Origin: Deltaproteobacteria bacterium
GTDB taxonomy: Bacteria > Lernaellota > Lernaellaia > JACKCT01
Direction: 5' to 3'
DNA length: 45,132 nucleotides
NCBI GenBank assembly: GCA_020845895.1
Contig: JADLEX010000058.1
Span: 1-45,132, forward strand
Shown here: one piece after another, positions 1 to 45,132 of the stretch
Layout of the letters: each line of letters opens with the position of its first letter
Numbering within the stretch: the stretch's first letter is position 1
Notes under the pieces: generated by a model
What the model was told of the DNA's origin: nothing
The model's database searches: none
What the model saw: only the letters and a program-made list of their open reading frames with translations
Position numbers and translations under genes: made by a program

Positions 1-74
1 ACAAGGACCTGTGGATGCTTCAGTCCGCCCTCAATGCGGGCGCGGAGCTTGACCGGAAAGAGGGCGTGGCGTAA
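1..74 (+). CDS. C-terminal fragment of an unidentified protein
   Basis: Reading from base 3 there is an open frame that ends at the TAA at 72-74 and encodes KDLWMLQSALNAGAELDRKE followed by GVA. It is cut by the left edge. The residue mix is ordinary for a soluble protein tail, and the next gene begins about 50 bases later. No family can be named from 23 residues. It could also be a chance open frame. Confidence 0.4.
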   Translation, partial: KDLWMLQSALNAGAELDRKEGVA

Positions 75-126
75 CCATGTTTAACCGAACCGCCGATCCA
101 CTTTCCACGGAGAATGGGACAGGCTC

Positions 127-993
127 ATGACGACCTATTCCCGCTGGGCAGCGCTTTTTCTTTTTACGTGTCTCGTGTCCGGTCCCTTCCTGGGCGGTTG
201 CGGCGGCGGGGATGACGACGATTCGCCTTCATCGGACTTCGGCGAACCCGGTGATGACGACGCGCGGGACGATGACGTGGCCGATGACGATTCCACGGAC
301 GACGACGCGCTGGACGACGACACGACCGATGACGATTACGCGGACGACGACTCGCTCGACGACGACACGGCCGATGACGATACCGAGGATGACGATGCGG
401 CCGACGACGATACGGGCCCTTGCGAACCCCGGCTTCATGCCTATGACGGATTTGAAGACTACCCCGTGGGCCTTTGGCGCGACCACGGCGACTGGCTGCT
501 GGTGAGCGAGCAGGTCGAGGTGGAAAAGATCCGCCGCTTCGACTCGTCCCGGGGGTTGAAGGCGCTTCACGTCGGCGGGATGTGGCTCGCCGGGCTCGAA
601 GACTCGAAATACATCTGGCAGGAGTTGATCGGATACGACCTTCCCACCGACACCTGCGATGTCTTCTGGATCGAGATCGACGGAAAGTCGTGGATCACCC
701 CGGGCAACGGCGGCATCGCGGCATGCGTCGCGCCGCGGTTTGGCTACCCGGACAGCGACACGATCTGCGCCGGCACCGACATCCGTGCGTTTTGGACCAA
801 TTTCAAGCTGAAGATCGACAAGGTGAGCCGGACCGTGGACGTGTACGTGGACGACGAACTGCAGGGAACGACGGACATGGAGGCGGACTACCCCGTGTTC
901 ATGTTTCAGGGGGCGTCCGTCTGGGGCGGCTATTACGTCCCCCACATCGCCATGGACGAGTTTTCCATTTACGACGACGGCTACGAGCGCTGA
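127..993 (+). CDS. Lipoprotein with long Asp-rich linker and a C-terminal beta-sandwich-like domain
   Basis: The 288-aa protein begins with a lipoprotein signal: a hydrophobic segment at about residues 8-22 and a lipobox LGGC with the lipidated Cys near residue 25. Residues 29-95 are a linker of repeated DDD triplets separated by one or two other residues (ADDDSTDDDALDDDTTDDD and so on). The linker codons mix GAC and GAT, so it is not a simple DNA repeat. From about residue 97 a Cys-containing globular domain follows (YDGFEDYPVG, then KLKIDKVSRTVDVYVDDELQ). It resembles a concanavalin/LamG-type beta-sandwich with a short ligand-binding strand pattern, but I cannot assign a family. By inference it is anchored in the outer membrane with its domain held away from the surface by the acidic spacer. 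The ATG at 127 is chosen because the signal peptide starts there; the ribosome binding site is weak. Confidence 0.8.
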   Translation: MTTYSRWAALFLFTCLVSGPFLGGCGGGDDDDSPSSDFGEPGDDDARDDDVADDDSTDDDALDDDTTDDDYADDDSLDDDTADDDTEDDDAADDDTGPCEPRLHAYDGFEDYPVGLWRDHGDWLLVSEQVEVEKIRRFDSSRGLKALHVGGMWLAGLEDSKYIWQELIGYDLPTDTCDVFWIEIDGKSWITPGNGGIAACVAPRFGYPDSDTICAGTDIRAFWTNFKLKIDKVSRTVDVYVDDELQGTTDMEADYPVFMFQGASVWGGYYVPHIAMDEFSIYDDGYER

Positions 994-1032
994 TCCGCAT
1001 CGAGCCGCAGGCGGCCGCGCCACAAGCGGGAG

Positions 1033-1100
1033 CCCTCACCCCGGCTCGCGTTGCTCGCCACCCCTCTCCCGTCATGACGGGAGAGGGGCAGGGGTGAGGG
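1033..1100. repeat. Nested palindromic REP-like element
   Basis: An inner perfect palindrome spans 1061-1088 (CCCCTCTCCC, GTCATGAC, GGGAGAGGGG). It is flanked by outer arms CCCTCACCCC (1033-1042) and GGGGTGAGGG (1091-1100), which are also exact reverse complements. The element lies between the lipoprotein gene and the kinase gene. Such CCCTCACCCC/CCCTCTCCC palindromes are widespread intergenic REP-like elements in high-GC bacteria. It can fold into a strong hairpin but lacks a T-tract, so termination is only possible, not shown. Confidence 0.7.
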
Positions 1101-1135
1101 CCGACGCCCGACTGTGCCTCGCCGAATCGCGTCGC

Positions 1136-1141
1136 TATAAT
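1136..1141 (+). promoter_or_regulatory. TATAAT -10 element ahead of the sensor kinase
   Basis: A perfect TATAAT lies only 8 bases before the ATG at 1150. A transcript starting 6-8 bases downstream would begin at or next to the start codon, which implies a leaderless or nearly leaderless message. The matching -35 region (about 1113-1118, TGTGCC) is weak, so this is a candidate only. Confidence 0.4.
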
Positions 1142-1149
1142 CGCGGGCG

Positions 1150-2970
1150 ATGGCGACCAACTCGACGATGACGCGCGTGCGGGCGCGGTTGCGCGGACTG
1201 TCCGCGCTCGGACTGCGTTTCCAGGTCATCGGGCTCATGACCGCGCTCACCGTGTTCCTCGTGCTCGCGCTGGGGAGCGTGTGGCTGCGTCTCATGGAAC
1301 GCAACTTCGTGCGCATGAAATTCGAGACGGGCTCGGCCATTCACGCGTCGTTTCAGGCGATGATCGCGCTCGAATGGGAAGGGCGCACGAGCCTCGTCAT
1401 CGGTGACGCGGACCGGCAGCGGCTGACCGAGATCGCGCTCAACTTCGCGAACCACAACACGCTCACCGAGATCTTCGTGGTGGACGCCGACCGCCGCATC
1501 GCCGGGCATGAGCGGTTCGATCTGCTGGGCGAACCGTACCACGACGAGGACTTCGACAAGGCTTTCGCCGGACTCACGATCGTCCACACCTTTTTGCCGT
1601 CGGACGCGGGCGGCGGCATCGATCCGGACGACCGCGTGCAGATCACCGCGCCGATTTTTTTGGGCAAGCACGTCGCGGGCGCGGTGCGTCTGGGCGTGCC
1701 GATGGGCGACGCGGCGGCGGCGCTGGCCGCCACGCGGCGCGTGCTGATTTTGTACACGATCCTCACGGCGATCCTGACGACGATCGTCGGCACGATCGCG
1801 CTGATGCGCCTCATCATCCGGCCCGTCTCGGAGCTCGCGGCGGCCACGGCGCGCATCACCGAGGGCGACTACGGCCACAAGATTCCCATCCGCTCCGAAA
1901 ACGAAATCGGCGTGCTCGCCCGCGCGCTGGCCAATCTGCACCTCACGCTGCGCGACCGCGACCGCAAGGTCACCGAGCAGCGCACGCACCTGCGCAGCGC
2001 GGCCGAGCGGCTGGAGCGCGCCGAGGCCGAGGTGCTGCAGCAGGATCGTCTCGCGTATCTGGGGCGCGTGACGGCGGGGGTCGCGCACGAGGTCGGCAAT
2101 CCGCTGGGCGCGATCAACAACTACCTCGGCGTGCTGTCGGGTTCGCCCGATCTGGCGGGCGAGGACGCGGAGATCGTCACGCGAATCCAGCGCGAGGTGG
2201 ACCGCATCGACCGCATCATGCGCGAGCTGCTCGATTTTTCGCGCCCGCGCCGCGCGCAGCTCGTCCCGACGGATCTGGCCGAACTCGCGCGCGAGTGCGT
2301 GACGATTCTGCGCGACCAGCGGCAGGTGGACCGCGTAGCGCTCGACGTGTCGGAGCCACCCGCGCCGCTGCCCGAGGTGCAGGTCGATCGCGCGCAGCTC
2401 AAGCAGGTGCTGCTGAATGGGCTCATCAACGCACGCGACGCGATCGCGGCACGCGACGAGAGCGGATCGGGGCGCGTCGAGATCGCGTTCGAGGTCGCGC
2501 CGTTCACCGACACACTGCTGCTCGAATCGCGGCTGCCCGCGGCCGCGAACGGAGAGGACCGCGCGGCGTTTACCGATCTCGCGCGGCGCGGCATCGCGTT
2601 TTCGAGCCCGCCGCCGTTTGCGCGCGATGAGTCGCTCGTGATGGCGCACCTGCGCGACGACGGCCCCGGCCTCGGCGCCGAGCAGGCGCAGCGCGTGTTC
2701 GAGCCGTTCTTTACGACCAAGGAGCCGGGGCGCGGCACCGGGCTCGGACTGGCCATCTGCCAGCGAATCGTCGAGAATTTCGGCGGTGTGCTGCGTTTCG
2801 AGAGCCGCGACGCGGCGCGCGGCGCGCCGACGGGCACGGTGTTTTCGGTCGTGCTGCCGCTCGCGCGGCGCGAACGGGCACGTCCGGCGAATCTGAAGGA
2901 CGACGTGCTCGCGATTCTGGGCGAACCGGAAGACGAACACACATCGGAATCGACGGGCGAACGTCCGTAA
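1150..2970 (+). CDS. Membrane sensor histidine kinase (NtrB/ZraS-like)
   Basis: This 606-aa kinase probably phosphorylates the response regulator encoded 13 bases downstream. Two membrane helices (about residues 24-48 and 197-222) bracket an extracytoplasmic sensor region of about 150 residues. A HAMP linker (about 220-272) follows, then a HisKA domain with phospho-acceptor H313 in GVAHEVGNPLGAINN. The HATPase domain has an N box (N427 in LINARDAI), a G1 motif DDGPGLG, an F box FEPFFTTK and a G2 motif GRGTGLGLAI (about 528-537). The layout of two helices and periplasmic sensor, HAMP and HisKA resembles ZraS/AtoS rather than the six-helix PilS. Because the gene pair lies immediately upstream of a minor-pilin cluster, I infer that it controls pilus genes; the signal is unknown. 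ATG 1150 is chosen because it precedes the first helix directly and sits just after a TATAAT. Confidence 0.92.
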   Translation: MATNSTMTRVRARLRGLSALGLRFQVIGLMTALTVFLVLALGSVWLRLMERNFVRMKFETGSAIHASFQAMIALEWEGRTSLVIGDADRQRLTEIALNFANHNTLTEIFVVDADRRIAGHERFDLLGEPYHDEDFDKAFAGLTIVHTFLPSDAGGGIDPDDRVQITAPIFLGKHVAGAVRLGVPMGDAAAALAATRRVLILYTILTAILTTIVGTIALMRLIIRPVSELAAATARITEGDYGHKIPIRSENEIGVLARALANLHLTLRDRDRKVTEQRTHLRSAAERLERAEAEVLQQDRLAYLGRVTAGVAHEVGNPLGAINNYLGVLSGSPDLAGEDAEIVTRIQREVDRIDRIMRELLDFSRPRRAQLVPTDLAELARECVTILRDQRQVDRVALDVSEPPAPLPEVQVDRAQLKQVLLNGLINARDAIAARDESGSGRVEIAFEVAPFTDTLLLESRLPAAANGEDRAAFTDLARRGIAFSSPPPFARDESLVMAHLRDDGPGLGAEQAQRVFEPFFTTKEPGRGTGLGLAICQRIVENFGGVLRFESRDAARGAPTGTVFSVVLPLARRERARPANLKDDVLAILGEPEDEHTSESTGERP

Positions 2971-2983
2971 CGGATCGAAGGAA

Positions 2984-4378
2984 ATGACCAACAAGAACGG
3001 CCGGATTCTGGTGGTGGACGACGAGGAGCCGATGCGGCACAGCCTCGAAACGCTCCTGCGCCGACAGGGCTACGAAACGGTCTCGGCGACGGACGGGCAG
3101 GCGGGACTCGACACGCTCGAATCGGCGGGGCCCTTCGACGCGGTGCTGTGCGATTTGCGCATGCCGAACGTGGACGGCATGGAGTTCGTGCGCCGCGCGG
3201 TGGAATCCGGCCACGTCATGCCGATCGTCGTGATGAGCGCGTACGGCTCGATCGACAACGCGGTCGAGGCGATGCGCATGGGCGCGTACAGCTTCGTGTC
3301 CAAGCCATTCAAGCCGGGCGAGATCGCCGTGGTGCTCGGCAAGGCGCTCGCGCACGAGGCGCTGGTGGATGAAAACCGCCGCCTGCGCGAGGAGCAGCAA
3401 CGGCAGAACACCTTCGAGGAGATGGTGGGGCGCGACGACCGGATGCGCGAGGTCTTCGACGCCGTCCAGAAGATCGCGCCGTACAAAACGAGCGTGCTCA
3501 TCACCGGCGAATCGGGCACGGGCAAGGAACTCGTTGCGCGCTCGATCCACCGGCGGTCGGCGCGCGCGGGGGCGTTTGTCGCGGTGAACTGCGGGGCGAT
3601 CCCCGAGAACCTGTTGGAATCGGAGCTGTTCGGCCACGTCAAGGGCGCGTTTACCGACGCGCGCTTCGACAAGGCGGGGCTGTTCGTCGAGGCCGACGGC
3701 GGCACGATGTTTCTCGACGAGATCGGCGAGATGCCCAAGCACCTGCAGGTGAAGCTGCTGCGCGCGCTGCAGGAGGAGGAAATCCGCCCGGTGGGTGGCG
3801 GGGTGTCGCGACTCGTGGACGTGCGCATCGTGGCGGCGACGCAGCTCCCTCCCGCGGACCTGGTGCGCGACACGCGGCTGCGCGAGGACCTTTATTACCG
3901 GCTCGCCGTGTTCCCGATCCACATTCCGCCGCTGCGCGACCGGCCGGGCGACATCCCGCTGCTCGTGGAGCACTTCGTGAAGGTGCATCGCGCCCGGATG
4001 GGGATCCGCGTGCAGGGCGTGCGCCAGAAGGCGTTGTCGGCGCTGATGGAATACAACTGGCCCGGCAACGTGCGGGAACTGGAGAACGTCATCGAGCGCG
4101 CGATGGTGCTCGCGGGTTCGGGGTACGTGGAGACCGAGCACCTGAGCGACGTGATCCGTCTGCGGCGCATCGTGAGCGACGCGGGGGTACCGGAACAGAT
4201 GCCGCTCGCGGGCGGGGAGTTGTCGATCAAACAGAACTCGCGCTACCTGGAAGAGGTGGTCATCCGCAAGGCGCTGGCCAAAACGCGCGGCAACCGCACG
4301 ACCGCGGCGAGGATGCTCGAGATCTCGCACCGGACGCTGCTGTACAAGATCCAAGAGTACCAGATCGACGACCTGTGA
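2984..4378 (+). CDS. Sigma-54-dependent response regulator, NtrC family
   Basis: The protein has 464 aa with the standard three-part layout. An N-terminal receiver has the acidic pair D12/D13, phospho-acceptor D57 (CDLRMP) and the Lys of SKPFKP. A AAA+ sigma-54 interaction domain has Walker A GESGTGKE (175-182) and the sigma-54 contact loop GAFTDA (221-226). A C-terminal Fis-type helix-turn-helix covers about residues 425-460 (NRTTAARMLEISHRTLLYKI). It should activate RNA polymerase with sigma-54 at enhancer-dependent promoters once phosphorylated by the kinase upstream. A GAAGGA sequence lies very close to the ATG. In many bacteria PilR, of the same architecture, controls pilin genes, and the pseudopilin genes begin 220 bases downstream. 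No well-formed -24/-12 promoter was found in that gap, so its target may be elsewhere. Confidence 0.95.
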   Translation: MTNKNGRILVVDDEEPMRHSLETLLRRQGYETVSATDGQAGLDTLESAGPFDAVLCDLRMPNVDGMEFVRRAVESGHVMPIVVMSAYGSIDNAVEAMRMGAYSFVSKPFKPGEIAVVLGKALAHEALVDENRRLREEQQRQNTFEEMVGRDDRMREVFDAVQKIAPYKTSVLITGESGTGKELVARSIHRRSARAGAFVAVNCGAIPENLLESELFGHVKGAFTDARFDKAGLFVEADGGTMFLDEIGEMPKHLQVKLLRALQEEEIRPVGGGVSRLVDVRIVAATQLPPADLVRDTRLREDLYYRLAVFPIHIPPLRDRPGDIPLLVEHFVKVHRARMGIRVQGVRQKALSALMEYNWPGNVRELENVIERAMVLAGSGYVETEHLSDVIRLRRIVSDAGVPEQMPLAGGELSIKQNSRYLEEVVIRKALAKTRGNRTTAARMLEISHRTLLYKIQEYQIDDL

Positions 4379-4499
4379 CGGGTCCCGCGGCTCGAATCCG
4401 ACCTCGACATGGGGAAAAGTCCCGCAAACGTGCTACGCAATAACTCACCCCGCTATGCAAAAAGATTCGGATTTTGGTGTTGCGCCCTGCATTTTCCCC

Positions 4500-4528
4500 T
4501 TGGAGATTGTGGAAAAATTCCCTACAAT
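4500..4528 (+). promoter_or_regulatory. Candidate sigma-70 promoter for the minor-pilin operon
   Basis: TTGGAG at 4500-4505 and TACAAT at 4523-4528 are separated by exactly 17 bases. They lie in the AT-richer gap between the response regulator and the first pseudopilin gene. The predicted start is near 4535, leaving a leader of about 60 bases to the ATG at 4598. Each hexamer departs from consensus at one or two positions. Confidence 0.55.
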
Positions 4529-4597
4529 CACCGCACTTAGGTGAGGTGCGGGGTATCGGGGCACAGTTTTTGCTCAAAGCGCACGCGGAGGAATCTC

Positions 4598-5251
4598 ATG
4601 ATGTCTGACGACGAACGGAGCGAGCAGGTTCCCGGCAGCGCGGCGACCGCCGGAAAAAGCGGCGACGAGCGCGGCGGGATCATGCGCGGATTCAGCCTCA
4701 TCGAGCTGCTCGTGGTCATCGCGATCATCTCGATACTCGTGGGCATCGGATTCCTCTCGATGCTGCACTACGGAATGGTCATCCGGGTCAATGCCTCGGC
4801 GCGGGACCTGGGCGGCCACATGCGGGTCGCGCGCGCGGAGGCGATCTCCAGCGGCACGCGCTATCTGTTCCGCTTCTCGCCGAGCCAGGCCTACCTCTAC
4901 GGTCCCTCCAACGTCGGAGGCAACGGCTTCGCGGGATCGGTGAAGTCGAACCTGCTCCAGGAAGGCATCGTGTTCGGCGTGCTGTCGGCCTCGCCGGCGG
5001 TGCCCGGCCACCACTTTCCGCCGTGCGGAATCAACATTCACGGCGGCGGCGCGGCGGACTGCGCCACGCGAGACGTGCTGGTCAACCGCGACGGGACCTT
5101 CAACGTCGACGGCGTCGTGTACATGATTCCCGGTATCGACCAGGCCGGCACGGGCGTCCGCGACGATCGCCAACGCGCGGTGGACTGGTCGGCGTCGTCC
5201 GGCCGCGTGCGCGTCTGGCGTTACTTCGCGTCAATGCACGACTGGCGATAA
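4598..5251 (+). CDS. GspH/FimT-like minor pseudopilin
   Basis: This is a 217-aa prepilin-like protein. The class III signal is GFSLIELLVVIAII: cleavage is expected between G31 and F32, with Glu at mature position 5 and a hydrophobic assembly helix after it. The leader is long (31 residues) if translation starts at 4598, where GGAGG at 4587-4591 lies 6 bases upstream. A shorter start at 4682 (MRGFSLIE) is possible but has a poorer ribosome site. The globular part contains HMRVARAEAISSGTRY, typical of GspH/FimT/FimU proteins. It should be processed by PilD and join the pilus tip or priming complex. It is the first gene of a four-gene minor-pilin operon and is followed closely by the PilV-like gene. 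Confidence 0.88.
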   Translation: MMSDDERSEQVPGSAATAGKSGDERGGIMRGFSLIELLVVIAIISILVGIGFLSMLHYGMVIRVNASARDLGGHMRVARAEAISSGTRYLFRFSPSQAYLYGPSNVGGNGFAGSVKSNLLQEGIVFGVLSASPAVPGHHFPPCGINIHGGGAADCATRDVLVNRDGTFNVDGVVYMIPGIDQAGTGVRDDRQRAVDWSASSGRVRVWRYFASMHDWR

Positions 5252-5256
5252 GGAGG

Positions 5257-5829
5257 ATGGCCTTGCGTCTTTCGACCCATCACGCCGCGGACCGTCGCCG
5301 GTCGAGCGGCTTTTCGCTCGTCGAAGTCATCGTGGCGATGTTCGTCCTCACGGTCGGCATCGCGGCGCTCATCCCGGCACTGAGCTTTAATATCAAGGCC
5401 AACCAGCGGGCGAAGTCGTACGGCATCGCCAACTTTCTGGCCGCGAAGCACATCGAAAAGATCCTGTCCTGGTCGCCTTATGAAAATCAAAGCGGCGTTT
5501 ACGGGATCGAGTCGGACAACGCCGAGCTGTTCGGCAGTTTCCCGAATCAGATGACCCCCGGCGCGAACAACGTCTTCCAACTGACGTCCGAAGTCTTTCA
5601 CAACGGCTACTCGGGCTCGACCGGCTGCAACGGCATCCGCTTCGCGTCGTCGGGCGGCTACTTCGCCGTGGATGAGGGCGAGTTGCTCACGGGGGCGGTG
5701 AATCAGGACGACTGTGCGTCGGGTTCTTACCGGGGCGAGGACTTCAAGATCGTGCGCGTCACGGTGAGCTGGGACGACCGTTTCGGCGGCCACAGCATCG
5801 AGCGTCAGGCGTACGTGACCAAGAACTGA
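5257..5829 (+). CDS. pilV: PilV-like minor pilin
   Basis: The 190-aa protein has a prepilin signal GFSLVEVIVAMFVLTVGIAA; cleavage should follow G18, with Glu at mature position 5 (E23). The stretch that follows (IPALSFNIKANQRAKSYGIANFLAAKHIEKIL) fits PilV/type IV pilus modification proteins. The start is ambiguous: AGGAGG (5251-5256) abuts the ATG at 5257, whereas the in-frame TTG at 5263 has an ideal 6-base spacing. The protein would differ by two residues only. PilV, PilW and PilX form the core of the minor-pilin tip complex that primes pilus assembly. The gene follows the GspH-like gene after a 5-base gap. Confidence 0.85.
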   Translation: MALRLSTHHAADRRRSSGFSLVEVIVAMFVLTVGIAALIPALSFNIKANQRAKSYGIANFLAAKHIEKILSWSPYENQSGVYGIESDNAELFGSFPNQMTPGANNVFQLTSEVFHNGYSGSTGCNGIRFASSGGYFAVDEGELLTGAVNQDDCASGSYRGEDFKIVRVTVSWDDRFGGHSIERQAYVTKN

Positions 5830-5897
5830 TCCGAGAACTGACGGGACCGCGGGTCCGCGCGCGAAGTCGATTCGCGACGCGAACGAAGGAGCGACAG

Positions 5898-8213
5898 ATG
5901 GCGAAACGGCGCGATATGCGAACTTCGGCGAAGCGGACGGTGCGCGGGTTCGTGCATCCGCGGCGTGCGTCGGGGTACGCGCTGGTCTCGGCGATCCTCG
6001 TCATGTTTCTGATCACGCTTCTGGGCATTCTTGCGATGGTGGGGAGCACGAGCGAGCAAAAAGTGGTCGGCAACATCTCCGAGGAGATGCTCATGTCCAC
6101 TTATGGCGAGCAGGGGCTCTCGCGCATCACCTCGCACCTTCATTACATGAACCAGGGTTTGTTCGGCGCGGTGCAGGGCGCGGATTTCGGCGACACCGCG
6201 ACCCGTCAGGTTCTCAACCAGGTTCGCGCCCTCGACCTGTTCGGCTCCGGCGCGTCGCCTTCCCAGGATCAGAACTTCCGTATCGACGCATGGCTCGATC
6301 CGCAAAATTTCCAGGGCCCCTACGATCGAGGCACGTCGCGGCCCGTGGCCATCTCGGTCGTCGTGACGAACCTTCTGTCGGGCTTCACCAAGGCGTTTCG
6401 CGCGAAGGTGCAGCCGACCAGCATCTGGGATTTGGCGTACTTCTCGAAAAATCACATCCCCGAGGCCCGCGCGAGCTGGACCGCCGTGGAAAACTGCGCC
6501 GGGGATGCCTCGTCGTGGTACGGGTGCCAAGCGGTCTTTCACGAGGAAGACGGGATCATCGGCGACATCTATCTGCGCAACTCGAAGGTCAAGCCGGACA
6601 ACGCGCGCTTTTTCGTGCGCGGCGCGCCCACGCTGCAGGGGCAGGTGAGCTGGAAGAACATCGAAGCGTTCGATTACGGCGACGGCGGCGCCTCGCTCAA
6701 TCAGACCGCCGGCGGCAACACGTCCACGGCGGCGCTGCGAGCGGCGTGGGGCTTCCGCAGCTACGCCAAGGACATCGACATGTTCCCCATCGAGATGATA
6801 ACGAACGGCGGCGACGCGCAGGGCTTTCGCGGTCGCGCCGATATCGTGCTGAAAAAGCGCACCAACCGCGTCTGGAAGATTGTCTTTCGTAACGACCTCG
6901 ATGTGGATCAGGACGGCGATTACGAGCAGGATTCGGGCGTGTGGTCGCGTTACGACAACAAGATCGGTGCGAACGACGGTCAGCGCGACTCCAACGACCC
7001 CGGCGTCTTCCTGCTGTACAGCATCCCCTACACCACCGATCAGGATGTCCGCGCGGCGCACTGGGGCGATTCGATGTACCGCCGGCATCAGGCGATGACC
7101 GACGCGGACGTCGGCGGCGAGATCTGGTCGAGCGGCGCGGCGTGGAGTGGGACCGACGTCACGGGCCCCGGCAAGTGCTACGGCGTGCGTCACAACGGCG
7201 AAGCGCTTTTCGATATGAAGCCCGCGTTCGACCCCGAGGACATTCACTACGAAAACTCGTCCGTGGGATTCGACTTTCTCTTCACGCCGAGCGCGGGCGT
7301 TTCGCGTTCGACCTTCCCCGATGCGCTCGGTGGCTGCTCCGGGAACTCGACGGGCATCATCTACGTCGAGGGCGACGTGCTCGTCTCCGGCATCGTGGAC
7401 GGCAACGTCACGATCGTGGCGGCGGGCAACATCATCCTCGACCACGAGGTGCAGTACGAGGAGCACCCGAAGACACAGATCTCGACCAACCCCAACGCGC
7501 CGATCGACATGCTGGGCCTTTTCGCCACCGGCAACATCATCATCCCGAACAGCTACCCCAACACGCTGCCGGACCCGTCGGTCTATCTGCTGCCCGACAA
7601 GGAGCCGCTGCGTTACATCTACTCCGACGACTGGAGCGACGCCGACACCTCGGTCGGCATCACGCTCTCCGGCCGCGGCAACTTCGATCACCCGTATCCG
7701 GGTGTCGCCGACGACGGAAACGAGGAGATCCACGCGGTGATGGTGAGTTTCGGGCGGCAGACGTGCACGTTCAGCGGCGTGACCGCCACGTGCGCCGAGC
7801 CGACGGAAGCCCAGCTTCGCAACTTCCGCACCGGCATTTACGCCCAGGCCCGCACCTCGGACAAGTTCTGGTATTCGAACCAGTTCTACGATTACGCGGG
7901 CGCGGGATTCAACTCGACCGGCAACGACTCGGGCTCGTTGACGATCTGGGGATCGATGATTCAGGAATGGCCGGGCCGAGTCGGGTACGACCACCCGACA
8001 TCGAGCTGCACCGACGGCGTCGGCACCAACTGCCGCCACATGGGTCACGACATGGTGCTGTATCACGACGCCCGGCTGAAGTGGCAGCTCCCCGCCAACC
8101 CGTGGCACATGACGGATAACCCCAACGGCTCCATCCCCTTCGGCAATGCGTCGTGGGATGTCGTGGAATGGGAAAACATCGACCCGAGCGAAGCCTCCGT
8201 GGAGGTCTGGTGA
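5898..8213 (+). CDS. pilX: PilX-like minor pilin with a large C-terminal domain
   Basis: The 771-aa protein starts after a good ribosome site (GAAGGAG, 9 bases before ATG 5898). Its N-terminus has SGYALVSAILVMFLITLLG followed by STSEQKVVGNISEEML, the pattern of the PilX N-terminal domain. The helix lacks Glu at mature position 5 (Ser instead), which is usual for PilX and for GspK-type tip subunits. Family members are typically about 150-250 aa, so some 600 residues are added. In the extension a DVDQDGD loop at about residues 335-341 resembles a calcium-binding DxDxDG motif. The later region VEGDVLVSGIVDGNVTIVAAG looks like a short parallel beta-strand stack, as in polymer-forming or filament-tip domains. 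The stop codon overlaps the ATG of the next gene (TGATG), so the two are translationally coupled. Confidence 0.85.
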   Translation: MAKRRDMRTSAKRTVRGFVHPRRASGYALVSAILVMFLITLLGILAMVGSTSEQKVVGNISEEMLMSTYGEQGLSRITSHLHYMNQGLFGAVQGADFGDTATRQVLNQVRALDLFGSGASPSQDQNFRIDAWLDPQNFQGPYDRGTSRPVAISVVVTNLLSGFTKAFRAKVQPTSIWDLAYFSKNHIPEARASWTAVENCAGDASSWYGCQAVFHEEDGIIGDIYLRNSKVKPDNARFFVRGAPTLQGQVSWKNIEAFDYGDGGASLNQTAGGNTSTAALRAAWGFRSYAKDIDMFPIEMITNGGDAQGFRGRADIVLKKRTNRVWKIVFRNDLDVDQDGDYEQDSGVWSRYDNKIGANDGQRDSNDPGVFLLYSIPYTTDQDVRAAHWGDSMYRRHQAMTDADVGGEIWSSGAAWSGTDVTGPGKCYGVRHNGEALFDMKPAFDPEDIHYENSSVGFDFLFTPSAGVSRSTFPDALGGCSGNSTGIIYVEGDVLVSGIVDGNVTIVAAGNIILDHEVQYEEHPKTQISTNPNAPIDMLGLFATGNIIIPNSYPNTLPDPSVYLLPDKEPLRYIYSDDWSDADTSVGITLSGRGNFDHPYPGVADDGNEEIHAVMVSFGRQTCTFSGVTATCAEPTEAQLRNFRTGIYAQARTSDKFWYSNQFYDYAGAGFNSTGNDSGSLTIWGSMIQEWPGRVGYDHPTSSCTDGVGTNCRHMGHDMVLYHDARLKWQLPANPWHMTDNPNGSIPFGNASWDVVEWENIDPSEASVEVW

Positions 8214-11200
8214 TGTCGATGCTGCCGATGAAGTCCTTGATGGCGGTTCTGCCGATCGGGCAAAGGAACAAGGGTCCTCGAATGATGCGCACGCACACGC
8301 TGACACCGCGGCTTTCCCGGAACGCTCAGAATCGCCGTCGGGTCGCCGGTCACGCCGGCTTCTCGATGGTCGAACTGCTCGTCGCGATCACGCTGACGGC
8401 GATTCTCGTCGCGGTGATCTACGCGCTGTTCGTATCATACGAGCGCGCGGTCATGACCGAGGAAGGCCGGATCGAAATCGCCCAGGGTTCGCGCGCCACG
8501 CTGTCGCGGCTCAAATCCGACATGGAACTCGTGGGTTCGAACGTCATGTTCGAAAAAGGCCAACCCGGCATGATCTACGCCGGGCCGTGGGAGATGATGT
8601 TCAACGGCGACGTGAGCGACACGCAGTTCGAGCTCACGAACGGCTCGACGTTGACGTATCCGTTCTCCGGCGGCGGCAAAACCTACACGGGCAAGTTCTA
8701 CGACTCGCCGGCCGAGACCGTCCACTACTACATGTCGACGGGAACCTCCACCGCGTCGTCCGACATGGACTACTCCTCGCATACCGGGGATCGCGTCCTC
8801 GTCCGTCGTTTCAACGGCAATCCCAACAGCGAGGTCGCGGTCGGTTACGGCATGCTGCAGGACATCGACGGCAGCTCTCAGTATGCGTATCCCGACGGCG
8901 CGCGCGTCACACCGCTGTTTTCGTTCTGGGGCGATTTCGATTTCGACCCCGAGACGCCGCCCACTCTGTGGGGCGACTCGGACGGCAACGGTGCGCTGAG
9001 CGACGGTGAGATGCAGGCGCTCTATCAGGGGTCCTACTCGCACTCCTATGCGGGTCCATTCGGCTCGGTCAGCATCTCCGGCCTGGCACGCGGTGCGATG
9101 TATCTCAACAACGTGGCGGGCAGTCCATCCAACACGGAGGACGCGGACGGAGACGGCCAGCTCGACTACGGCGAGGATGTGAATCGCAACGGACGTCTCG
9201 ACGTCAACTTGCTCGACTCGGCGATCACGCGCATCGATCTGAACGTGACGATGGTCGCGCAAAGGCAGGACAAGCAGGGCGCGGCCTTCATCCACAATTC
9301 TCCGTACAAGGAACACACGGTCCGCACGTCGGTCGATCCCCGCAACCTCGGCAAGCCGGTTGAGCGCGACTGCGCGGGCAACCCAGATCCGCCGACGGAC
9401 GCGGTGGCCGCCGAGGAGGATTGCGGACGTGGCGTGTATGTGAGCTGGAACCAGTCGTCCGACGACGGCCTGAACGACAACGACGTGCTCTGGTACGAGA
9501 TCTACCGTTCCACCAATGGCGGCACGCCGGCGTTCCACACCGTCGTGGCGGCGAATGGCGGCACCAACACCGCGGCGTGCGGCGGCAAGGATTACTGCTT
9601 CGTCGACGCGAACATCGAGCCCGGTGACACCTACATCTATTCGATCTACGCGGTGGACTGCGGCGATAACCACTCGACTGCCGTGACCACCGGTTCGACG
9701 ACGCCCTCGCAGGAGCCCGTTCTGGAGCCGACAGATCTGACGGTCTGGGATTCCGGCTGTTACAAGAGTGCGCAGGACTTCGGCTCGATCACGCTTCGCT
9801 GGCACCGCTCGACGGGTTCCGGCGTGACTGAGTACTGGGTTTATCGATCCAACGGAAACGTCACGGACGAGATGATGTCGGTACCCATCGCCAAGATTTC
9901 GACCAGTCACGCGCAGCTCAACACGACCTGCTCGGCGGGAGCGACGTCGTACATCATGGCGGAATACCAGTGCCGCAACGCCAAGTACTATCGGTACAAC
10001 GATTACTACGTCTGGCGCGACGAGCTCGACTCGCCGGGACGCAACGCGTCCTTGCCGCCCATCGATGGCGCGCAATTCGGCATCAAGACCGGCGGCTATA
10101 ATCCGTCCTTCGACGAAAACAACATGATGCGTTACCAGTACGAAGTACGGGCCTACAACTCCAGCACCGAGTGCCTCTCCGATCCGCTCGATTACTTGAG
10201 CAACTGCGCTTACAACGAGGCCCAGTCCCTCAACTCCGAGGCGTCGAGCGACACGCCGAGTCGGTTCTCGCCCCCGTGGAATATCGAGATTCGCGACACG
10301 TCGCTCTACGACGGTTCCGACGTCGAGCCGGCGCTAACCGTTTCGTGGGACGCCTCGCCGAGCCAGTTTTGCGAAATCAGCGGCGCGGATGGGGATATTC
10401 CCGATCTGACGCGTTACTACGTCTACCGTTCCACAACCTATCTGGACTACGTGGTCGGAACCTGCCGTCTCCGCCACGCCTTGTTGAAAGAGGACGGCAG
10501 CGGCGTGATCGATGGGGGATTCCAGTTCTATTCCGCGGCGGGAATTCCCGCGAACGCCGTGGTGTTCAAGGGCGCGGCGGTCACGGCCGCGACGACGCTG
10601 AGCTACAGTTTCAAAGACCAGCAGTCGGCGCTTCAATCGGGGAATGCCTGGTACCTGAATATCGGCACCGAGGATCTCAAACCGGATACCGGGACGACGG
10701 TGGATTCGACCAACCACACGCTCAAGGTCATCGACCCGACGGTCGGCTATTGCTCGCCGTCCGAGTCGGTCTATGAGTACACGGTCGCCGCGGTCGCCAC
10801 GAACGAAGGCGGAAACGGCGTTCCCCACCCGACGGATTGGTCCTTCGGTGCGGCATGCACCGAAAACGGCGTCTTCGACTGCGACTGCCCGGCGGTCATT
10901 CTGCCGCCATCCACTACCGAGTACTGCAACCTGCACGGCCCCATCACGGTCAACTGGACGTGGGATCAAGCACCGCCGTCGACTTCGACCATCAGACTGC
11001 TCGCCAAAGACGCGTTGAATCCGAATGCCGACTACTTCGTCGTCGACACCACGGTCTCCTGTACAGGCTCGAACTGTCTCGGCGACCACCAATACTCCGA
11101 CCAGATCCCCGGCGTGACGTATGAGTACGCCGCCGAGGTGACGTGCCCTCTGCCCGAGGATTGCACGCGCATCGTCGACCTGAACCAGACCGAGGACGCA

Positions 11201-13063
11201 GGCTCGCCCTACGACTCGCACGTGTGCTTCAACAACGTGCCACCGGCGGGTTCGCCGTCGTGCCCGAGCGCCGTGGCGAACTGCGACACGGGCCTCACGT
11301 CGATCGAGCTGCGCGAGTGGCTCCAGAACTGCTCCACCACGGTGCAGACGAGCGAAAACGAGGTGTGGTGGAAGGTCGAGCGTTACTCCACCGACGATCC
11401 CAACGGCGCGTTCCCGACCAATCCCGAAAACGGCGATTGGGACGGCACCAAGTACACCGGTTACTGGCTGCGCGTCGGCGCGGGCGGCGCGTCCATCTGG
11501 CAGCCGTCCGGCTACGACTACTCGGCCTACGGCCTCGTCAACCTGCGCGGGCTGCTGAACCAGCAATACAGCGGCTCCGCGATGCGCTCGTACATGTTCT
11601 CGGAGTACCTGAACCCGACCCGCAAGTACAAATACGTCTTCACGATCATGGTCGAGCATCCGGCGGGCGGCGGGCACCCGAAACCCTCGTGCCAGCAGCC
11701 CTTCGGACCCAACGCCTACGGCACCGGCGGAGATCAGTGCGCGGGCGGTCTGTATCCGACGAACGACCCGTTCGTGGTCATCGTCGACTACATCAGCAAG
11801 GATCAGTGCTATCCGCCGACCGTCTCTCCGCAGGCCAGCAACGATGGCCCGGCGCTCAAGACCGCGGGTTATCCCTGGGAGACCGACACCTTCAACTGGA
11901 CGGGCAACTGGGAGATTCTCGAAGAAGGCAGCAGCTTCGGCAAATATCGCCCATGGATGGGCCGCGAGTTCGTCTTCCTGCACTGGGAGCTCCACATCCA
12001 CATCCCGTTGTCGTTTCTGGGCCTGCCCGACATCAACATCGACATCGTCTTCCACATCGGGTCCCACGTCTTCGAATACACGGCGGGCACCTACATCCGC
12101 ACCGACTTCGACGGCCTGTTCGGTTCCGTCTTCCAGTGGCTCGCGGAGTGGCTCTTCGAGATCGGCTTCGACCTGTGCGACTGGTGTCTCGAAATCCTGC
12201 ACGTCACGATCTTCTGCGTCACCGACTTCTGGTCGAGCTGTCACTCCGACCTGCTCCACCTGAAGCTGCTCAACATGCTGTGGTCGAACTTCAACACGGG
12301 CGTCTGCGCGGCGACCTCGCCGGGCGACAACCAGGAGATCGAAGGCGACATCATGATGCAGATGCACATGCGCACCGACTCGCAGGACATGCGTCTGAAC
12401 CCGACGTTCCGCGGAAAGTTCCGGCCGTCCGACAACGGCTTCAACATGCTCCAGACCGAGCTCGACTTCCGCGACCCCAACGTGCTGCGTACGCGTGTGC
12501 AGTACACCTACGAGGAGGACGTCAAGGAGTTCACGACGGCGTCGCACACGATCACCAACGCCGAGGACGACGACTGGTGGTCGGTCTTCTATCTGATCTG
12601 CACCAACCATATGCCCACCTCGGCCTATTACAACGAGACCTTCGTCGCCATGTGGGCCAGGCCCGATAACGCGCAGACCTGGGACTGGTACAACCAGTGG
12701 TGGGTGAACCCGCCGCGCTTCACCTGGAGCACCTACGGGCGCACCACGGCGGGCATCGGTTCGATCGACATGTCGGGAACCATTCCGGCGGGTTGCTCGG
12801 GCTACTGCTCCAACACCGGCGGCGGCACGTACCGGTGCAACGACGGCGCGCCGCTCCGGTGCGTCGTGTACCAACAGGGCAAGGTCGGCGTTTGGGCGGA
12901 TCCTTTCATCGACTTCGGCGATCAGGATTCGTACTACGACAACGTCCGGATCAACGCTTACTGCGGCAAGTGCCCGCCCGACAACATCGGCACGTGGCTC
13001 GCCACGGCGTTCACGCCGGAATCGCCGGAGGACATTCGGGTCACCAAGTTCGGCGATCTCTGA
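8213..13063 (+). CDS. pilW: Giant PilW-like pseudopilin (about 1616 aa)
   Basis: A prepilin signal GFSMVELLVAITLTAILVAV (cleavage after G49, Glu at mature position 5) opens a protein 5-6 times longer than typical PilW (about 250-350 aa). Two canonical EF-hand-type loops follow the pilin head: DSDGNGALSDGE (255-266) and DADGDGQLDYGE (310-321). Next come several fibronectin-III-like repeats, recognisable by WYEIYRSTNG, YWVYRSNGN and YYVYRSTTY, from about residue 405 to 900. A Cys-rich middle and a C-terminal region of about 400 residues follow; it contains a very aromatic, hydrophobic segment (about 1246-1349) rich in Trp, His, Phe and Cys. Start at 8213 overlaps the pilX stop and has GGAGG 7 bases upstream; ATG 8282/8285 is an alternative. 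By inference it is a tip-located, disulfide-stabilised, calcium-binding adhesin carried on the pilus. No PilY1 gene is in the window. Confidence 0.87.
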   Translation: MSMLPMKSLMAVLPIGQRNKGPRMMRTHTLTPRLSRNAQNRRRVAGHAGFSMVELLVAITLTAILVAVIYALFVSYERAVMTEEGRIEIAQGSRATLSRLKSDMELVGSNVMFEKGQPGMIYAGPWEMMFNGDVSDTQFELTNGSTLTYPFSGGGKTYTGKFYDSPAETVHYYMSTGTSTASSDMDYSSHTGDRVLVRRFNGNPNSEVAVGYGMLQDIDGSSQYAYPDGARVTPLFSFWGDFDFDPETPPTLWGDSDGNGALSDGEMQALYQGSYSHSYAGPFGSVSISGLARGAMYLNNVAGSPSNTEDADGDGQLDYGEDVNRNGRLDVNLLDSAITRIDLNVTMVAQRQDKQGAAFIHNSPYKEHTVRTSVDPRNLGKPVERDCAGNPDPPTDAVAAEEDCGRGVYVSWNQSSDDGLNDNDVLWYEIYRSTNGGTPAFHTVVAANGGTNTAACGGKDYCFVDANIEPGDTYIYSIYAVDCGDNHSTAVTTGSTTPSQEPVLEPTDLTVWDSGCYKSAQDFGSITLRWHRSTGSGVTEYWVYRSNGNVTDEMMSVPIAKISTSHAQLNTTCSAGATSYIMAEYQCRNAKYYRYNDYYVWRDELDSPGRNASLPPIDGAQFGIKTGGYNPSFDENNMMRYQYEVRAYNSSTECLSDPLDYLSNCAYNEAQSLNSEASSDTPSRFSPPWNIEIRDTSLYDGSDVEPALTVSWDASPSQFCEISGADGDIPDLTRYYVYRSTTYLDYVVGTCRLRHALLKEDGSGVIDGGFQFYSAAGIPANAVVFKGAAVTAATTLSYSFKDQQSALQSGNAWYLNIGTEDLKPDTGTTVDSTNHTLKVIDPTVGYCSPSESVYEYTVAAVATNEGGNGVPHPTDWSFGAACTENGVFDCDCPAVILPPSTTEYCNLHGPITVNWTWDQAPPSTSTIRLLAKDALNPNADYFVVDTTVSCTGSNCLGDHQYSDQIPGVTYEYAAEVTCPLPEDCTRIVDLNQTEDAGSPYDSHVCFNNVPPAGSPSCPSAVANCDTGLTSIELREWLQNCSTTVQTSENEVWWKVERYSTDDPNGAFPTNPENGDWDGTKYTGYWLRVGAGGASIWQPSGYDYSAYGLVNLRGLLNQQYSGSAMRSYMFSEYLNPTRKYKYVFTIMVEHPAGGGHPKPSCQQPFGPNAYGTGGDQCAGGLYPTNDPFVVIVDYISKDQCYPPTVSPQASNDGPALKTAGYPWETDTFNWTGNWEILEEGSSFGKYRPWMGREFVFLHWELHIHIPLSFLGLPDINIDIVFHIGSHVFEYTAGTYIRTDFDGLFGSVFQWLAEWLFEIGFDLCDWCLEILHVTIFCVTDFWSSCHSDLLHLKLLNMLWSNFNTGVCAATSPGDNQEIEGDIMMQMHMRTDSQDMRLNPTFRGKFRPSDNGFNMLQTELDFRDPNVLRTRVQYTYEEDVKEFTTASHTITNAEDDDWWSVFYLICTNHMPTSAYYNETFVAMWARPDNAQTWDWYNQWWVNPPRFTWSTYGRTTAGIGSIDMSGTIPAGCSGYCSNTGGGTYRCNDGAPLRCVVYQQGKVGVWADPFIDFGDQDSYYDNVRINAYCGKCPPDNIGTWLATAFTPESPEDIRVTKFGDL

Positions 13064-13082
13064 TCGCGCGCATCGCTCACGC

Positions 13083-13124
13083 GGCGCCTCCTTCATGAAT
13101 CACGTGGAGGAGGCGCCTTTTTTT
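13083..13124 (+). terminator. Rho-independent terminator of the minor-pilin operon
   Basis: A perfect 9-bp GC stem (GGCGCCTCC at 13083-13091, GGAGGCGCC at 13109-13117) with a 17-base loop is followed directly by seven T residues (13118-13124). It begins 20 bases after the stop codon of the PilW-like gene. Confidence 0.9.
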
Positions 13125-13414
13125 GTACGGGCACCGTCGCAAATTGGGCGAATTTGGTGAAAAACGTCGGAAAAATACGTCCGGCGCAAAAAACCCCTTG
13201 AATTTTCGCCGGATTCCGCCGATTTTCGGAACGGACCCTTGGAGAACGGGCGAGGTGCGGCGACGGAACCGGCGCAGGGGGAAACGCGCGGTTCAAACGG
13301 TGGGTGGACCGGTCGCCAATACTTAAACCCGTTTTGGAACAACGTGGGGACAAGGTGCTCAAATTCAAGGGTTTTTTCGTTTAGCTGGGTCTGCGTGCGG
13401 AGGAAAAATCGGGC
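13125..13414. other. Gene-free spacer between the two pilus operons
   Basis: This stretch lies between the minor-pilin terminator and the pilM promoter. It has no convincing gene: short open frames on both strands lack ribosome sites and family features. It contains several A- or T-rich runs (for example around 13150-13230 and 13366-13380) amid GC-rich DNA. These may hold regulator sites, but I see no clear inverted repeat. Confidence 0.5.
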
Positions 13415-13443
13415 TTGACACTGACCGGTTTTTTCGTAATCAT
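13415..13443 (+). promoter_or_regulatory. Candidate sigma-70 promoter for pilMNOPQ
   Basis: A perfect TTGACA (13415-13420) is followed after 17 bases by AATCAT (13438-13443), which matches four of six -10 positions. The predicted start is near 13450, giving a leader of about 45 bases with GAGGAG just before the pilM ATG at 13495. Confidence 0.6.
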
Positions 13444-13494
13444 GCCGCATCGCCAGTGTGGGTAAGCCCGGTCGAATCTGAATGAGGAGCCTGC

Positions 13495-14550
13495 ATGCTG
13501 TTTTCACGGGGGAAGAGCGTACTGGGCTTGGATATCGGCTCGAGTTCGATCAAGATTGCGGAACTCAAGGAAACCAAGACGGGCCTCCAACTCGCCAATT
13601 TCGGCGTCGAACCCCTCCCGCCCGAGTCCATCGTCGATTCGACGATCATGAACGCCCCCGCGGTCGTCGGTGCGATCCGCAAGCTCATCACGGCCAACCA
13701 GATCAAGACGCGCGACGTGGCGACCTCGGTGTCCGGCCACTCGGTCATCATCCGCAAGATCACGCTGCCCCTGATGACCGACGAGGAAATTGCGAGCAAC
13801 ATCCAGTGGGAAGCCGAGCAGTACATCCCCTTCGACATCAACGAAGTCAGCATCGACTACCAGCGCCTCGAGGCCGTCTCCGAGGACCAGGGCAGCCAGG
13901 ACGTGCTGCTGGTCGCGGTCAAGAAGGAGATGGTCAACGACTACATGGCCGTGATCAACGAGGCGGGCCTGAACCCCGTGGTCATGGACGTGGACGCCTT
14001 CGCCGTCCAGAACATGTACGAGGTCAACTACGAGATGCAGCGCGGCAAGGTGATCGCGCTGGTCAACCTCGGCGCGGGCGTCATCAACATCAACATCGTG
14101 CGCAACGGCAACTCGGTGTTCACCCGCGACATGTCCATCGGCGGGAACCACTTCACCGAGGAGATCCAGAAGCAGCTCGGCGTGGGTCACGAGGAAGCCG
14201 AGCAGATCAAGGTCTCCGGCGGGCAGGGCGCGCAGGCCGATCAGATCAAGGGCATCATCGAGAACCTCAGTTCGGCGATCGCCCTGGAAACGCAGCGCAG
14301 CCTCGACTTCTTCATGGCCACCAGTTCGCTCGGCCATATCTCCAAGGTGTTCCTCTCGGGCGGCTGCGCCAAGAACGCGCGCATCACGCAGATCATCGAG
14401 AGCCAGATCGGGATTCCGGTCGAGGTGGTTGATCCCTTCAAGAACATCCAGATCAATCCGAACAAGTTCGACATGGACTTCATTCGGGACGTCGCGCCGG
14501 CGTGCGCGGTCGTCGTCGGGCTTGCGCTGCGAAGGACGGGCGACAAATGA
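13495..14550 (+). CDS. pilM: Type IV pilus assembly protein PilM
   Basis: PilM is a cytoplasmic actin-fold (FtsA-like) ATP-binding protein that binds the N-terminus of PilN and starts the inner-membrane alignment complex. The 351-aa length is normal. The first phosphate-binding motif LGLDIGSSSIKIAEL (about residues 10-24), VNLGAGVININIV and the loop DMSIGGNHFTEEIQKQLG in the second half, and FLSGGCAKNARI near the end are all present. GAGGAG lies 6 bases before the ATG. It is the first gene of the pilMNOPQ operon, and its stop overlaps the pilN start by four bases (ATGA). Confidence 0.96.
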   Translation: MLFSRGKSVLGLDIGSSSIKIAELKETKTGLQLANFGVEPLPPESIVDSTIMNAPAVVGAIRKLITANQIKTRDVATSVSGHSVIIRKITLPLMTDEEIASNIQWEAEQYIPFDINEVSIDYQRLEAVSEDQGSQDVLLVAVKKEMVNDYMAVINEAGLNPVVMDVDAFAVQNMYEVNYEMQRGKVIALVNLGAGVININIVRNGNSVFTRDMSIGGNHFTEEIQKQLGVGHEEAEQIKVSGGQGAQADQIKGIIENLSSAIALETQRSLDFFMATSSLGHISKVFLSGGCAKNARITQIIESQIGIPVEVVDPFKNIQINPNKFDMDFIRDVAPACAVVVGLALRRTGDK

Positions 14551-15170
14551 TCAAAGTCAACCTGCTTCCCGAGCAAAGGGCCAAGGGGAAGGGCCTCCGC
14601 AAAAAGGCCGGGGGCGCCGCGAAGCCGAAGATCGAGATCCCGGTCGCGTGGATCCTGATCGGCCTCGCCGCCGTGCTGGGAACCATGGTCGTGCTCGGCC
14701 TCGTCCAGTGGACGCGCGAGAAGAAGGCCGACTCGATCATGCAGGAGACGATGGCGGTCGACGCGCAGATCAAAAAGCTCGGCGGCGACATCCAGAAGCT
14801 CGAGGAATACAAGCGTCAGAAGGACGACCTCGAGAAGAAACTCAACGTCATCCTCCAGCTCAAGGTCGCGCAGAAGGGTCCCGTGCACGTGCTCGATCAG
14901 ATCGCGAGCGCGGTGCCGCCCCGGCTGTGGATCCAGGAGTTCGCGGAAAACGGATCGTCGATGACGGTCGTGGGGACGACGACGGACCACCAGCAGATCT
15001 CGGCATTCATGGACAATCTGGAAAAGTCGCCGTTCTTCAGCGGCGTGGAGCTGACAAGCGCGATGATCGGCGCCGCCAAGGGCGCGACCCCGGCGAACGT
15101 GGACGCGGGCCAGACGCTCAAGAGCTTCCAGCTCAGCGCGGCGGTCCAGATTCCGAAAGACCTGAAGTGA
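14547..15170 (+). CDS. pilN: Type IV pilus assembly protein PilN
   Basis: PilN is an inner-membrane protein linking cytoplasmic PilM to periplasmic PilO/PilP. The 207-aa product begins MIKVNLLPEQRAKG, the conserved PilM-binding motif of the family. It has one membrane helix (about 34-54), a coiled coil (about 70-110, rich in KKLGGDIQKLEEYKRQ) and a small periplasmic ferredoxin-like domain. The start at 14547 is set by the INLLP-type motif and by the ATGA overlap with pilM; GAAGGA lies about 10 bases upstream. Confidence 0.95.
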   Translation: MIKVNLLPEQRAKGKGLRKKAGGAAKPKIEIPVAWILIGLAAVLGTMVVLGLVQWTREKKADSIMQETMAVDAQIKKLGGDIQKLEEYKRQKDDLEKKLNVILQLKVAQKGPVHVLDQIASAVPPRLWIQEFAENGSSMTVVGTTTDHQQISAFMDNLEKSPFFSGVELTSAMIGAAKGATPANVDAGQTLKSFQLSAAVQIPKDLK

Positions 15171-15211
15171 CGCGCGCGATGACGGGCCTTCTGAGGGCAA
15201 GGGGCTGATCG

Positions 15212-15844
15212 ATGGCGAACTCGAAGAAGATTCTCATCGTCGTTTTCCTCGTGGCCGCGGTTTGCGCCGCGTATCTGTTTTTCTTTCTCCTGCCCAAGAA
15301 CGACGAGATCAAGCAGCTCGAGGACACGCTCGACAAGCGTCAGGACGAGCTGGCCGAGAAGCAGCGCATCGCCAAGGACTTGGACATGTTCAACCGCCAG
15401 GTCACCGAATTGAACGAGCGCCTGCAGGAGTCGCTCAAGCAGCTTCCGGAAGACAAGGAAATCGCGGAAATCCTCCGCCTGCTGTCGCGTCTCGCCGGTA
15501 TCTCCGGCATCGAGATGACGAATTTCACGGTGGGTGCCGAGGCTCCGAAGTCGATGTATTCCGAAGTGCCGATCGAGCTTCAACTCATCGGCGGCTTCCA
15601 CAACATCGCGATCTTCTTCGACAAGATCGGCAAGCAGGAACGCATCATCAACATCTCCAACGTCAAGGTCGGGCAGCCCAAGGTCGTGAACGGCGAAACG
15701 GTCGTCACCACCACCTGCACGGCCACGGCGTTCCGGTTCATGGCGCAGCCGCCGCCTCCTCCTCCGGGCGAGGCCAAGAAGGCGCCCGAGGCCAAGAAAG
15801 AAGAAGAACCCAAACCCGGCGCCAAGAAGCCGGGTGCGAAATGA
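15212..15844 (+). CDS. pilO: Type IV pilus assembly protein PilO
   Basis: PilO partners PilN and PilP in the periplasmic bridge that aligns the motor with the secretin. The 210-aa protein has a short cytoplasmic start, one membrane helix (about residues 7-27), a coiled coil (about 32-75) and a ferredoxin-like domain ending near residue 175. The last 30 residues are a Pro/Lys/Glu-rich tail (AQPPPPPPGEAKKAPEAKKE), longer than usual. AAGGGG precedes the ATG at 15212. A 41-base gap separates it from pilN. Confidence 0.94.
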   Translation: MANSKKILIVVFLVAAVCAAYLFFFLLPKNDEIKQLEDTLDKRQDELAEKQRIAKDLDMFNRQVTELNERLQESLKQLPEDKEIAEILRLLSRLAGISGIEMTNFTVGAEAPKSMYSEVPIELQLIGGFHNIAIFFDKIGKQERIINISNVKVGQPKVVNGETVVTTTCTATAFRFMAQPPPPPPGEAKKAPEAKKEEEPKPGAKKPGAK

Positions 15845-15899
15845 GCAACCACGGGCTGCCGGCCGGAACCACGGTTTCGGAACGCACGGAGTCGCCACG

Positions 15900-16583
15900 A
15901 TGTCGTTGAGCGCGAAACAACGAAAGCACCTGGTCGCGACGACCCTGCTGGGTCTCGCCTGCCTCGGCCTTTGCGTCGTCGTCTCGGCGTGCGGCGGTTC
16001 GGATTCCGAGCCCGCGGACGATTCGGCCAAAGCCGCCGCGAAGGACGGCGGAAAGACCGAGACGAAGACCGCCGAGCCCGCGAAGCCCGAGTCCCTCCTC
16101 GACAAGGCGGAAGAGAAGATCGAGCAGGCCGTGGCGAAATCCGGTGAGATCAAGGTCGAGGACGTGCTCAAGAAGAGCGAGGAGGCCGAGAAGGGCCCGC
16201 TCGACGAGTACGCCTACGATCCCATCAACAAGGTCGATCCCTTCGCCGCCTCGACCACCGAGGCGGAACTGCCGGCATCGGGCGGCGCCGACGAAAACAT
16301 CCTCACGAAATACGAGATCCGCTATTTCCGGCTGGTGGGCGTCGTGCACGACGAGGCCCAGCCCCGCGCCATTTTCGAGGACCCCAAAGGCAAGTCCTAC
16401 GTCGTCGCGGTCGGCACGCCGATCGGACGCAACCTCGGCGTGATCGACGCGATCCTGAACGATTCGGTGATCGTGACCGAAAAGCGCGTCGTGCCCGGAT
16501 CGGACGGCGTGATCGAGACGGTTCCCCTGAACATCAAGTTGCACCCCGAACGCGAGCAGGAAGGCACCGCCGCGTCGAAGTAA
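15900..16583 (+). CDS. pilP: Type IV pilus lipoprotein PilP
   Basis: PilP is an inner-membrane lipoprotein that binds the PilN/PilO dimer and the N0/N1 domains of PilQ. With the ATG at 15900 (CGGAG 8-9 bases upstream) the protein has 227 aa. It begins with a lipoprotein signal ending in lipobox VSAC (Cys near residue 31). A charged, disordered linker with Lys/Glu repeats follows, and then the conserved C-terminal beta domain (DPINKVDPFAA, then LVGVVHDEAQPRAIFEDP and GRNLGVIDAI). An open frame extends upstream to about 15834, overlapping pilO, but that part lacks a signal sequence. PilP is followed by pilQ after 11 bases. Confidence 0.92.
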   Translation: MSLSAKQRKHLVATTLLGLACLGLCVVVSACGGSDSEPADDSAKAAAKDGGKTETKTAEPAKPESLLDKAEEKIEQAVAKSGEIKVEDVLKKSEEAEKGPLDEYAYDPINKVDPFAASTTEAELPASGGADENILTKYEIRYFRLVGVVHDEAQPRAIFEDPKGKSYVVAVGTPIGRNLGVIDAILNDSVIVTEKRVVPGSDGVIETVPLNIKLHPEREQEGTAASK

Positions 16584-16594
16584 GGAGGGCTCGG

Positions 16595-18058
16595 ATGCGT
16601 GGACCCCATCTGAATCGGATGACGCCGGCCTCGTGGATCGCCGCGATCCTGCTGGCCGCGTTTCTGTGCCCGGCCGTCGCCTCGGCGCAGGAAGAGGGCT
16701 ACGTCCCGCTTTCGGGCGAGTTTGCCGAGAAGCAGTACTTCGGCAAGAAGATCACGATGGACTATCAGGACGCCGAGATCAAAAGCGTTCTGCGCGTGAT
16801 CTCCGAGGTGTCGGGGATGAACATCGTGACCGGCGATGACGTCGTCGGCAAGGTCACGATCAAGCTGCAGAACGTGCCGTGGGACCAGGCGCTCGACGTC
16901 ATCCTGCAGACCAAGAAGCTCGGCATGATCCAGGAAGGCAACATCATCCGGGTCGCGCCGCAGCAAACCCTGCAGGCCGAGAGCACGCAGAAGCTTGCCT
17001 CCGAGCAGTCCAAGCTCATGCTCGAGGAACTGCTGCTCGAGATGGTGCCGGTTTCCTACGCCAACGCCGACGACCTCGTGAACCCGCTGCGCACCGTGCT
17101 CTCCTCGCGCGGCTTCGTCGCCGTCGACAAGCGCACAAACGTCATCGTCATCAAGGACATCAAGCAGAATCTCGAACAGGCGAAAAAGCTGATCGTCAAC
17201 CTCGACACGCAGACGCCGCAGGTCATGATTCAGGCGCGCATCGTCGAGGCGAACACCGACTTCACCCGCGAGCTGGGCGTCAAGTGGGGCGGTTACTACG
17301 TCGCCGACGCGGCCCACGGCAACTCCACGGGCATGACCTTCCCCAACAGCGTGCGCGTCACGGGCGCGAACGCGCTGGGCGAGTCCACGCAAAACACGAC
17401 GACCGCGACGGTCGGCTCCTCGCGGGCCGGCTCGGCGATTTCGACCCTCAACAACGCGAACTACGTCGTGAACCTGCCGGCGCCCATCGGCCTCGGCGCG
17501 GGCGGCGGCGTGGGCATCACGATGGGCTCCATCAACGACGTCGTGGCCCTCGACCTGCAACTCTCGGCGATGGAAAACCGCGGTGAAGGTCGGGTCATCA
17601 GCCAGCCCAAGATCGTGACCCTCGACAACAAGAAGGCCAACATCACGTCGGGCGTGAGCATTCCGTTCCAGATCCGTCAGCAGGGCGAAACATCACTGTC
17701 GTTCATCGAGGCGAACCTCAACCTGATCGTCACGCCGCACGTCACCAACGACAAGAGCATCGTGATGGTCATCGAGATCGCGAAGAACGCGCCGAACACG
17801 TCGATCCCGACGTCCACGGGCGATCCGGCCATCGACAAAAAGGAAGCCAAGACCGAGACCCTCGTGCGCAACGGCGAGACCACCGTCATCGGCGGTATCT
17901 TCTCGTCCGAGGAAAGCCGCACCGAGCTGTCGGTTCCCTGGCTGTCCAAGATTCCGGTGCTCGGCTTCTTCTTCCGCGACCGCAAGCAGACGAACAAGCG
18001 GTCCGAGCTGTTGATCTTCATCACGCCGCGCATTGTCCAGGACAAGCCGGTCGTGTGA
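16595..18058 (+). CDS. pilQ: Type IV pilus secretin PilQ (short form)
   Basis: PilQ forms the outer-membrane channel for the pilus. The 487-aa precursor has a signal peptide (cleavage near ASA/QE, about residue 30). An N0/STN-type domain (ITMDYQDAEIKSVLRVISEV, then VPWDQALDVILQTKKLGM) is followed by an N1 domain (YANADDLVNPLRTVLSSRG). The secretin core runs from RIVEANTDFTRELGVKWGG to the signature NGETTVIGGIF, then VPWLSKIPVLGFFFR and ELLIFITPRIV. It lacks the N-terminal AMIN domains that make most PilQ proteins 600-900 aa, so peptidoglycan binding must come from elsewhere or be absent. A strong AGGAGGG site lies 7 bases before the ATG. Confidence 0.95.
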   Translation: MRGPHLNRMTPASWIAAILLAAFLCPAVASAQEEGYVPLSGEFAEKQYFGKKITMDYQDAEIKSVLRVISEVSGMNIVTGDDVVGKVTIKLQNVPWDQALDVILQTKKLGMIQEGNIIRVAPQQTLQAESTQKLASEQSKLMLEELLLEMVPVSYANADDLVNPLRTVLSSRGFVAVDKRTNVIVIKDIKQNLEQAKKLIVNLDTQTPQVMIQARIVEANTDFTRELGVKWGGYYVADAAHGNSTGMTFPNSVRVTGANALGESTQNTTTATVGSSRAGSAISTLNNANYVVNLPAPIGLGAGGGVGITMGSINDVVALDLQLSAMENRGEGRVISQPKIVTLDNKKANITSGVSIPFQIRQQGETSLSFIEANLNLIVTPHVTNDKSIVMVIEIAKNAPNTSIPTSTGDPAIDKKEAKTETLVRNGETTVIGGIFSSEESRTELSVPWLSKIPVLGFFFRDRKQTNKRSELLIFITPRIVQDKPVV

Positions 18059-18107
18059 CGAATCGGGCGGTCCGGCGCGACGCGCCGGGCGGCCTCGCGA
18101 GTGAAGC

Positions 18108-19223
18108 GTGAGATCTTTGACATGGAAAGGCGCTCCCCAACCGCACCTCGCTTGGTTTGACGCCGGGCCGCTGGAGCGGGCGCGAGATCATCTCGCGCGG
18201 GAGATTCGCCGGGAAGCCGCGGGCGGACGGGTCGTGATCGTCACGAGCCGAAACGTCCACCGGCTGTACCGCGAACGCTTTTTCGTTCCGCTCGCCCGGG
18301 CGCTCGACGCGCCCGAACCGGTTCGCCTGCCGGACGGCGAGGATCGAAAGGGCGTCGCCGAGTGGACTTCGATCTTTGAAAATCTGCTGGCCAATCGAAT
18401 CGATCGTCGCGACGTGATCGTCGCGGTGGGCGGCGGCGTCCTCACCGACGTTGCGGGCTTCGCCGCGGCGACCTTCAAGCGCGGCCTCGCGTGGATCAGC
18501 GTGCCCACCACCCTCACGGGGCAGGTGGACGCCGCGATCGGCGGGAAGACCGCGGTGGATTTCGGCGCGGCGAAGAACATGATCGGGGCGTTCTGGCAAC
18601 CGCGCGCGGTGGCGCTGATTCCGGCGTTTCTCGAAACGTTGCCGGATCGGGAGATCCGCTGCGGGCTCGCCGAGGTCGTCAAGACGGGCTTGGGGCTCGA
18701 TGCGCGGTTCTTCCGCTGGATCGAGCGGCACGTCGACGATCTGCGAAATCGCGATCAAACCGCGCTCTCCCGCGTGGTGCGCGTGTGCGCAGCCGCGAAG
18801 CTGCGGGTCGTCGCCGACGATCCTCTGGATCAGGGCGGACGCGCCGTCCTGAATCTGGGTCACACCGTCGGGCACGCGGCCGAGGCCGCCGGAAATTTCC
18901 GGCGCTGGAACCACGGTGAGTGCGTGGCGACGGGGATGGTGGTGATGGCAAGGCTCGCCGAGCGACGGGGTTATTTGACCGTCGCGGCGCGAACGCGTTT
19001 GGAACGCTTGATCGACGAACTCGACCTGCTGCCGCGGCGTTTGCCGAAACCGGAAGAGGTCGAATCGTTCCTTATGCTCGACAAGAAGAAGATTGGCCGG
19101 CGGATTGTCGCCGTGATCCCGGGTCCGATCGGAGAATTCCGATTGGAACCGCTGGATCCGAGGGAGTTGGTGGAAGCTCGATACTGGTCCGGGTTCCGCA
19201 AGACCGGGAGGAAGGTCTCATGA
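18108..19223 (+). CDS. aroB: 3-dehydroquinate synthase
   Basis: AroB converts DAHP to 3-dehydroquinate, the second step of the shikimate pathway, using NAD+ and a divalent metal. The 371-aa length fits the family. Visible motifs are LPDGEDRKG, the NAD-binding VAVGGGVLTDVAGFAAATFKRG, the PTTLTGQVDAAIGGKTAVD loop, KNMIGAFWQP, and metal ligands in CGLAEVVKTG and LNLGHTVGHAAE. The start is GTG at 18108; TTG 18117 is an alternative. An aroB gene directly after pilQ is a familiar arrangement in proteobacteria, though here aroK is missing between them. Its stop overlaps the next ATG by four bases. Confidence 0.95.
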   Translation: MRSLTWKGAPQPHLAWFDAGPLERARDHLAREIRREAAGGRVVIVTSRNVHRLYRERFFVPLARALDAPEPVRLPDGEDRKGVAEWTSIFENLLANRIDRRDVIVAVGGGVLTDVAGFAAATFKRGLAWISVPTTLTGQVDAAIGGKTAVDFGAAKNMIGAFWQPRAVALIPAFLETLPDREIRCGLAEVVKTGLGLDARFFRWIERHVDDLRNRDQTALSRVVRVCAAAKLRVVADDPLDQGGRAVLNLGHTVGHAAEAAGNFRRWNHGECVATGMVVMARLAERRGYLTVAARTRLERLIDELDLLPRRLPKPEEVESFLMLDKKKIGRRIVAVIPGPIGEFRLEPLDPRELVEARYWSGFRKTGRKVS

Positions 19224-20011
19224 GAAAGTGGTTCATTTTGGTCGCGTTCGCCATGGTTCTCGGTTCGCTCGCGATCGTGGCTTCGTGCGGCGAGACCGAT
19301 CCGGCCCAAGCCCCGGCGGGTGCGGGGATCGAGTTTGTCGCTGAGACGGGCGATGGCGAGGCGGTGGTCTTCACGTTGGATTATGGGACTCACGAGATCT
19401 GTGGTATCGAAATCCCAGACTCCTGCCAGGAAGCGTTTTACGCCAGAATGGAGCAATACTGCGTCGAGCCACACATGCAAAGATATCCAGACAAGACGCA
19501 GGCCGTGGCTGAAGCAGAATGCAAAGATCGAACGGTGTGGTGCGATTATACGCTCACGCCGATCAGCGAAGGCAGTTCCGAAACGTTGGGCGCTTTGGCT
19601 GCGATTTTCGAGGAAGGGGAGTGCGGGTACTACGAGCAGATCCTCGTCGCGATCGTGAGTCGTTCGTCCGGTTCTTCGGCGAGTACAGACGTCGTCGCTG
19701 GAGTGCCGCTCAACGGCGTCGAAGTGCGTTGGGTGACACAGGGTCCGCTCTTCGAACTCTATGAGTTGTCGGATGTCCCGGGCGAAATCCCGCCACTCGC
19801 CAATCCCTATATGGATGAGACTGATGACCGGGGAATTACGGAACTGAAGGTCCGCTTCCCGCTTCCGATCGCGGCCGGTTCTCAGATCGATCGAATCGTG
19901 ACGGTCGACATCGGCGTGGATGTGGCGTCTTACAAGTTTACGGTGACGACCGAAGAGGGCGACACCAGTACGGGCGACGACGACGACGCGACCGACGACG
20001 ACGCGGGTTGA
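19220..20011 (+). CDS. Lipoprotein with C-terminal Asp-rich tail
   Basis: A 263-aa lipoprotein of unknown function. The signal MRKWFILVAFAMVLGSLAIV ends in lipobox VASC (Cys near residue 23). The mature part has many Cys (about residues 70-140: CGIEIPDSC, YCVEPHM, AECKDRTVWCDY, GECGYY), suggesting disulfides. It ends in a short acidic tail GDDDDATDDDAG without the GCGC ending seen further on. GGGAGGAAGG lies 7 bases upstream of the ATG, which overlaps the aroB stop (ATGA). I do not recognise the family. The link to aroB is positional only. Confidence 0.82.
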   Translation: MRKWFILVAFAMVLGSLAIVASCGETDPAQAPAGAGIEFVAETGDGEAVVFTLDYGTHEICGIEIPDSCQEAFYARMEQYCVEPHMQRYPDKTQAVAEAECKDRTVWCDYTLTPISEGSSETLGALAAIFEEGECGYYEQILVAIVSRSSGSSASTDVVAGVPLNGVEVRWVTQGPLFELYELSDVPGEIPPLANPYMDETDDRGITELKVRFPLPIAAGSQIDRIVTVDIGVDVASYKFTVTTEEGDTSTGDDDDATDDDAG

Positions 20012-20036
20012 TCGCTCGATAGACTCGAAAACACGG

Positions 20037-20058
20037 CGGGCGCCCCTCGGGGCGCCCG
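20037..20058. terminator. Hairpin between convergent genes
   Basis: A 10-bp perfect GC stem (CGGGCGCCCC and GGGGCGCCCG) with a minimal loop (the two central bases, or six if the inner pairs open) lies between the ends of the lipoprotein gene and the minus-strand nucleotidyltransferase gene. T-tracts are poor on both sides, so it may act as a weak bidirectional terminator or an mRNA end stabiliser. Confidence 0.55.
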
Positions 20059-20089
20059 TTGACGTTGGAGGCCGATCATCGTCGGCCCG

Positions 20090-20827
20090 TTACTTCTCAT
20101 TCTCCTTCGCGGTCCATCGCCGCCGGGCGTCCTCCAGCCGGTCCAGTGTGCCGACGTCCGAACTGAATCCCCGGACCACGTAGCCGCCGACGGACAGGCC
20201 CGCGGCGATCGCGGCCGCGATGGCGTCCGTCAGGTAGAATTCGCCGTTCGCGCTCGGCGCGAGGTCGGAGATGAAGTCGAAGACGCGGGCATCGAGCAGG
20301 CAGATCCCGCGTTTGTTCAAATTCGTCGTGCTCGTTCCCTTCGGCGGCTTCTCGATGATGCGTTCGACGCGCCCGTCGCCGTTCAGATACACCGCCGCGC
20401 CTTCCCACGGATCGTCGATCTCGTCGCACATGATCGACCAGTCGAACCCGCCGTCGAGATGAAACTCCAAAAACTCGGTGTAGTTGCGCGCGTCGAGCAC
20501 GAAGATGTCGCCGTACGCGAGAAAAAACGGCGTCGTCTGAACAGACATTTCCGCCTGGGCGAGCGCGTGCGCGGTGCCTTTTGCCTCGCCCTGACGCACG
20601 AAACTCGTCGCCACGTCCCAGCGCTCGCCGTCGGCGAAGTACGCCTCGACCTTCGCGGCGAGCCAGCCCGTCACGAAGACGACGTTGTCCACGCCCGCGG
20701 AGACGAACCCTCGCAGCACGTGTTCCGCAAGGGGCCAAGGGCCCACGCTGACGAGCGCCTTGGGGATCGCCTTTGTCAGCGGACGCAGACGCGTCCCCGG
20801 TCCAGCCGCCAGAATGACCCCGTCCAT
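20090..20827 (-). CDS. Sugar-phosphate nucleotidyltransferase
   Basis: This 245-aa protein belongs to the nucleotidyltransferase family that couples NTP and a sugar 1-phosphate to make NDP-sugars. The N-terminus has the signature LAAGPGTRLRPLTKAIPKAL, with the substrate-binding Lys in PKAL. AYGDIFVLDA carries the metal-binding Asp, and IIEKPPKG carries the second conserved Lys. The length corresponds to the catalytic domain alone, without the left-handed helix of GlmU or GDP-mannose pyrophosphorylases. The real sugar cannot be told. It is a single gene facing the pilus operon; no other polysaccharide genes are adjacent. Confidence 0.9.
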   Translation of the reverse strand: MDGVILAAGPGTRLRPLTKAIPKALVSVGPWPLAEHVLRGFVSAGVDNVVFVTGWLAAKVEAYFADGERWDVATSFVRQGEAKGTAHALAQAEMSVQTTPFFLAYGDIFVLDARNYTEFLEFHLDGGFDWSIMCDEIDDPWEGAAVYLNGDGRVERIIEKPPKGTSTTNLNKRGICLLDARVFDFISDLAPSANGEFYLTDAIAAAIAAGLSVGGYVVRGFSSDVGTLDRLEDARRRWTAKENEK

Positions 20828-21010
20828 CGGCGCGTGTCCGTCCTTTCAAGTCTCAATGAAACGGAAATTGCCGTTTGATTCTTATACCACATCGCGACGT
20901 TCCGAGAACCCGTTGGACACTCACCGGCGCTTGCGTTGCGCCGATCACTTTCGGCCGCCGCGCGCGCGGTCTAAGATCGAAGGGAATCGCAACGCGGGAT
21001 CGGCGGGCCG

Positions 21011-22048
21011 GTGTCGATTGGAATCCAAAACCTCTGGCGGATGGGCTACGGCACGCTGGGCTGGCACGTGGCAGGGCGGCGGCGTCCGCTGAACGTCATG
21101 CTGTCGCTCACCGACCGCTGCACCTACCTGTGCAACTACTGCCAGATTCCGCTGCGCAAGAGCCGCGAGATGACGCTCGAAGAGCTTCGCACGCTCTTCG
21201 GCCAGATGCGCGAGGCGGGCGTGGCGCGCCTTGGCCTGTGGGGCGGTGAGCCGCTGGTGCGCAAGGACATCGCCGAGATCCTTCGAAGCGCGAAGGAGCA
21301 CGGATTCTACATCAGCGTGGACACCAACGGGCAACTCGCGTCGAAGCGTCTAGACGCGGTGCCGTACGCGGATCACTTCGTCGTCTCGCTCGACGGTCGC
21401 GAGGACGCGCACGACCGCAACCGCGTCGCCGGCGCGCACGCGGGCGCGATCGAGGGAATCCGCCTGCTCGCCGGCCGCACGCGGCTGTGGACGATCACCG
21501 TGCTCACGCGACACAACCTCGGCGACATCGACTATGTGCTCGATCTCGCGCGCACGCACGGCTTTTTGGCCACGTTTCAGGTGCTGCACCACAACGAGGT
21601 GCTCGGGTACAACTCGGGCGATCTCGCGCCCGCGGACGACGATCTGCGCGGCGCGGTGGCGCGCCTGATCGACGCCAAGGAGCGCGGCGCGCCGATCGCG
21701 AACACGGCGCACTACCTGCGCTACCTGCGCGCGTGGCCCGACTACGCGAAGCCCATGAGCCGCGAGCGCGTCGGCTGGCTGCCGTGCGTCGCGGGGGATC
21801 TGTTCGCGAACATCGACACCAACGGCGACCTGTACCCCTGCTCGCTCACCGTGGGGCTGGTCCCGAAAAAGAACGTGCTCGAAGTGGGTTTCGCCGAGGC
21901 ATTCCGCGCGACCTCGCGCATGGGCTGCGAGTCGTGCGATGCGTCGTGCTACGTGGAATACAACCACCTGCACGCGCTGCACCCCGGCGCGATCGCCGAT
22001 TTCACCGGCGCGGTGGCGCTCAGGAAGACGGCCCCGGCGGCGCCATGA
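21011..22048 (+). CDS. Radical SAM protein with SPASM-like C-terminal cysteines
   Basis: The 345-aa protein has the [4Fe-4S]/SAM motif C37-x3-C41-x2-C44 (CTYLCNYC) and a SAM-contacting GGEPL motif (WGGEPLVRKD). The TIM-barrel core continues to about residue 240. A C-terminal Cys set follows (LPCVAG, NGDLYPCSLTVG, GCESCDASCYVEYN), as in SPASM/twitch proteins that hold extra clusters. Such enzymes modify peptides, cofactors or sugars; the substrate here is unknown, and no precursor peptide gene is seen beside it. The start is GTG at 21011. Its last 29 bases overlap the 3' end of the convergent GH51 gene. Confidence 0.88.
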   Translation: MSIGIQNLWRMGYGTLGWHVAGRRRPLNVMLSLTDRCTYLCNYCQIPLRKSREMTLEELRTLFGQMREAGVARLGLWGGEPLVRKDIAEILRSAKEHGFYISVDTNGQLASKRLDAVPYADHFVVSLDGREDAHDRNRVAGAHAGAIEGIRLLAGRTRLWTITVLTRHNLGDIDYVLDLARTHGFLATFQVLHHNEVLGYNSGDLAPADDDLRGAVARLIDAKERGAPIANTAHYLRYLRAWPDYAKPMSRERVGWLPCVAGDLFANIDTNGDLYPCSLTVGLVPKKNVLEVGFAEAFRATSRMGCESCDASCYVEYNHLHALHPGAIADFTGAVALRKTAPAAP

Positions 22049-23498
22049 CGCCAGCCAGCCGCGCCACGCACGCGGCCGGCAACTCGATCTCATCCCCGTC
22101 CCACGGCCGCTCCAGGGCGCGCACAGCCTCCGGATGCGCGAAATCGTTGCGCAGGTCGGGATGCGGCGCTGAGAGAATTTCGATCGAAGTCCAGCGCACT
22201 CCCGGCGCGTCGACGCGCACGCGCACCGGACCGTGCCAGCGCCGCTGCGCCACCACCGCACCGATGGCGTCGCCGTCGCGCGCGGCCCACGCCTCGACGG
22301 TCGGGATTGCGCCGGTCGGCGGGATCGCGCCCAGTTTGCGCGTCGAGAACGTCGGGCCGATCGGCGTGACCGCGAGGCGTTCGCCGCGCAGCGCGGCGGC
22401 GAACATGCGCATGACGTGCCAGAGCGGGGTGACGACGACGCGCGACGCGTCCGCGCGAATGAGGCCGAGCACGTTGATCGCCTGGGCGAGATTGGCCATG
22501 CCCACGACCTCGGCGTGCTCGACGATGGCGCCCGCCATGCCCGCGAGCGCCACGGCGTCGCGCATGCGCCACCACGTCTTGTAGGTCTGCAAGACCCACC
22601 ACCACAGGTTCCACTCGTCGAGCGCGATGCGCACGCGCCCGGCGAGGCCCGCGTCGCGGATCTGCGCGGCGACGAAGCGGATCTTGCGGGCGACCTCGAC
22701 GCCCGCCGCGCACAGGCTCGCGTGGTTAGCCGCGCCGCCGCCGATGGGCCGCGCGAGGTAGAGCGGATTGTTCATGCTCGGCAGGTAGACGTGCAGCGCC
22801 AGATACGCCATGCGCTCGCCGACTTCGCCGAGAACGACCGGGTTCCATTCGGGCCACAGATCGCACGTGCCCACCGCCACGGGCGTGATGGATGCATCCG
22901 CCTCGCTCATCGCGGCGTGGAATTCGCGGTAGCGCCCGGCATAGGTCTTCGCGTCGCAGTGCCCGATCGACCAGAAGCCGTAGGTCTCGTTGCCGATGCC
23001 CCACACGCGCACGCCGAGCGGATCGGTCGCGCCGTTTCGCGCGCGTTGCTCCGCCTCGGGGCCACGTGTTTGATTGCAGTACGCAACCCAATCGGCGGCT
23101 TCGCGCGGCGTGCCGCTGCCGAGGTTAATGTTGATGTAGGGCTCCGCGCCGAGATCGCGGCACAGCGCGACGAACTCGTGCGTGCCGAAAAGGTTGGGAT
23201 CCTTCGGGCCGAGCAGCGGGCCGTAGCGCCCCCAGTATTTGTTGGGGCGCACGGGGCGATTCGACCCGACGCCGTCGCGCCAATGGTAGCCATCGGCGAA
23301 GAGTCCGCCGGGCCAACGCAGGATCGGCACGCCCATCTCGCGCATCCGGCGCACGATCTCGTCGCGCGGTCGTCCGGCGGCGTCGAGCAGGCCGCCGCGA
23401 TACAGGCACGCGCCCAGGTTCTCGAGGAAATGGCCGAAGAGCCACGGCGAAATCGCGGGGCCGGGCGACTGTGGATCGATGCGAAGAGTGGCAAGCAT
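22020..23498 (-). CDS. GH51 alpha-L-arabinofuranosidase
   Basis: The 492-aa enzyme lacks a signal peptide and should act in the cytoplasm, releasing L-arabinose from arabino-oligosaccharides by a retaining mechanism. The N-terminal barrel starts with SPWLFGHFLENLG and LRWPGGLFADGYHWRDGVG. The acid/base is E171 in WGIGNETYG and the nucleophile is E295 in ALDEWNLWW, at spacings matching characterised GH51 enzymes. A beta-sandwich follows to the end. It is the last gene of a minus-strand operon, 63 bases after rsgA. The presence of a sugar:cation symporter gene at 40433-41911 would fit uptake of the product, but the two are 17 kb apart. Confidence 0.93.
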   Translation of the reverse strand: MLATLRIDPQSPGPAISPWLFGHFLENLGACLYRGGLLDAAGRPRDEIVRRMREMGVPILRWPGGLFADGYHWRDGVGSNRPVRPNKYWGRYGPLLGPKDPNLFGTHEFVALCRDLGAEPYININLGSGTPREAADWVAYCNQTRGPEAEQRARNGATDPLGVRVWGIGNETYGFWSIGHCDAKTYAGRYREFHAAMSEADASITPVAVGTCDLWPEWNPVVLGEVGERMAYLALHVYLPSMNNPLYLARPIGGGAANHASLCAAGVEVARKIRFVAAQIRDAGLAGRVRIALDEWNLWWWVLQTYKTWWRMRDAVALAGMAGAIVEHAEVVGMANLAQAINVLGLIRADASRVVVTPLWHVMRMFAAALRGERLAVTPIGPTFSTRKLGAIPPTGAIPTVEAWAARDGDAIGAVVAQRRWHGPVRVRVDAPGVRWTSIEILSAPHPDLRNDFAHPEAVRALERPWDGDEIELPAACVARLAGVMAPPGPSS

Positions 23499-23561
23499 GG
23501 CGGGCTCCGATGCGCGGCCATGATACGACCGGATGGAGGGAGGTCAACGCGACGCGAACGC

Positions 23562-24518
23562 TCAGACCTGCAGCGACTCGACAATGCGGCGGTACGACGC
23601 GTAGCGATCCGGCGCGAGACGGCCGTCCTTGACGGCGCGTGCGACGGCGCAGTTCGGCTCGCCCGCGTGCAGGCAATCGCGGTAGCGGCATTCGGCGGCG
23701 ATCGCGGCGATGTCGGCGAAGGCGCGCACGACGTGCGTGGGCTCGACGCCGATGAGACTGAACTGACGCACCCCCGGCGTGTCGATCACGAAACCGTCGC
23801 CGAAGGGGTACGCGCGCGCGGTGGTGGTGGTCTGGCGGCCACGACCGGTGGTCGCGTTCATTTCCCCCACGACGATCGCGGACTCGGGCAGCAGGCGGGC
23901 CAGAATCGACGACTTACCCACGCCCGAGTGGCCGGAGAGCACGCTTGTGCCTTCGCGCATCAGCGCTGCGAGATCGTCCAGACCATCGCCGTGCGTCGCC
24001 GACACGCACACCACATCAACACCGTATGCTTCGTGGCGGCGGGCGAGGTCGATGACGCCCGGCTCGGCGCGGTCGATCTTGTTGAGCACGAGCACGAGCG
24101 GCAGCCCCATCACGGCGGCGAAGACCTGATAGCGGTCGGTGAAGCCGTCGCGATAGGGCGGGTCCGCGGCGGACTGCACGAGCACCACGCGATCGATGTT
24201 GGCGGCGAGGATCTGCGAGCGGGTCAGGTCGGCGCGGGCGAGCACGGCGAGGCGCGGCCGGATCTCGCGCACGAACTCGTCATCGCACACCACGATGTCG
24301 CCGGCGACCGCGGACAGATGTCGCGGAATCGGAAGGCGCACGGGCGCCTCCTGCTCGAAACGCACCAGGCACTGAATGCCGTAATTGGCGAGAACGCGTC
24401 CGGTTCGGGTGGGTTCGGAATCGACGGGTTCGGCACGGCGGCGCTTGCCCGCGCGGACGCCGCGATCATCGATCCGATCGACGAATTCGCCCGTGGGCTT
24501 TCGCGACCGTCCGCCCAA
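23562..24518 (-). CDS. rsgA: Ribosome small-subunit GTPase RsgA
   Basis: RsgA is a circularly permuted GTPase that helps mature the 30S subunit. The 318-aa protein shows an N-terminal OB-fold region (about residues 40-95) and the G4 motif NKID before the G1 motif GHSGVGKSS, with G3 after it (DTPGVRQF); this order proves the permutation. A C-terminal zinc motif C-x4-C-x-H-x5-C (CRYRDCLHAGEPNC) is present. The first possible start is the TTG at 24518, directly after the upstream gene's stop with GGAG a few bases before. An internal start is possible because the first 40 residues are poorly conserved and very basic. Confidence 0.94.
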   Translation of the reverse strand: MGGRSRKPTGEFVDRIDDRGVRAGKRRRAEPVDSEPTRTGRVLANYGIQCLVRFEQEAPVRLPIPRHLSAVAGDIVVCDDEFVREIRPRLAVLARADLTRSQILAANIDRVVLVQSAADPPYRDGFTDRYQVFAAVMGLPLVLVLNKIDRAEPGVIDLARRHEAYGVDVVCVSATHGDGLDDLAALMREGTSVLSGHSGVGKSSILARLLPESAIVVGEMNATTGRGRQTTTTARAYPFGDGFVIDTPGVRQFSLIGVEPTHVVRAFADIAAIAAECRYRDCLHAGEPNCAVARAVKDGRLAPDRYASYRRIVESLQV

Positions 24519-25691
24519 CTACTCCGACCCGATTCCGGTGAGGCCGTACAGGTCCGCGAACTTCGTCATCCAGCCCATGACCTGCATGTCGCTGTCCATG
24601 TCCTGTCCGAGGTTGACCGTGGAGAACTCGTAGTAGGACGTGTCGCCCTCAACCCGGGCCAGTTTCTTCTTCTGCTCGTCGATCTTCTCAACGAAGGTGC
24701 GGTAGCGGTTCAGCGTCGCGGGGCTCTGCGCGAACGCCTCTTCGACGGGCTTTCCCTTCGCCTCGTCCTCGATCTTTTTCTTTTCGCCCTCGAAGAAGTC
24801 GATACGCCGCACGATGGCGTCGCGCTCGGACCGGTTCACGAATTTGAACTCGCCCTTCTTCGGCACGATGCGCAGCACGCCGACCTCGCGCCCGCGCGCG
24901 GGCACCTGCAGCACCGGCACGCCGGCCATGTCCTGCACATCCTGGCTGAAGATGCCGCTGTGATTGCCCGCGAGCACGAACGCGACGCCCTTCACCTTGT
25001 CGGCGAATTTGCGCGTCTCGTCCTTGTTCAGGTGCGCGAGCGCGACGACGAAGTCGGCCTTGCCCTTGAGTTCGGAGACCGCGGCGACGGCCGCCTCGAT
25101 CGGGTCTTGGACCTCGTACCCCTGCGTATTCACCTTGATGCCGCGATAAATGAGGTCGCGCGACACGACGCCGAACAGGCCCACGCGGTAGCCGCCCGCC
25201 GAAACGACGATCGTCGTCGGTCCCACGGGTTTGCCGGATTTTTGATCGATCAGGTTCGCGGCAAGCCACGGGTACTTCGAGCGCTCGACCTGCTTCGCGA
25301 ATTCCTCGCCGCCGAGGGCAAATTCCAGCGCGCCGGGCGCGGCCCCCGTGATCTTCATGTGGTTCATGACGTCGATGAAGAGGTTTGCGCGCGAGCGCTC
25401 CTGCGACAACTCGGCGGGGCCATAGCTCGGGTGTTCGTGAAACTGGTTGCCCACGTCCACGATGAGGAGGTCCGACGCCTTCTCGCGCAGCTTCGACGCG
25501 TAGAACGCGCGCTTGGCGAGGCCGCCCGACGGGTTCGCCTTGCAGCCGCACGGGGCGTATTCGCCGCGCACGTCGCCGCTGATCATGATCGTCACCGCGC
25601 CGCCCTCCTGCGCGTTCGAGGGCCCGCACGACGCGGCGAGCGCGACCAGCAAGCCCGCCGCGACGAGCGACGCAACCCGGGACATTCTCAT
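24519..25691 (-). CDS. Metallophosphatase/5'-nucleotidase-like lipoprotein
   Basis: The 390-aa protein has a lipoprotein signal with lipobox LAASC (Cys near residue 22). The mature part resembles the N-terminal domain of UshA/5'-nucleotidase calcineurin-like phosphoesterases: MISGDVRGEYAPCGC at the first metal motif, LLIVDVGNQFHEH, then VVALAHLNKDE and VLAGNHSGIF with the later His ligands. The first motif has GDVRGE plus a CGC pair instead of the usual DxH, and GNQ replaces GNH/GND in part, so activity is uncertain. The C-terminal third is a Lys/Glu-rich helical region rather than a nucleotidase C-domain. AGAAGGG precedes the ATG. Its start overlaps the preceding gene's end by four bases. 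Confidence 0.8.
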   Translation of the reverse strand: MRMSRVASLVAAGLLVALAASCGPSNAQEGGAVTIMISGDVRGEYAPCGCKANPSGGLAKRAFYASKLREKASDLLIVDVGNQFHEHPSYGPAELSQERSRANLFIDVMNHMKITGAAPGALEFALGGEEFAKQVERSKYPWLAANLIDQKSGKPVGPTTIVVSAGGYRVGLFGVVSRDLIYRGIKVNTQGYEVQDPIEAAVAAVSELKGKADFVVALAHLNKDETRKFADKVKGVAFVLAGNHSGIFSQDVQDMAGVPVLQVPARGREVGVLRIVPKKGEFKFVNRSERDAIVRRIDFFEGEKKKIEDEAKGKPVEEAFAQSPATLNRYRTFVEKIDEQKKKLARVEGDTSYYEFSTVNLGQDMDSDMQVMGWMTKFADLYGLTGIGSE

Positions 25692-27226
25692 TTTCCCTTC
25701 TCCCGGCCTGCCGCGAGGCCATTTTGAAGCCGCTCATGATAGGGAAAGTCCAGCCGCGTTGGCAACAACGCAAAGCCCACCGGCATGCGCGTGCACGCAT
25801 TCGCCATCGCCGTCTCGATCTCCCACGCGGGAAAAAACGTCTTGGTCGCGGGATCGACGATCGGCAGCGCGAAGATCCACTTCTTGCCGTCGGCGTTGAG
25901 TTTTTGCGCCTCGATGTTGAGCCGCTCGAGCGCCTTCGGCCGATCCTGCGCGAGCAGCCCCTGCGCCGCCGCGAGTTCGCGCCACGGGGCGCGCACGACA
26001 AAGCCGTCCACACCGGTCGCGGCCAGCAGCGCCGCGTCCTGCGAACGGCGCGCCAGCGCGTCCGCGGGCGCGAGCAGCGAGAGCGCGTCGATCTCGATGA
26101 AGACCGGCAGCCCCGGCCGCGCGGCCTTGATCGCTTCGACGAGTCGGCGCACCACCACCGCCGCGCGCGCCGCCTTGACCTCGGCGAAGCGCGCGTAGGG
26201 TTCCGTCAGCTCAACTTCGGACGTTCCGTCCGTGCGCACAGCGAGCGCGCCGAAAAACTCGCGCGGCTCGTAGGTGAGCTGCGTCGCGGCGGTGAACGCG
26301 GCGAGCGCCGCCGGGCTCAGGCTCTCGGTTTCGCGCGAGGCGAGATCGGTCAGGATCACGCCGTCGACCGACGACGCGGCGAGATCGGCGGCGAGTGCCG
26401 CGAGCGCGTCCACGGCCTCGTCGTTGAAAAGGTCGAGACGCGATCCCGCGCGCGGCTCCTTCGCTTCGGCGTCCCACGCGCGGTCGGCCCATTCGGGTTT
26501 CGAGGCCGTCCACCACGGCGCAACGCCCACGGGCAGCGTCGCCAGCAGGCGCACCCGCGCCGAGCGCGCCGCGAGGCCCGCGCTCGACATCACGTCGGCC
26601 ACCTGCGGGGCGTGCGTCGTGCGGAAATAGGCGCCCTCGCGTACCACGGGCTGCCCCGCCAGCGCATGCATCCCAACGCCGGGCCGCGTCGTCGCCGCGA
26701 CGACCATCGTGTTCAGTCCCGCCGCCGCGAGCTGACCCGCCGCGCGCTTCGCCGTGTCCTCCGTCGCGAACGGCAACTCGTCGGCCCACGTCGCGAGATG
26801 GCGGATCGGATCGAGGCGCATTTCGGGCCGCGCGGCGGTGAGCGTGTGGCCGACCTTGGCCGTGCATTCGGCGAGCCGCGCCTTGGCGTCGCGCGCGTTG
26901 GTGCCCAGTGGGAATCGTTGCAGGTACAGCGCGTGCCAGCCTCCGCCGCGCTCGCAGTCGCCTTCGACGCGCCACGACTCGGCGGTCTTGTAGATCGCGT
27001 CCCGGGCGAAGGGCGACTCGGGATAGTTCGCGACGATGCGCGCAAACTTGTCGCGCGCTTCGTCGTACGCCTTCGCGTAATACGCGCGCACGCCGGCCTG
27101 ATAGAGCGCGGCGGGGTCCTCGGCCGGCGCCGGCGCGGACGTCGGCGCGGGCGTCGCTTGCTGCGCGGAGATCGGCGTCGCGAACGCGGCAACGAGCAGG
27201 ATGATCGTCAGAAAGCGGCGGGGCAT
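25688..27226 (-). CDS. Exported TPR protein with a putative glycoside-hydrolase barrel (GHL/PgaB-like)
   Basis: With the ATG at 27226 the protein has 512 aa and a signal peptide (MPRRFLTIILLVAAFATPIS, cleavage after SAQ). Residues about 35-120 look like two or three TPR units (AALYQAGVRAYYAKAYDEAR, then ESPFARDAIYKTAESW). The rest resembles the glycosidase-like barrel of PgaB C-terminal/GHL-type proteins: LNTMVVAATTRPGVGM, then VDGVILTDLASRE with a candidate catalytic Asp, LPVFIEIDALSLL, and VDGFVVRAPWREL. An in-frame TTG upstream (27262) has no signal context. It heads a minus-strand operon with the metallophosphatase-like lipoprotein, suggesting envelope polysaccharide turnover. The family assignment is moderate. 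Confidence 0.7.
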   Translation of the reverse strand: MPRRFLTIILLVAAFATPISAQQATPAPTSAPAPAEDPAALYQAGVRAYYAKAYDEARDKFARIVANYPESPFARDAIYKTAESWRVEGDCERGGGWHALYLQRFPLGTNARDAKARLAECTAKVGHTLTAARPEMRLDPIRHLATWADELPFATEDTAKRAAGQLAAAGLNTMVVAATTRPGVGMHALAGQPVVREGAYFRTTHAPQVADVMSSAGLAARSARVRLLATLPVGVAPWWTASKPEWADRAWDAEAKEPRAGSRLDLFNDEAVDALAALAADLAASSVDGVILTDLASRETESLSPAALAAFTAATQLTYEPREFFGALAVRTDGTSEVELTEPYARFAEVKAARAAVVVRRLVEAIKAARPGLPVFIEIDALSLLAPADALARRSQDAALLAATGVDGFVVRAPWRELAAAQGLLAQDRPKALERLNIEAQKLNADGKKWIFALPIVDPATKTFFPAWEIETAMANACTRMPVGFALLPTRLDFPYHERLQNGLAAGREKGK

Positions 27227-27405
27227 GGCGGCGATGTTCCCACGAATGCGCCGATTCGCCAACGAGTTGGTCGCGGGGGTGGGTCAGTCAGCGCGCGGTC
27301 CTTCTGACCGAGGCAAAGTGGAGCAGAAAGCCTGCCCCGAGCGAAGCCCGCGGTGAGCGGAGTTGAGCCGGCGACGGTAATCCATTTCGGAGCCGAAAAT
27401 AGTTC

Positions 27406-27434
27406 TTGACAAATATTTTAGTGACCCGCATGAT
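27406..27434 (+). promoter_or_regulatory. Sigma-70 promoter of the AT-rich island
   Basis: A perfect TTGACA (27406-27411) and CATGAT (27429-27434, four of six matches) are separated by 17 bases at the sharp change from GC-rich to AT-richer DNA. A small hairpin (TTTCGG/CCGAAA, 27385-27398) lies just upstream of the -35. Transcription would start near 27441, next to an in-frame ATG at 27442. Confidence 0.6.
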
Positions 27435-27522
27435 CCATATCATGTCTGACTGCATGAAACCAAAAACGAATTCGAAGTCGATAGCCGAAGTCGAGTTTCG
27501 CTCCCCGACATGGACGAACGCC

Positions 27523-28536
27523 ATGACTGGTTATTCCGCGCGCATTCTTCGTTGGCCCAAATCGACTTCGCGAACCGCTCACCCGAGCGACTCTCTCGCA
27601 GCCGCCGTAGCCGCTCTCGCCGAACTCGCGCGACGACCTTTCAAAAAGGGTTCGACTTCAGGGCGCGCGTCCATTCTGGCCATCGGTCTCGCGGTCTTCG
27701 CGCTCGCTGGCCTTCTTTCCCGCTCCGCCATCGCTCAAGAGCTCGATCGCGATTCCGCGCTTTATGCCGTTGAACATTGGAATAGTACTTGTTGCAATAC
27801 TACCGAGTGCAAAACAGTCGAGTCTTGGTCTGAAATGGCTTCCGGGTGGTATAATGAAATTCGAAGCTTGGCCAATCACGGCAGCTTGGCATTCAAAGAC
27901 AATTCACAGTATTACGTTGACGGGTCCTTGAAGCAAGACTGGTTCACCGACGAGGACCGCACCGCTTACGGAAATGACGTTAATTACATCGATAAATTTG
28001 ACGCTGCCATTGTTGCGTTTCACGGCCATGTCGACGACGGGGCGGGAAATTGGCGTGGCTCGATGCGCGTGAAAAACGTTGACGATGAGTGCTTGCTTGA
28101 ACCTGCGGAAATGCAATTAGGCGATGGTGATATGGAAAATCTTGTCATGTCGTCATGTCACTCTGGAACAAAATCAACTTTTGACTATTGGTCGAGCGGC
28201 TTTCGATGGGCGTTTTCCGGCGGATTACAGGAAGTGAACGGCTTCCACGGACTCATGTGGATTTCGACCGGATATACAGATGAATACGCCGATTTTGCCA
28301 GCGACGGATTCGATACAAACGTCGCGAGTGCTTGGCTGGACAATTTGTACAAATATCGTAGCGGAATCGATTCTCAGTGTCCTGTTTCTTTCGCTGGGGG
28401 CTCCACGCTCTGGGAGGGGTTGGGATACCTGACCGGATATGATTATACCGACTGGGGTTCTGACCCGGACGGATCGACATATTGGTCACGGACCGGAATC
28501 GCGGGTTGCAACCCCGAAGACGCGCCCGCGTGGTGA
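27523..28536 (+). CDS. Exported caspase-like (clan CD-type) protein of unknown function
   Basis: A 337-aa protein with a hydrophobic export segment (SILAIGLAVFALAGLL, cleavage likely after AIAQ, about residue 72) preceded by a long basic N-region. The mature domain shows a hydrophobic strand followed by H167-G-H169 (IVAFHGHVDDG) and, about 45 residues on, a second strand ending in C212 (NLVMSSCHSG). This order, hydrophobic-HG then hydrophobic-C, is the catalytic layout of clan CD cysteine peptidases (caspases, gingipain-type). It also recalls a domain of unknown function with an HGH/CHSG pair. Six further Cys, including C-C near the N-terminus of the domain, suggest disulfides. Start choice is open: ATG 27523 has GGACGA upstream, but in-frame ATGs exist at 27430, 27442 and 27454. 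It is the first of three AT-rich genes. Confidence 0.75.
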   Translation: MTGYSARILRWPKSTSRTAHPSDSLAAAVAALAELARRPFKKGSTSGRASILAIGLAVFALAGLLSRSAIAQELDRDSALYAVEHWNSTCCNTTECKTVESWSEMASGWYNEIRSLANHGSLAFKDNSQYYVDGSLKQDWFTDEDRTAYGNDVNYIDKFDAAIVAFHGHVDDGAGNWRGSMRVKNVDDECLLEPAEMQLGDGDMENLVMSSCHSGTKSTFDYWSSGFRWAFSGGLQEVNGFHGLMWISTGYTDEYADFASDGFDTNVASAWLDNLYKYRSGIDSQCPVSFAGGSTLWEGLGYLTGYDYTDWGSDPDGSTYWSRTGIAGCNPEDAPAW

Positions 28537-28557
28537 GACACGATGAAGGAGCCGACG

Positions 28558-29553
28558 ATGGAATATTTGGATAAACGCATTGCTTGTGGTCGGGTTGAAA
28601 CGGATTCCAATTCCTGTATTGTAAAATTACTCTGCTTGGTCTTGTTTTCTCTGCTTGTCTTCGGAGCGTTTTCAACGCCAGCCATGGGATCTGGTATTAG
28701 CGAAACAGACGACGATTCATTTTCTGACTTATTCAGCGAAATATTTGAAAAGACCTCGTCAGAAACGGCTCGTTTGCGCGACGCGATGGAGTCACCTGAT
28801 TCACCAATGGGGAGCTCTGGCCTGTTTTCCAGAAATACCTGCGAAATGCTTTCCGAGGAATTTGACATCGTAGATTTGGAACGTATCTATGGCCGCGAAA
28901 GATTTCGATATCGCACAGAAAAGCGACTTTCGAAATGCGATGTTCTCCGAGGTTACTTTAGACTCATCGACCAATCCACTGACGTATCAAACATCGCCGA
29001 AGATCGACGAGCTATTTCCATTAACGACTATCGCGCATTTGACCATAATGGCCTGAATGACATTATTCTTAAATTTGGCTTGTCCGAGGAAGATTTCGAT
29101 GTGATTATTTATGATTTGGTGACGTTGGAATCAGGGGTTGACGAAATAGTCGAATTTCGATCATTCTACGAGTATATGGTCACGGTGCCGCGAATCTACA
29201 ATAGATTATTGCCCGTTCCAGACAGCTACATGCGATTCGCGTTTGACGACAGCAACAGGCTGAAACGAGCGTTAGTGAAATGGCCAAGCATTCAGATTGA
29301 TTTTGGCGGTTATGCGAAATCGGACATCGAAATTGCGAGTGAAATATATGCATCGGTCATGGCATTTATGCCTAAGCCGGAGTTTAGTGAGATTAGAATT
29401 GAATCCATTATCGCGGAATCGATCTGCGGTGGAGCTTCGAATTATTATCCAGCGTTCAGAGTGGCAGTCGTGCAAAAAGGAAGCGCCGGTGTAGAATTCG
29501 ATGTTGGTTATTATGATGAGACAGAAGACATTCAATGCGGAGACAGTTTATGA
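28558..29553 (+). CDS. Exported protein of unknown function
   Basis: A 331-aa protein in visibly AT-richer DNA than the genome around it. AAGGAG lies 6 bases before the ATG at 28558, which decides the start over ATG 28543. A hydrophobic segment (CIVKLLCLVLFSLLVFGAFS, about residues 20-39) with a likely cleavage after AMGS makes it exported. The mature part is mixed alpha/beta with a charged N-terminal helix (FSDLFSEIFEKTSSETARLR) and few Cys. I do not recognise a family. It follows the caspase-like gene after 21 bases and overlaps the next gene by four bases, so the three form one operon. Confidence 0.75.
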   Translation: MEYLDKRIACGRVETDSNSCIVKLLCLVLFSLLVFGAFSTPAMGSGISETDDDSFSDLFSEIFEKTSSETARLRDAMESPDSPMGSSGLFSRNTCEMLSEEFDIVDLERIYGRERFRYRTEKRLSKCDVLRGYFRLIDQSTDVSNIAEDRRAISINDYRAFDHNGLNDIILKFGLSEEDFDVIIYDLVTLESGVDEIVEFRSFYEYMVTVPRIYNRLLPVPDSYMRFAFDDSNRLKRALVKWPSIQIDFGGYAKSDIEIASEIYASVMAFMPKPEFSEIRIESIIAESICGGASNYYPAFRVAVVQKGSAGVEFDVGYYDETEDIQCGDSL

Positions 29554-30101
29554 AAGCGAAAAGCGTAACAATGGCAAAAACCCTAATTGTACTATTCGCT
29601 TTCGTGCTTTTTGGCAGTTGCACCCAGAAAGATGAGGCCGACGACGACAACGGCGCGTGCGTTCCTTTAGGCCATTACCCTGACTCTTCGGAGTGGCCAT
29701 ATTTCAGTGAGTGCATGGAAAAGTCCGGCAGCATGGAAAAATCCGATGAGGGAAGTCCGTTTCCGTGCTCCGAGGAATTCGTTCTATTGTCTTGGGATGG
29801 AAATTCTATTTCGATTCGGCATGACTGTATACCCGGACAGTGCGGATGGAAGTTTGAGCACGAATTTCTCATTGATGACAGCACCATCACGTTGATTGAG
29901 AGAGACACCTCTACCGAGGTCGCGGGATGCAGTTGCAAATTTCGGGGAGCGTTTCACGAAAGTGTTGAGGCGGGAGTCTACGAATTTCGAATCATTGCTG
30001 ATGCCGCCGCTTGGGGAGGCGAAGTCGCGACACGCCTCTCCGAACCGATCGAACTCACGGCATCGGAATCCGCGGAGTACTGCTTTCACATCGAGTATTG
30101 A
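29550..30101 (+). CDS. Small Cys-rich lipoprotein of unknown function
   Basis: The 183-aa lipoprotein has a signal ending in lipobox FGSC (Cys near residue 25), followed by an acidic stretch KDEADDDNG similar in style to the Asp-rich linkers of other exported proteins in this window. The mature part has about nine Cys (CVPLGHY, SECME, FPCSEE, HDCIPGQCGW, GCSCKF, YCFHIEY), so it is probably disulfide-rich. Start ATG 29550 overlaps the previous stop (ATGA); ATG 29571 is an alternative. No family is recognised. Third gene of the AT-rich island operon. Confidence 0.75.
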   Translation: MKAKSVTMAKTLIVLFAFVLFGSCTQKDEADDDNGACVPLGHYPDSSEWPYFSECMEKSGSMEKSDEGSPFPCSEEFVLLSWDGNSISIRHDCIPGQCGWKFEHEFLIDDSTITLIERDTSTEVAGCSCKFRGAFHESVEAGVYEFRIIADAAAWGGEVATRLSEPIELTASESAEYCFHIEY

Positions 30102-30125
30102 GCGGAGTATCGGACGCGCACCGTT

Positions 30126-30737
30126 TCACCCGCCGCCCAGATAGGCGGTGCGGACGTTTTCGTCGGCGAGGAGCTGCGCCGACGGCCCTTCGAGCGTGAT
30201 GCGGCCCGTCTCCATCACGTATCCCCGCTGCGCCAGATGCAGCGCGGCCTGCGCGTTTTGCTCGACCAGCAGGATCGTGACGCCCGACGCGGCGAGCTCG
30301 GCGATAACGCGGAAGATCTGCGCGACGATGAGCGGCGCGAGGCCGAGCGACGGTTCGTCGAGCAGCAGCAGGCGCGGTTTGGCCATGAGACCGCGCCCCA
30401 CGGCCAGCATCTGCTGTTCGCCGCCCGAGAGCGTGCCCGCGGTCTGGCGGCGGCGCTCGGCCAGCACGGGGAAGAGGGCGAAGACGCGGTCGAGATCGGC
30501 GCGGATGCCCGCCGCGTCGCGCCGCGTGTACGCGCCCATGTCGAGGTTTTCGGCCACGGTCATCTTGGGGAACACGCGCCGCCCCTCGGGCACCTGCACG
30601 AGGCCCATGGCCACGATTTCGTGCTCGGGCGCGCGCGTAATGTCGCGGTCCTCGAAGACGATGCGCCCCGCGCCCGCGCGGATCAGGCCCGACACGCACT
30701 TGAGCGTCGTCGATTTGCCCGCGCCCTTCGACTTCAT
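30126..30737 (-). pseudogene. livF: 5'-truncated livF (branched-chain amino-acid ABC transporter ATPase)
   Basis: The reading frame encodes a LivF-type ATPase from the end of Walker A (GAGKSTTLKCVSGLI) to the natural C-terminus (AYLGGG). It includes the Q-loop region VPEGRRVFPKMTVAENL, signature LSGGEQQMLAVGR, Walker B LLLLDEPSLGLAP and VEQNA. The first 35-40 residues of the family, including the start of Walker A and the aromatic A-loop, are missing. At about 30726 the homology stops exactly where a transposase-like sequence on the other strand begins. The other transporter genes (livK, livH, livM, livG) are absent. It is therefore most likely a dead fragment, though an ATG at 30737 keeps a 203-residue frame open. 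Confidence 0.8.
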
Positions 30738-31174
30738 CCTCGGGGTGCGTCTGCGCAAGGACCCGGACGTGGCGGATCTGCCGCACATGACGCGCGAGTT
30801 CGACGAGATTGCGCCGGGCCTCGGCGTCGCGGAACGCACGTTGTCGGGCAAGCGCTACGTCGTCTGCTTCAACGCTGGAACTCAGGCCGCTGTTTCATCA
30901 CAACGACGACACGCGGATCGGCCACATCGTCGCGTGCTTCCTCGCGCTGCGTTTGGAGGTCGATCTGCAGCGGCGGCTCGACGAGAAGAACATCGACACG
31001 TCGTAGCCGACGCTGATGCGGGAACTTGCGCGCGTGCAGGTCGTTCACCTCGAACTGGACGGGAAGGCGCGGCTCCCGCGGACGGACCTCGCCGGGTCCG
31101 CGCACGAGGCCATCGCCGCCGCGGGGATGCGTCCCCCGCCGCCCGTCACCTTGATGAAAGTATCCGAAACGTAG
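30727..31174 (+). pseudogene. Decayed DDE transposase C-terminal fragment (IS1634/IS4-like)
   Basis: From about 30727 one frame reads FDFILGVRLRKDPDVADLPH up to about 30880. Then the plus-one frame continues with LRPLFHHNDDTRIGHIVACF and LALRLEVDLQRRLDEK to a TAG at 31004-31006, and past it with LMRELARVQVVHLELDGKAR to a final TAG at 31172-31174. The order (an IVGxRxR-like strand, then RPLxHxxxxRIxxHIxxCFLAL, then a C-terminal tail) matches the end of IS1634/IS4-type transposases. One frameshift and one internal stop show that it is inactive. The N-terminal half is missing; its left limit coincides with the truncation point of livF. Confidence 0.7.
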
Positions 31175-31649
31175 TGCCTAACCCGAGAGGTGTGCGCATA
31201 AGTACCTGAAATGGCGACGGATTCAAAATTTCACTGTCGAAAATGAGTTCGGGACGGCACGGAAAGGATGCTTGAAGTCACAGAGGTTGCTTTCGAAGGT
31301 GCACACTGGAAGCAGGTGACAGGCAATCTTTGGTAGAAGAGTGAAGGTCAAGACCTTCCCGGACCGTTTGAAATTACCAATCTGAGGACCAATACCTCGC
31401 TCGCTCCGGCGCGCGTCTTTCGACCTCACTCGGTCACAAAATCATGGGCGGGGGCGCCCGCGCCACACGACGCGACCGTTTTTACGCTCTTCGCTTTACT
31501 CACGCTTCGCGGCAAGATCCTTCACTTCGTTCAGGATGACAAGAGCGATCGGACGCTTCGCGCTGCTCGGATCAGGACTCGCATCGCTGCGCGCTGCATG
31601 TCCCCGGTCGTTGCTCAAAGCGCGTAAACGCGACAACATTGCCGCGCTC
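31175..31649. other. Gene-free spacer rich in dispersed-repeat relics
   Basis: These 475 bases have no supported gene. After the transposase relic comes about 260 bases of moderately AT-rich sequence without a recognisable feature. Then follow a GC-rich inverted sequence around 31444-31464 (GGGCGGGGGCGCCCGCGCC), typical of dispersed intergenic repeats, and the element listed at 31513-31543. No convincing promoter for the permease genes was seen. Confidence 0.5.
31513..31543. repeat. Dispersed repeat of the CATCCTGAACGAAGTGAAGGATC type
   Basis: The sequence AAGATCCTTCACTTCGTTC followed by AGGATGACAAG contains imperfect inverted arms (GATCCTT and AGGATG around CACTTCGTTC). On the minus strand it translates to the familiar spurious peptide VILNEVKDL. 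That peptide is a hallmark of a short repeat scattered through many environmental bacterial genomes and often mistaken for coding sequence. It lies about 110 bases upstream of the permease start. Confidence 0.7.
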
Positions 31650-32576
31650 ATGAAACGCCTCGTCGCACGCCGCCTGCTGCTCCTCATCCCCACCGCGTGG
31701 GGCGTGGCAACCCTCGTCTTTTTCCTGATTCACATGATCCCTGGCGACCCGGTCGAGGTCATGCTCGGCGAGACCGCCGCCGCCGCGGACAAGGATCTCC
31801 TGCGCACGCAGCTCGGGCTGAACGACCCCATGCCCGTGCAGTACGGCCGTTTTCTGACGGGCGTCGTGCGCGCCGATCTGGGTGAGAGTTTCTTCTACCG
31901 GGCACCCGTCGCAAGCATCATCGGCGCGCGGTGGACGGCCACGGCCAAACTCGCCGTCGCCGCGCTGCTGATCGCCATCGTGATCGCCCTGCCCGCCGGC
32001 ATCTTCGCGGCGGTGCGTCACCGGACGTTTTTCGATCGCGCGACCATGATCGGCGCGCTCGTCGGCGTCGCCATGCCCAACTTCTGGCTCGGGCCGCTGC
32101 TGATCCTGATCTTCTCGATCGGTCTCGGCTGGTTGCCGGTGTCGGGCGACGAGAGCGCGGCGTCGATCGTGCTTCCCGCACTCACGCTGGGCCTCGGCAT
32201 GGCGGCGATGCTCTCGCGCATGACGCGCTCGTCGATGCTCGAAGCGATGAACGAGGACTACGTCATGACCGCGCGCGCCAAGGGGTTGCCCGAGCGGACG
32301 GTGATCCTCAAACACGTGTTGCGCAACGCGCTGCTGCCGGTCATCACGATCCTCGGATTACAGGTCGGCGCGCTGCTGTCCGGCGCGATCATCACCGAAA
32401 CGGTCTTCGCGTGGCCGGGGCTCGGCACGTTGCTCGTCGGCGCGATTCAGGCCCGCGACTACCCCGTGGTGCAGGGATGCGTGCTCGTCATCAGTGCGTC
32501 GTACGTCGTCGTCAATCTGCTCGTCGATCTCGCGTACGCCGTGGTCGATCCGCGGGTGCGTCTGGAGGGGCGATGA
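31650..32576 (+). CDS. ABC transporter permease, DppB/OppB family
   Basis: The 308-aa protein starts MKRLVARRLLLLIPTAWGVA, the conserved first helix of peptide/nickel permeases, and continues with FFLIHMIPGDPVEVMLGE and QLGLNDPMPVQYGRF. Six membrane helices are expected. The EAA cytoplasmic loop reads DYVMTARAKGLPERTVILKHVLRNALLP. This subunit would pair with the DppC-like permease encoded next (ATGA overlap) to carry peptides, nickel or similar solutes. No ATPase or binding-protein gene lies nearby. The frame is open further upstream to 31536, but that part crosses a repeat and does not resemble the family, so ATG 31650 is used even though its ribosome site is weak. Confidence 0.92.
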   Translation: MKRLVARRLLLLIPTAWGVATLVFFLIHMIPGDPVEVMLGETAAAADKDLLRTQLGLNDPMPVQYGRFLTGVVRADLGESFFYRAPVASIIGARWTATAKLAVAALLIAIVIALPAGIFAAVRHRTFFDRATMIGALVGVAMPNFWLGPLLILIFSIGLGWLPVSGDESAASIVLPALTLGLGMAAMLSRMTRSSMLEAMNEDYVMTARAKGLPERTVILKHVLRNALLPVITILGLQVGALLSGAIITETVFAWPGLGTLLVGAIQARDYPVVQGCVLVISASYVVVNLLVDLAYAVVDPRVRLEGR

Positions 32577-33376
32577 AGCGAAGCATGGCGGCGGTAATCG
32601 GACTCGCCCTGCTCGCGCTCCTCGCGCTGGCGGCCGTCCTTGCGCCGTTTGTCGCGCCGCACGCGCCGACCGCCATCAACCTCGACGCGGCTCTGTGCGT
32701 TCCCGGGGCCGGGCACCTGCTCGGTTGCGACGAACTGGGGCGCGACGTGTGGTCGCGACTGCTGTGGGGATCGCGCGCGTCGATGGCGGTGGGCATCTGC
32801 GCGGTGCTCGTGTCGATGACGATCGGCGTGTTGGTCGGCGCGGTCGCGGGGTACGCGGGCGGCGTCGTGGACGCGATCGTCATGCGCGGCATCGACATCC
32901 TGCTGGCCTTCCCCGGCATCCTGCTCGCGATCGCGGTGGCGGGCGTACTGGGGCCGTCGTTCGTCAACGTCATCATCGCGCTTTCCGTCTTGGGCTGGGT
33001 CGGTTACGCGCGGCTCGTGCGCGGGCAGGTGCTGTCGATCCGCGAGCGAGACTTCGTGCTGTCGGCGAGGTCAATCGGCGCATCGCCGTGGCGCATCGTG
33101 TGGCGGCATGTGTTGCCCGAGGTCGCCGCGCCGGTGGTCGTACAGGCGACCTTCGGTGTCGCGGGGGCGATCCTCGCCGAGGCGTCGCTGTCGTTCCTCG
33201 GGCTCGGCCCGCAGGACGTGCCCACGTGGGGCGCGATGCTCGCCGAGGGGCTCGACTACCTACTCACCGCCCCGAATCTGTCCGTATGGCCGGGCCTCGC
33301 GGTGCTCGTCACCGTGCTCGCGTTCAACATCGCCGGCGACGGTCTGCGCGACGCGTTGGATGTGAAGGCGGCGTAA
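32573..33376 (+). CDS. ABC transporter permease, DppC/OppC family
   Basis: The 267-aa protein has the DppC layout: a first helix (about residues 5-27), the periplasmic motif HLLGCDELGRDVWSRLLWGSR, then five helices. The EAA loop is RDFVLSARSIGASPWRIVWRH, and the C-terminal motif is SFLGLGPQDVPTWGAMLAEG. GGAGG lies 5 bases before ATG 32573, which overlaps the stop of the partner permease. Together they form the membrane channel of an oligopeptide-type importer whose other subunits must be encoded elsewhere. Confidence 0.93.
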   Translation: MKRSMAAVIGLALLALLALAAVLAPFVAPHAPTAINLDAALCVPGAGHLLGCDELGRDVWSRLLWGSRASMAVGICAVLVSMTIGVLVGAVAGYAGGVVDAIVMRGIDILLAFPGILLAIAVAGVLGPSFVNVIIALSVLGWVGYARLVRGQVLSIRERDFVLSARSIGASPWRIVWRHVLPEVAAPVVVQATFGVAGAILAEASLSFLGLGPQDVPTWGAMLAEGLDYLLTAPNLSVWPGLAVLVTVLAFNIAGDGLRDALDVKAA

Positions 33377-33432
33377 GGGGAGGACGCCGATTGGCATTTC
33401 ATCGACAAATCGTGACTTCGGCTCGCGAGTCC

Positions 33433-34605
33433 TTACGCGCGCTCCAGTTCGGTGCCGACCCGCAACCGTTCGAGATACCCCGCATAGCCGTACAGCCGGT
33501 CGCGGCGTCGACCGGTCTGCTCCGCCAGGATCCCCGCGTCCACGAGCGTGGCGATCGCCCGGGCGGCCGTCGGTTTCGTCGTCCCCAGAAGGTCGACGAC
33601 GAGCGCGGTCGTGAGTACCGGGTGATCGGGAAGCATCTCGAATAGCCGGGCGCTCGCCGCACCCGCTCCGGGCGACTCGAGCGCGCGCAGCCGATCGCGC
33701 GCGATGAGTTCGTGCAGGTCGCGCGCCGTCGCCACGGCTTCGTCGGCGATCGCGCGGACACCTTCCAAAAAGAAGGCGATCCATCCCTCAAAGTCGCCGT
33801 CCGCGCGAACGGCGTCGAGCCGTCGGTAGTACTCGACGCGATTCCGCTTGAAGTGGAGGCTGAGATACAGCAGGGGTTGCGTGAGAATGCCCCAGTGCTC
33901 CAGCAGCAGCGACACGAGGAGACGGCCGATCCGTCCATTCCCGTCGAGATAAGGGTGGATGGACTCGAATTGAACGTGGACGAGTCCCGCGCGCACCAAT
34001 GCGGGGATTGGGCTTTCGGAATGGATGAAGTTTTCGAGGTCGGCGAGCAGCGACCCGACGAGGTTCGGCGGCGGGGGCACGTACGCCGCATTGCCCGGGC
34101 GTGTGCCCCCGATCCAGTTCTGGCTTCGGCGTATGTGCCCCGGCGACTTGGCCTGCCCACGGGCTCCGGCCAAGAGGCGGCGATGCGTCTCGTTCAACAA
34201 TCGCGTGGAAATCGGCAATCCCCGGGGATGGCGAATCTGTTCGCGCGCGTACTCGACCGCATCGAGATACGAACAGACCTCGCCGACGTCGAGCGGCGCG
34301 GCCTCCGCGCTTCCCGTCGCTTCGAACGTGAGCAGATCCATGAGCGTGGTCTGCGTGCCCTCGATCTGCGTCGAAACCACCGCCTCTTTTCGGACAAAAG
34401 AATAGAGGAACCAGTTCATCGACGGAACAAGGCCACCGACCAAATCCAGATTTGCGAGCGCGCTCGTGGCGTCGTCGAGCAACCGAATCGTCGGCGCGTC
34501 GAGATCGAGCGGGGGATCGCTCGGCGGCAGGGACGCGGGCACGAACGCCCTGACCGTCTCCCCCGCGAGCGAACTGGACTCGTATCGCCCGGTGACGCGT
34601 TTCAT
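33433..34605 (-). CDS. Fic-domain AMP-transferase with N-terminal inhibitory motif and C-terminal winged helix
   Basis: Fic enzymes transfer AMP or related groups to target hydroxyls. The 390-aa protein carries the active-site motif HPYLDGNGRIGR with H217. It also has an N-terminal inhibitory motif S78-T-Q-I-E82-G83 matching (S/T)xxxE(G/N), which makes it a class II, self-inhibited Fic protein. The Fic core spans about 100-270. A C-terminal winged-helix region (about 325-385: HPVLTTALVVDLLGTTKPTA, then IATLVDAGILAEQ) probably binds DNA. The ATG at 34605 has AAGGAG 7 bases upstream, favouring it over the further start at 34641. A perfect inverted repeat lies 42 bases upstream, so autoregulation is plausible. 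It is monocistronic; the target is unknown. Confidence 0.93.
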   Translation of the reverse strand: MKRVTGRYESSSLAGETVRAFVPASLPPSDPPLDLDAPTIRLLDDATSALANLDLVGGLVPSMNWFLYSFVRKEAVVSTQIEGTQTTLMDLLTFEATGSAEAAPLDVGEVCSYLDAVEYAREQIRHPRGLPISTRLLNETHRRLLAGARGQAKSPGHIRRSQNWIGGTRPGNAAYVPPPPNLVGSLLADLENFIHSESPIPALVRAGLVHVQFESIHPYLDGNGRIGRLLVSLLLEHWGILTQPLLYLSLHFKRNRVEYYRRLDAVRADGDFEGWIAFFLEGVRAIADEAVATARDLHELIARDRLRALESPGAGAASARLFEMLPDHPVLTTALVVDLLGTTKPTAARAIATLVDAGILAEQTGRRRDRLYGYAGYLERLRVGTELERA

Positions 34606-34646
34606 GTCCCGACTCCTTCCTGGTAAAGGATTCTTTCCCAACTCGA

Positions 34647-34676
34647 GTCGTTAGTAAAGACTTCTTTACTAACGAC
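34647..34676. promoter_or_regulatory. Perfect 14-bp inverted repeat, putative fic operator
   Basis: GTCGTTAGTAAAGA (34647-34660), a CT spacer and TCTTTACTAACGAC (34663-34676) form a perfect palindrome. A degenerate second copy of its core (GTAAAGGATTCTTT, 34623-34636; compare GTAAAGACTTCTTT at 34654-34667) lies between it and the fic start. On the fic strand the palindrome overlaps a plausible -35 (TTTACT) placed 17 bases from AAGAAT. It is AT-rich within GC-rich DNA. No T-tract follows, so it is more like an operator than a terminator. Confidence 0.6.
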
Positions 34677-34745
34677 GATTTCGGTGCCGCGCGTGGGTGC
34701 CCGGCCTATCGCCTCGGCCTCTGGTCCCGCCGCCGCCGGGCCGCG

Positions 34746-34751
34746 TATAAT
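34746..34751 (+). promoter_or_regulatory. TATAAT -10 element ahead of the subtilase gene
   Basis: A consensus TATAAT lies 51 bases before the GTG start at 34803. The -35 region is GC-rich and weak. It has the same TATAATC context as the element in front of the kinase gene at 1136. Confidence 0.4.
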
Positions 34752-34802
34752 CCGCCCTCGTTCGCCAAGGATCGCGGCACCTTTTCGGCAGGGAGAACCG
34801 GC

Positions 34803-36902
34803 GTGAGAGGACAGTCCAAAAAACAAACCGCACTCTGGGTTTTCGCGGCGACCCTGGTCGTCGCAGGGCTTTCGTGGGCGGGCGAACTCGAACCGCCGCT
34901 CGGCATGATCGCCCGCAGGCTCGTTCCCGATGCGATGATGCGCATTCCGCAGCTCATCCCCGCGTTTGAACAAAAAGACGGCTCGTGGATGGTCCCGGTC
35001 ATGATCCGCACGAGCGGCGATGCCGACCTGCTCGAAGACGAACTGCGCGAAGCCGGCGTTGCCGTCGGGCGCGCGGTCGGACCGGTCGTGACGGCGACCG
35101 TCGATTCGCGGTTGCTGGAGGATGTCTCCGCGCGGCCGGACGTCGCCATGGTCGAACTCGCGTGGCCGGTGCGCCCTCTGCTCGACATCTCCGCGCCGCT
35201 GATCGAGGCCGACCGCGTGTGGGAGGAGTTCGCCCTGCGCGGCGAGGGCGCGGTGGTGGGCGTGGTCGATACCGGTACGGCGTGGAATCACCCCGACTTC
35301 TACGATCCCGACAACGGCGAGAGCCGCATCGAATGGCTGTGGGATCAATCGCTGCGTCCCGAGGGCGACGAAAACGGCCCCGCCGATTACCCCTACGGCA
35401 TCGAGTACACGCGCGACGAACTCACGACGGCGTTCGCGACCGGCGATCCCGATGCCCTGCGTACGTCGGACGACGTGGGCCACGGCACGCACGTGCTGGG
35501 CACGGCGGGCGGCAACGGCGCGGCAACGGGCAACGGGTATCCCGCCGGGCGATACGTGGGCATCGCGCCGGCGGCGCATCTGGTCGCCGTCAAGGCGAAC
35601 CTCATCGCGAGTTTCGTGCTCGACGGCGTCGCCTATGTGTTCGAGCGCGCGGAAGAACTCGGTTTGCCCGCGGTCGTGAATCTTTCGCTGGGAACGCACC
35701 TCGGCGCGCACGACGGCACGAGCGGCCTCGATCAGGGCGTGGCGGCAATGGCCGGGCCGGGGCGCATCATCGTGGCCGGCGCGGGCAACGAGCAGCACAT
35801 GGGCTATCACGCGCGCGTGACGCTCGCCGAGGGCGAGACGACGACCGTGACATTTCTCGTCGGCGCGCACGACGCACACGACCTCATTCCCGACATCCTC
35901 GCCATCGCGGCCTACCCGCCGCAGGATTCCGATTACACGTTCAAGGTCACGAGCCCGGGCGGCGAGGAACTGGAGTCGGGGCCGCACCAGCCGGGATCGG
36001 CGATCACGCCGGACGGCATCTGGCTGCTCGACAACGCATTTTTGTTTCGCGGCAACGACCTGAACGGGCTCGCGACGACGCTGATCGCCCTCGTCGGCAA
36101 TCCGCTGACGGCGGGCGAAACACGCAACCTGCTCGCACCGGGCGAGTGGACGATCGAGATCACCGCGAACGACATCGACGGAACCGAGACGATCGATCTG
36201 TGGATCATGGCGTCACTGATGAACGGACAGCAGCAGTGCTGCACGACATTCGACGAGGGACTCGACGAGGGATTCATGGTCGCGTCGCCCGCCAGCTCGG
36301 ACGGCGCGATCGCCGTGGGCGCGTACTACTCGCGATTCACGTGGACGAATGAGAGCGGCGACGAGACGGGCTACGGCGTGGACTACACGCTCGGCGACCT
36401 GGCGTTTTTCAGCAACCACGGTCCTCGCCCCGACGGCGTGCGGAAACCCGAGATCGTCGCGCCGGGGTTCGGCATCGCGGCGGCGGTGTCGCACGGGAGC
36501 GAGATCGCGGGCGCGTACGCGGGACAGATCGTCGAGGACGGCGAACACATCGTGCTGCAGGGCACGAGCATGGCGTCGCCGCATGTGGCGGGCGCGACGG
36601 CGCTGCTTCTCTCCGAGCATCCCGACGCGACGCCGGACGACATCCGCGCGTGGTTGGCCGCGGGCGCGATCACGGACGAGTTTACGGGCGAGGTCCCGAA
36701 CGACGCCTGGGGATTCGGAAAGCTCGACATTTATCGGTCGCTCTTGGCGTCGAATGAATCCGACGACGACGATGACGATTTCGATGACGATGACGACGCC
36801 GACGACGATACGGATGACGATGCGGATGATGACGTCTTGGATGACGACCCTTCGACAGGCTCAGGGCCGGGCGACGACGACGATGACGGATGCGGGTGCT
36901 GA
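34803..36902 (+). CDS. Secreted subtilisin-like (S8) protease with Asp-rich tail ending in GCGC
   Basis: The 699-aa serine protease starts at GTG 34803 (GGGAG about 8 bases upstream). It has a signal peptide (ALWVFAATLVVAGLSWAG, cleavage near residue 27) and a propeptide-like region (about 30-120). The catalytic triad is D156 (VVGVVDTGTAWNHPDF), H227 (GHGTHVLGTAGG) and S589 (GTSMASPHVAGA). An insert of about 200 residues lies between the oxyanion region (VVAGAGNEQ) and the Ser block and looks like a beta-sandwich. From about residue 655 the protein becomes almost pure Asp (DDDDDDFDDDDDADDDTDDD) and ends DDDDDGCGC. The deiminase encoded 27 bases downstream and the GH84 enzyme have the same terminal tag. 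A dispersed repeat interrupts the tail (DPSTGSGPG). It should be exported; anchoring through the Cys pair is inferred. Confidence 0.93.
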   Translation: MRGQSKKQTALWVFAATLVVAGLSWAGELEPPLGMIARRLVPDAMMRIPQLIPAFEQKDGSWMVPVMIRTSGDADLLEDELREAGVAVGRAVGPVVTATVDSRLLEDVSARPDVAMVELAWPVRPLLDISAPLIEADRVWEEFALRGEGAVVGVVDTGTAWNHPDFYDPDNGESRIEWLWDQSLRPEGDENGPADYPYGIEYTRDELTTAFATGDPDALRTSDDVGHGTHVLGTAGGNGAATGNGYPAGRYVGIAPAAHLVAVKANLIASFVLDGVAYVFERAEELGLPAVVNLSLGTHLGAHDGTSGLDQGVAAMAGPGRIIVAGAGNEQHMGYHARVTLAEGETTTVTFLVGAHDAHDLIPDILAIAAYPPQDSDYTFKVTSPGGEELESGPHQPGSAITPDGIWLLDNAFLFRGNDLNGLATTLIALVGNPLTAGETRNLLAPGEWTIEITANDIDGTETIDLWIMASLMNGQQQCCTTFDEGLDEGFMVASPASSDGAIAVGAYYSRFTWTNESGDETGYGVDYTLGDLAFFSNHGPRPDGVRKPEIVAPGFGIAAAVSHGSEIAGAYAGQIVEDGEHIVLQGTSMASPHVAGATALLLSEHPDATPDDIRAWLAAGAITDEFTGEVPNDAWGFGKLDIYRSLLASNESDDDDDDFDDDDDADDDTDDDADDDVLDDDPSTGSGPGDDDDDGCGC
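36848..36871. repeat. Dispersed repeat (CCTTCGACAGGCTCAGGG type) inside the Asp-rich tail
   Basis: The sequence CCCTTCGACAGGCTCAGGGC plus a few bases encodes DPSTGSGPG in the middle of the subtilase acidic tail. On the minus strand it reads as PEPVEG, the well-known spurious peptide of a repeat scattered through many environmental genomes. The insertion keeps the frame, so the tag after it (DDDDDGCGC) is still made. Confidence 0.65.
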
Positions 36903-36929
36903 ATCAGACTCGAAATGAAGGATTGTGAC

Positions 36930-38405
36930 ATGCGAATTCGATGGATCGCGGCTGCTCTGATGCTCATGATCGTCTCGCCCGCATTTTCCGCGCATGCGGA
37001 CTTCGCCGAGCTTCGCGCGCTCGCGCTCACCGCGCATCTGCCGCAGATGCTGCGTCTGACGTGGAACAAGGATCGGTACGTGGACGACATGGACCAGTCC
37101 GGACAGCTCGCGCGGCTGGGAATCACGCGCGAACAGGCGGGCGAGTTGTGGGACATCCTCGCAGCGCGCGTCGGCGTGGTGCCGCCCTTCAAGCTCCGTC
37201 GGAGCGGCGGCAAAGCCGCGCCGGTCGGCCCGATCCGCTACGCCGCGGAGTTCGAACCGCAGACCGAGCTATGGATGCGCTGGCCCGTCGGACAAGGCGG
37301 AATTCTGCCCACCTATGACGGCATGATCGGCGCGGTCGGGGACGAAATGACGGTGCGCGTGATCGTTGCCTGCGCATCGCAGGAAAACACCGCGCGAACG
37401 CACCTCGCGAATGAGGGCATCGACGACGCGAACGTGGTGTTTTCGTATTGGCCGACGGACACGATCTGGACGCGCGACTACGGCCCGGTCTTCGTCGGAC
37501 TCGGCGAAACGGCGCCGCAAACCGAGGCGATCATCGACATGAGCTATTCGCGCCCGTGGCGCACCAATGACGACCAGATTCCGGACGCGGCCGGTGTGCT
37601 CACGGGCGCATCGGTGTACGAAACGGATTTTGTGGAAGACGGCGGAAACCTGCTCACGGACGGGCAAGGCACGTGCTTCGCCACGTCGTACATGTTCGAC
37701 AACAATCCGGGCTGGACACTGGACGAGATGGAACAGTGGTTCGCCGACTATCTCGGCTGCGCGCAGCTCATCATGCCCGAGCCACTCGTGAGCGAGGGCA
37801 CCGGTCACATCGACATGTTCATCAAGGTGATCGGGCCGCACACGGTGATGGTGGGCGAGGCCGAGGCGGGCGACATCAACCAACAGCGGCTTGACGACGC
37901 GGCGGACCTGATCGCGGGCGCGACGGCGCTCGACGGCACACCCTTTGAGGTCGTGCGTATCCCGCAGGTGACGGACACGACGTTCCCACTTTATCCCACG
38001 TTTTACACCTACACGAACGGCCTGCTTGCGGGCGAAACCGCGATGGTCCCCCTCTACAACCGCGCCGAGGACGACGACGCGCTCGCGGTGTACGAGACGG
38101 CGTTTCCCGATCGCGATGCGGTGCAGGTGGATGCCGAGGAAGTCATTCAGTCCGGCGGCGCGCTGCACTGCGTGACGATGGAGCGGCAGGACTACACTGT
38201 CGAATCGGACGATGACGATGACGCCGACGACGATGCCGCGGACGACGACGCCGACGATGACATGAGCGACGACGATTCGGGGGATGACGACACAGGCGAT
38301 GACGACTTGTCGGACGACGACGCGGACGATGACGGCGACGATAGCGGCGACGATGACGTCGCGGCGGATTCCGGCGATGACGACGACGACGGGTGCGGTT
38401 GCTGA
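36930..38405 (+). CDS. Secreted agmatine/peptidylarginine deiminase-like enzyme with Asp-rich tail ending in GCGC
   Basis: The protein has 491 aa. The signal peptide is MRIRWIAAALMLMIVSPAFS with cleavage after HA. The PAD_porph-type guanidino-group hydrolase domain shows AAEFEPQTELWMRWP, TIWTRDYGPVF, VEDGGNLLTDGQ, GTGHIDMFIKV (H293) and the nucleophile C414 in GGALHCVTM. Family members convert agmatine to N-carbamoylputrescine or, when secreted, citrullinate protein arginines. The last 75 residues are Asp-dominated with Ala, Ser and Gly spacers and end DDDDDGCGC. ATG 36930 has GAAGGA 7 bases upstream, preferred over ATG 36915. It is 27 bases after the subtilase and likely cotranscribed. By inference a protease and a deiminase act together on extracellular proteins or peptides. 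Confidence 0.9.
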   Translation: MRIRWIAAALMLMIVSPAFSAHADFAELRALALTAHLPQMLRLTWNKDRYVDDMDQSGQLARLGITREQAGELWDILAARVGVVPPFKLRRSGGKAAPVGPIRYAAEFEPQTELWMRWPVGQGGILPTYDGMIGAVGDEMTVRVIVACASQENTARTHLANEGIDDANVVFSYWPTDTIWTRDYGPVFVGLGETAPQTEAIIDMSYSRPWRTNDDQIPDAAGVLTGASVYETDFVEDGGNLLTDGQGTCFATSYMFDNNPGWTLDEMEQWFADYLGCAQLIMPEPLVSEGTGHIDMFIKVIGPHTVMVGEAEAGDINQQRLDDAADLIAGATALDGTPFEVVRIPQVTDTTFPLYPTFYTYTNGLLAGETAMVPLYNRAEDDDALAVYETAFPDRDAVQVDAEEVIQSGGALHCVTMERQDYTVESDDDDDADDDAADDDADDDMSDDDSGDDDTGDDDLSDDDADDDGDDSGDDDVAADSGDDDDDGCGC

Positions 38406-38418
38406 GAAGCCGGGGCGC

Positions 38419-39453
38419 TCAGTGAGCGTCTGACGTCGGTTCCGCCGGAGTCCCGGATTCCGCGGCGGGCGCTGTCATCGGCGAGTTCGGGTCCGGCGCG
38501 GGACCGCCCGGGGCGATCGCGGGCGCGAGCGGATTTTCGAACATCAGGTCCTCGCCCTCGTCGGTGAGACCGGGGACGGGTTCCTCGAGCGCGACGAGAA
38601 TCGACACGCGGCGATTGCGCGGGTCGAGCGGGTCCATGTCCGGAAGCGGACGGCGGTCGGCGAGCGCGCGCACCTCTCGGATGCGCTCTTCGGTCGCGCC
38701 GAGGCCCAGCATCAGACGGCGCAGCGCGTTGCCGCGATCGGCCGAGAGCTCCCAGTTGGTATATCCCGCGCCCGCCGAGTAGGGCTTCGCGTCGGTGTGG
38801 CCCTCGACGACGACGGGTTGCGACGTCTTGACGATCTCGGGCATCACTTCGCGCAGCACCTTGCGAAGGGCGGGTTTGGGGTTCGCCTTGCCGGAGTCGA
38901 AAAACGTGCCGCCCTGCTGCTCGCGCAGCTCGATGCGCAAGCCCTCGTCGGTCATGCGCACGCTGATCGCCTTCGACACCTCGGCGAGCTTCGGGTTTGC
39001 CTTGATCGCCTCGGCGATTTTTTCGCCCGCGTCGCGCAACTTCTTCGCCGCCGCGCCGTTGCCCTCGCCGCCGGGACCGCCGCCGGATTTCTGCTTCGGG
39101 TCGCCGGGCTTCGGTGTCGCCTCGTTCGTCAGCGCCTCGGCGAAACGCTCGCCCGAGCCTTCACCTTTCGATCCGACGCCGACGTTCGGCATCTTGTCCA
39201 TGATGCCGACCCCCATGTTGTCGAGCGTGCCCTTGCTGGGCTGCACCACGGGCACACCGCGAGGATCGGTGAAATACGCGGCAACGGAATTCTTGACTTC
39301 GGGTCCCTGCGACAGGATCCAAAGGACCATGAACAGCGCCATCATGGCCGTGACAAAGTCGGCGTAGGCGACCTTCCACGCACCGCCGTGGTGGCCGCCG
39401 TGGCGCTTGATGATCTTCTTCGGTCGAAGCTTGAGTTCACCGTCGTCGGCCAT
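38419..39453 (-). CDS. motB: Flagellar/gliding stator protein MotB
   Basis: MotB anchors the MotA/MotB proton channel to peptidoglycan. The 344-aa protein has one membrane helix with the proton-carrying D32 (YADFVTAMMALFMVLWILSQ), a plug/linker region (about 55-145, Gly/Lys-rich) and an OmpA-like peptidoglycan domain (VVVEGHTDAKPYS, NWELSADRGNALRRLM, DPRNRRVSI). A Pro-rich tail of about 60 residues (LAPAIAPGGPAPDPN) extends beyond the usual end. It follows motA with a 3-base gap on the minus strand. Its 3' end lies 13 bases from the convergent deiminase gene. Confidence 0.95.
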   Translation of the reverse strand: MADDGELKLRPKKIIKRHGGHHGGAWKVAYADFVTAMMALFMVLWILSQGPEVKNSVAAYFTDPRGVPVVQPSKGTLDNMGVGIMDKMPNVGVGSKGEGSGERFAEALTNEATPKPGDPKQKSGGGPGGEGNGAAAKKLRDAGEKIAEAIKANPKLAEVSKAISVRMTDEGLRIELREQQGGTFFDSGKANPKPALRKVLREVMPEIVKTSQPVVVEGHTDAKPYSAGAGYTNWELSADRGNALRRLMLGLGATEERIREVRALADRRPLPDMDPLDPRNRRVSILVALEEPVPGLTDEGEDLMFENPLAPAIAPGGPAPDPNSPMTAPAAESGTPAEPTSDAH

Positions 39454-39456
39454 GGC

Positions 39457-40302
39457 TTACTTGCCCTTCCCGCCCTTCAGGAACTCTTCCATCGCGTTGA
39501 ACGACGGACGGTCGTGCGTGGGGATGTCGTGCCGGGCGCTCTCGCAGGTCATGAGCGGGTTGCCGCCGCGGGCGATGCCCACCACACCGGCCTTGGCGAC
39601 GCGCAGCAGTTGCAGCGCGTGATGGCGTTCGTGCTTGATCGCGCTCGCCAGAGGGCTGACGAATCCGTACGCGAGCAACACGCCCAGAAAGGTTCCGACC
39701 AGCGCCGCCGCGACGTGCTTTCCCACCGACGCCGAGTCGCCGCCGATCGAGTTCATCGTGATGATGATGCCGAGCACCGCCGCGACGATACCCAGGCCGG
39801 GCAGCGCGTCGGCGACCGTCGCGACCACGGCGCCGGGCTCCTCGGCCTCGTGCTCGCGAATCTCGAACTCGGCCTCGAGCATCTCCATCATGTCCTCGAT
39901 GGGCGTGCCCAGCAGGACGAGGCGCAGCGAGTCGACCAGAAAATTCATCAGGTCCTCGTGATGGGCGAGGCGGCCGAGAATCTCGCTTTTCGTGGGATTT
40001 TCGACGTGCTTTTCCATCGCGAGCAGGCCCTCGGCGCGCACGAGCGAAGCGAGGTCGAAGATAACCTTGAGCACGTCGAGGAAGGTCTGCGCGTGGGACG
40101 TGGACTTGATCGCGGCCTTGAGCGACGCCCCGATGACTTTGAGCGTTCGCGTGGGGGTTCCGATCACCAGACCGCCCAGCGCGGCGCCGACAATGATGAC
40201 GAATTCGGCGGGCTGGAACAACACGCCCATGGAGCCGTGGGCCATCATGTATCCGCCGATGACGCACGCGATCACAATGCCGATTCCGACGAAAATCGTC
40301 AC
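39457..40302 (-). CDS. motA: Flagellar/gliding stator protein MotA
   Basis: MotA forms the ring of the stator ion channel and drives the rotor. The 281-aa length is normal. Four membrane helices are visible (about 3-22, 33-50, 170-190 and 202-225). The cytoplasmic loop has the charged rotor-contact region (DLASLVRAEGLLAMEKHVEN). ADALPGLGIVAAVLGIIITM holds the conserved Pro of the channel; VGTFLGVLLAYGFVSPLA follows. The start is GTG 40302 with AGAGGTGG upstream. No other flagellar gene is nearby, so the pair could serve a flagellum or another rotary motor. Confidence 0.95.
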   Translation of the reverse strand: MTIFVGIGIVIACVIGGYMMAHGSMGVLFQPAEFVIIVGAALGGLVIGTPTRTLKVIGASLKAAIKSTSHAQTFLDVLKVIFDLASLVRAEGLLAMEKHVENPTKSEILGRLAHHEDLMNFLVDSLRLVLLGTPIEDMMEMLEAEFEIREHEAEEPGAVVATVADALPGLGIVAAVLGIIITMNSIGGDSASVGKHVAAALVGTFLGVLLAYGFVSPLASAIKHERHHALQLLRVAKAGVVGIARGGNPLMTCESARHDIPTHDRPSFNAMEEFLKGGKGK

Positions 40303-40432
40303 ACGTCCACCTCTTTAGCGGCTACGCCCATGTCCTTATCGGCGAAATGGGCAGAAGCCTTGAATGCGGCCCGAGGCTTGAGGCTTGGGGCGCCCGCCTT
40401 TCCAACGACCAAAAACCAAGAACCATCAACCC

Positions 40433-41911
40433 CTATTGCTTGAACGGATACTTCGTGAACGACACCCATCCGATCGTCATGACGCCCGCGGCCAGCACCG
40501 GCGCGGCGATGATGCCCCAGGGCCGATCGGCGGTCGCGCCGAGCCAGAGATTGAGCATGGGAACGATGGCGTACGCGAGCGCCGACGCGGGTTTGGAGAT
40601 CAGGCCCTCCATGCCGTTGTACATGGCCTCGCGGCGATAGCCGGTCAGGCGCGCGTCCTCGTCAATGACGTCGGAGAGCAGCGGCCGCTGGAGAACGAAA
40701 ATGACGCTGACCGGGAACGCGCACAGCGCGAGCGTGACGACGGCGTGCGCGAAACTGATCCACGACGGCGACATCGGCTTGCCGATCGCCGACGCAATCA
40801 GGTTGACGAACCAGCCGAAAAACGGCGCGTGGCGCACCATCGCGAACATCAGCATCGCGACGGTGAACCAGATCATGCCGAGCAGATAGATGCCCTTTTT
40901 TCCGCGATTCTCCGCGAGTTTCGACACCAGCGGGAACAGGAAACCGGCGCCCAGCACGATGACGCCCTGCAGGATGCCCGCGAGACCCTCGGACAAGCCC
41001 ATGATGACGACGACCATGAAGGGCATCGACGCGAGCAGAATGTCCACGGTCATGCGGATCGCCGCGGAGCAGATGACGTACGGTTTGAAGCTGCTGTTTT
41101 TGAAGGTCTCGCGGATGCTCTCGGCGAAGTGGAAATCGACGACGACGCGGCTTTCCTTTTTCGTCTCGCGCACCAGCGTAATCGCCGCGTAGAACGACGC
41201 CGCGAAGATGAAGCCGATGATGATTCCCGAGACCTGGAACCCGTTGGCCAGGCGGATCGGCCCGATGCCGAGGCCCTCGCTGAAGGCGCTGATCATGAGA
41301 CCAAGGCCAAGGCTCCCGATCACGGTGCCGGCGACGTCGCTGTACGCCATGAACTCGGAGACGACGATGCGCTCCTTCACCGACGGCGTGATCTCGGGCA
41401 GCAGCGCGAGATACGGGATGACGACGCCGGTGTAGAGGAACCAGAACGCGGTGTGCGAAGCGAGCAGCCACAGGCAGTTGGCGTTGAAATCCATGCCCGC
41501 GAGGCGGAACCACACCTCGCCCATGCCGTCGGGATTCGGTGGGAACCAGATGCCGATCGAAAAGAACGCGAGCAGCGGCGTGCCGATGACGATCCATGGA
41601 ATGCGCCGTCCCCAGCGCGTCACCCATTTGTCCGACAGGTGCCCGACGATGGGTTCGGCGAGGGCTTCGAGGAAGCGCGGCAGAAATCCGCCCAGCGACA
41701 TCGCCGCCGCGGACACGAGCATGATGGGCGCCGAGCCCTCGCCCGCGCTCGGGCGACCCGTGTAATAGTAGATCAGCCACGACGAAATCAGCGCCGGCGA
41801 GAGCGAGACGGACATCTGGCCGAGCGAATACGTCAGTTTTTGGGAAAAGTTCAGGTAGGACCGGTCCTCATCGCGTTCGGGCGTTTCGCCCGGGGCGGCG
41901 GCGTGATCCAT
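40433..41911 (-). CDS. Sugar:cation symporter of the GPH/MFS_2 family
   Basis: The 492-aa protein has about twelve membrane helices. It begins with LNFSQKLTYSLGQMSVSLS and shows the loop 2-3 motif ALAEPIVGHLSDKWVTRWGRR (DxxxTRxGRR type), characteristic of glycoside-pentoside-hexuronide symporters (MelB-like). The second half has RPLLSDVIDEDARLTGYRRE, the matching motif before helix 11. It should move a sugar or related solute with H+ or Na+. The ATG at 41911 follows AGAAGG. It is encoded downstream of the GH84 gene on the same strand, 75 bases away, so it may import a product of extracellular glycan cleavage. Confidence 0.9.
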   Translation of the reverse strand: MDHAAAPGETPERDEDRSYLNFSQKLTYSLGQMSVSLSPALISSWLIYYYTGRPSAGEGSAPIMLVSAAAMSLGGFLPRFLEALAEPIVGHLSDKWVTRWGRRIPWIVIGTPLLAFFSIGIWFPPNPDGMGEVWFRLAGMDFNANCLWLLASHTAFWFLYTGVVIPYLALLPEITPSVKERIVVSEFMAYSDVAGTVIGSLGLGLMISAFSEGLGIGPIRLANGFQVSGIIIGFIFAASFYAAITLVRETKKESRVVVDFHFAESIRETFKNSSFKPYVICSAAIRMTVDILLASMPFMVVVIMGLSEGLAGILQGVIVLGAGFLFPLVSKLAENRGKKGIYLLGMIWFTVAMLMFAMVRHAPFFGWFVNLIASAIGKPMSPSWISFAHAVVTLALCAFPVSVIFVLQRPLLSDVIDEDARLTGYRREAMYNGMEGLISKPASALAYAIVPMLNLWLGATADRPWGIIAAPVLAAGVMTIGWVSFTKYPFKQ

Positions 41912-41986
41912 GGAAACCTTCTGGTAAGGGCACGAGCGGTTCGAGGTTTCTTAGCACGCGCGCCGGGCGCGGACAATCGGCCCGAC

Positions 41987-44497
41987 CTAGCAGCCGCAGC
42001 CGCCGGTTTCTCCCTCGTCAAAGTCCGATTCCGCACCATCGTCGGTCGGCGGGTCGTCGTCTTCGGGATGCCCGGAATCGTCGTCGTCGCCCTCCCCGTC
42101 CGAATCGACCGGAGTGCGCGCAAAGAATCCCGACGCGGTCCAACCCCACCCGGAATCGGTCTCGCCCACCAGAACCATCGAATAGAATCCGGGATGCGGC
42201 GGCGTCCAGGTGAGCACGCGGCCGACGATCGTCGCTCCGGGTAGGCCGAACACGGTCCACTCCACGCCGGCGGGAAGCTCCACGGTGTGTTCGCGCCCGG
42301 ACGAAAGGCGATCGAAGAGGGCACCCGGCAAGGGCGGCGCGTGGAATTCGATGTCGGGAATTTCGGCGGAGACGAGTTTTTGCCGGATCGTCCAGGCCAC
42401 CAGGAAACTCGTCTGATAGCGGTCGTGCAGAACGGCCTTTTTGAGCAACGCGTCCGCGAGGTCGAGTTCGGTCCCATCGGGTTCGCCCGCGAGTACCGAC
42501 GCATACCAGTTCATCAGGTGCAACAGGCCGTAGCCCTCGTGCGTGGCGCGGTCGGCGGGAATCCACACGTCGTCGACCAAAGCCTCTTCGAGACCGCTGT
42601 GGTGAAGGTCGTTTTTCAGCGTCGCCATGCGTGCGGCCTCGCGCGCGACGCTCGCCCCCGCGGCCCGGATCTCGGGGCCCGAGCCGGTCTTCGCCGCCAG
42701 GTGGATCGCATCGGCCACGGCGTTGAGACGCAGGTTGCGCGGAAAATCGATGCCGCCGAAGCCCGCGTCGTTGTTGCCATAGAACGTGTTCTGCACATCG
42801 ACGAGCAGACGCTGATCGAATTCGTCCGACGCTTCAAACCGTGCCGCGCGCTCGATCATCCGCGTGTGGTCGTACCCCTGCGGATCTTCGAGATACGCAC
42901 CGTATCCCGTCATCACGAGGCGCTCGGCCGCGCCGAGGAACATCGCATTCGCTCCAAAGCCCGCGATCGAATCGCGCAAGTCCGGCGCGCGCATCTGCAT
43001 CGGCGCGAGCGTCAGACGCCCCATGAAGGCATCCCCGCCGTCGATGGCGAACTGATTGTCCCAGAATCCCGGTGCGCGCCCGACGAGGGCCGCGGGCCAC
43101 TCGAAGTACGACCCGTCGAGCAACTGGCCGTTCGTCGGCGCGCCCCAGCACAGCACCACGTCGGGATCGGTCGCGCCCATCGCCGTCCAGTAAGCCTCGC
43201 CGCCGGGCCATTCGTCCATGTGCTCGGGCCGCTTGGCGAGCGGGTTCACCCACATCGCGATCGCCTCGCCGTACTCCGCCTCCAGCGTCTGTTTGACGAA
43301 GTTCACAAGATCGGCGTGCGCCGCGCCCAGCGCACCGTTCACCGGCACGCCGATGTCGTTTTCGATATCGTCGAACATCAGCATGAAATGGCGGAACCCG
43401 CCGTCGGCGAAATCGCGCAGCTTGCCCAGCAGCAACTCGCGCTCGGCGGCGTCATAGAGCGCCATGTCCTTGCCCGGCGCGATCGCGTAATACACATCGA
43501 CGCCGAGCCGCGCGCCCAGATCGCGCAGTTCAAAAAACGCGCGCATTTCGGCGCTCGTGTACGGCTCGCGCCAGGCATCCCGATGCTTCTCGTCGTCCTT
43601 GGGCGCATGCATGTAAGCGCCGAGACCGAGGCGTGCGAGATGAATCAGCATCGCGCGACGCTCCGCGTGCGACCAGGGTGTGCCGTAGAATCCCTCGATC
43701 ACGCCGCCCGTCCCGAACGTCGCGGCAATTCGCCCCGGCACGGGCACGAATCGCGGCTCGCCGCGTTGTCCGTCTTCGGCGATCGGCACGAGAACGGCCA
43801 GTGCGTTTTCATCCGGCTTCGGCCCTTCCCAGGCGTCGCGGCGAAACGTGCGTTCGATGAGCGTATTCTCGGTGAGCGGCGTGCCCGCTTCGTCCACGTA
43901 GTGAACTTCGACGTGCGAGGTCAGCGTGTTCAGATCGTGGCGGATCAGCACGCCCTGTCGCTCGATCTCCTCGACGACTCCGACGGCGAGCGCCGGCTTT
44001 TCGTTCACCGCGGCCGCGTAAATGTGCAGTTCCGTCAGCTCCGCGGGACCGGCGTCCTCAAACCGCACCGTCAGGCAGTACGCGCGTTCTTCGGTCGAGA
44101 ACTCGAGCGGCTTGGAAAAGTCGTTCCACGGAATTTTCTCCACCGACGGTCCGCCGCACCATCGATCGAGACGCACCACCGCGGCCTTTGCGGGCGCGGT
44201 CGCCCATTCCCCGTAGATGCGGGCGATGCGAGGCGCGGTCGCCATGCGCGGGGCGAAATCGAACTGGAGCCACGACTCGCCGACGAGCGGCGTCTTCCAA
44301 CCGGTGCGCGCGACACCGTCGCGCACGGTGTACGGCGCGTCGTCGGTCTCGCGCTCCCAGAGATGCAGGAATTTGGGATAGGTGCCCGACGCGGTCACCC
44401 GCGCATGGGGAGCGAGGTCGAACCCCTGCGCCGACGCGAGACCGGGAATCAGGCACGCGAAAACCGCGACAATCGAGAACGCAAACCGCGAATACAT
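41987..44497 (-). CDS. Secreted GH84 beta-N-acetylglucosaminidase with acidic tail ending in GCGC
   Basis: The 836-aa enzyme has a signal peptide (MYSRFAFSIVAVFACLIPGL, cleavage after ASA). An N-terminal F5/8-like beta-sandwich (about 25-150) precedes a GH20b-like linker domain (about 155-265). The GH84 barrel is marked by GVIEGFYGTPWSHAERRAML and APKDDEKHRDAWREPY and by the catalytic Asp pair D376/D377 in LMFDDIEND. A helical region and a short Ig-like domain (about 750-805) follow. The last 30 residues are acidic (GEGDDDDSGHPEDDDPPTDD) and end GGCGC, as in the subtilase and deiminase. ATG 44497 is preferred over the upstream TTG at 44515. GH84 enzymes remove GlcNAc from glycoproteins or hyaluronan-like glycans by substrate-assisted catalysis. 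Confidence 0.92.
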   Translation of the reverse strand: MYSRFAFSIVAVFACLIPGLASAQGFDLAPHARVTASGTYPKFLHLWERETDDAPYTVRDGVARTGWKTPLVGESWLQFDFAPRMATAPRIARIYGEWATAPAKAAVVRLDRWCGGPSVEKIPWNDFSKPLEFSTEERAYCLTVRFEDAGPAELTELHIYAAAVNEKPALAVGVVEEIERQGVLIRHDLNTLTSHVEVHYVDEAGTPLTENTLIERTFRRDAWEGPKPDENALAVLVPIAEDGQRGEPRFVPVPGRIAATFGTGGVIEGFYGTPWSHAERRAMLIHLARLGLGAYMHAPKDDEKHRDAWREPYTSAEMRAFFELRDLGARLGVDVYYAIAPGKDMALYDAAERELLLGKLRDFADGGFRHFMLMFDDIENDIGVPVNGALGAAHADLVNFVKQTLEAEYGEAIAMWVNPLAKRPEHMDEWPGGEAYWTAMGATDPDVVLCWGAPTNGQLLDGSYFEWPAALVGRAPGFWDNQFAIDGGDAFMGRLTLAPMQMRAPDLRDSIAGFGANAMFLGAAERLVMTGYGAYLEDPQGYDHTRMIERAARFEASDEFDQRLLVDVQNTFYGNNDAGFGGIDFPRNLRLNAVADAIHLAAKTGSGPEIRAAGASVAREAARMATLKNDLHHSGLEEALVDDVWIPADRATHEGYGLLHLMNWYASVLAGEPDGTELDLADALLKKAVLHDRYQTSFLVAWTIRQKLVSAEIPDIEFHAPPLPGALFDRLSSGREHTVELPAGVEWTVFGLPGATIVGRVLTWTPPHPGFYSMVLVGETDSGWGWTASGFFARTPVDSDGEGDDDDSGHPEDDDPPTDDGAESDFDEGETGGCGC

Positions 44498-44608
44498 GGC
44501 CGGCCTCAAGCACAAAACCGGAATATCATCGAATCGAGTCTACCACAGAATCGCGCCGATTCAACGGGCTGCCGCGCAAAAAACACCCGAATTCCCTGCG
44601 GTGAACGA

Positions 44609-45132
44609 TCAGTCCTCGACCGACTTCACCAGGGTCGGATTCGGCCCCTCGTGGCGCGCGAGCAAATACAAAAAGTCCGACAGCCGGTTCATCCACACGA
44701 TGATGTGCCGGTTGTCGATCACGCCGTCGCGAAACAGGCCGACGATCAGCCGCTCGCAGCGCCGGGCCTGTGTCTTGGCGAGGTCGATGTGCGCCGACGC
44801 GACGCAGTCCCCCGAGATGATGAAGTCCGTCGGCTGCGCCACGCGGTCCTCCAGCTCCTCGCGCATCGCGTCGATCTTCGCCACCGCCGCGTCGTCGATG
44901 CGCGCCGTGAGCTTGCCGATCTTTTCCTTCGACGTCGCGAGCTCGGCGTTGATCCTGAACAGCGTTTTCTGAAGGATCGCGAGCGTGCGCCGCGTGTCGT
45001 CGTGCTGCGCGTGGGCGCGGGCAAGGCCGAGCATCGCCTCGAGCATGTCCACCTCGCCGTACACGGTCGGGCGCTCGGAGTTCTTGTAGACGCGCTCGCC
45101 CGAGTACAGGCTCGTCAGCCCCTCGTCGCCGG
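44609..45132 (-). CDS. pduO: PduO-type cob(I)alamin adenosyltransferase, N-terminus beyond the edge
   Basis: The gene enters from the right edge; about 174 residues are visible. The first read GDEGLTSLYSGERVYKN and VYGEVDMLEAMLGLARA, matching the ATP-binding start of PduO/MMAB enzymes after only a few missing residues. The core ISGDCVASAHIDLAKTQARR with the conserved Arg-Arg-Glu stretch, and MNRLSDFLYLLARHEG near the C-terminus, confirm the family. It transfers the 5'-deoxyadenosyl group from ATP to cob(I)alamin. An internal GTG at 45064 is not the true start because the homology continues upstream of it. Confidence 0.93.
   Translation of the reverse strand, partial: GDEGLTSLYSGERVYKNSERPTVYGEVDMLEAMLGLARAHAQHDDTRRTLAILQKTLFRINAELATSKEKIGKLTARIDDAAVAKIDAMREELEDRVAQPTDFIISGDCVASAHIDLAKTQARRCERLIVGLFRDGVIDNRHIIVWMNRLSDFLYLLARHEGPNPTLVKSVED

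Follow-up and report, generated by a model that had tools for sequence, protein, structure and literature searches.

The window, meaning the whole stretch of 45,132 nucleotides that was analysed, encodes three predicted secreted enzymes that end in the same kind of C-terminal tag. Their positions are listed in the table below, together with those of two N-terminal lipoproteins from the same window. According to Pfam, the enzymes have three unrelated folds (PF00082, PF04371 and PF07555), and a Sec signal peptide without a lipobox was predicted for each of them. From the open reading frames, it was noted that the subtilase and the deiminase both finish in GDDDDDGCGC and the GH84 enzyme in GETGGCGC, with the stop codon directly after these residues. 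The three tails were read directly, and neither a hydrophobic helix nor a basic tail was found at any of these C-termini. The preliminary description of this DNA had reported different folds, N-terminal signal peptides, and an acidic tract with a terminal GCGC free of any helix or basic tail, and all of this was borne out. Position 36930 is the best start for the deiminase, while the start at 44497 was used for the GH84 gene; the open reading frame list gives 44515, a TTG that lies six codons further upstream.

Table. Tagged enzymes of the window, their C-terminal tags, and two N-terminal lipoproteins for comparison.
Feature	Position	Strand	Evidence
Subtilase (S8), tagged protein 1	34803..36902	+	PF00082 E=8.9e-36; Sec signal peptide MRGQSKKQTALWVFAATLVVAGLSWA
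Subtilase C-terminal tag, 46 aa, Asp-rich spacer and GCGC	36762..36899; GCGC codons 36888-36899	+	sequence
Porphyromonas-type peptidyl-arginine/agmatine deiminase family enzyme (PAD-type), tagged protein 2	36930..38405	+	PF04371 E=1e-50; signal peptide MRIRWIAAALMLMIVSPAFSAHA
Deiminase C-terminal tag, 65 aa, Asp-rich spacer and GCGC	38208..38402; GCGC 38391-38402	+	sequence
GH84 beta-N-acetylglucosaminidase, tagged protein 3	41987..44497	-	PF07555 E=1.8e-53; signal peptide MYSRFAFSIVAVFACLIPGLASAQ
GH84 C-terminal tag, 39 aa, Asp/Glu-rich spacer and GCGC	41990..42106; GCGC 41990-42001	-	sequence
N-terminal lipoprotein, mirror-image comparator	127..993	+	lipobox GG-C, then GGGDDDDSPSSDFGEPGDDDARDDD spacer; no C-terminal tag
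N-terminal lipoprotein, discriminating case	19220..20011	+	lipobox IVAS-C; Asp-rich C-terminus GDDDDATDDDAG without terminal Cys

The genome was scanned for GCGC ends with the codon pattern GGNTGYGGNTGYTRR (GCGC followed by a stop), which gave 45 matches in 4.98 Mb compared to 15 for the reversed control. A real stop was present in 41 of the 45 matches, and an in-frame Asp-rich tract, typically of DDDxDDDx repeats, preceded it in 40 of these 41. About 0.004 GCGC-ended proteins would be expected per genome from composition. The count against the reversed control and the near-constant in-frame Asp tract rule out chance or codon bias, and the scan for acidic GCGC ends raised by the preliminary description returned 40 cases and not only three. 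Just one GCGC end of the studied genome, G000, lacks an acidic tract (L008:1501; contig C34:13147-13161). It belongs to a 16-codon frame reading MNSAPAGSADGGCGC before the stop, and it may be a chance occurrence.

A sample of 673 kb, mostly round tag loci, yielded 486 predicted genes, 40 of which were tagged (Asp-rich with CxC). None of the 446 untagged genes in this sample ended in CxC and three ended in C, proportions that are not genome-wide frequencies because the sample is centred on tag loci; the whole-genome pattern count is unbiased. GCGC ends were not found to be equally common among cytoplasmic proteins. The anticipated co-occurrence with signal peptides was seen in 37 of the 40 tagged genes as called and in 39 after the start of two more was corrected to one downstream, while the last (L114:1487) is truncated at its N-terminus and was recognised by eye as related to the GH84 enzyme. 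Gene calls and signal-peptide calls were made with our own simple rule-based scripts, not with SignalP. The Pfam domains across the 40 tagged proteins are those of exported proteins of many unrelated folds, including subtilases, FG-GAP repeats, purple acid phosphatases, trypsins, GH84, phospholipase C, M14, C25, PAD, GH2, and PKD. Some apparent tags that came from a loose rule, L104 (ending DGCWYEI) and L162 (ending KRCVR) among them, were dropped as ordinary lipoproteins without an acidic end. It was also noted that some small tagged paralogues of genome G000 (L093:10457-11197, L107:2141-2878, and L108:8564-9286 and 9557-10231) carry an Asp-rich tract at both ends, one directly after the signal peptidase I cleavage site and one before GCGC.

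We then assessed the distribution of the tag. When an Asp triplet was included in the tag pattern, matches were found in 7/7 phylum genomes and in 2/283 genomes elsewhere. Since the two outside matches were single, one reading DDDMRKFIGCGC without an acidic tract and the other having no stop codon at its end, they were treated as chance, which leaves a convincing tag in 0/283 of the outside genomes. A scan for DDDDDGCGC-stop across 84,980 species recovered only one other organism, the metagenome-assembled genome Deltaproteobacteria bacterium FR_14 FR-FEN-1099-1, in which four stretches carry five tagged genes. The small uncultured phylum that bears the tag, with 64.2% G+C, a size of about 5 Mb, and seven genomes in this analysis, is probably Ca. 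Lernaellota/FEN-1099; Ca. Lernaellota, which equals FEN-1099 and Ca. Podoxiota, has 61.5-64.3% G+C and genomes of 2.65-5.25 Mb (PMC11382960).

The preliminary description had named GCGC as the motif. GCGC was found in 7/7 genomes, but the range of endings proved broader and in other families of the phylum also includes GCCG, CCAG, GCGK, GGCS, GGCAV, and GCGCN. The tails of genome G003 carry CCG, CCAG or CGCGL in place of GCGC, and with these ends present its classification as a genome without the tag was rejected. Genome G006 includes GCGK, GGCS, GGCAV, GCGCN, and GCTCS, and GCCG and GCGCSLF were further variants within the phylum. What stays constant is an acidic spacer and a Cys among the final few residues. 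These tails were compared across the phylum by sampled genes and not by deiminase orthologues, for which matches were found in 4/7 genomes and none in G003. We determined that this is one C-terminal tag, phylum-wide, on dozens of unrelated secreted proteins.

The tails GCGC, GCCG, CCAG, and GCGCSLF look like the eukaryotic CxC, CC, and CaaX prenylation boxes, a likeness that would suit a prenylated terminal Cys as in Rab or CaaX proteins. However, the alpha subunit of protein prenyltransferase (PF01239) was found in 0/7 genomes, a Rce1-like protease was not found in the studied genome, and we know of no prenyl donor outside the cytoplasm. Prenylation was rejected on the absence of PF01239, and we regard it as highly improbable.

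The N-terminal lipoproteins of the same genome appear as a mirror image of the tagged proteins. They start with lipobox-CGCGDDDDDD, CSCDDDDDD or CGDDDDD, and the CxC doublet was present in 11 of the 33 acidic N-terminal lipoproteins. The spacer composition is alike at both ends (D 0.48/0.49, A 0.09/0.09, T 0.05/0.05, G 0.12/0.10), and in genomes G005 and G006 an Asn-richer C-terminal spacer is matched by an Asn-richer N-terminal spacer. The comparator in the window is the lipoprotein near its left end, the start of which was picked by hand at an upstream ATG.

The two kinds of end were found to exclude each other almost completely. The seven genomes gave 98 proteins with Asp-rich C-termini. 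A Cys lies among the final five residues of 91 of them, and the seven others are all N-terminal lipoproteins, including the discriminating case of the window at 19220-20011. At most one of the 91 Cys-ended tails belongs to a credible lipoprotein with a lipobox and +1 Cys (Fisher exact test of terminal Cys against N-terminal lipid; p = 6e-10, or 1.2e-7 if every heuristic lipobox is counted, the lipobox of a few of the 98 proteins having been judged by eye). It was noted that one tagged protein of genome G001 (L212:4633-6672; ending SCGCGC), encoded just upstream of a class c Lgt gene, has a possible lipobox and is possibly anchored at both ends.

Homologous proteins also differ in the end that carries the Cys. 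In a family of unknown function with about 430 aligned residues, four members (L079, L105, L262, and L266) have a signal peptidase I site and the C-terminal tag, and two (L083 and L154) have a lipobox and Asp spacer without the tag; L079, L105, and L083 all come from one genome. The same exchange was seen in a beta-helix family (L248 versus L096, L118, and L112) and in a third family (L111 versus L221), and by these alignments the anchor has changed ends between homologues in at least three protein families. Together, the mirrored spacers, the near-exclusion of terminal Cys and N-terminal lipid, and the anchor swaps strongly suggest that the C-terminal tag functionally replaces N-terminal lipidation, a conclusion that concerns its role and not its chemistry.

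The sorting or anchoring role with an acidic spacer, as first proposed in the preliminary description, finds good support in the recurrence on exported proteins as well as in this near-exclusion and the swaps, and we consider anchoring through the terminal Cys to be likely, with good confidence. A soluble secretion or cation-binding tail without any covalent anchor was weighed against it, in which the Asp repeats would capture Ca2+ or mineral or direct the protein to a secretion system, with metal-binding or redox-active Cys residues. Strongly acidic tracts are chemically suited to cations, and the same tract is found at either end of proteins. However, the absence of an N-terminal lipid is tracked by the terminal Cys and not by the Asp tract, and the Asp tract after the lipobox Cys sits at the position of the surface-export signal of Bacteroidetes lipoproteins (PMC5080379), in keeping with a spacer or with a role at the surface; a tail of this kind appears quite unlikely.

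The conserved terminal Cys could also serve in disulfides or metal binding instead of carrying a lipid. An anchor that is not a lipid would hold the CxC pair in an intermolecular disulfide or a thioether to a surface partner or to other tagged proteins, with the acidic tract as spacer. This agrees with the pairing of the Cys in most tags and with the family variants, which hold at least one Cys in a varying context. It leaves unexplained, though, why N-terminally lipidated proteins lack the terminal Cys, why anchors have swapped, and why the N-terminal lipoproteins mirror the CxC and Asp spacer, and single-Cys tails also exist (GGCS and GGCAV). We consider an anchor of this type unlikely. Among the lipid, disulfide or surface partner originally suggested, the sequence evidence favours lipidation, and lipidation of the terminal Cys is reasonably probable.

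The reading that we prefer is that the tag forms a C-terminal, cleavage-free envelope anchor, the mirror image of a lipoprotein N-terminus, with the Cys lipidated on its thiol (rough probability 0.6). In this model, the protein would be exported by Sec and processed by signal peptidase I, after which the thiol of its last residues, a Cys or usually Cys-Gly-Cys, would receive a membrane lipid, most probably diacylglyceryl. An unstructured, Asp-rich spacer some 40 residues long would then tether the protein to the membrane at its C-terminus; with the Cys at the very end from the outset, cleavage by a sortase or protease would not be required. We infer such thiol lipidation, with a divergent Lgt clade (classes b and c) as the candidate enzyme, and a surface location; the folded anchored proteins would then probably cross to the cell surface, perhaps by a type II system. 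All seven genomes contain the type II secretin GspD, which scored above the curated cut-off in six of them. In Bacteroidetes lipoproteins, acidic residues beside the lipidated Cys are a surface-export signal (PMC5080379), and the acidic tract beside the Cys would by analogy fit surface display here. The window itself holds a secretin-like gene at 16618-18058 with a partial match to the GspD profile, after a run of PilM/N/O/P-like genes resembling a type IV pilus system.

The preliminary description had also asked for one candidate processing enzyme. Three Lgt genes (PF01790), all over the Pfam cut-off, were found in 7/7 phylum genomes, compared to one in most of 283 genomes elsewhere and three or more matches in about 6%. 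Class a and class b showed homology to 5AZB (E=1.9e-25 and E=4.6e-16, respectively). In the alignment, classes a, b, and c keep the equivalents of the E. coli residues Arg143, the catalytic Arg, and Arg239, and Asn146 is replaced by Cys. Class a, which adjoins LspA in most genomes read, presumably represents the standard enzyme. Beside class a in genome G000, we observed two adjacent LspA-like genes (L208:8739-9778); it is uncommon to find signal peptidase II encoded twice.

Classes b and c share one extra residue right after the Arg143 equivalent. The Lgt genes with this insertion form a supported clade (100/98), inside which b and c are separate, and they were found in 7/7 phylum genomes versus 3/283 outside (L268, L269, and L270 in genomes G026, G173, and G153). 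The insertion type is thus almost, though not strictly, confined to the phylum, and it is our candidate enzyme. Genome G003 is without class c and has instead a canonical-type Lgt (L218:7302-8156; LGNFFNSE) beside apparent Tat genes; its combination of missing class c and CCG-type tails is one observation only. By gene neighbourhood, no conserved partner gene of classes b and c was found across the phylum, and the adjacency of the class c gene L212 to a tagged gene is not convincing at the density of tags.

We tentatively propose a dedicated class b/c Lgt as the enzyme that modifies the tag, an assignment open to considerable doubt. With similar reserve, the phylum might make C-terminal lipoproteins in which this Lgt diacylglycerylates the C-terminal Cys-x-Cys directly, without helix, sortase or proteolysis. 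Known Lgt substrates are held in the membrane by their signal peptide. We know of no way for a soluble acidic tail to reach the Lgt active site, which is the main difficulty for the b/c assignment. The substrates of classes b and c may simply be N-terminal lipoproteins, and the co-distribution of these classes with the tag inside one phylum is a single evolutionary event.

If the terminal Cys is lipidated, this would be a kind of surface anchoring for which we found no description; in the literature searched, subscription journals mostly lying outside it, a C-terminal Cys anchor of this kind was not described. The design would need neither a membrane helix nor cleavage, and would broaden the class of bacterial lipoproteins to include the C-terminus as well as the N-terminus. 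Should the b/c Lgt reading be true, either end could serve to display the same enzyme families on the surface. The short terminal tag could also serve as a simple tool for C-terminal enzyme display.

Several known systems resemble parts of the tag. As in N-terminal lipoproteins of the Lgt-LspA pathway, a Cys stands beside a flexible acidic spacer, often as a CxC doublet, and homologous domains use either anchor. However, the tag lies at the opposite end, its proteins use signal peptidase I and not a lipobox with LspA, and the tagged Cys is never the N-terminus. The Bacteroidetes export signal (LES) likewise has acidic residues directly by the lipidated Cys (PMC5080379), although it comprises a few residues at the N-terminus whereas the acidic tract of the phylum covers about 40 residues and is C-terminal. 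GlyGly-CTERM/rhombosortase, PEP-CTERM/exosortase, and LPXTG/sortase are also recurrent C-terminal tags on unrelated exported proteins, but they have a helix, a basic tail, and a cleaving enzyme, and the phylum tag has none of these. The helix and basic tail were absent, and no sorting-signal model appeared among the NCBIfam matches listed.

The closest likeness is to MYXO-CTERM with its myxosortase (MrtX) in Myxococcota. Both tags occur on dozens of Sec-exported proteins per genome and place a conserved Cys at the C-terminus in a GCGC-like context, the Cys being invariant in MYXO-CTERM. Cys lipidation by an Lgt-like enzyme and surface location via a type II system have been proposed for MYXO-CTERM (PMC11980579), and we propose the same for the phylum tag. 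In contrast to MYXO-CTERM, the phylum tag has no transmembrane helix or Arg tail, the Cys lies at or near the very C-terminus after an Asp-rich spacer, and all 40 tails stop directly at GCGC. The design apart from helix-plus-Arg tags that the preliminary description had claimed therefore stood as far as the helix and Arg are concerned, but the tag is not unrelated to them, as the MYXO-CTERM motif has itself been characterised as a generic GCGC (PMC11980579).

A degenerate MYXO-CTERM, cleaved by a sorting protease of the myxosortase type (CPBP) or of another kind, would share this generic motif and proposed Cys lipidation (PMC11980579), and one to four matches to the MYXO-CTERM model (TIGR03901) were found in the six relatives, along with two to five copies of the CPBP protease (PF02517) in all six. 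The studied genome, with 99.5% completeness, gave 0 matches to TIGR03901 at E<=0.001 and 0 to PF02517. These two results and the missing C-terminal helix rule out MYXO-CTERM/myxosortase for the studied genome; with neither helix nor basic tail on the tags, nothing is left to cleave, and the degenerate form is very improbable. In MYXO-CTERM, Cys lipidation has been proposed with Lgt as the leading candidate enzyme (PMC11980579), and the present tag bears on the identity of that enzyme. Since the phylum pairs a stripped-down MYXO-CTERM-like substrate with an expanded and divergent Lgt set, the Lgt hypothesis becomes directly testable. The tag of the phylum looks like the processed end of a MYXO-CTERM-type protein, encoded directly, and an ancestral link between the two is possible.
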